Source: a virus
Length of the DNA stretch: 27,714 nucleotides
Strand: one strand, 5' to 3'
IMG/VR virus record: IMGVR_UViG_3300019776_000568
Span: 1 to 27,714 of that record
This document shows positions 1-27,714 of the stretch, in pieces. A model generated the notes under the pieces. The model searched no databases. It worked only from the letters and a program-made list of their open reading frames with translations, and was not told the DNA's origin. A program made the position numbers and the translations under genes. Numbering within the stretch: the stretch's first letter is position 1; each line of letters starts with the position of its first letter.

Positions 1-15
1 GTGTATTACATTGCC

Positions 16-522
16 CTACAGAGACTTACCCGCCCCTCCCCGTTGGGGAATATTCCCCACATCGCGGAACAGGCCAGCAGTGGGCTTTCCTGCCCTTTCT
101 AGGGCTTCGACCTGCGCGTGGCACCGCTGGCATAGGCTGGCCAGATTATCGGCCTTAAACGCAAGCTGTGGTGCCTCGGTCAGCCCAATGATGTGATGCA
201 CCTGACTCGCCGGGGTGGGTCGGCCGGCATGGAAGCCGAACGGATCGCGGCAAAGCGGATTGCGCTGCCGGAACCACAGCCGCAACCGCTGCCAGCGCGC
301 ACCAGAGCGCAGAGAGGCAGCAAGGGCGAGCGCGGGATCATCGCGTCGCGTCGTTGCATCGTAGGTCGAAGGTGAGGTCGGCACGGTGCTTAGCGTCTCG
401 GGTTTGGTTGGCATGGTGGCGATGCGTTGGGCGATGCGTTGACTGATGTCGTTGATGGTTGCTCGTGCTCGTCTGATCTCACGCTGCCAGTCAGCGGATG
501 TGATCGTGTGGAAGCGCGTCAC
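16..522 (-). CDS. HNH endonuclease, GTG start
   Basis: Small phage HNH nuclease of 168 residues. The core runs from about residue 85 to 140: C91, the histidine pair H109-H110 (VHHI), N126 (DNLASL) and CQRCHAQ with C131, C134 and H135. This is the usual one-metal nuclease fold with a zinc knuckle. I chose the GTG at 522 because it overlaps the upstream TGA as GTGA, the junction style used all over this genome; an ATG at 414 would cut an N-terminal helix. It is the last gene of the leftward replication operon. In many siphophages a free-standing HNH protein sits next to the terminase and helps packaging or cos cleavage, so the terminase may lie just left of the window; that part is inference. 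Confidence 0.85.
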   Translation of the reverse strand: MTRFHTITSADWQREIRRARATINDISQRIAQRIATMPTKPETLSTVPTSPSTYDATTRRDDPALALAASLRSGARWQRLRLWFRQRNPLCRDPFGFHAGRPTPASQVHHIIGLTEAPQLAFKADNLASLCQRCHAQVEALERAGKPTAGLFRDVGNIPQRGGAGKSL

Positions 523-824
523 AGCGCGCCTTGCTTGAGTGCAGCTTCCCACGCCTCGACCCGCTCCAGGTTGAGGCGGCGTCCCTTGCGTGAATCGAGG
601 GCGGCGTTGATCGCGTCGAATAGAGCGACCGAGAGAATGCGGGACCGTTCGCGCCAGTAGCGTTCGCTCTGGCTGCATGGGTGGGCGTGCTGTGCGACGT
701 GATCTAGCCGCTCCATTGCTTCGGCCGCTTCGATGCAGGTCTTCCCGCTGACGCCGCCCATGTAGGCGCCCATGATCCGCAGGCAGTTGGCTAGTTCAGC
801 GTCGTCGTCGCTCATGGTGGTCAT
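519..824 (-). CDS. Small conserved phage protein, function unknown
   Basis: Unrecognised protein of about 101 residues. It is predicted to be mostly helical, with a middle segment (GGVSGKTCIEAAEAMERLD) and a basic, helical C-terminal half (RKGRRLNLERVEAWEAALK). No membrane segment or catalytic motif is visible. The ATG at 824 lies 17 bases after the helicase-loader stop; a second ATG at 815 is an alternative start. The frame is open further upstream, but that part overlaps the loader. The stop overlaps the GTG of the HNH gene as GTGA, so the two are probably translationally coupled. Position suggests a replication or packaging accessory role, but nothing in the sequence shows it. Confidence 0.7.
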   Translation of the reverse strand: MTTMSDDDAELANCLRIMGAYMGGVSGKTCIEAAEAMERLDHVAQHAHPCSQSERYWRERSRILSVALFDAINAALDSRKGRRLNLERVEAWEAALKQGAL

Positions 825-840
825 GGGTTGAAGTTGATAC

Positions 841-1713
841 TCACGGTGCGGCCTTTTCCTCGGCTCCGAATTGAGCGCGCCGGCACAGTTCTGAGATGCG
901 GCGGCGGATCGCATCGCCGAGGTGCGGTTCCGCGAAGCGTTGTGCCAGACCGTCGCCGTCGAAGTTGGTCGTGAAGATGCAGGGCAGATTGGCGCTGAGT
1001 CTGCGGTCCAGTACTTCCCAGAGCATTGCGGCCACGCCCGGCGTCGCCCGCTCCTTGCCTAGATCATCCACCATCAACACCCGGCACCGATACAGCCAGC
1101 CCACCTCGCGGATGTCCTTTGCGGCTTCGGCCAGAGCGCGGCCCAATTCGAGCGAGCCGAGGGTGATTGGTGCATTCCCGCTGCGTTCCAGGTTGCGCGC
1201 GAGCGCCCAGAATGCCGACGACTTACCCGTAGCGGGGCGACCCATGAGGATCAGCCCACGCCCGTCGCTGGAGGTCCACTTCGTAACCTTCTCATACGCG
1301 GGCCAGTCGATGCGATCCGGCTTCACCTCACCGAGCACGACCTGCTTGTGCCGGGCTGGACAGTTCAAGTCCCACTTCGGCGTGTCGGTGGGGTCTTCCT
1401 CGCGGCGGGTGTCACGGTATGGGTCGTAGGACTCGCGCACCAACTCCATGCAGGTCGGGCAGACATTCGAGGGGATCTGCATCTCGGTGCCGCCGAACAG
1501 GGCGATGGTGGGCGAGGTGTCGGTCGCCGCGGCGCAGACCTTGCAGATGCCGAGATCGTGGGACCATTCGCCACGCAGCGCGCCGCCCCATGTCGTCACG
1601 AGACGCTTCTCGAAAGCCGTCCGCTTGTGCGTGTTGGTCTCGATGGTCAGGCCGCACGAGTCGTAGACGTTGCGCGCCTCGACCTCTTCCATGGTGAGCG
1701 GTTTTGATTTCAT
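841..1713 (-). CDS. DnaC/IstB-like AAA+ helicase loader with zinc-finger-like N-terminus
   Basis: ATPase of 290 residues that should load the replicative helicase at the phage origin. Walker A is GRPATGKS at about 158-165, Walker B is RVLMVDDLG at 211-219, sensor 1 is IFTTN at 246-250, and an arginine-finger-like AIRRR follows near 267-272. The N-terminal part carries two CxxC pairs (C57/C60 and C85/C88) that look like a zinc-binding domain, a common feature of phage DnaC-type loaders. The ATG at 1713 is one base past the stop of the replisome-organiser gene. Having the loader directly downstream of an initiator is the lambda O/P-type order. The exact helicase partner is not visible; no helicase gene is in the window, so a host DnaB is likely used. 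Confidence 0.88.
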   Translation of the reverse strand: MKSKPLTMEEVEARNVYDSCGLTIETNTHKRTAFEKRLVTTWGGALRGEWSHDLGICKVCAAATDTSPTIALFGGTEMQIPSNVCPTCMELVRESYDPYRDTRREEDPTDTPKWDLNCPARHKQVVLGEVKPDRIDWPAYEKVTKWTSSDGRGLILMGRPATGKSSAFWALARNLERSGNAPITLGSLELGRALAEAAKDIREVGWLYRCRVLMVDDLGKERATPGVAAMLWEVLDRRLSANLPCIFTTNFDGDGLAQRFAEPHLGDAIRRRISELCRRAQFGAEEKAAP

Positions 1714-1714
1714 G

Positions 1715-2455
1715 TCAGAAGTCTCCGCTGTCGGGCGTCCAGGTGCGTGCCTTGCCGGAGTTAGGCGCCATCGACTGCTCGCAGCGGTTCAGCCAGTTCG
1801 TGAAAAAGCGGCGGGAGCACTTTCGATTGTTCGCCTCGCACCATGTTTGCGCCTTCTGGAGTTCGTTCTCGACGGCGATGCCGGCATAGACCGGCTTCGA
1901 CTTAAGGCCGGCGACCCATTCCGCATCAGTCGGAGCTGCGGCGCGCGGAGCGCGGCCGGAACTGTTTGGCCTACTCCGTATATTCTCTGCTTCTGCTTCT
2001 GCTTCTGCTTCTGCTTGGTTCGACAGCGTTCTACACTGATCTACAGTAGATGGGTGTAGATGTGGTTTATCTACATTTTCAGTGGTATCGTCGGCGTGGC
2101 GTTTGCGGTTGATGTAGTTCCGTTTCGCTTCACGCGTCGTTTCTACATCCCTCATCTCCCGATACTTGTCATAGTTGAGCAGGCGCCAGCCGCCGTCGAT
2201 TGGCTCGATTCTGCGTCCGTCGTTGTCGGGCGTACGCGAATACTTGTCCGGCTGGGATAGTCGGGCGAGCGCCTCTTCGCAGTGCTCGACCGTGACGCGG
2301 GCGCGATTGGCTAGTCCTGGCACAGATGCCCAGATCCGGCCGCGTCGGTCGGCCATCGCGAGCATCGTGATCCACATGATGCGAACGTGGTCCGGCTCGA
2401 CCCAGATCGTGCTCTCGGTAATCGAGGAGAATAGCTTGGTGAATGAAAGGCTCAT
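1715..2455 (-). CDS. Phage replisome organiser / O-like replication initiator
   Basis: Protein of 246 residues with two parts. The N-terminal domain (about 1-100) reads as a winged-helix replication protein of the replisome-organiser type: FTKLFSSITESTIW, then VRIMWITMLAMADRRG, then VPGLANRARVTVEHCEEALARL. The C-terminal part has the AVENELQKAQTWCEANNRKC segment seen in phage replication proteins that contact the loader. Between them is a flexible linker containing AEAEAEAEAE, encoded by a hexanucleotide repeat. The ATG at 2455 overlaps the upstream TGA as ATGA; the much longer open frame upstream belongs to another gene's region and was discarded. With the downstream loader this forms an initiator-loader pair. 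Binding of an origin inside its own gene, as for lambda O, is inferred. Confidence 0.83.
   Translation of the reverse strand: MSLSFTKLFSSITESTIWVEPDHVRIMWITMLAMADRRGRIWASVPGLANRARVTVEHCEEALARLSQPDKYSRTPDNDGRRIEPIDGGWRLLNYDKYREMRDVETTREAKRNYINRKRHADDTTENVDKPHLHPSTVDQCRTLSNQAEAEAEAEAENIRSRPNSSGRAPRAAAPTDAEWVAGLKSKPVYAGIAVENELQKAQTWCEANNRKCSRRFFTNWLNRCEQSMAPNSGKARTWTPDSGDF
1986..2015. repeat. Hexanucleotide tandem repeat, 5 units of TCTGCT
   Basis: Five exact head-to-tail copies of TCTGCT (AGCAGA on the coding strand). They encode an alternating Ala-Glu run in the linker of the replisome organiser. Unit number can change by slippage without breaking the frame. Confidence 0.9.
2030..2147. other. 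Candidate replication origin: TCTACA/TGTAGA cluster in the initiator gene
   Basis: TCTACA occurs at 2030-2035, 2040-2045, 2070-2075 and 2142-2147, and its complement TGTAGA at 2055-2060. The first four start 10, 15 and 15 bases apart in a locally AT-richer stretch within the linker-coding part of the initiator gene. Lambdoid phages place origin iterons at the equivalent place in gene O. No experimental support; chance repeats remain possible. Confidence 0.35.
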
Positions 2456-2829
2456 GTTTCGCAGCCACACGGCTCGTGGCGGTTGCAGTGCGGGCAGATG
2501 AGTTTTTCGCCGACGCAGACCGATTCGAGGGCGGCAGATACTTCCTCGGCGTGGGGAATGGGACGCTGGTCGCGTTCGATCCACTCCAAGCAGGTCAGAT
2601 ACCCGTGCGCATCGATGAGGTTGTCGTCCTTTGGCTTGTGGGCGTGGCGGCGCAACTTGAGGCCGGTCATCATCAGGGCGACGTCGGTCGCGGTGATCGG
2701 CGCGGTCAGGCGCGTGTTGAGCAGTCCGGTCCAGATGTGGGCGATGCCGGCGAAATCGGGGCCGGGGTTGCCGTAGTCGGCGTTGCGGTTGCCGAGGACG
2801 AGTTTGGCAGCGATGTCTGCGTTGGTCAT
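2452..2829 (-). CDS. DUF6378-like phage protein
   Basis: Protein of 125 residues matching the pattern I know for phage DUF6378 proteins: an N-terminal RNADYGNPGPDF segment, the central ITATDVALMMTGLKLRR, and KPKDDNLIDAHGYLTCLEW. A cysteine-rich tail (CPHCNRHEPCGC) could bind metal. Biochemical function is unknown in the family as far as I can recall; members usually sit among early genes for nucleotide or DNA metabolism. The ATG at 2829 overlaps the upstream TGA as ATGA, and its own TGA overlaps the next ATG the same way, so it is tightly coupled inside the replication operon. Confidence 0.75.
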   Translation of the reverse strand: MTNADIAAKLVLGNRNADYGNPGPDFAGIAHIWTGLLNTRLTAPITATDVALMMTGLKLRRHAHKPKDDNLIDAHGYLTCLEWIERDQRPIPHAEEVSAALESVCVGEKLICPHCNRHEPCGCET

Positions 2830-3008
2830 AGTTCCTTTTGGTTTTGGCCCGGCACGTCGATGACATGCGCGGCCCGTTTATCCGGCAGTTGAAAGCGGAT
2901 CGTCAGCGTGACCTCGCGCGGCTCGTTGCGCATCGCGGCCCAAGTGAGGATCGCGATGAGGATGAGGCCGATGACGAGAGCGGCGCGGTCTGCGTTGTCG
3001 CGGTTCAT
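2826..3008 (-). CDS. Small single-span membrane protein, first gene of the replication operon
   Basis: Protein of 60 residues with one membrane segment near the N-terminus (AALVIGLILIAILTWAAM, about 8-25), then a short soluble tail. The ATG at 3008 is chosen because a good Shine-Dalgarno stretch, GAGGAGGCGGGG, lies directly upstream on the minus strand; this is one of the few strong ribosome sites in the window and fits the first gene of an operon. Its TGA overlaps the next start as ATGA. Function unknown; superinfection exclusion or host-membrane interference are possibilities only. Confidence 0.68.
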   Translation of the reverse strand: MNRDNADRAALVIGLILIAILTWAAMRNEPREVTLTIRFQLPDKRAAHVIDVPGQNQKEL

Positions 3009-3037
3009 TTCCCCGCCTCCTCGTGTGGCTTTATTAC

Positions 3038-3053
3038 TGCGCAGCATTGCGCA
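3038..3053. promoter_or_regulatory. Operator 1, imperfect palindrome TGCGCAGCATTGCGCA
   Basis: Sixteen-base site differing from the two perfect copies at two central positions. It lies about 30 bases upstream of the ATG of the leftward operon. A weak minus-strand TTGGGG and TAATAA flank it at promoter-like spacing. Confidence 0.7.
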
Positions 3054-3074
3054 CCCCAAAGACTTGCGTTGAAC

Positions 3075-3090
3075 TGCGCAGTACTGCGCA
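3075..3090. promoter_or_regulatory. Operator 2, perfect palindrome TGCGCAGTACTGCGCA
   Basis: Exact 16-base palindrome. It is identical to operator 3 and starts 32 bases from it, about three helical turns. It fills the spacer of the candidate rightward promoter. Confidence 0.8.
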
Positions 3091-3106
3091 CATTATCCTT
3101 GCGATC

Positions 3107-3122
3107 TGCGCAGTACTGCGCA
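3107..3122. promoter_or_regulatory. Operator 3, perfect palindrome TGCGCAGTACTGCGCA
   Basis: Exact 16-base palindrome 11 bases before the ATG of the first rightward gene. It would lie in the rightward leader and over the upstream part of the candidate leftward promoter. Confidence 0.8.
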
Positions 3123-3133
3123 CTATTTAGCGC

Positions 3134-3379
3134 ATGAAGACAACGATCCTCCTCACGATCCTCCGCCCCAACGGCCAGACTGAAATCGTTGATGCCTCCG
3201 CAAAAATCAGCGGGATGTCCCCCGCGCTGTTTGCGCGGATCAAGGCCGCCACCAAGGCCGCCGGTAAGGGCGACGTGCTCCGCTACTCGGTTACGACGAC
3301 TGCTGATGCCGCTGCTCGCGCCGAGATCGCCGCGATGACCGCGAGCGACACCCTTGCCCGCAAAATCGAAAACTCCTAA
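3134..3379 (+). CDS. Small protein, function unknown
   Basis: Unrecognised 81-residue protein: a short beta-like N-terminus (TTILLTILRPNGQTEIVD), then alanine-rich helices. There is no membrane segment or clear DNA-binding motif. It is the first gene read rightward from the operator cluster, starting 11 bases after operator 3, with no obvious Shine-Dalgarno site. Followed after 12 bases by another small gene in the same direction. Real-gene support comes from position, strand and protein-like composition only. It could be a co-regulator for the HTH protein encoded two genes on. Confidence 0.6.
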   Translation: MKTTILLTILRPNGQTEIVDASAKISGMSPALFARIKAATKAAGKGDVLRYSVTTTADAAARAEIAAMTASDTLARKIENS

Positions 3380-3391
3380 CCAAATAAAATA

Positions 3392-3628
3392 ATGAAATAT
3401 ACCCTGACCACCAAAAGTTACTTGGCCTCCAGTGTCTCCGAGCGTTACGAGGTCGCAATTCCCAACGAGGTCGCGGCCGACCAGCATGCATTTGACGGCC
3501 GCACTTTCCCGGCGCTGGCACGCCCGCGCCACAGCAACGCAACCTGGCGCAAGGTCCGCGCCACGTTGCGCGGTGACCTCTATGGGCTGCACACAGCAGG
3601 CACAGGCGACGCAATTGTCAGCCTCTAA
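3392..3628 (+). CDS. Small protein, function unknown
   Basis: Unrecognised 78-residue protein. It opens with a beta-strand-like TLTTKSYLASSVSERYEV and has a basic centre (RPRHSNATWRKVRATLRGD). No family recognised. It is the middle gene of the three-gene rightward operon, with 12-base gaps on both sides and an A/T-rich leader (AAATAAAATA) before the ATG instead of a Shine-Dalgarno sequence. Confidence rests on its fit in the operon. Confidence 0.58.
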   Translation: MKYTLTTKSYLASSVSERYEVAIPNEVAADQHAFDGRTFPALARPRHSNATWRKVRATLRGDLYGLHTAGTGDAIVSL

Positions 3629-3640
3629 TCGATCCCTGCC

Positions 3641-3883
3641 ATGAAAATCACAATCAACCACTCGTCTAGTAGCTACGGGCAACCCGTCATCCTTGATGAC
3701 ACTGGAAGCGTGATGGATTACGCGCCGGGCATCCGGCTCGCCCGCGAAAAACTCGACCTCACTGCCGGACAACTCGCAGAAAAGCTCGGCGTGAGCGAGC
3801 GCACGGTTAATGGCTGGGAGGGTGGTCGTATGCCAACAACCGCCGCCCTCAACATGCTCGGCAAACTCATCAGGGGCCGCTGA
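3641..3883 (+). CDS. HTH (Cro/CI type) transcription regulator
   Basis: Protein of 80 residues. After about 30 unassigned residues comes a typical five-helix HTH_3 domain: GIRLAREKLDLTAGQLAEKL, then GVSERTVNGWEGGRMPTTAA and a last helix. The recognition helix is SERTVNGWEGG. Proteins of this type bind palindromic operators as dimers, so it is the best candidate to bind the three 16-bp palindromes upstream of its own operon and to set the choice between the leftward replication operon and its own expression. No ligand or cleavage domain is present, so it resembles a Cro-like or small repressor protein rather than a full CI. It faces the leftward gene ending at 3907 convergently. Confidence 0.85.
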   Translation: MKITINHSSSSYGQPVILDDTGSVMDYAPGIRLAREKLDLTAGQLAEKLGVSERTVNGWEGGRMPTTAALNMLGKLIRGR

Positions 3884-3906
3884 TTTTTGGAGTGTATGTC
3901 CGTTGT

Positions 3907-4050
3907 TCATAGTGTCATAATTTTCACCGGCATTACCGGCAGTTCCCGTTCAAGTTCGTTGCGCAGTGCGCGGTCCATCGACGCTTCCTTTTGGTCGCGG
4001 TCCAAATCGCAATTGGCCATGATGGCCAGGAGTTGGTCGGTGATGGTCAT
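3907..4050 (-). CDS. Very small protein, function unknown
   Basis: Protein of 47 residues, acidic and helical, beginning MTITDQLLAIM and rich in charged residues (DLDRDQKEASMDRALRNELE). The ATG at 4050 overlaps the nuclease gene's TGA as ATGA, the genome's standard coupling, which argues for a real gene despite its size. A longer frame upstream overlaps the nuclease and is not used. It is the last gene of the leftward early/recombination operon and ends 23 bases from the convergent HTH gene. Confidence 0.6.
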   Translation of the reverse strand: MTITDQLLAIMANCDLDRDQKEASMDRALRNELERELPVMPVKIMTL

Positions 4051-4478
4051 GTGATCGCCTCCAGCAGCATCTCGACCGTGAGCCGCGAGCGCAGGCCCGA
4101 CGGCGTAACGCGGAACACGCGCCAACCGGCTAACGCTGCGGCGTTGTATTTCTCCATGTCTTTTTGGAAACCGGCGCCGGACGTGTGCCGCCCGCCCGTC
4201 CAGATGCCGCCCTCGACTTCGAGCGCGACGCGGGACTGCAAAAAGGCATAGTCAAAACGCCACTTGCGCGTCGTATGGAACCGATGCTCGCGCACCGGAG
4301 CAGGCAGACCCGCAGCCACGAAAAACGAAGTCGCATCCGGCGTCTCGCGCTTCGTGCGGACGACCTTCTTCGGCTCGCTCACCTCGATCTTGACCGTCTT
4401 CGGCCGCGGCGTCGCGTGCAGTTGTGCGGTTACTTGCGCCTGGTGCGTTTTGGATAAATCGGAAAGTGCGATTCTCAT
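4047..4478 (-). CDS. PD-(D/E)XK-like endonuclease (Vsr/DUF559-type fold)
   Basis: Protein of 143 residues. The N-terminal 50 residues are basic and probably disordered. The C-terminal half reads as a compact restriction-endonuclease fold: KWRFDYAF with the first Asp, ALEVEGGIW with the Glu-x-Glu, FQKDMEKYNAA with a conserved Lys/Glu, and GWRVFRVTP as the last strand. Similar proteins in other phages are annotated as hypothetical or VSR/DUF559-like nucleases. The ATG at 4478 overlaps the methyltransferase stop as ATGA, so nuclease and methylase are coupled. It might be a Vsr-like mismatch nuclease, a resolvase, or a restriction partner; the fold assignment is fair, the role is not settled. Confidence 0.75.
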   Translation of the reverse strand: MRIALSDLSKTHQAQVTAQLHATPRPKTVKIEVSEPKKVVRTKRETPDATSFFVAAGLPAPVREHRFHTTRKWRFDYAFLQSRVALEVEGGIWTGGRHTSGAGFQKDMEKYNAAALAGWRVFRVTPSGLRSRLTVEMLLEAIT

Positions 4479-5521
4479 GTTAGCAGGCGTCCGGCGAGGA
4501 CGCGAAAAGCTCGTTCTGCGGCGGCTGGGACGACTCCGTTGCCGAGGAGTCGGAGTTCGTCAGTGCGATTGTCACCGGAGACGCACAGCTCGGCATAACC
4601 CAGCCGACCGGCAGACCCATCAGCGTCTCGACCCAGCGCGGGTTGAGTTTGCCCGATGCTGATAAAGGTTGTTTCACCAGCAAAACTTGCGCCCTCAAAT
4701 CCGGATTGTGCCTCAACCTCTCCGATGGACAATCCCCGCGCTCGCTGGCCCTCGGAGTCCCCCAAATCGTCGGATTTGTTGCCAACCACTCTGGGCGGCT
4801 CCCATTCGTGCTGGGGTTGGCCGGGGCGACTGGGCCAAACCGCATCCGCTTGGTCAGTGAATCCTGAGACTCCAAGCCAGTTATTTTGTCCCCCTCGGAT
4901 GCCTGCGGTGTGGGCCACATCGCCACTGCATTCGGTAGCGTGTCCGCTGGGTGTCCCTTGCGCTCCTGCCGGCCCGATCCCGAAACTCCCTTCACATCCC
5001 GACTCGTTGCAGTGGGCCAAGATGAACACCCGCTTGCGCTGGTGCGGGGCGCCGACTTCAGCCGCACTGAATATTCCCCACGTTGCTGTGTAACCGAGTC
5101 CGCCCAAGTCTGCGATGACTTGTTCAAGGCCGAGGCTGATGTGTCCCTCGACGTTTTCGAAAAAGCAGACTCGGGGTCGCATGGCCAAAATTCCGTCTGC
5201 GATCCAAGGCCAGAGGTGACGGGGGTCGTCTTTACCGAGTCGCTTTCCGGCTGAGCTGAAAGGCTGACACGGGTAACCACCAGAGAGGATGTCCACGCAT
5301 CCGTGAAACTTTCCCCAAGGGAAGGTTTTAAGATTCGTCCAGACAGGTGCGACGTCCAACTGTCCCGCTTCCATTTTTGCGACCAGGTTCGCACAGGCGA
5401 AGGCTTCGATCTCAGCAAAAGCGACTGTGCGCAGACCTGGGACTGCTCTTCGGAGTCCGAGATCAATGCCGCCGTACCCAGCGCAGAGGCTGACGTGTGT
5501 AATTGTTTCGGGAGTATCCAT
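4475..5521 (-). CDS. dcm: C5-cytosine DNA methyltransferase
   Basis: Protein of 348 residues with the canonical C5-methyltransferase motifs: motif I SLCAGYGGIDLGL (11-23, AdoMet site), motif IV GGYPCQPFS (81-89, nucleophile C85), motif VI ENVEG (122-126), motif VIII QRKRVF (161-166) and a final LGNGVVPAAAERAF (326-339) as motif X. The region from about 170 to 310 is the target-recognition part and has repeated LAH/VAH/LGD-type phrases. Phage copies usually protect DNA from host restriction. The ATG at 5521 lies four bases past the upstream stop; the stop overlaps the nuclease start as ATGA. The same DNA is also fully open in a second minus-strand frame (4480-5529). Confidence 0.93.
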   Translation of the reverse strand: MDTPETITHVSLCAGYGGIDLGLRRAVPGLRTVAFAEIEAFACANLVAKMEAGQLDVAPVWTNLKTFPWGKFHGCVDILSGGYPCQPFSSAGKRLGKDDPRHLWPWIADGILAMRPRVCFFENVEGHISLGLEQVIADLGGLGYTATWGIFSAAEVGAPHQRKRVFILAHCNESGCEGSFGIGPAGAQGTPSGHATECSGDVAHTAGIRGGQNNWLGVSGFTDQADAVWPSRPGQPQHEWEPPRVVGNKSDDLGDSEGQRARGLSIGEVEAQSGFEGASFAGETTFISIGQTQPALGRDADGSAGRLGYAELCVSGDNRTDELRLLGNGVVPAAAERAFRVLAGRLLT

Positions 5522-5529
5522 GTGCTCAT
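4480..5529 (-). CDS. Full-length alternative-frame ORF inside the methyltransferase gene
   Basis: A second minus-strand frame is open for 349 codons over nearly all of dcm. Its ATG at 5529 overlaps the previous gene's TGA as ATGA, and its TAA ends one base before the next gene's ATG, so both ends are positioned like a proper gene. The product is Ser/Thr-rich and carries repeated phrases WPTATSRD (171-178), WPTPQASE (205-212) and WGTPRASE (256-263), then LNPRWVETLMGLPVGW (295-310). From memory, phage and metagenome databases hold hypothetical proteins with WPTP repeats and an LNPxWVEWLMGxPxGW ending. It may be a real overlapping gene, or a shadow kept open by constraint on dcm; I cannot decide without a codon-level analysis. 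Confidence 0.45.
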   Translation of the reverse strand: MSTWILPKQLHTSASALGTAALISDSEEQSQVCAQSLLLRSKPSPVRTWSQKWKRDSWTSHLSGRILKPSLGESFTDAWTSSLVVTRVSLSAQPESDSVKTTPVTSGLGSQTEFWPCDPESAFSKTSRDTSASALNKSSQTWADSVTQQRGEYSVRLKSAPRTSASGCSSWPTATSRDVKGVSGSGRQERKGHPADTLPNAVAMWPTPQASEGDKITGLESQDSLTKRMRFGPVAPANPSTNGSRPEWLATNPTIWGTPRASERGDCPSERLRHNPDLRAQVLLVKQPLSASGKLNPRWVETLMGLPVGWVMPSCASPVTIALTNSDSSATESSQPPQNELFASSPDAC

Positions 5530-5861
5530 ACGATTTGGAGTCCTAGTTGTTCCGTCGTCGCCTCGGCGTTGAGCCAGAGCGCGCGGGCGTGGCTGTGGTA
5601 TTCCTCGGCCTCAACTTCGGTGAGCGCGCGAAACTCGTGCTCACCGTTGCGGCGCCGTCCGGTTTCGACTACGTGAAACGCGCCCCGCAGGTCACAAATT
5701 CTTGGGCGAACACTGCACTTATCCCAGTGCATCGCCGCGGCCAACTCGGTGCAGGTCGCCGGGCCGCAGCGCAGAAGCGACGCCCACACGATCTGACGGT
5801 TCCCGGCGATGCGGTCGCGCACCTCGCTGAAATGAACGCTGCGGAGGTCGGTGTTGTTCAT
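5526..5861 (-). CDS. Winged-helix DNA-binding protein
   Basis: Protein of 111 residues. Residues about 14-75 read as a winged helix: VWASLLRCGPATCTELAAAM as helices 1-2, HWDKCSVRPRICDLRGA as the recognition helix, and VVETGRRRNGEHEFRALT as the wing. This pattern is common in phage early operons in proteins of unknown exact target. The ATG at 5861 overlaps the upstream TGA as ATGA. Its own TGA overlaps the ATG of the alternative frame within the methyltransferase gene, while the methyltransferase ATG is four bases further on. Role: probably transcription or replication control; not proven. Confidence 0.75.
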   Translation of the reverse strand: MNNTDLRSVHFSEVRDRIAGNRQIVWASLLRCGPATCTELAAAMHWDKCSVRPRICDLRGAFHVVETGRRRNGEHEFRALTEVEAEEYHSHARALWLNAEATTEQLGLQIV

Positions 5862-6046
5862 GATATACGGCGGCGATGGCCGCGGATGATTTGGTTCACG
5901 TAGCTCGGGCTGACGCCGAGGTCGTATGCTATCGTCTTCTGAAAGCCCCACGCGGGCGCACCCTCGCGCGCCCAACGTGTGCGGATCTCCTCGACCAGAT
6001 CGGTCGATACGGTGCGCGGATGTCCGCGTGAGCGTTTCGCGATCAT
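5858..6046 (-). CDS. Small HTH protein
   Basis: Protein of 62 residues. It has a basic start (MIAKRSRGHPRTV), a helix VEEIRTRWAREGAP, then a helix-turn-helix AYDLGVSPSYVNQIIRG with basic tail HRRR. It resembles short HTH proteins of phages and transposon-borne regulators that bind DNA through SPSYVNQIIRG. It is coupled by ATGA to the winged-helix gene downstream, so the two DNA-binding proteins are probably made together. Confidence 0.7.
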   Translation of the reverse strand: MIAKRSRGHPRTVSTDLVEEIRTRWAREGAPAWGFQKTIAYDLGVSPSYVNQIIRGHRRRIS

Positions 6047-6051
6047 GGTCG

Positions 6052-6498
6052 TCAGAACGGAACGGCCTCGTCATCGAGGCGCGCCGCGGGTTTCGGAGCC
6101 GCCGCGGACTGGCCCTTACCATCCCGCAGCGTGCCCTTCTTGTCGTGCCACAGCTGGCGGCACGCGTTTCGCAGCTTGGTATCCTGTTCCCGCGGGGGGA
6201 ACGGCGTTCCGTCGTTCTTCAAGCGCACCTGGTCCTGCGCGTACCACGCGAGTGAGTTGTCGCTCAGGTCATCAATGCGCTTGCCCGTGTTCTTCCCAAA
6301 GTGGATTTCGACCGCGCCGGGGTCGCCCACGAGTTCGGTCGGCTGCGGCACGTCTCCGGTCGGAGTGGGCGAGGACGCAGCGGTCTGGGTCTTGCCCTGC
6401 CAGATCGGCGCGGCCGGCTTCGCTTTCAGTTCGGCCAAGATGTCGGCGAGCAGTGCGACGACATCGTTGAGGGTCTTATCTGTGGTGGTGTTGCTCAT
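6052..6498 (-). CDS. Phage DNA-metabolism protein with SSB-like acidic C-terminal tip
   Basis: Protein of 148 residues. A helical N-terminus (NDVVALLADILAELK) is followed by a Pro/Ser/Thr-rich linker. A compact domain with HFGKNTGKRIDDLSDNSLAW (about 66-85) resembles the DUF3820-type 'FGKYKGK...L...YL.WL' pattern. A second linker ends in LDDEAVPF. That last stretch is close to the DDDIPF tip with which single-strand-binding proteins recruit partner enzymes. It is read just after the OB-like protein and the RecE-like nuclease, so a place in the phage recombination machine is likely. There is no OB fold visible in it, so it is not itself a normal SSB. Confidence 0.68.
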   Translation of the reverse strand: MSNTTTDKTLNDVVALLADILAELKAKPAAPIWQGKTQTAASSPTPTGDVPQPTELVGDPGAVEIHFGKNTGKRIDDLSDNSLAWYAQDQVRLKNDGTPFPPREQDTKLRNACRQLWHDKKGTLRDGKGQSAAAPKPAARLDDEAVPF

Positions 6499-6509
6499 GG
6501 TTTGAAAAG

Positions 6510-6860
6510 TTAGCTCTGGCCCACGATTTTCAGTCCGCCGACGGCCACGCCGCCGAACTTCACATCGGGGTCGGCATAGACCTCGATGACCTTGCCCACC
6601 CAGTCGGACTTCTTCTTCCCGAAGGTCCGCATCAGGTGCTTCTTCTTCCGGCCTTGGACTAGCATCTTCCGCTCCTTGATTTCCTTGAAGGAAAGGGCGT
6701 AGGTGCCGGCCTTGGCCTCGCGCACGCCGTCCACCTTGTCGCCGCTCGCATCTTCCACGTCGGAGATGGTCAGCTTCACATTGCCGCAGCCTACGAGGTC
6801 CACGTAACCGATGAACGGCGTCGTGTTCTTGATGGTGTCCGAATCGCTGAGTGTTTTCAT
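6510..6860 (-). CDS. Phage protein paired with RecE-like nuclease, possibly OB-fold
   Basis: Protein of 116 residues. The pattern KNTTPFIGYVDLVG, RKKKHLMRTFGKKKSDWVGK, VIEVYADPDVKFGGVAVGG is one I know from small phage proteins encoded next to RecE/Cas4-type nucleases. Its beta-rich, basic make-up suggests an OB-type nucleic-acid-binding fold. The ATG at 6860 overlaps the nuclease TGA as ATGA. No RecT/Bet/Erf annealase is recognisable nearby, so this protein may take the DNA-binding or annealing-support role; that is inference. Confidence 0.72.
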   Translation of the reverse strand: MKTLSDSDTIKNTTPFIGYVDLVGCGNVKLTISDVEDASGDKVDGVREAKAGTYALSFKEIKERKMLVQGRKKKHLMRTFGKKKSDWVGKVIEVYADPDVKFGGVAVGGLKIVGQS

Positions 6861-7693
6861 TGGGTCAGATCGAGTTGTTCCGAGTCGTAAACGAATTGAG
6901 GCAGGTCGATGTATCCCGGCTTCTCCTCCTCGTCGGTGAAGTGCGGAAACCAGCGGTGGAGGCGGCACTTCTTCAGAAGCTCCAGATCGCGGTCTAGTTG
7001 CTCGTCGCCGAGGTCGATGGCCTGCGGTTCAAGGCGGCGGATGTTGACCAGCGGCGTCTCGCCTTTTTCCAAGATGATGAACGTCCAGGTGAACTGCTCG
7101 TAGCCGAGGAGCCGCAGGATGCGCCGGTACATCGCAGCCTGTATGTGGTATCGGCGGGACAGAATCTCGCGGGAGAATCCGCGGGTGGACGCGTCCGTCG
7201 TCGTCTTGAGGTCCACGACGTGCGCTACGCCCTCGTCGTTCGTCGTGTTGAGCGAGTCGGCCCGCCCCTTCAGTTGCAGGCCCGACCCGCCCTGATCGAA
7301 GGCGAACATCGAGACCTCGGGCGACCCTAGCGTGATCTGCCCGAAGTGCGGGTGGTTCTTGATCGCTGCGACTGCACCGTGCATGTCGTCAGCGAGGTCG
7401 GGCGAGATGACATTCTGGCCGGCGTGTTCCGCCATCCACGCTTTGCACTCGGTTGCGTTTCCATTCCACTTCTTTGCATCTGGTCCGTAGACCTCGGGCC
7501 GCACGATGTAGTCCATCCGCGCCTCGAACAGCAGCGCGTGCAGCATCGAGCCGAACTGCATCGCCGGCGTCGTCTGCTTCCGGCCGTACTGCGCCCGGTG
7601 CGGCGACTCCACGATGGCATCGAGTGTCGATTTGCTGACGCCATCCGCCTTGAGGTATTCGCCGAAGGGGAGGTTAAGATTCAGCTCGTTCAT
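6857..7693 (-). CDS. RecE-like (exodeoxyribonuclease VIII type) PDDEXK exonuclease
   Basis: Protein of 278 residues with the RecE/DUF3799 nuclease layout: GSMLHALLFE (48-57) with the motif histidine, KGRAD (142-146) with the first metal Asp, DLKTT (161-165) with the D-x-K pair, and YHIQAAMY (182-189) as the helical motif. Such enzymes degrade one strand from duplex ends to give 3' overhangs for phage recombination. It lacks the long N-terminal part of E. coli RecE, as phage versions do. The ATG at 7693 overlaps an upstream short frame's TGA as ATGA. Downstream partners are the OB-like and SSB-tip proteins. Confidence 0.9.
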   Translation of the reverse strand: MNELNLNLPFGEYLKADGVSKSTLDAIVESPHRAQYGRKQTTPAMQFGSMLHALLFEARMDYIVRPEVYGPDAKKWNGNATECKAWMAEHAGQNVISPDLADDMHGAVAAIKNHPHFGQITLGSPEVSMFAFDQGGSGLQLKGRADSLNTTNDEGVAHVVDLKTTTDASTRGFSREILSRRYHIQAAMYRRILRLLGYEQFTWTFIILEKGETPLVNIRRLEPQAIDLGDEQLDRDLELLKKCRLHRWFPHFTDEEEKPGYIDLPQFVYDSEQLDLTQ

Positions 7694-7800
7694 GGTGATC
7701 CCTTGCGCTTTGCGCTGCTGAAATACAGCGCGGCGCCTGTTGATCCGGTCAGGCTCCGGTTGAGTGATTCGCCCGTCCGCTTGGCCGCGGAGGACACCAA
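7690..7800 (-). CDS. Candidate very short gene with TTG or GTG start
   Basis: A 36-codon frame from TTG at 7800 (or GTG at 7797) fills most of the space between the 60-residue gene and recE-like. Its product is basic and Ser/Gly-rich (SSAAKRTGESLNRSLTG). It is reported because its TGA overlaps the nuclease ATG as ATGA, the genome's habitual junction. The frame is open further upstream but has no ATG. No Shine-Dalgarno site is seen. It may instead be untranslated spacer. Confidence 0.3.
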   Translation of the reverse strand: MVSSAAKRTGESLNRSLTGSTGAALYFSSAKRKGSP

Positions 7801-7837
7801 TTGTTTGCGGTGCCGGGATTGCCCTCGGGCGAAAGTG

Positions 7838-8020
7838 TTAGCGTGAACGGCGCGGCATTCCGCCCCGTGCAGACCAGAAAAAGTCCAAACCTTCGCGGAT
7901 GTCGGCGACCAGCTTGATCCACGGCACGCAGCCGTCTTTCATCTTGCGCTTGATCCGCCGCGCGTGGTGCTCGTCCTTGGACACCTCCGTGCGCCGCGGG
8001 AGTGGGCCGGGGCTACTCAT
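7838..8020 (-). CDS. Small basic protein, function unknown
   Basis: Protein of 60 residues, basic at both ends (HHARRIKRKMKDG and MPRRSR), with a short amphipathic middle (WIKLVADIREGLDFFW). No family recognised. Its ATG overlaps the upstream stop by eight bases, consistent with the packed operon. Could be nucleic-acid binding from charge alone. Confidence 0.5.
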   Translation of the reverse strand: MSSPGPLPRRTEVSKDEHHARRIKRKMKDGCVPWIKLVADIREGLDFFWSARGGMPRRSR

Positions 8021-8345
8021 GGGAGCCGCCTTTCTTGAGGATGACGTAACCCAACGAACTCGCGTCGGACGTCAGCCGCTCAATCATGCGGCGATGCGTG
8101 TCGCCCTGCGCCGCGATCTTCGCGTTCGCCTTTTCCATCGCCTGGTCGAGCGTGTCGCCCGTGACGACCGAGAAGGGCCAGAGCGAGTCCTTCGCGATAC
8201 TGTCGCCCCACCGGATCATGAACCGGTTCGTCTCTTCGCCGTAATCAAATCCGACCTCGCGCGCCACGACCACGTTCACCCGCAGCCCGACTCGCGCCCG
8301 CAGCTCACTCGCGGCTGCGGCCAGTTTGGTTTCGAGGCTATTCAT
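8013..8345 (-). CDS. Phage protein, function unknown
   Basis: Protein of 110 residues. It starts with a helix (LETKLAAAASELRARVG), then beta strands RVNVVVAREVGFDYG and NRFMIRWGDSI, and a long helix (TLDQAMEKANAKIAAQGDTH). It looks like a small alpha/beta domain; no catalytic motif is recognised. The ATG at 8345 overlaps the upstream TGA as ATGA, which rules out the longer upstream frame that overlaps two other genes. It is part of the leftward early operon between the regulators and the exonuclease. Confidence 0.65.
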   Translation of the reverse strand: MNSLETKLAAAASELRARVGLRVNVVVAREVGFDYGEETNRFMIRWGDSIAKDSLWPFSVVTGDTLDQAMEKANAKIAAQGDTHRRMIERLTSDASSLGYVILKKGGSHE

Positions 8346-8539
8346 GACGCGGCTCCTTTCTTGAGTGCCGCCACGGCCGTCAGCGCCGCGGATCGCATCG
8401 AGCGGCGCAGGCATGTGATGTACGTCGGACTCGCGTGATAAGGTGCGGCGATGTCTGCCGCGTGCCGGAAGGCCACGGCGCGGAACATCCACGGCGCCAC
8501 GTTCGGGTTCGAATAGGCTCGGATCGCGCCGCTGTTCAT
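8342..8539 (-). CDS. Small protein, function unknown
   Basis: Protein of 65 residues. It is aromatic/alanine-rich in the centre (WMFRAVAFRHAADIAAPYHA) and has a cationic helix (CLRRSMRSAALTAVAALKKG). It has no secretion signal or clear motif. Start at 8539 is fixed by an ATGA overlap with the membrane-protein gene upstream; its own stop overlaps the next start the same way. Confidence 0.58.
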   Translation of the reverse strand: MNSGAIRAYSNPNVAPWMFRAVAFRHAADIAAPYHASPTYITCLRRSMRSAALTAVAALKKGAAS

Positions 8540-8703
8540 GGGGCATCCTCCTCCTTCCCGAGCGGTGACGGACGGCCGAAGATGAACGACCAGATGCAGG
8601 CCGACAAAACGACGCCCGCGAAACCAACGAACAAGATCAGCCCGATGGCCGACCGCACGCCGAAGAGAACTCCGGCCGTTACGTAATCGATCAGAACATT
8701 CAT
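8536..8703 (-). CDS. Small single-span membrane protein
   Basis: Protein of 55 residues, with a hydrophobic segment (AIGLILFVGFAGVVLSACIW, about 19-38) and an acidic C-terminal end (GKEEDAP). The ATG at 8703 lies eight bases after the upstream stop with an AAAGG purine stretch before it, and its TGA overlaps the next ATG as ATGA. Length is below many gene-finder limits. Possible roles are host-membrane interference or superinfection exclusion; nothing specific is shown. Confidence 0.65.
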   Translation of the reverse strand: MNVLIDYVTAGVLFGVRSAIGLILFVGFAGVVLSACIWSFIFGRPSPLGKEEDAP

Positions 8704-8711
8704 GGTGCCTT

Positions 8712-8912
8712 TCATTTTCCTTCGATGAACCGCACGGCTTCTGCCTGCGGGATGAGATAGGGTTTACGCGCAACGGACTTGATCCGCTTCTGTGCGCATT
8801 GGTCGCAGACCCACTCGCGGCTGCGATTGCCGGCCAAAACTTCGGCGGCGAACTGCTCGGCGGTGTAGACCGGCCGCAGCGTGGTCGTCGCGGGTTGGGC
8901 CGCGGTGCTCAT
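8712..8912 (-). CDS. Excisionase-like / helix-turn-helix small protein
   Basis: Protein of 66 residues reading YTAEQFAAEVLAGNRS, WVCDQCAQKRIKSVA, PYLIPQAEAVRFIEG. This follows the layout of MerR/excisionase-type small HTH proteins: a first helix, a W-x-x-x-x-C recognition region, then the 'Y-x-IP-xx-A-xx-F' ending. Together with the integrase gene 760 bases away it is the best Xis candidate in the window. The ATG at 8912 overlaps the RHH gene's TGA as ATGA, so both regulators are co-translated. A general transcription role is an alternative. Confidence 0.65.
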   Translation of the reverse strand: MSTAAQPATTTLRPVYTAEQFAAEVLAGNRSREWVCDQCAQKRIKSVARKPYLIPQAEAVRFIEGK

Positions 8913-9118
8913 CGGGCCATCCTCCGAATCTCAACCGAGGAGACCCGCATGACCCCGTAGCCCTTCGAGGCCGCATCGGCGAGGATTAGCCGGGCGACGT
9001 ATTCGCTGAAGCCGCCGACGAACTGGAACTCTTCAACTCGGGTCAGGGCGGCTTTGTGGACCGAACCTTCTAAGATTAGCTGAACCCGTTTCCGATTTTT
9101 GTAAGGCGAGAAGGGCAT
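8909..9118 (-). CDS. Ribbon-helix-helix (Arc/CopG-like) protein, leftward copy
   Basis: Protein of 69 residues. KNRKRVQLILEGSVHKAALT gives the DNA-binding strand and first helix, and GGFSEYVARLILADAA gives the second helix of a ribbon-helix-helix domain. It resembles the protein encoded divergently at 9233 at matching positions (KR-hydrophobic alternation, H after the strand, FS-Y-RLI in helix 2), so the two look like paralogues. ATG at 9118 chosen because the domain starts there; upstream codons are part of the intergenic control region. First gene of the leftward early operon, probably autoregulatory. Confidence 0.72.
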   Translation of the reverse strand: MPFSPYKNRKRVQLILEGSVHKAALTRVEEFQFVGGFSEYVARLILADAASKGYGVMRVSSVEIRRMAR

Positions 9119-9232
9119 CGTTGTGCTTGGTACGACCACACGTATGTCCGTGCGTGTGTACGATGTCGAGCGCAATTTGCTTCTTGCCCCATGTGTGTGT
9201 ATGGTTGTCCTATAGAAAATCCCGAAAACTTT
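9119..9232. promoter_or_regulatory. Divergent control region between two RHH genes
   Basis: Non-coding 114 bases, rich in TG/CA runs. CACACG at 9137-9142 and CGTGTG at 9153-9158 form an inverted repeat, and CCATGTGTGTGTATGG lies at 9189-9204. Such short repeats fit RHH operators. No strong promoter consensus; TATAGA at 9211-9216 is a possible rightward -10. Confidence 0.45.
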
Positions 9233-9475
9233 ATGAAGAAACGCATCAACATCTCAATCGACGCCCCGCTCCACGCGTGGGGAAAACTCCGAGCCGCCGA
9301 GCTAACTGGAGGGGACTTTTCCCTCTACATCACCCGCTTGATCGAGCGGGACAAAATCAGCCCCTCTGCGAGTGTATTACTTTCGCCAGCCGACTTGGAC
9401 GCGCTGCGCCGGGCGATTGTCGCGGAAGTTGCTCAAGAGCTACGAGCGCGGCCGACTGCTGGCTCGAAGGAATAA
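9233..9475 (+). CDS. Ribbon-helix-helix protein, rightward copy
   Basis: Protein of 80 residues. KKRINISIDAPLHAWGKLRA forms the strand and first helix, and GGDFSLYITRLIERDK forms the second helix. A C-terminal helix (DLDALRRAIVAEVAQELRAR) may add oligomer contacts. The ATG at 9233 begins the conserved domain; 14 extra codons upstream are probably untranslated. It is the only rightward gene between 3883 and the right end. Facing the leftward RHH gene it could form a two-repressor switch in place of CI/Cro. Confidence 0.75.
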   Translation: MKKRINISIDAPLHAWGKLRAAELTGGDFSLYITRLIERDKISPSASVLLSPADLDALRRAIVAEVAQELRARPTAGSKE

Positions 9476-9538
9476 AGTCCCAAAGCGTCGTGATTATCTG
9501 ACGCAGGACGATGGTTTCATGTGTGTCTTTGTGCATGA

Positions 9539-9567
9539 CACATAGGGGGGGGGGATTTACCTATGTG
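9539..9567. repeat. Inverted repeat CACATAGG / CCTATGTG around a G10 run
   Basis: Perfect 8-base arms at 9539-9546 and 9560-9567; the run of ten G begins in the left arm. Nearby GTGCATGACA and GTGCAAGCGCAT add similar motifs. Could be a recombination arm site; function not shown. Confidence 0.55.
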
Positions 9568-9622
9568 CAAGCGCATAGATTACCCCGTTCTTGGTAGCCA
9601 CTGCGCATATCCTGCGGTGGCA

Positions 9623-9662
9623 AAATCTGCGGCATACCGGAGACTGGGTACGCCGCAGATTT
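9623..9662. terminator. Long hairpin between convergent genes, candidate bidirectional terminator
   Basis: Two 16-base arms (AAATCTGCGGCATACC and GGTACGCCGCAGATTT) pair with one mismatch around an 8-base loop. On the minus strand the mismatch becomes a U-G wobble and the stem is followed by TTTT. Placement at the end of int and after the rightward gene fits a bidirectional terminator, though the U-tracts are short. Confidence 0.6.
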
Positions 9663-9673
9663 GACCTCGTAGC

Positions 9674-10891
9674 CTAAGTCAGAAAGGCCGGACCAATGCC
9701 GAACCACGCGGCGCCGTCTAGCTCGGTCATGACGCCCAAGTACGTGTCCGTCGTGTACGTGTTCGAGTGCTGTGCGAGGTAGGCCGTCAGCGGCTGATTT
9801 TTCTGCCACGCGAGGTGCGCAGATAGGCACGTTTTCCGCAGGCGATTCTGCGATCCGGTGAGACCGGCGCGGACAAAGGCGTGCTGCTTCTCGTTGCGGT
9901 ACTCCCACCAGTTCATGTCCCACGTTTCATCGGGGGCGCGGAGGAGCCACGCCCAGAGGTTCGAGGGGTGACCCTCGCGGAACTTGGCCTTCCTCGATTT
10001 GTGCTGGGAGCCTGGCATCCGAATGCCCCGCTCGGCAAAGTTGATGTGCTCCTTTTGGATACGCCCCGCGCTGGAGGCCCGCAGGAAGCCGAACGCCTCT
10101 AGGGCCAGCCGCGCCGCGATGCGGTGCCCGGCGTTGACCTCGAAGAGCCGCCGCCCCTCGTCCACCGTCAGGAGTTCAACGTCCTCCTCCTCGATCTCGG
10201 GCATGGGGACCAGTTCCGCGGGGTTGCGCTCGATCCAGCCCTGCTTCCGGCACCACTCAAGCCAGCCGATGACGCTCTTCAAGTGGTGGCGGCGGGTGAC
10301 GGGATCAACCGGCTCGCCCTCGTTGTCGCCGCGGCCCACCGTGAGCGAGTCGAGCCAGCCCTCGATGAGCGGCGGGGTTAGGGTGGCGACGGGGACATCG
10401 GCAAAGTGGGTGGCAAAGCGGCGTTCGAGGTGCAGGCCGAGGTGGCGCCGGGTGTCCGCGGCGAGGGCTTCACGGCTGCGGAAGGCCATATACGCCGCGA
10501 TGGCCTCGGGGGTGGGGTACTTGACCCGCGCGACTGCCTCCTTGCCCGCTAATGCCCGCCATTCGGCCAGCATGACCAAGGGATCGACGCCGCCGGACTG
10601 CTCTTTGAAGGCGAGCCAGCGGCGCCACTCGGCGGTGTCAAAGTTCAGGATCTCGCGCCCGTGGTATTCGCGCTTCCCAGCGAGTGCTCGGGCGACCTCC
10701 TCCCGCTCCTCGGTGGTCGTGAAGGATTGGCTGTGGCTCTTCCCGTCGACCGACCACTTGAGCATGAAGGGGCGGGTGGGGCGCTGCTTGTTTGTTTCGT
10801 ACCAGATCCCGCGGGGCGGGGACCAGGTCTCCGTTGGGACCGTCGTTGTGGCGCTCGTTGGGAGCGACCGTTTGGGATTGTTGGGGTTCAT
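9674..10891 (-). CDS. int: Tyrosine recombinase / phage integrase
   Basis: Protein of 405 residues. The N-terminal part (about 45-230) includes an AP2-like and SAM-like DNA-binding region. The catalytic domain starts near 238 (VELLTVDEGRRLFE). Catalytic positions: R271 in GFLRASSAGR, a lysine in the HKSRK loop (about 297-301), R352 in NRLRKT, H375 in LAQHSN, and the nucleophile Y384 in TTDTYLG, nine residues after H375 as in the family. The usual first histidine of the H-x-L-R box is Asn349. It should integrate the phage at an attB site. It has its own upstream non-coding region (10892-11099) and ends at the hairpin. Confidence 0.92.
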   Translation of the reverse strand: MNPNNPKRSLPTSATTTVPTETWSPPRGIWYETNKQRPTRPFMLKWSVDGKSHSQSFTTTEEREEVARALAGKREYHGREILNFDTAEWRRWLAFKEQSGGVDPLVMLAEWRALAGKEAVARVKYPTPEAIAAYMAFRSREALAADTRRHLGLHLERRFATHFADVPVATLTPPLIEGWLDSLTVGRGDNEGEPVDPVTRRHHLKSVIGWLEWCRKQGWIERNPAELVPMPEIEEEDVELLTVDEGRRLFEVNAGHRIAARLALEAFGFLRASSAGRIQKEHINFAERGIRMPGSQHKSRKAKFREGHPSNLWAWLLRAPDETWDMNWWEYRNEKQHAFVRAGLTGSQNRLRKTCLSAHLAWQKNQPLTAYLAQHSNTYTTDTYLGVMTELDGAAWFGIGPAFLT

Positions 10892-11099
10892 GCCCCCTTA
10901 TCGACCCGTTTCCTCCCGTTTGCAACCGTGTCTCCCTAGAGGGAGAGGGGTTTTTCAGAGGAGAATGGTCGGGGCGGTGAGTCCCTACACTGTCATAGGT
11001 AAGCCGCCGCCGTTTCGTTCTTGTTTCGATAAAAACCGGCGCACGTATGCGCACGCGTGGCGATGGCGACCCCGATTTAGCGCCCCAACAGACTCCCAA
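10892..11099. other. Non-coding region upstream of int
   Basis: 208 bases with no convincing gene on either strand. It should hold the int promoter and ribosome site, but I see no strong consensus. It includes a small inverted repeat at 10931-10946 followed by GGGG and T5. Confidence 0.5.
10931..10955 (+). terminator. Weak terminator-like hairpin
   Basis: TCTCCC and GGGAGA pair around TAGA, followed by GGGG and TTTTT on the plus strand. No rightward gene precedes it in the window, so its use is unclear. Confidence 0.3.
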
Positions 11100-11312
11100 C
11101 TACTCGTCGCCACCCTTGAACGACGAGTCCCAGTCCGGCCTTGATGTGACCAGTTCATGGGGAGCGTGGTCCTCGACGTTGCAGGCGGACCACGCGACAC
11201 GGTACAGCATGTGGTCGCCGAGGAGCACGTAGCCGAGCACGACACCCGGCTCGTCCGACGTGACGTGAAACACGATGCCGCCGATGCGGAACTTCGGATC
11301 GGTGATGGTCAT
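11100..11312 (-). CDS. Small beta-rich phage protein, function unknown
   Basis: Protein of 70 residues reading KFRIGGIVFHVTSDEPGVVLGYVLL, then LYRVAWS and a C-terminal acidic tail. The pattern 'G-x-IVFHVTSxEPGVVxGY...Y-x-V-x-W' recurs in small phage proteins of unknown function and looks like an SH3-like beta barrel. The ATG overlaps the upstream TGA as ATGA. It is the last gene of the late operon before int. Confidence 0.68.
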   Translation of the reverse strand: MTITDPKFRIGGIVFHVTSDEPGVVLGYVLLGDHMLYRVAWSACNVEDHAPHELVTSRPDWDSSFKGGDE

Positions 11313-11560
11313 GGCCGTGGGCGGACGAACATGGTGCGGTTGCCGCCGCGGTTTGACCCGTAGGTGATCTCGGCGAGGCCGCGTTTGTGCCAGGCTCTCG
11401 CACGCAGGCGAGCCGTCCAGATGCTGCGCCCTAGCTTCTCGGCGAGTTCGGCCGTGGTCAGCCAGCCCTCGCCGGCCGGTCGTTCAGCGTGAGACAGTTC
11501 AGCCGCGAGCAGCGCGGCCCACTGGTCAGGCGCCGTAGCTTTGGATCTCAGATGCGGCAT
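11309..11560 (-). CDS. Small HTH protein
   Basis: Protein of 83 residues. The centre, GWLTTAELAEKLGRSIWTAR followed by ARAWHKRGLAE, reads as a winged HTH, ending in a wing-like strand RTMFVRP. The ATG at 11560 overlaps the end of the phosphoesterase gene by 35 bases, more than usual here; no nearer start was found. Its TGA overlaps the next ATG as ATGA. Probably a DNA-binding regulator read at the end of the late operon. Confidence 0.65.
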   Translation of the reverse strand: MPHLRSKATAPDQWAALLAAELSHAERPAGEGWLTTAELAEKLGRSIWTARLRARAWHKRGLAEITYGSNRGGNRTMFVRPRP

Positions 11561-12269
11561 AGAAGCGTCCTCCGATTTTGCGGGCTTGGAAAAGCTGATA
11601 GGTGCCATCCTCGAAGAGCAGGCCATACGCCCAGCCGTTGCCCCAGCGGAGTTTCCCCGTCTTGGAAGCGATGTAGTCCATGTCGCGCTTGCAGAGGCAC
11701 CCGATGCTGCGCGCCTCGGCTGGTTCAATCGATGGCACTGGCGCCGACTCGATGGTGTGGACGTGCCCGAAGATCACGTTGCCGTAGATCGCGGCGTGGA
11801 TGCGGCACGCGTTGGCGCCGCAGTGGTAGCCGTGGATCACGTTGAGCCGGCCAAGGGCGAGGACACCGAGGGCGGCATCGTAGGGCAGCATCCGCGCTCG
11901 GGTCTTCCGCATCAGAGCATCGACGCGTCGGATGCCGTCGTGCGCGTAGTCGCGGAGCAGCCCAGTCGCGCTGCCGGCGAAGTGCCACAGCCGCTCGTCG
12001 TGGTTGCCGCGGAGGAAGTGGTTGCGCTTCCCGCCGTCAAAGAACCGCTCAAGGAAGTCGCTCCCGGCCTGCCAGTCGTCGGCGAGCGAGTGCGCCCGCT
12101 CGTCGTCTGATGCACCGCGGCGCAGATTGCGGAAGTCCCACGCGTCGCCGGCGTGGACGCGGATCGTCGGCTTCCAGTCCGCCATGAACTCCCAGAGCGC
12201 GCCGACGCTCGCGTCGTCTTGCTGATCCCCGTGCGTATCAGTCGCCACCACGAATCGTTCCGATTTCAT
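11526..12269 (-). CDS. Calcineurin-like metallophosphoesterase
   Basis: Protein of 247 residues with the metallophosphoesterase motifs in order: DTHGD near residue 11, GDAWDF, GNHDE, IHGYH and GHVH. These are the two-metal ligands of enzymes that cleave phosphomono- or diesters. The ATG at 12269 begins just before the first strand (RFVVATDTHGD). The substrate cannot be read; phage members may act on nucleic acids or nucleotides, and some are linked to DNA repair. It is separated from the J-like gene by 92 bases, which could hold a promoter (a minus-strand TACAAT lies near 12342) but nothing firm. Confidence 0.85.
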   Translation of the reverse strand: MKSERFVVATDTHGDQQDDASVGALWEFMADWKPTIRVHAGDAWDFRNLRRGASDDERAHSLADDWQAGSDFLERFFDGGKRNHFLRGNHDERLWHFAGSATGLLRDYAHDGIRRVDALMRKTRARMLPYDAALGVLALGRLNVIHGYHCGANACRIHAAIYGNVIFGHVHTIESAPVPSIEPAEARSIGCLCKRDMDYIASKTGKLRWGNGWAYGLLFEDGTYQLFQARKIGGRFYAASEIQSYGA

Positions 12270-12361
12270 ATGTAGAAGAACCCGCAAACACCACCGCGCG
12301 TCCTTGGATTCCACCCAAAGACTGATAAGGACTAGCTCAACGCATAATTGTATCCGTATTC

Positions 12362-15300
12362 TTAGACCTCTTCGAATAGGAACATGATCGGCGTGGTGGT
12401 AGAAGGGATGTTCGAGCCATCCGTCGACTTGATCGTGCAGTAGGCGGACGTAGACGTAGACGAGCCGCTTCCTCGATTGTAGACCACGACATAGGTCGGA
12501 TCGATTGAGGAAAGAATCCCCATATCTGGCTTTGTTGAAAAGCCCATGTTTGTCAGGTCTATCGTGAAGCTCTCCGATGTAGCGCCGCCGCTCAGGGTCA
12601 CGTTAGCGTAGCCGGAATAACGAGTGAGCACGGATGGTGTGCTGCTGCCGCTTCCGACCTTGATCGAAGTGACCGACGCCGCGCTTGAGTTCTGCGTCGC
12701 AAGCGAGCCAAGCCCGAGGTTGGTCCGCGCCGAACTTGCGCTGGTAAGGTCGGAAAGGTTGCTGGCCTTCAGCGCCGCGCCCGCGATGCGGGTGTCGTCG
12801 CCCGCCATGACGGTGCCAGAAGCCGTGCCTACATCGAGGAACGCGGCGCCTCCACCCGTCACCGTTGCCACCGATGTGATATTTGTCCCCGACGAAATCG
12901 CAGTCCACCCACTTGCATCCGCCGCGCTCGTGGTGGTCGAGTAGACCCCGCTCGCGTTGATCGTTCGCGCAAAAACGAAACCACCTGTGAGTGATGCCGA
13001 CAGGAACGGAATATTGAAGACCTGCGCCGGAGCAGCCGGGAACCTCACCAGCGTGGCCGCTGATCCCGGTGGTGACCATGTGTAGGTCACGCTTGTCTCG
13101 CTGTTGGTGGAGACGGCCTTGATCTCGATGGCCACCAAGTCCTGATCCGATGGCGCGGTGAAGCGGGCGATGGCGCCGTAGGCCACAGCGGCGCCAATCT
13201 TGTGAACACCGAGCGCGGTGGGCGCCACTAGCGACGTGCTGCTGATCGCCGAGGTCGCGGCGCTCTTATTCGGCGCGGTCATCGGGGAACTCGTCGCGGT
13301 CGTAATTGCGGACGGGATGGCGAACGCGCTGAACGCGATCACGGCGATGTCGTAGGCGATGCCGGGGATGAGGTCGTCGATTCTCACGGTTTGTGCTCCT
13401 GTGTTGGTTATCTGCGCCGCGATCAGCCAATCGCCGCCGCCGCCGTTCTTTTTGTATAGGACATTCTGGTACTTCGCGAGGGCTGGAAGTGCCGGCACGC
13501 TGATGCTGATATAGGCGAACACCGTTCCGTCGCCGGATGAATAGGTACCCGAGGCTGAATACGTTGATGCGGATGGTGTGGTGGGCGCGGTCGCATCCGT
13601 AGACGATGCCGCGACCGCGGATGGTGTGGCATTAACCGCCGATGACTTCCCAGACTCGTTCTCACTGCGGTCGAACGCCGTGACCCAGTAGTAGTATGTC
13701 GTGCCTAGTGTCACCTCCACATCCACGAACCGGCTGGCCCGCGTTTCCGCGATCTTGGTCGCAGTAGTGCTATTGTTTACCGTGTTACGATAGATGCCGT
13801 ACTCGGAAAAGTCGGCCTCGGTGTTGTCGCTCCAGTCCAGCGACACGCTCTTACCTGTGCCCTCGGCGGGAGCGAGTCCAGTCGGCGTGGATGGTCCGGT
13901 ACTGTCACTCGGAGCGGTGAATGGCGAACTCGTCGCCGTAACGATGCCAGATCCGTAGCCGTAGGCCGAGAAGGCTTGGCACGCGACCTCGTAGCTGATG
14001 CCGGGCGATAGGTCGTCGATGCGGGTCGTGCTTCCGCCCGTGCTTCTCTGGTCGGCCAGGAGCCAGCCCGTGCTTCCATTCCTACGGTACAGCACATTCA
14101 GCACGACGCCACCCGTGGGCATCGCTGGCACGTTGATGGTTAGGTAGGACCGTGTGCTTCCATCCGTCGCCTGATAGGTGCCTTCGGTGCTTTTCGTTGC
14201 CGCGTCTGGGTCAGTCGGCGCCGTGGTGTCGATGCCTGCGGGAGTGCTACCTGTCGTGGCCGTCTGATAGGCAGTCTGCGCGCTCTCGTTCTCCGAGAAG
14301 TCCACCGCCGATACCTTGTAGTAGTATGGCGTGGAGTAAGAAACGTCCACGTCAACGAAGCGGTTGGCCGAAACCTCGGCGACGAGTGAGTAGGTGCCAC
14401 CGACCGTGGCGCTCCGGTAGACGCGGTACTCGGCGAGGTCGCTTTCGCCATTCGCGGTCCACGCGAGCGAGATGCTCTTGCCCGTGCCGGCCGTGGCCGC
14501 GAGGCCCGTAGGTGTCGAGGGTGCGGTCGTGTCGCCTCCGACCGTAAGCGAAGCGGTCGCAGAATAGGAACCGCGGACGCCGCTTGAATTGATGCAGCGG
14601 AGCCGCACGTCGTAGATTTCGCCGATGACGACTCCGGTGATGGTGTCGCTGAGCAGATCGCCGCGGACCCGCCCCCATTCCATCCATGCGGAATCGGCCT
14701 GAACCTTGAACTCGACCGAGATGAATCCGCCTTGCTCGACGTAGATGTTGTTCGGTGTCGTCCAGGTCACCGTGAACCGAGGCATCACGGTGCCGTCCGA
14801 TTGGACCGTTGTCGTGCTGGTGAGCGTCGGCGTGCTCGGCGTCGGAACCGTGAACGGGTCGGGCAGGTTCGAGTTGGGCGCGAGGTCGATGGTCGTCTCC
14901 TCGCCATCGGCCCAGTCCCAGACGCCGGATGCCGTTTCGCGCAGGTTCAAGACTACACCGAGCGTTTCGCCAGTCTGCTTAAACTCCCAGTCAACGACCT
15001 CGAAATACTTACTCGACCAGCCAAGGCGCGAACGCGTTACCGCAATCACATCGCCCGGCATACACTGCATCGCCTTGAGCATGTAGGTGCCGGTGCATGT
15101 GATCTGCTGCCGACCGCGCTCTAGCTCGATCTTGGCGAGCCGCTGCGCCATAGCGGGCGAGGTCGTGAAGTTGTATTGCACGTCCCGCCAGAGCCGCAAC
15201 CCGCCGTCGTCGGCCATGTACGTGTCGTTCTTGATAGCTGGGAAATCGGCCGGCGCCCAGTCGTTAGCAGGAGAGATAAATACTCCCTTCACGCCGTTAA

Positions 15301-16513
15301 ATGTGTCCTGCCGGGACTGGCGCGGCTGAACCGAGAATGAACCAGAAAGGTCGCCATCAGTAAGCGTGAGCGCAGGCGTGCGCCATGCACCCGCGCGCAC
15401 TGTCCACTTGCCGCCAGTATCCACAATATGTCCAGCCATCGCACCGGCGAGGTCTTGCAAAATGTCCGCGGGCCGCTGGTCTGATGTGATAGTTCCGTTG
15501 CACGAGTAACGTGCCTCTGTGTCTCCGATAGTCAGAGCCACGGCTGCGTTAGTTGCCGTCGGGTCTTGGTCCACCGTGAAGAATGTCCCGCTCGTATCGA
15601 CCGAGACGACGACGGTGCCGGTCGGAATACCGGTGCCTGCGACCTTATAGCCCGGCAGAATGCCGGTGCAGGACGCGCAGCCGATGTGCCGGTTGCCCGA
15701 GACCATGTTGCCTGTCTTCGAGAGCGTGGCATCGAGGCCGACCGCTTCGTCGCAGATGTTCGCGGCTTCGATCAGATCAGCCTCGACGATGCGCGCGTAG
15801 GCGATGCCCTTGCCGAAGGTCGCGTCGGTGAGGTAGTCCGCGACGCAAAGCGCGACGTTCTCCGACCATGCGGTCGTCGTGGTACGCGGGTCGTAGACCT
15901 TCTTGCCGCGGACGATGGCCGAGATCGTCGGCAGACCATTCGGGAACAGGTCGGGCGACCAGAGCAGTTTGATCGCGAGGTAGGCGCAGCCGCTCAGCTT
16001 GTGGTCGGTGGTCCACAGCCCGCCGCACTCCGCGACGAGATCGGCATCCGCGGTCGCGCCCGCGTCGCCGCGGTGCTTGTTGATAAGCGCGACCGTCGCA
16101 TATTTGCCGGTCGGTACGTTGCTGCCGTTCAACTCTACAAGCTCGTCATTGAAGTAGATGTCAGTGATCGCGTCGACCTCGTGGCCGGCGAGCACGACAA
16201 CGAGGTGCAGGTACTGGTTCTTCGCGCCCGTCGTGTGCAGAAATACAATGGTGCCAGAGACCCGGCACCGACCGTAGATCAGGCGCCGCGCGGCGAGCGG
16301 ATCGCGCACCATGACCGCGCGGCCTTGATCGAGGCTCGCGTTGTTCATGGCGCGGCGCAGCTTAGCGTTCTGTGATGATGAATAGGCGATTGATCCACCA
16401 ATGAAGGCGGCATATCCAATCACGTTCGCGTAATAGATTAGATACGCGCCCGCCTGCACCATGTATAAACTTGCGCCGATCTCTGCTACGGCTGCGGCAA
16501 TTACCATCGGCAT
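12362..16513 (-). CDS. Tail tip / host-specificity protein J-like, with fibre-type C-terminus
   Basis: Protein of 1383 residues. The start has the hydrophobic stretch typical of such proteins (about 1-45). Then comes the tail-tip core (about 60-530) with LAGHEVDAITDIYFND, LSGCAYLAIKL and QDTFNGVKGVFISP. A fibronectin-III-like region follows from about 560, with a duplicated two-domain block. A fibre motif (ASNLSDLTSASSARTNLGLG) precedes a beta-rich C-terminal domain. The core is interrupted at about 266-333 by a Gly/Val-rich module with YKVAGTGIPTGTVVVSVD. The ATG at 16513 is one base after the upstream stop, with GGAGGATC before it. It should form the tail tip that contacts the host. Confidence 0.88.
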   Translation of the reverse strand: MPMVIAAAVAEIGASLYMVQAGAYLIYYANVIGYAAFIGGSIAYSSSQNAKLRRAMNNASLDQGRAVMVRDPLAARRLIYGRCRVSGTIVFLHTTGAKNQYLHLVVVLAGHEVDAITDIYFNDELVELNGSNVPTGKYATVALINKHRGDAGATADADLVAECGGLWTTDHKLSGCAYLAIKLLWSPDLFPNGLPTISAIVRGKKVYDPRTTTTAWSENVALCVADYLTDATFGKGIAYARIVEADLIEAANICDEAVGLDATLSKTGNMVSGNRHIGCASCTGILPGYKVAGTGIPTGTVVVSVDTSGTFFTVDQDPTATNAAVALTIGDTEARYSCNGTITSDQRPADILQDLAGAMAGHIVDTGGKWTVRAGAWRTPALTLTDGDLSGSFSVQPRQSRQDTFNGVKGVFISPANDWAPADFPAIKNDTYMADDGGLRLWRDVQYNFTTSPAMAQRLAKIELERGRQQITCTGTYMLKAMQCMPGDVIAVTRSRLGWSSKYFEVVDWEFKQTGETLGVVLNLRETASGVWDWADGEETTIDLAPNSNLPDPFTVPTPSTPTLTSTTTVQSDGTVMPRFTVTWTTPNNIYVEQGGFISVEFKVQADSAWMEWGRVRGDLLSDTITGVVIGEIYDVRLRCINSSGVRGSYSATASLTVGGDTTAPSTPTGLAATAGTGKSISLAWTANGESDLAEYRVYRSATVGGTYSLVAEVSANRFVDVDVSYSTPYYYKVSAVDFSENESAQTAYQTATTGSTPAGIDTTAPTDPDAATKSTEGTYQATDGSTRSYLTINVPAMPTGGVVLNVLYRRNGSTGWLLADQRSTGGSTTRIDDLSPGISYEVACQAFSAYGYGSGIVTATSSPFTAPSDSTGPSTPTGLAPAEGTGKSVSLDWSDNTEADFSEYGIYRNTVNNSTTATKIAETRASRFVDVEVTLGTTYYYWVTAFDRSENESGKSSAVNATPSAVAASSTDATAPTTPSASTYSASGTYSSGDGTVFAYISISVPALPALAKYQNVLYKKNGGGGDWLIAAQITNTGAQTVRIDDLIPGIAYDIAVIAFSAFAIPSAITTATSSPMTAPNKSAATSAISSTSLVAPTALGVHKIGAAVAYGAIARFTAPSDQDLVAIEIKAVSTNSETSVTYTWSPPGSAATLVRFPAAPAQVFNIPFLSASLTGGFVFARTINASGVYSTTTSAADASGWTAISSGTNITSVATVTGGGAAFLDVGTASGTVMAGDDTRIAGAALKASNLSDLTSASSARTNLGLGSLATQNSSAASVTSIKVGSGSSTPSVLTRYSGYANVTLSGGATSESFTIDLTNMGFSTKPDMGILSSIDPTYVVVYNRGSGSSTSTSAYCTIKSTDGSNIPSTTTPIMFLFEEV

Positions 16514-16514
16514 G

Positions 16515-16922
16515 TTAATTGATCCTCCAGGCTCGGGCGCAGTCGCCCATTTTGACGGTGACGTTTCCGGCGAAGATTGCCTTGGCACCTATGCAAACCC
16601 CAAGTGCCAGCCCGTTATCAGTCATTGCCGAAACAAGGTCTCCGCGCTGCGCCAACTTCGGCGAAACCTCGTTCCACCCGCGCTCCATACACGCGCATTC
16701 AGCGATGCACTCGATTCCACCAGCCTCCCTGAGCACGCGGGCCGCGCTCAATGCCGACGTGACCTTGCTACGATACGGAGCAGCAACGTCTTCACCTGTA
16801 AGAATCGCGATCCAATCGCACGCGAAGAACGCGCAGTTATTCGTTTCCCAGTCGAACGGCTGTGGATGTTTTTCATCTAGGAAAAGCGCGAGTGCTTCCG
16901 GCCAGTTGCTTTTGCGTTTCAT
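16515..16922 (-). CDS. DUF6950-like tail assembly protein
   Basis: Protein of 135 residues matching the DUF6950 pattern: PFDWETNNCAFFACDWIAIL, then VLREAGGIECIAE, RGWNEV, AQRGDLVSAM, GLALGVCIGAKAIFAGN and a final W-x-I. The Cys in NNCAF and a later RGD-V region recall NlpC/P60-like proteins that sit before the tip protein in siphophages and may cut peptidoglycan, but a complete Cys-His pair is not clear to me. Starts with an ATGA overlap and stops one base before the J-like ATG. Confidence 0.8.
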   Translation of the reverse strand: MKRKSNWPEALALFLDEKHPQPFDWETNNCAFFACDWIAILTGEDVAAPYRSKVTSALSAARVLREAGGIECIAECACMERGWNEVSPKLAQRGDLVSAMTDNGLALGVCIGAKAIFAGNVTVKMGDCARAWRIN

Positions 16923-17533
16923 TCGGAGCCGTCGTTTGTATCGGTTGATGTGCCACCAGCGGATACTGCCGCCGCGCTCGGCCCGCCCCAGTTGAGCGGC
17001 TTGTCAGCGAGGCCCGCGACGTACTCGAAGCCGCGGTCGGTTGGATAGTCTATGATCTGATCCTCGTGCGTGTAACGCCTCCCGCGCGGGCGTGTGTCGA
17101 TCAGCTCCTTTTCGAGTTGGACAGAGATCGTGCACGTATCGCCATTGTCCTCGATAGGGCACACGTCGATCACGCCGTCAAAGAGCAGGTATGGATCAAT
17201 CGTAAACGCACCCGACGAGTTGATTTCGCCAAACCAAATCTTGCCGGACTGCCCCTGGGAATCGTTGGCAAGTGCGAGCGAGATGTTCGCGGACGGGATG
17301 CCCGAGAGCGACAGCGTGACGCCGTTGGCAGCGCCATCGCGCGACTCCTTGATAGCGGAGATCCCGCCGAGGTGTCCGGTGCCAGTCCATGTGTGACCGT
17401 CCCACGATAAATCGCGGTATCCGTTCCACGCATAGACGGTGCCAGTCGGCCACGCCAACCGCACGAGGATCACGGGGTGCAGTGACGGCCCCTCTAGCGC
17501 GGTGCCGAGGCCGGTAGGTAGTCCGCGGCTCAT
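16919..17533 (-). CDS. Tail protein (DUF2163/tail-hub-like)
   Basis: Protein of 204 residues. The pattern LVRLAWPTGTVYAWNGYRDL, TWTGTGHLGGIS, ANGVTLSLSGIP, IDPYLLFDGVIDV and RYTHEDQIIDYPTDRGFEYV is that of minor tail or baseplate-hub proteins encoded between the tape measure and tip protein. The ATG at 17533 overlaps the upstream TGA as ATGA. It ends in a Ser/Gly/Thr-rich tail. It probably builds the distal tail ring together with its neighbours. Confidence 0.82.
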   Translation of the reverse strand: MSRGLPTGLGTALEGPSLHPVILVRLAWPTGTVYAWNGYRDLSWDGHTWTGTGHLGGISAIKESRDGAANGVTLSLSGIPSANISLALANDSQGQSGKIWFGEINSSGAFTIDPYLLFDGVIDVCPIEDNGDTCTISVQLEKELIDTRPRGRRYTHEDQIIDYPTDRGFEYVAGLADKPLNWGGPSAAAVSAGGTSTDTNDGSE

Positions 17534-18153
17534 ACAAGTACCTCCCGCGCGGAAAAGCTCAGCCCGTAGAGCTTGACCACATCCACGCTCCATCCGTCGG
17601 AGTTGCCGGCGAGGGCGAACAAGCCCTTCGCGGCGTTCACGGTCAGCGCCGCATTGTCCGCAGGTGACGAGCGCAGCGCCGGCCAGAGCGTGAGCGTCGC
17701 CTGCCCGCTTCCGTTCGAGTTGGCGTCGGCCATGACCTTGTGGAGCCGTGCCGTGCTACCCGTGCCGAGCTGCACCCAGTCGCCCGCCTTCATGATCCCG
17801 GTCTGGCTGATCGTCCAGCCGTCGGTGACGAGATCGTAGCCGGTCTGACTGCCGCCGTTGACCAGCGGCGTGCCCGTGCCTACTCCCCGCGGGGTGGTCC
17901 GCACCGAGTCGCCGAGGTTGAATGTGCCCTCTTGGCCGTTCAGACCGATCAGGAACGCGACCCATGGTTCGGCGGTGGCCGTCTTCATTGGCGGCAGGGT
18001 GATGTCGACCTCCCACCATTGGCCGGGCCAAGCGTAGGTCTGGCGCTGGCCAGTGAATGGCGACGAGGCCACGCCCACGACGGAGCGCGGGCGCCATGTG
18101 ATTGACGAAAAGCCGGGCGTCGTCGGATGCGTGAGCGGGTAAGAGAGTGACAT
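17530..18153 (-). CDS. Distal tail protein, phage family of unknown detail
   Basis: Protein of 207 residues. The start (SLSYPLTHPTTPGFSSITWR) and middle (WWEVDITLPPMKTATAEPWV, GLNGQEGTFNLGD, GIMKAGDWVQLG, LWPALRSSPADNAAL) match a conserved siphophage minor tail protein found just after the tape measure. It is likely a distal tail component. ATG at 18153 lies three bases past the tape-measure stop. No enzymatic motif. Confidence 0.8.
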   Translation of the reverse strand: MSLSYPLTHPTTPGFSSITWRPRSVVGVASSPFTGQRQTYAWPGQWWEVDITLPPMKTATAEPWVAFLIGLNGQEGTFNLGDSVRTTPRGVGTGTPLVNGGSQTGYDLVTDGWTISQTGIMKAGDWVQLGTGSTARLHKVMADANSNGSGQATLTLWPALRSSPADNAALTVNAAKGLFALAGNSDGWSVDVVKLYGLSFSAREVLV

Positions 18154-18156
18154 GGT

Positions 18157-19572
18157 TTAGGCTCCTTGAAGTGCGCGACCCATGCCGCCGCCGCGACGCA
18201 TGGCGCTGACGTTGGCCGAGAGTGCGCGGCGCTCGACTACGCCGGGACCGGCGAGTGCAAACATAGCGGACTGCAACCGCTGCACGACGCTCTCGTCGGT
18301 ACCGCGGGCGTCGATCTGGTAGATGTTGCTCGACGACGAACGGGACGACAGCGCGTGGTTCGGCACGATGGTGCCGTTGCTGGACGGCACGAACAGTTCG
18401 GGACCGCGTTCGCCTACGATATACGGGGAACTGCCCGAGACCGGGCCGCCGTCGGCGCGGAAGAGATTCCAGTCGGCGAACGTCGAGGAGAGACTATCCG
18501 CAAGCGGCTTCGTGACGGTCTGGCGGATGAAGAGCCGCATCACATCCTGCGCCAGTCCCTGCAGTACGTCGCTGAGTTTATTGCCGCTCACGATGGCATC
18601 CTCGAAAGCCGATGCGAACGTCATCCCGAGTTCCTCGGCGGCGTGGGACGCCTCCTCGGCGTACTTAGCCATATCGGTGAGGTCGTCGTTCTCTATGCTG
18701 ACGCCGCTCTTGTTGTTCTTCAACAGGCCGGATTTCTCCCATGCCTTCTGGCGCGCCTCGATTGCTTCAAGCTCGGTGATCTTCTGCGCCTGAAGGAGTA
18801 GGTTGATCTTCTCGATCTCCTTCGATGCCTCAGCCCACGGATCGGCGGCATCCTTGGTCTTCTCGATCAGTGATGTCATCTCCTCCTCGCCCTTCGCTAC
18901 TTGATCGCGGACCCGTGCGTAGCCCTTCTCCAGATCGGCGTAGAGCTTCTTCTCGCTGTCTAGCTTTTGGACCTTCGCATCTAGTGCGGCAGTTACCGCA
19001 TCGTCCCGAACTACCTTGTTGTACTTCTCAACCTCCACCGCGAGTCGCTTGTACTCCGCATCCAGCGCGGCGACGCTCTCGGTATCGACAAGCGTTCGCG
19101 AGCGCAGGATGGGCTTGTAGGAGCCATCCATCCCGGTCTCCGTAATCACCTTGCCGCGGCGTGCGGTTTCTAGCTCGCGGCCAGCCCGCTCAAACGCCGC
19201 CCTGGCAGCCGCCTCCTGCTGTGCCGGAGACTGCCGCAGCGCGATGATCTGCTTGGTGTACTCCAGTTGCTTAGCGGTGCTCTCTTCGATGGCCTTGGCC
19301 TGCTCGGCCTCGCGCTTGAAAATCTCCACCAACTGATCCGCGGCGAGTCGAGCCACCTCGAAGCCACCACCGATACCGAGTCCCTTCATCAAGTCCCGCC
19401 CGATGTCTCCCGCGGAGAACTTCTTTTTGATCTTCTTCTGAAGGGAATCTAGTTCCGAATCGATGCCCGTCGCCGACTTCTTCGTCGCGGCATTCGCCCG
19501 CTCGAACTCGGCGATGAACTGCTTAGCGTCGGCGATCAGCTTGGCATTAACCGCAGTGATTGAAGTGCTCAT
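18157..19572 (-). CDS. Tape measure protein
   Basis: Protein of 471 residues. It has long charged helical regions (for example 60-250, with coiled-coil character), a hydrophobic patch GLGIGGGF, and the typical C-terminal stretch ADGGPVSGSSPYIVGERGPE that ends many tape measures. It sets tail length; by the usual 1.5 angstrom per residue it would give a tail near 70 nm. It is located after the tail tube and chaperone genes. Shorter than most tape measures but of consistent order. Confidence 0.85.
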   Translation of the reverse strand: MSTSITAVNAKLIADAKQFIAEFERANAATKKSATGIDSELDSLQKKIKKKFSAGDIGRDLMKGLGIGGGFEVARLAADQLVEIFKREAEQAKAIEESTAKQLEYTKQIIALRQSPAQQEAAARAAFERAGRELETARRGKVITETGMDGSYKPILRSRTLVDTESVAALDAEYKRLAVEVEKYNKVVRDDAVTAALDAKVQKLDSEKKLYADLEKGYARVRDQVAKGEEEMTSLIEKTKDAADPWAEASKEIEKINLLLQAQKITELEAIEARQKAWEKSGLLKNNKSGVSIENDDLTDMAKYAEEASHAAEELGMTFASAFEDAIVSGNKLSDVLQGLAQDVMRLFIRQTVTKPLADSLSSTFADWNLFRADGGPVSGSSPYIVGERGPELFVPSSNGTIVPNHALSSRSSSSNIYQIDARGTDESVVQRLQSAMFALAGPGVVERRALSANVSAMRRGGGMGRALQGA

Positions 19573-19573
19573 G

Positions 19574-20140
19574 TTATGTTGCGCCTACGGATGACTTGAT
19601 TTTTGCGACCGCTTTCTCGATTCCACGCGTCATGCCCACATCAAACGCGGTTGCCATTTCAGTTCGTGCCATGACAACCGCCGGCCGCACGAACGGGATT
19701 GGCGGCACCCATGACTTCTTCGCGAGCTTGGCCGTGCCCTTCCGCAGCGTGGTGCCCTTGCGCGGAACGACCGCGTGATGACCGAACTCGATCAGATGGG
19801 CGTAGTGGGCCGGGCGGTCGGCGCCTTCTGTGATTAGTTTACCCTTCGCGATCTTCTGCCCTGAGATGTAGTAGTTCCGATTAGGCCCAACAATGGCGAC
19901 CGCTGTTCCCGTTTCCCGGTAGACCTTGATCTTGTGGTCAATGCTATCGCGCAGTGCGCCCGTTCTCTCGCTGCGTCTTGCATACCGCTTCTGCCACAGC
20001 TTGAGCGGTTGCGCCGCGTCCTTGACCGCGGAGGCGAGCGCAACCGCCCGAACCTCCTTCGGTAACTCCATCAGCAGCGCGTTCAATTCGCCCATGCCGG
20101 TGATGTGCCGGTAGGCGGAGTTGCCACCCGCGGCGCTCAT
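19574..20140 (-). CDS. HK97 gp10-like tail completion protein
   Basis: Protein of 188 residues. The start, GMGELNALLMELPKEVRAVA, and the following KRYARRSERTGALRDSI, AHLIEFG and IPFVRPAV segments are hallmarks of the HK97 gp10 family, which joins tail to head. In most siphophages this gene precedes the tail tube gene; here it lies between the chaperone and the tape measure, next to a polymerase-X-like gene. ATG at 20140; ends one base before the tape-measure start. Confidence 0.85.
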   Translation of the reverse strand: MSAAGGNSAYRHITGMGELNALLMELPKEVRAVALASAVKDAAQPLKLWQKRYARRSERTGALRDSIDHKIKVYRETGTAVAIVGPNRNYYISGQKIAKGKLITEGADRPAHYAHLIEFGHHAVVPRKGTTLRKGTAKLAKKSWVPPIPFVRPAVVMARTEMATAFDVGMTRGIEKAVAKIKSSVGAT

Positions 20141-20158
20141 GACGAGCGCCTCCCGTCG

Positions 20159-20866
20159 TTACTTGCGACGATCCGGCTCGGCGTACTCCAACCCGACGAA
20201 CGCGAAAACATCCGCCTCGGTGCGCATAGTCCGCACTTCGCCGCCCCGCGAGAACCCGTCACCGTAAACATTCCACCGCCACCCCTGACGCAATGCGGCA
20301 GTCGCGATGCGGATGTTAGACTCAGCCGGCCCCGTGCGGCATACGAAGCTGTTCGCCCAGCGTTCCTGCGTGGTTGCGAACAGATCCACCGGGATGCCGC
20401 TCGCGATGTGGCGCACGAACTTGTTTTGCTCCCCGAACGCGCCGCGAATCTCAAGGATGCCAGCTGAGATGAGCCGGTTGATCTCGCACTCGGCGGCACC
20501 GTCGCGACTGACGAAAAGCAACTCCACATCCCCGACCGTTGCCTTGCCTCGGCGGATCGATCCGGCGATTTCGATTTGCACGCAATGCGGCGCAAGCATC
20601 CGAACCAGTTCCTCAGCCACAGCCCGTGCCGCCGCCAACTCAAACCGAGGCTTGGCGCCGGATTGCTTTGGATTGCGCGGCCTTGCGGCAGGCTTACTTG
20701 GTGTCCATCGCGGGGTTCTTGGCGGCTGGGCTTCTCCATCGAAGCCACGCCAGTCCGTGTCTGGATTGTCGCGACATAACCGAGCGAGCGCAGAAAGCTC
20801 GGACTTGAGCTTCTCCACGGTAGCGGGCGGAAGTTCGACGATGATCTCTTGCACGAAGCGAACCAT
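20159..20866 (-). CDS. DNA polymerase X-like nucleotidyltransferase
   Basis: Protein of 235 residues. After a helical, proline-rich first part comes a nucleotidyltransferase domain: AGSIRRGKATVGDVELLFVS (about 101-120) gives the Gly-Ser motif and the D-x-E metal pair; GIPVDLFAT (about 157-165) supplies the third Asp; and GPAESNIRIATAALRQGWRW and a C-terminal helix complete a pol-beta-like palm/thumb. Such phage proteins are usually annotated as polymerase-beta-like or hypothetical. Function here is unknown; no 8-kDa lyase or PHP domain is present. An ATG at 20866 was preferred over a GTG at 20878. It sits inside the tail operon, an unusual position. Confidence 0.8.
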   Translation of the reverse strand: MVRFVQEIIVELPPATVEKLKSELSALARLCRDNPDTDWRGFDGEAQPPRTPRWTPSKPAARPRNPKQSGAKPRFELAAARAVAEELVRMLAPHCVQIEIAGSIRRGKATVGDVELLFVSRDGAAECEINRLISAGILEIRGAFGEQNKFVRHIASGIPVDLFATTQERWANSFVCRTGPAESNIRIATAALRQGWRWNVYGDGFSRGGEVRTMRTEADVFAFVGLEYAEPDRRK

Positions 20867-20927
20867 AACCCAGCACACCCACTTCTCGCAAGTGAGGAAT
20901 CCCGAGGTGATTTTGTAATGGTAGGTT

Positions 20928-21499
20928 TCAAGTTTTCCGTTTTGCGTTTAGTAACTCCGCGGCGGCCCGTAGCGCCGCATCCCGATCTTCTCCCTCTTCT
21001 GGTACGTCGATCTCTTGCCCTGTGATACAAGACAGCAGGACGGCGAACCGCTTCGCCTCCACTCGTTCCTTCTGCTTCCACGCGTCGCTGAGTGCCGTCG
21101 TCTCGGCTGGGGTCAGCTCCCAGTAATCCAGTGTCCCAAGCCCTAGCCCGAGGTTGACGACGGCACTTGCCCACCCACCGAGACATCGCTGCTTTTCACG
21201 GCCGTTTTTTTTTCGGGGTAGGCTTCCTCTAGCATAGCCGTGATCGCCCGAAATGCGGCGACCTGCTGCTCCTCACTCTCAAGGTATTCGGCCAGGTCTT
21301 CCGGCGCCTCGAAGCTGTGATCCTTGTCCACCAATGCCGCCCACAGTATCGCGCAGAGGGCATACAGTTGCCGCCGCCCGACCGAGAGCGACGAGAAGGT
21401 CACGGGACGAGCGAGCGAGGCATTGCGTGCCATCGCGCGGTTCGTCCAGCGCACGGCGCGGTCGCGGTCTAGCTTAATGGTGACGGCGGGGAGGTTCAT
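20928..21499 (-). CDS. Tail assembly chaperone GT, made by -1 frameshift
   Basis: Fusion product: residues 1-98 from the G frame, then, after a -1 slip on the A9 run, 92 residues of the overlapping frame to a TGA at 20930-20928, giving about 190 residues. The extension holds TLDYWELTPAETTALSDAWK, matching the 'W-x-LTP-x-E' region of T-domain extensions, then helical segments. In lambda, G and GT escort the tape measure during tail assembly. The extension frame has no ATG of its own near the junction, so frameshifting is the simplest route. The frame was traced base by base. Confidence 0.82.
21143..21499 (-). CDS. Tail assembly chaperone G
   Basis: Protein of 118 residues if no frameshift occurs: RAVRWTNRAMARNASLA, FSSLSVGRRQLYALCAILWA, then an acidic helical portion to the EKK that spans the slippery site, and a short unrelated tail (SSTSG). 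Helical and small, it fits the G protein of siphophages encoded after the tail tube gene. A minority of ribosomes would slip to make the longer GT form. Confidence 0.82.
   Translation of the reverse strand: MNLPAVTIKLDRDRAVRWTNRAMARNASLARPVTFSSLSVGRRQLYALCAILWAALVDKDHSFEAPEDLAEYLESEEQQVAAFRAITAMLEEAYPEKKTAVKSSDVSVGGQVPSSTSG
21205..21229 (-). promoter_or_regulatory. Programmed -1 frameshift site: A9 run with upstream SD-like element
   Basis: The coding strand reads GAA AAA AAA ACG (A9 at 21213-21205), giving an A AAA AAA slippery heptamer. An SD-like GAGGA (21229-21225) lies 11 bases upstream, as in dnaX-type stimulation. No clear downstream pseudoknot was found. Confidence 0.82.
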
Positions 21500-21518
21500 T
21501 GGTGGAGGTTGGGATAGG

Positions 21519-21941
21519 TTAAGCCGTGAAGACGTAGGCCGCGGTGCCCTCGAACTCGATGCTCATGACCAGCTTGCCGAGTACAGGGAGGGGGATGCTT
21601 AGGCTCTTAACGCGGCCGGGGAATAGGTAGGTGGCGTTGCCCGCGTCCGGCAGCGTGACCTTGAGGTAGAGCGACGTGCCGGCTTGGTGCGCGGCGCGGA
21701 TCACCTCGTGAACAGTGTCGGCCGGATCGTACATGATCTCGCCCGAGAAGCTCGGAGGAGATGCGAAACCGTGATCCAGAAACTCGTGGATGCCGGTCGT
21801 GGAGTCGTGCGTGGTGACTTGGGTCAGTGCGTCGCGTTCGCCGAGGTTCAGCGTGACGTCACCCATTGCTACGATGGACGTGGTGGGGGGATTTGCGACA
21901 CCGATCTTAGCGTCGGTGCCCTTGGTCTTGAACTTTGCCAT
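21519..21941 (-). CDS. Major tail tube protein
   Basis: Protein of 140 residues, beta-rich: TSIVAMGDVTLNLGERDALT, FSGEIMYDPADTVHEVIRAA, SLYLKVTLPDAGNATYLFPG and KLVMSIEFEGTAAYVF follow the tail tube fold of siphophages (subunits stack as hexamers). Location just before the G/GT chaperones supports this. ATG at 21941. Highly expressed in related phages, yet no strong Shine-Dalgarno site is seen here. Confidence 0.83.
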   Translation of the reverse strand: MAKFKTKGTDAKIGVANPPTTSIVAMGDVTLNLGERDALTQVTTHDSTTGIHEFLDHGFASPPSFSGEIMYDPADTVHEVIRAAHQAGTSLYLKVTLPDAGNATYLFPGRVKSLSIPLPVLGKLVMSIEFEGTAAYVFTA

Positions 21942-21969
21942 TGTGGTGTCGGGTTGGTGTTAGGTTGCG

Positions 21970-22350
21970 CTAGATCACGAAATCGACATCGACCCGGTGC
22001 AGGTCGACGGCGGTCTCAAAGGATACGCGACGATCTTGGAGCGTCGGGGTGCTGCCGGTGGCGATCACGACGCCATCGAGGTCAGCCGCCAGTGCGTCGC
22101 CGAGTGCGGCTGCGGCGCTGTAGGTCTCCGCGAAGGCCGAGAACTGCACGAGGTCGAGGGAGATGGAACTGGCGCCCGCGTGGGAGCGGTCGGGATCGGA
22201 CGCGATGTGCGAAAAAATGACGTAGGGCAGCGCGACCCCAGCCGGTGCCTGGATGGGATACACGCGGCAGTTCGCACCCGAACCGACCAGTGCGGCGGTA
22301 TCGCTGGCGGCGTCGGACAGTGCGGCGAAGATGACGGACGACAGGCTCAT
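21970..22350 (-). CDS. DUF3168-like tail completion protein
   Basis: Protein of 126 residues. SSVIFAALSDAASDTAALVG, CRVYPIQAPAGVALPYVIFS and VQFSAFAETYSAAAALGDAL match the DUF3168 tail terminator family, which caps the tail tube for head joining. Placed directly upstream of the tail tube gene. Its ATG overlaps the upstream TGA as ATGA. Confidence 0.85.
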   Translation of the reverse strand: MSLSSVIFAALSDAASDTAALVGSGANCRVYPIQAPAGVALPYVIFSHIASDPDRSHAGASSISLDLVQFSAFAETYSAAAALGDALAADLDGVVIATGSTPTLQDRRVSFETAVDLHRVDVDFVI

Positions 22351-22565
22351 CGGTGCGCCTCCTTCAGTGCCTTCACGTTTTCATCGATGCGGACTAGCAG
22401 TTCGCGCGACGAGGCGACCTGTTCTTCGAGCGAGGAGATTCGCCGCTCGGCTGCTTCGATTCGGTACGGCATAACGAAAAACGTCCCGCCGATTCCAATG
22501 GCGCCACCGATCATGCCCACGAGCAGGCCGATCCGCGTCAGGTTGAGTTGAACACGTTCGCTCAT
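22347..22565 (-). CDS. Small membrane protein with coiled coil
   Basis: Protein of 72 residues. One hydrophobic segment (IGLLVGMIGGAIGIGGTFFV, about 11-30) is followed by a charged helix of coiled-coil type (RIEAAERRISSLEEQVASSR and on). Topology with an N-terminal anchor and helical tail resembles an inner-membrane spanin or a haemolysin-XhlA/holin-associated protein. Start at 22565 is fixed by an ATGA overlap with the upstream gene. It may belong to the lysis set that lies next to it. Confidence 0.65.
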   Translation of the reverse strand: MSERVQLNLTRIGLLVGMIGGAIGIGGTFFVMPYRIEAAERRISSLEEQVASSRELLVRIDENVKALKEAHR

Positions 22566-23113
22566 ATGGGGAGGATTTTTTTGAGCTGCTTGAACACCTT
22601 GAGGAACAGGGAGCGCCATGTGGTGGGGATCTGAAAAATGATGTCGTACCGCTGCGTGGCTGCGTTGAGCAGCGCGGGGTTGTCCGCGCCCAATACGCGC
22701 ACGGTGATCGGCTCGCCGGCTTCATGGACCAGGTTCAGCCGGATGCCGGTCGTCAGGTCGTCGGACTGGTCGGATACGTTCCCGAGGTCCACGTCTACGA
22801 CCCGCCCGTGACCGCGGACGAACCCCTCGAATACGATGTTCGAGCTGCCGCCCTTGCACGTAATCACGTAATCGCCGCGCGGTTCGTAGAGGTCGCAGAT
22901 CACGCGGACGCCGCTCGTGTGGTTGTTCACATCCACGCAGTCCTCCTTGCCGCCGATGATGTGGCCGACGCGGATCATGCCGTAGGAGGAGTCTGTAATC
23001 TTGAGTGCATCCGATCCGCCCGACCCGTCGATCACGTCGAAGTCACGGTCCCCCATGGGACGCGCGGCGCAGATTGAGACTGCGTTTACATCGAGTGATC
23101 CGTTCGGGTTCAT
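22562..23113 (-). CDS. Beta-helix-like phage protein, function unknown
   Basis: Protein of 183 residues. The run RVGHIIGGKEDCVDVNN, GVRVICDLYEPRGDYVITCK, NIVFEGFVRGHGRVVDVDLG looks like rungs of a small beta helix or beta solenoid; a basic C-terminal helix (FLKVFKQLKKILPI) follows. No family name recognised with certainty. It sits between the spanin candidates and the small membrane/coiled-coil gene, linked by ATGA overlaps at both ends, so it may be a capsid/tail decoration or a lysis-associated protein. Confidence 0.6.
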   Translation of the reverse strand: MNPNGSLDVNAVSICAARPMGDRDFDVIDGSGGSDALKITDSSYGMIRVGHIIGGKEDCVDVNNHTSGVRVICDLYEPRGDYVITCKGGSSNIVFEGFVRGHGRVVDVDLGNVSDQSDDLTTGIRLNLVHEAGEPITVRVLGADNPALLNAATQRYDIIFQIPTTWRSLFLKVFKQLKKILPI

Positions 23114-23337
23114 TTGTTGGCGGCGTCGGCGGATAGGCGGATGACGGTTTCGAGGGCGGCTTCGGTGAACTCAGGCGCCGCCCGTGCTGCCGCCTTGAAC
23201 TGCGGGTGATTGAGCAGCGGCGTCACGTTGTCCTGCATTGGTGCCGGCAGCGGGCGCGGCTGGCTCGACTGGCACCCGGCGAGCGGCAGCAATAGCATCA
23301 GCCACAGCATCGCGCTGACGTTTTGCTTCGGCTTCAT
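23110..23337 (-). CDS. Outer-membrane lipoprotein, Rz1-like spanin candidate
   Basis: Protein of 75 residues. It has a lipoprotein signal: MLWLMLLLPLAGC, with lipobox LAGC (cysteine near 22), then SSQPRPLPAP and a helical tail. A Pro-containing short lipoprotein overlapping a membrane-anchored gene in a different frame is the classic Rz/Rz1 arrangement. Here the overlap with the neighbouring frame is 167 bases. Rz1-type proteins join the outer membrane to Rz and disrupt the envelope at lysis. Confidence 0.7.
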   Translation of the reverse strand: MKPKQNVSAMLWLMLLLPLAGCQSSQPRPLPAPMQDNVTPLLNHPQFKAAARAAPEFTEAALETVIRLSADAANK

Positions 23338-23437
23338 TTTTGAAGAGTCGCCAGTTGCGCAGCAGCTCGACCGCAGCCGGGAGAATCGCGGCCAGCCCGC
23401 TGATGATCTTCGCCAGGACTGCGAGGAGCGCCGGCAT
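23171..23437 (-). CDS. Inner-membrane Rz-like spanin candidate
   Basis: Protein of 88 residues. An N-terminal hydrophobic segment (LAVLAKIISGLAAILPAAVE, about 5-24) is followed by a charged helix (KNEAEAKRQRDAVADAIAAA) and an Ala/Gly/Pro tail. It has the single N-terminal anchor of an i-spanin but a shorter periplasmic part than lambda Rz. It overlaps the lipoprotein gene in another frame and lies right after the holin-like gene, which is the usual order. ATG at 23437, two bases past the holin stop. Confidence 0.6.
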   Translation of the reverse strand: MPALLAVLAKIISGLAAILPAAVELLRNWRLFKNEAEAKRQRDAVADAIAAARRVPVEPAAPAAGTNAGQRDAAAQSPAVQGGSTGGA

Positions 23438-23439
23438 GG

Positions 23440-23661
23440 TCAGGGGTTTTTGACGACGAGGTTCTTGGTCGCGACGACGCGGCCCCAGATGGCCATGGCG
23501 GAACCCGCGAGTGTCACGACGGCGCCAACGATCTCCTCGGCGCCAGCCGTGAACGAAGCTACGTCCGAGACCTTATAATGAAACAGGCCGAGCACGGTCG
23601 GCAGCGCGGCGATGACGATGCCCCAGACGGTTTTGCTAGCGAATATGCTTTTGGTTTCCAT
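23440..23661 (-). CDS. Holin-like membrane protein
   Basis: Protein of 73 residues. The start, SIFASKTVWGIVIAALPTVL, and a second hydrophobic stretch, EIVGAVVTLAGSAMAIWGRV, give two membrane helices and a basic C-terminal end. The 'SKTVWG' beginning recurs in phage holin-like proteins. It would permit membrane-pore formation at lysis time. First gene of the small lysis group (holin, Rz-like, Rz1-like). No endolysin was recognised beside it. Confidence 0.72.
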   Translation of the reverse strand: METKSIFASKTVWGIVIAALPTVLGLFHYKVSDVASFTAGAEEIVGAVVTLAGSAMAIWGRVVATKNLVVKNP

Positions 23662-23668
23662 ATGTTGA

Positions 23669-26365
23669 TTAGTTGAGTTGAAGCGTGCCGACGTTGAGAG
23701 TCGTGATCGAAAGGCCAGTAGACGGCGGGACGATAACCTCAGTGAGCATCCCCTTTACGTTTACACCCCAGCCATCAACATTTGATCCCATGCTAACAGA
23801 GGATGACCAGGCATCGGAATAGTTGTTCGAATTAGTCCAGCGGTATCCGTCGCTGTATGAGAGGAACGTCGCCTTTGGTTGCCATGATGACTCTGACGCA
23901 CCGACGAGAATCCAATACTTATGTCCAACAACAACGGGGATGCTCACATCGAAGTGCTTCCATTGGTCCGTCCATGTGCCGACATTATTGAAAACCGCAG
24001 GAGCGCCGACGAGTGTGAGGGTGCCGGGGAACCAAACCCCATCGGTGCCGGTGAACTCGTAAACGCCGAAGGTAAAATCAAGCGTGGCAGATGTGTTCGT
24101 ACCGGCCACCGAGATGCGCGTTAGGTTCCCGGTGATTGATGCCGTGAACCGAGCAAGTCCCTGCCGTGCCCCACTTGAATAGGTGCCTTGGCTAAAGGTG
24201 CTTGCCGAGTCGTCCCAGTTTCCGACCTCCAGCAGAATCGTGATGCCAACTGTCAAAATACCCGAGTCAGCCAGACCCGCCTTGATGGCGATGGCCTTGA
24301 TCGTCGTCGTGACCGAAACCGTAAACGCACCCGTGTAGAGCGTGGATGATGCCGTCGGAGTGCTCCCGTTGGTCGTGTAGTAGATCGCCGCGCCAGTAGT
24401 CGCCGTGGTAAACGTAACGCTCTGGTCGCCGTGGTAGTCCGCTGTCGCCTTGTTCGAGGTCGGCGCGAATACTTGACCCGTGATGACGTAGGATAGCTCT
24501 TGCACGGGAGAGTCGGCTATCCCGGTCTTGTATGCGATTGCCTTGATCGTTGTGGCGCTAGTGACTGAAATCGGCGTTCCGGTGGTGTAAACCGTTCCGG
24601 TCGTATGATCCGGCACACTACCATCCGTCGTGTAACGGATCGTGGCATCTGATGGAGTCACCGTCAGGCTAATGCTCTGTGCGTATTCGTAGGTTCCAGA
24701 GGGAACGCTTGGGATCGGGGTGTCGCAAACCAGCGAGGTCTGGAGCGGATGCGGATACGTGTAGGGAGTATAGTAGAGCACCCACGACGAGCCCGACCAC
24801 TTGTAGAGTCGCCCCGAGGTATTTGGGGGAAGCCGCGTATTCCATGAACCCTCATCGGTCACCCACCAGCCGTATCCGACAAGGCTCGGAGTGTATGCAT
24901 CCATTGCGGAGCGAGTGCCAACTGAAACGCCCGTTGCAGTGTCGAAGCCTGCATCAGCGAAAAAGTCACGATTGGGAGCGATAATGTCGCGCTCGGTATA
25001 TGAGGCGGATGGATTCCCCGTCTGCGCCCTATAGGTGGTGATGCCTTCTGTCGGAATGGACTTGAAGGTTCTTGGCCACGATGCGCCGCTAATTTTATTA
25101 CCCCAGATGTAGGCGGGTTCACGCGGCCCACTATCCTTTCCGCTGCCAACTTGGTCTGGAATCGGATAAACGTAGGGGGTTTTAAGAGCAGCGAGAAACT
25201 GAAGCATCTCGCCGTTTGCAGAGACAATCGGGATCGTGCAGTGGGTAGAGTCAGTCACCGTGACGACGTAAAAGGCATCTGGCACTTCGACACCTCCTCC
25301 ACCGAACGCTGCATGGCGAACTGACATTCCGGTGACGAATCCGTGGGCCACGGGAGTAGTGACTAATGTATTCGCACCATTGGGCATCGCCAGTATGTTC
25401 CCCTGCGAGTAGTGTACGTCGGCCTGATTTGGCCAGGTACTTGTTGCCGAGTAGTCGGTAAGGTAGAAGTTATTCCCTACCCCCGTGTTATTAAATACCA
25501 TCCCAGTACCGCCTCGGATTTCAAAAGACGTTCCGGCGCCAACCCATGTGTTGTTGTAATACTCGACACTGCGGAACGACCTGGGCGGCGAGTTTGATGC
25601 TACCCCGTGCGCGTCAAACTTGATGCCTGCGCCAACGGTATTGAACCTAAAAACATGCCGAGCGTTGGCGTTGGCGTCGGAGTATCCGGCCCCGCCATTG
25701 AAGGTGCAGTCCTCCACGAACAAATCTACCTGAGATGTGCCAATCGGACTATTACTCTGCCAAGCATTGGTCGGGCCACGGCTGTAAATCCATTCGTCGT
25801 TTCCGACTGACGATGTGATAGTACAGTTGTCGATGAGTGTTCCTGTCACCCCCTGCTGTAGCAGGAAATAGCCAGAACCATTTGGACCCGATGGGTTGCT
25901 GTTTTGGATGCGAGTGACGTGCGAGATGCGACATCCTGGATTGGTAACGGAAAATAAACTGACATCGTGCGCCACCGGCATGATGAACTTAATCCAGCCG
26001 AACGTGCAGTCGTCTGCCATCAGCACGATCACCGGAGTCGTGAAGTATGGCGCATCCTCCGAGATCGTTATCACGGTCTGATCGCCCTGGCCGCGCACGG
26101 TCACGCCAGCCGTTTGCATCGAAAACCTTCGGTCAGACGAGTGCTCGGTCAGAACACCCCACGTCGCCGTACCCACGGGCAGCACAATCGTGTCGCCCGC
26201 TTCCGGCAGCTTCACGAAGGCAAAAGCACTTCCGTTCCACACCTCGCCACGATATAGCACCTTCTCCAGCGTGACCTGCTCGCAGTTGTGTAGGTTGTAC
26301 GTGTACCCGGCGCGAGCGGCCGTCCACAGGCAGAGAAACACAGTGATGATGCGCAGTTTTCTCAT
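23669..26365 (-). CDS. Large secreted beta-helix protein with chitobiase/CHB_HEX-like repeats
   Basis: Protein of 898 residues with a Sec signal peptide (MRKLRIITVFLCLWTAARA, cleavage likely after ARA). The first half is beta-helix-like: a run of short rungs such as CTFGWIKFIMPVAHD, CRISHVTRIQN, LIDNCTITS. Two CHB_HEX_C-type repeats follow, each with the 'IRYTTDGS.P' or 'IYYTTNGSTP' and 'TTIKAIA' phrases. A C-terminal beta domain ends in SITTLNVGTLQLN. The ATG at 26365 overlaps the upstream TGA as ATGA, so an N-terminal secretion signal is really encoded. Likely a host-surface-binding or fibre-like protein; export from the cell before lysis is the puzzle. Confidence 0.78.
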   Translation of the reverse strand: MRKLRIITVFLCLWTAARAGYTYNLHNCEQVTLEKVLYRGEVWNGSAFAFVKLPEAGDTIVLPVGTATWGVLTEHSSDRRFSMQTAGVTVRGQGDQTVITISEDAPYFTTPVIVLMADDCTFGWIKFIMPVAHDVSLFSVTNPGCRISHVTRIQNSNPSGPNGSGYFLLQQGVTGTLIDNCTITSSVGNDEWIYSRGPTNAWQSNSPIGTSQVDLFVEDCTFNGGAGYSDANANARHVFRFNTVGAGIKFDAHGVASNSPPRSFRSVEYYNNTWVGAGTSFEIRGGTGMVFNNTGVGNNFYLTDYSATSTWPNQADVHYSQGNILAMPNGANTLVTTPVAHGFVTGMSVRHAAFGGGGVEVPDAFYVVTVTDSTHCTIPIVSANGEMLQFLAALKTPYVYPIPDQVGSGKDSGPREPAYIWGNKISGASWPRTFKSIPTEGITTYRAQTGNPSASYTERDIIAPNRDFFADAGFDTATGVSVGTRSAMDAYTPSLVGYGWWVTDEGSWNTRLPPNTSGRLYKWSGSSWVLYYTPYTYPHPLQTSLVCDTPIPSVPSGTYEYAQSISLTVTPSDATIRYTTDGSVPDHTTGTVYTTGTPISVTSATTIKAIAYKTGIADSPVQELSYVITGQVFAPTSNKATADYHGDQSVTFTTATTGAAIYYTTNGSTPTASSTLYTGAFTVSVTTTIKAIAIKAGLADSGILTVGITILLEVGNWDDSASTFSQGTYSSGARQGLARFTASITGNLTRISVAGTNTSATLDFTFGVYEFTGTDGVWFPGTLTLVGAPAVFNNVGTWTDQWKHFDVSIPVVVGHKYWILVGASESSWQPKATFLSYSDGYRWTNSNNYSDAWSSSVSMGSNVDGWGVNVKGMLTEVIVPPSTGLSITTLNVGTLQLN

Positions 26366-26907
26366 AGAGAGAAAATCTTGAACCAATAGTCCCAGCCGCC
26401 GCCGTATGAGTTGGAGTAGCCATTTCCTGTCTCATACGGATCACCGCTCTGCATTGTCCAATAGAGATCACCTCCGGTGTCATCGTTGAGGACATGTAGG
26501 TAGAAATCTCCAGTCGGATTGGGCTTTGTGCCAGACCATGTGTAGTCGTAATAATCTCCACCGATCCCACCACCGTTCTGCGTGATTCCAACCGAACCAG
26601 ACGAGGCTCCGTATTTGGTTCCCGCCCTAGCCGAATCGGACCATATTTCGATGTGGGATAGGCGCGGCCCTCCTCCTGTTCCGATTAACAGTGTTACCTT
26701 CGATATATTTCTAGCCGTGGAGTTCTTTATCTTCTGCCACTGCGAGGTGCCGTTGTTGACATAGAAGTAGTCGTTCGTCGTTTGCTGAGAGGCAAACATG
26801 GTTTCGGCACCGCCACCCGCACTAAACCGGCTCGGCACAATCCAGAGCAGCGCGGAACAGGTCGAGGCCGCGCAGAGGGCAAATAGGAAGGCGAGGCGCA
26901 GTTTCAT
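26362..26907 (-). CDS. Secreted protein, function unknown
   Basis: Protein of 181 residues. It has a clear signal peptide (MKLRLAFLFALCAASTCSA, cleavage after CSA). The mature part is rich in Gly, Ser, Tyr and Trp (GGGIGGDYYDYTWSG, YSNSYGGGWDYWF) with beta-strand alternation, and resembles a carbohydrate-binding or fibre domain. No specific family recognised. DNA is less GC-rich than its neighbours. Both ends are joined to neighbours by ATGA overlaps. Confidence 0.72.
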   Translation of the reverse strand: MKLRLAFLFALCAASTCSALLWIVPSRFSAGGGAETMFASQQTTNDYFYVNNGTSQWQKIKNSTARNISKVTLLIGTGGGPRLSHIEIWSDSARAGTKYGASSGSVGITQNGGGIGGDYYDYTWSGTKPNPTGDFYLHVLNDDTGGDLYWTMQSGDPYETGNGYSNSYGGGWDYWFKIFSL

Positions 26908-27680
26908 TGGAAGAAAGTCATGAAGCGGACCATCGGGTTGATGACTTCGGTGAGGCTGATCCATCCGATGATGCGGTCGGCCGAACTGAGCGTGGGGTTG
27001 TAGGTCTGCGTCGCCGCGCCAGTGACGACCTTAGTCTGGCTGGTGACGACCATGCCGCCCGTCGTCGTGCCGAATCCGGCCGTCTGTTGCGCGGACCAGC
27101 TTCCGTTCGATGTGTCGGCGTCGCCGGTCCACGCGCCGGAACTCGCTTCGACCGCGCCGCCGCCGACTACGAGTGTGCCGGTCGCGAGCGAGGTCGTAGT
27201 GATGGTGGGCGTTCCGTCCGTTGCGCCCGTGCCGATGGCGCCGTCGCTGTAAACAACGCGGTATCCCGCCGCGGGCGCCGCTTCCCATAGCGCCCATGCC
27301 TTTGCCACGGTCGTCGTCGTCCAGGTGATCGTGAGCGTGTGCGAGGTGGTCAGCCCGTTGCTGAGCGTCGCGGTGTAGAACGCGATCTCCGCGCCCGCTG
27401 ACGCTGCGCCGTTGTCGTAGAGATTGTTCTGCCGGCGAATCCAGGTGTGCCCGTTGTTGTCCGTGGCGGTGGCCGGCGCGACTACCACGGAACCAGCCGA
27501 GCCAGAGTTATCCAGCGCGATCACGACGATGCCGGTCGAGCCCTTCGCAATGTTCGATCCCGGCACAATGGCCAGCGTGGTCGATGTCGAGTTATTGCCA
27601 CCCGTACCACGCGCCGTCGCCGTGATCGCAGCAGATGCGACCGCGGCAGAGAGCAGAAAAATGGAGAGCAGCGAGCGCAT
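26904..27680 (-). CDS. Secreted beta-rich protein, function unknown
   Basis: Protein of 258 residues with signal peptide (MRSLLSIFLLSAAVASA, cleavage after ASA). The mature chain is Ser/Thr/Gly/Ala-rich with many short strands (TSTTLAIVPGS, SLATGTLVVGGGAVEAS) and W-x-R/W motifs, as in beta-sandwich surface proteins. A family name is not certain. Its ATG overlaps by one base (TGATG) the stop of a gene that continues past the right edge. Downstream it is linked by ATGA. Confidence 0.72.
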   Translation of the reverse strand: MRSLLSIFLLSAAVASAAITATARGTGGNNSTSTTLAIVPGSNIAKGSTGIVVIALDNSGSAGSVVVAPATATDNNGHTWIRRQNNLYDNGAASAGAEIAFYTATLSNGLTTSHTLTITWTTTTVAKAWALWEAAPAAGYRVVYSDGAIGTGATDGTPTITTTSLATGTLVVGGGAVEASSGAWTGDADTSNGSWSAQQTAGFGTTTGGMVVTSQTKVVTGAATQTYNPTLSSADRIIGWISLTEVINPMVRFMTFFQ

Positions 27681-27714
27681 CAGAAGTTATCGAGGCGGCA
27701 GAGGAGGCGCCAGA
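27680..27714 (-). CDS. C-terminal end of a gene cut by the window edge
   Basis: The minus-strand frame enters from the right edge and ends in TGA at 27682-27680, reading WRLLCRLDNF. The stop overlaps the next gene's ATG (TGATG). Only 10 codons are visible, so no function can be given. Confidence 0.4.
   Translation of the reverse strand, partial: WRLLCRLDNF

Follow-up and report, generated by a model that had tools for sequence, protein, structure and literature searches.

Long overlaps between genes on the same strand are rare and hard to prove. Among the known two-chain methyltransferases, the gene for the small chain of M.EcoHK31I lies inside the gene for the large chain, in another frame. 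The small polypeptide of this enzyme carries motif IX alone and the large one carries motifs I-VIII and X (PMC3404938), and the predicted TRD has been placed in the large subunit (PMC3404938). In M.AquI, the second chain holds both motif IX and motif X (PMC3404938). The stretch of viral DNA analyzed here (27,714 nucleotides, hereafter the window) carries on its minus strand a dcm gene, whose product we call alpha, and a +1 frame, beta, which overlaps it fully. We put at roughly 0.85 the probability that this locus encodes one C5-cytosine DNA methyltransferase in the form of two polypeptides from overlapping frames, a reading that draws on sequence comparisons. An earlier note on the same DNA had singled out the second frame and had offered three readings of it: a true overlapping gene, an expression-coupled regulator of the methylase, or a shadow of dcm.

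The two frames and their predicted products

The features of the locus on which the analysis turns are as follows.

4475-5521, minus strand: alpha, the C5-cytosine DNA methyltransferase chain in the dcm frame, 348 aa, with motifs I-VIII and X
4480-5529, minus strand: beta, +1-frame gene in full overlap with alpha, 349 aa, proposed second methyltransferase subunit
5519-5529, minus strand: paired starts, with the beta ATG at 5529 and the alpha ATG at 5521
4475-4482, minus strand: stop region, with the beta TAA (4480-4482), one base, and the alpha stop, which forms an ATGA junction with the start of the next gene
5261-5281, minus strand: catalytic motif IV of alpha, GGYPCQP, with P84, C85 and Q86 invariant in the alpha alignment A3
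4787-4837, minus strand: alpha segment WPSRPGQPQHEWEPPRV, alpha aa 229-245, A3 consensus
4496-4567, minus strand: motif X of alpha, RTDELRLLGNGVVPAAAERAFRVL, alpha aa 319-342
4750-5019, minus strand: WxTP/WPTA repeats of beta (5005-5019, 4903-4917 and 4750-4764), proposed target-recognition part
4600-4653, minus strand: motif IX of beta, GKLNPRWVETLMGLPVGW, beta aa 293-310, with in-frame counterparts in the methylases of phages Moonbeam and SchottB

The minus-strand frame described in the earlier note is present, running for 349 codons from 5529 to 4480 and lying +1 relative to dcm (5521-4475), and its ATG does overlap the upstream ORF at the stop of the latter (5526) as ATGA. About twenty other junctions of this kind had been claimed; we count 25 on the minus strand for ORFs of 60 codons or more, an upper figure that includes some occurring by chance. 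The gap between the beta and dcm ATGs, given as four bases, is in fact five (ATGAGCACATG), and the beta TAA stands, as described, one base ahead of the start codon of the following gene (ATG at 4478), which itself overlaps the dcm stop as ATGA on the minus strand. Among the roughly 247 homologous loci in which start pairs were counted, 137 have an overlapping ATGTG and 41 a pair of the ATGACATG type. The gene that follows dcm (4047-4478, minus strand) is assigned to phrog_503, of unknown function, and by eye resembles a small nuclease of the PD-(D/E)XK type; the flanks of the other loci showed no homologue of it, which gives no linkage to the methylase.

Alpha has what characterizes a C5-cytosine DNA methyltransferase, namely motifs I-VIII, including PCQ and ENV, plus motif X. 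It matches PF00145 over aa 8-176 (E 1.3e-32) and phrog_363 over its full length (E 4.7e-57), and the invariant columns across alignment A3 are PCQ, ENV and GN. The AlphaFold2 model of alpha is confident mainly for residues 1-175 and 319-347 and disordered between them, and its best Foldseek matches are M.HhaI and M.HaeIII. No motif IX is visible in alpha, which reads QTQPALGRDADGSAGRLG at the corresponding position; the match to the motif IX HMM falls in the +1 ORF. The WPSRPGQPQHEWEPPRV segment is kept in the alpha frame and is positioned between beta repeats, and related segments form the C-terminus of alpha in five loci that combine an early alpha stop with motif X in beta.

Three repeats of the WPTP/WGTP type had been ascribed to beta; there are indeed three, but the first is a WPTA (beta aa 171), followed by WPTP (205) and WGTP (256). 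The likeness of its LNPRWVETLMGLPVGW ending to phage proteins, mentioned in the earlier note, was borne out by phrog_1008 ("DNA methyltransferase"), which matches the window beta with an E-value of 1.3e-17 and all 61 of the 61 aligned beta proteins. Sequence searches of beta against Pfam, NCBIfam and PDB returned no useful match, and AlphaFold2 gave it a mean pLDDT of 55.2 and no confident fold. With hhalign, beta residues 170-311 align to residues 212-329 of the single-frame Moonbeam methylase (probability 96%, E 4.9e-9), and the alignment of alpha with Moonbeam covers the catalytic part only; motif IX of Moonbeam can in turn be aligned to M.HhaI residues 272-291, at a level that is not statistically significant. 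By sequence, the C-terminal half of beta is demonstrably homologous to the recognition and motif IX part of single-frame phage methylases.

Openness of the second frame and selection on its protein

Taken alone, the window locus is only suggestive. Synonymous shuffles of its dcm gene give a mean of 3.3 stops in the +1 frame over the whole gene, synonymous shuffles of alpha up to motif IX give a mean of 2.3, with a P for none of about 0.04, and no +1 run in the other tested genes of the window exceeds 209 codons. The open frame is mildly unusual on this showing (P about 0.04-0.07), and it is the homologues that decide. Searches with the alpha protein alone yielded 80 viral loci (L001-L080), in all 80 of which the +1 frame remains open up to its final portion and the +2 frame holds 6-31 stops; the beta start lies beside the alpha start in nearly all of them, where the start is present. 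Between the alpha start and motif IX, the 63 loci with less than 50% alpha identity hold 44 +1 stops against 315 expected, with 948 against 985 expected for the +2 control in the same loci. The first 165 codons, counted in 26 viral loci, hold a single +1 stop against 98 expected. Across a spread sample of further phage dcm genes, those lacking this motif IX mostly have about as many +1 stops as expected, e.g., 14 against 14.2 and 15 against 14.1.

An HMM was built from the +1 frames of relatives with less than 45% alpha identity, the profile loci having been found through motif IX, and was applied to the window and the L001-L080 loci, which had not been found in this way, against a null of 100 shuffles that leave the dcm protein unchanged. 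The C-terminal half of beta scores 67.5 bits against a shuffle mean of 2.9 (z 16.6; +2 control, z 5.5) and the N-terminal half 170.5 against 113.9 for the shuffles (z 5.2; +2 control, z 3.1), and because the +2 control also beats the shuffles (z about 3-5), not all of this excess can be credited to beta; the excess of the N-terminal half over the control is modest. Codon rhythm was measured on homologous pairs found through alpha only. The ratio of third- to first-position substitutions in the alpha frame is 1.81 in the catalytic part, 1.07 in the recognition region and 0.09 at motif IX (bootstrap 0.04-0.14); a ratio of 2.10 was obtained for flanking genes in an earlier test that included loci found via the motif IX pattern. 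The DNA at motif IX evolves as beta, in the codon rhythm of beta, and the N-terminal half of beta evolves mainly as alpha, stop-free and weakly constrained. Selection on the second frame at the protein level, beyond that on the first, is strong for the C-terminal half and weak for the N-terminal half. The first of the three readings offered in the earlier note, a true overlapping gene, is strongly supported by the openness of the frame, the HMM-shuffle comparison and the codon rhythm, and the sequence analyses confirm beta as a selected protein-coding gene in real overlap with dcm.

Natural variants and the reading of the locus

A +1 overprint is present in 78 of the 80 viral loci found through alpha, in 139 of 151 viral loci found through beta, and in 73 of 80 loci from bacterial and archaeal genomes, figures that are counts and not frequencies because motif IX was a selection criterion for the genome and beta-found sets. 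By their record titles, the genome loci come from Alphaproteobacteria, Bacillota, Verrucomicrobia, Bacteroidetes, Chloroflexi, Planctomycetes and an archaeal bin, and prophages or wrongly binned contigs may account for some of them. Among 14 phage dcm records chosen as a spread sample, three held overprinted genes, two were split into consecutive chains, one was a single-frame gene with this motif IX and eight lacked it. In Synechococcus phage Ssp-JY39 (L082, 2504-3619), beta is annotated as a hypothetical protein and the overlapping alpha is left unannotated; in a plasmid of Sphingomonas paeninsulae (L092, 1908-2999), beta is listed as hypothetical in the PLSDB table, which is incomplete, and alpha is absent from it.

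The relatives distribute the same parts in several ways. In Mycobacterium phage Moonbeam gp69 and Gordonia phage SchottB gp4, a single chain bears motifs I-VIII followed by a recognition stretch, which in Moonbeam has PTP-type repeats, and by motifs IX and X; what beta encodes, motif IX and the WxTP repeats, corresponds to the part that these methylases have between motifs VIII and X. Other actinophage relatives have two consecutive chains (Float294 gp62/61, Keziacharles14 gp82/81 and Maverick gp78/77). Mycobacterium phage GigiOuiOui (L088, 1489-2573) has two annotated "DNA methylase" genes, with motif VIII in a third frame, which look as though frame changes had broken up a single-frame gene of the Moonbeam kind. 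Motif X is in alpha in 291 overprinted loci and in beta in 12, made up of seven overprinted loci (two of which fetch the same contig) and five with an early alpha stop. A quickly built tree of the catalytic domain requires about 11 changes in the frame of motif X, at least seven of them forced by well-supported branches; recombination at the 3' end could be the source of some of them, and one locus counted on this tree, L077, may represent an assembly or natural frameshift. In five of the loci with motif X in beta (L057, L063, L067, L076 and L079), the C-terminus of alpha is a cysteine-rich tail, CxxC...C.RC..HY..C.C.GPN, that may bind zinc.

We infer that beta is translated and forms a heterodimer with alpha, with an activity and a biological role along the following lines. 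Alpha would fold into a catalytic domain that binds AdoMet (motifs I-VIII), with motif X closing it, and beta would bring motif IX and the WxTP repeats, which together with the short alpha segment could form a small DNA-recognition domain. The adjacent starts, coupled to the upstream gene, would cause both chains to be made together and in similar amounts, and the assembled chains would act as one methylase protecting or marking phage DNA. The N-terminal half of beta is probably a passenger that places the beta start next to that of alpha.

The alternative that survives best, at a low probability, is programmed +1 frameshifting, by which ribosomes started on alpha would enter the beta frame after motif VIII and produce one chain with motif IX. 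The middle region of alpha is predicted to be disordered, a switch would connect motifs I-VIII with IX, and where motif X is in beta (12 loci) one switch would yield a complete enzyme; in the 291 loci with motif X in alpha, however, a second, backward switch would be required. Frameshifting is further disfavored because it would not need the first 165 codons of beta to be stop-free, and it sits poorly with a separate beta start beside that of alpha in most loci and with the use of two consecutive genes by the actinophage relatives. Slightly less probable still is that beta, though a real protein, has a different function, as a regulator of the methylase or of host defence, outside the enzyme. 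Its length and lack of a Pfam match would suit such a protein, but its conserved core is homologous to the recognition and motif IX stretch that methylases carry in frame, alpha itself shows no motif IX, and several lineages have motif X relocated to beta, as expected for the parts of one enzyme. The expression-coupled regulator proposed in the earlier note finds no support in a protein that bears motif IX and a target-recognition-like stretch; beta is more likely a subunit than a regulator because single-frame relatives hold both elements in one chain. The shadow reading, in which the amino-acid and codon composition of dcm would leave the +1 frame open and likeness to other +1 frames would be inherited from dcm, accommodates the mildly unusual window locus but retains next to no probability, being refuted as a full explanation by the stop counts among homologues, the beta-frame codon rhythm at motif IX, the HMM score of the C-terminal half far above dcm-preserving shuffles, and the presence of the beta stretch in frame in single-frame methylases, with phage dcm genes that lack this motif IX also having +1 stops near expectation.

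Comparison with recorded genes and described enzymes

Genes comparable to beta are already on record in two database entries, one for Paenibacillus phage Shelly gp56 ("g55 internal gene") and one for an overlapping ORF of Escherichia phage fTaEco01 ("putative Mte8-like protein", a label also used in PMC5582158). Like beta, both are +1 ORFs that lie over a phage dcm and carry motif IX, but they are shorter than the window beta, with starts inside the catalytic region, and their records either give no function or name a methyltransferase-like protein. The phrog_1008 label is likewise silent on whether its members are products of overlapping frames or subunits, and the last part of its profile is motif X, which the window carries in the alpha frame. 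Annotation pipelines usually keep one frame, so that many phage and bacterial methyltransferases would lack their second subunit in databases and in expression constructs. With somewhat better than even confidence, we regard the two-chain methylase as a very widespread and mostly unannotated family, an enzyme encoded in two near-fully overlapping frames of the same strand with touching starts, whose division of motifs has shifted in evolution. Hundreds of homologues of the overprinted methylase are open to evolutionary work, and the changes in the frame of motif X amount to natural experiments on dividing an enzyme.

Searches of E. coli genomes with the pair from Salmonella phage S9-5 returned four that contain close relatives of S9-5, and no sequence recognizable as M.EcoHK31I, and the literature searched, which lacked most subscription papers, contains no report of this overprinted phage methylase family. 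Among two-chain enzymes, the M.AquI type has a layout that is matched by the actinophage relatives of the window's family; the window itself differs in having motif X in alpha and genes that overlap fully, and motif X is in beta in 12 other loci. Its division of motifs fits that of M.EcoHK31I (YGGCCR), in which the large chain holds I-VIII as well as X and the small one IX, a likeness of motif layout. The differences from M.EcoHK31I are that the window beta, at 349 aa, spans practically all of alpha and starts beside it, and that the WxTP repeats, which probably belong to the recognition region, sit in beta. Relative to M.EcoHK31I, the near-complete overprint with touching starts, the breadth of the distribution and the switching of motif X between frames are new in the literature searched.
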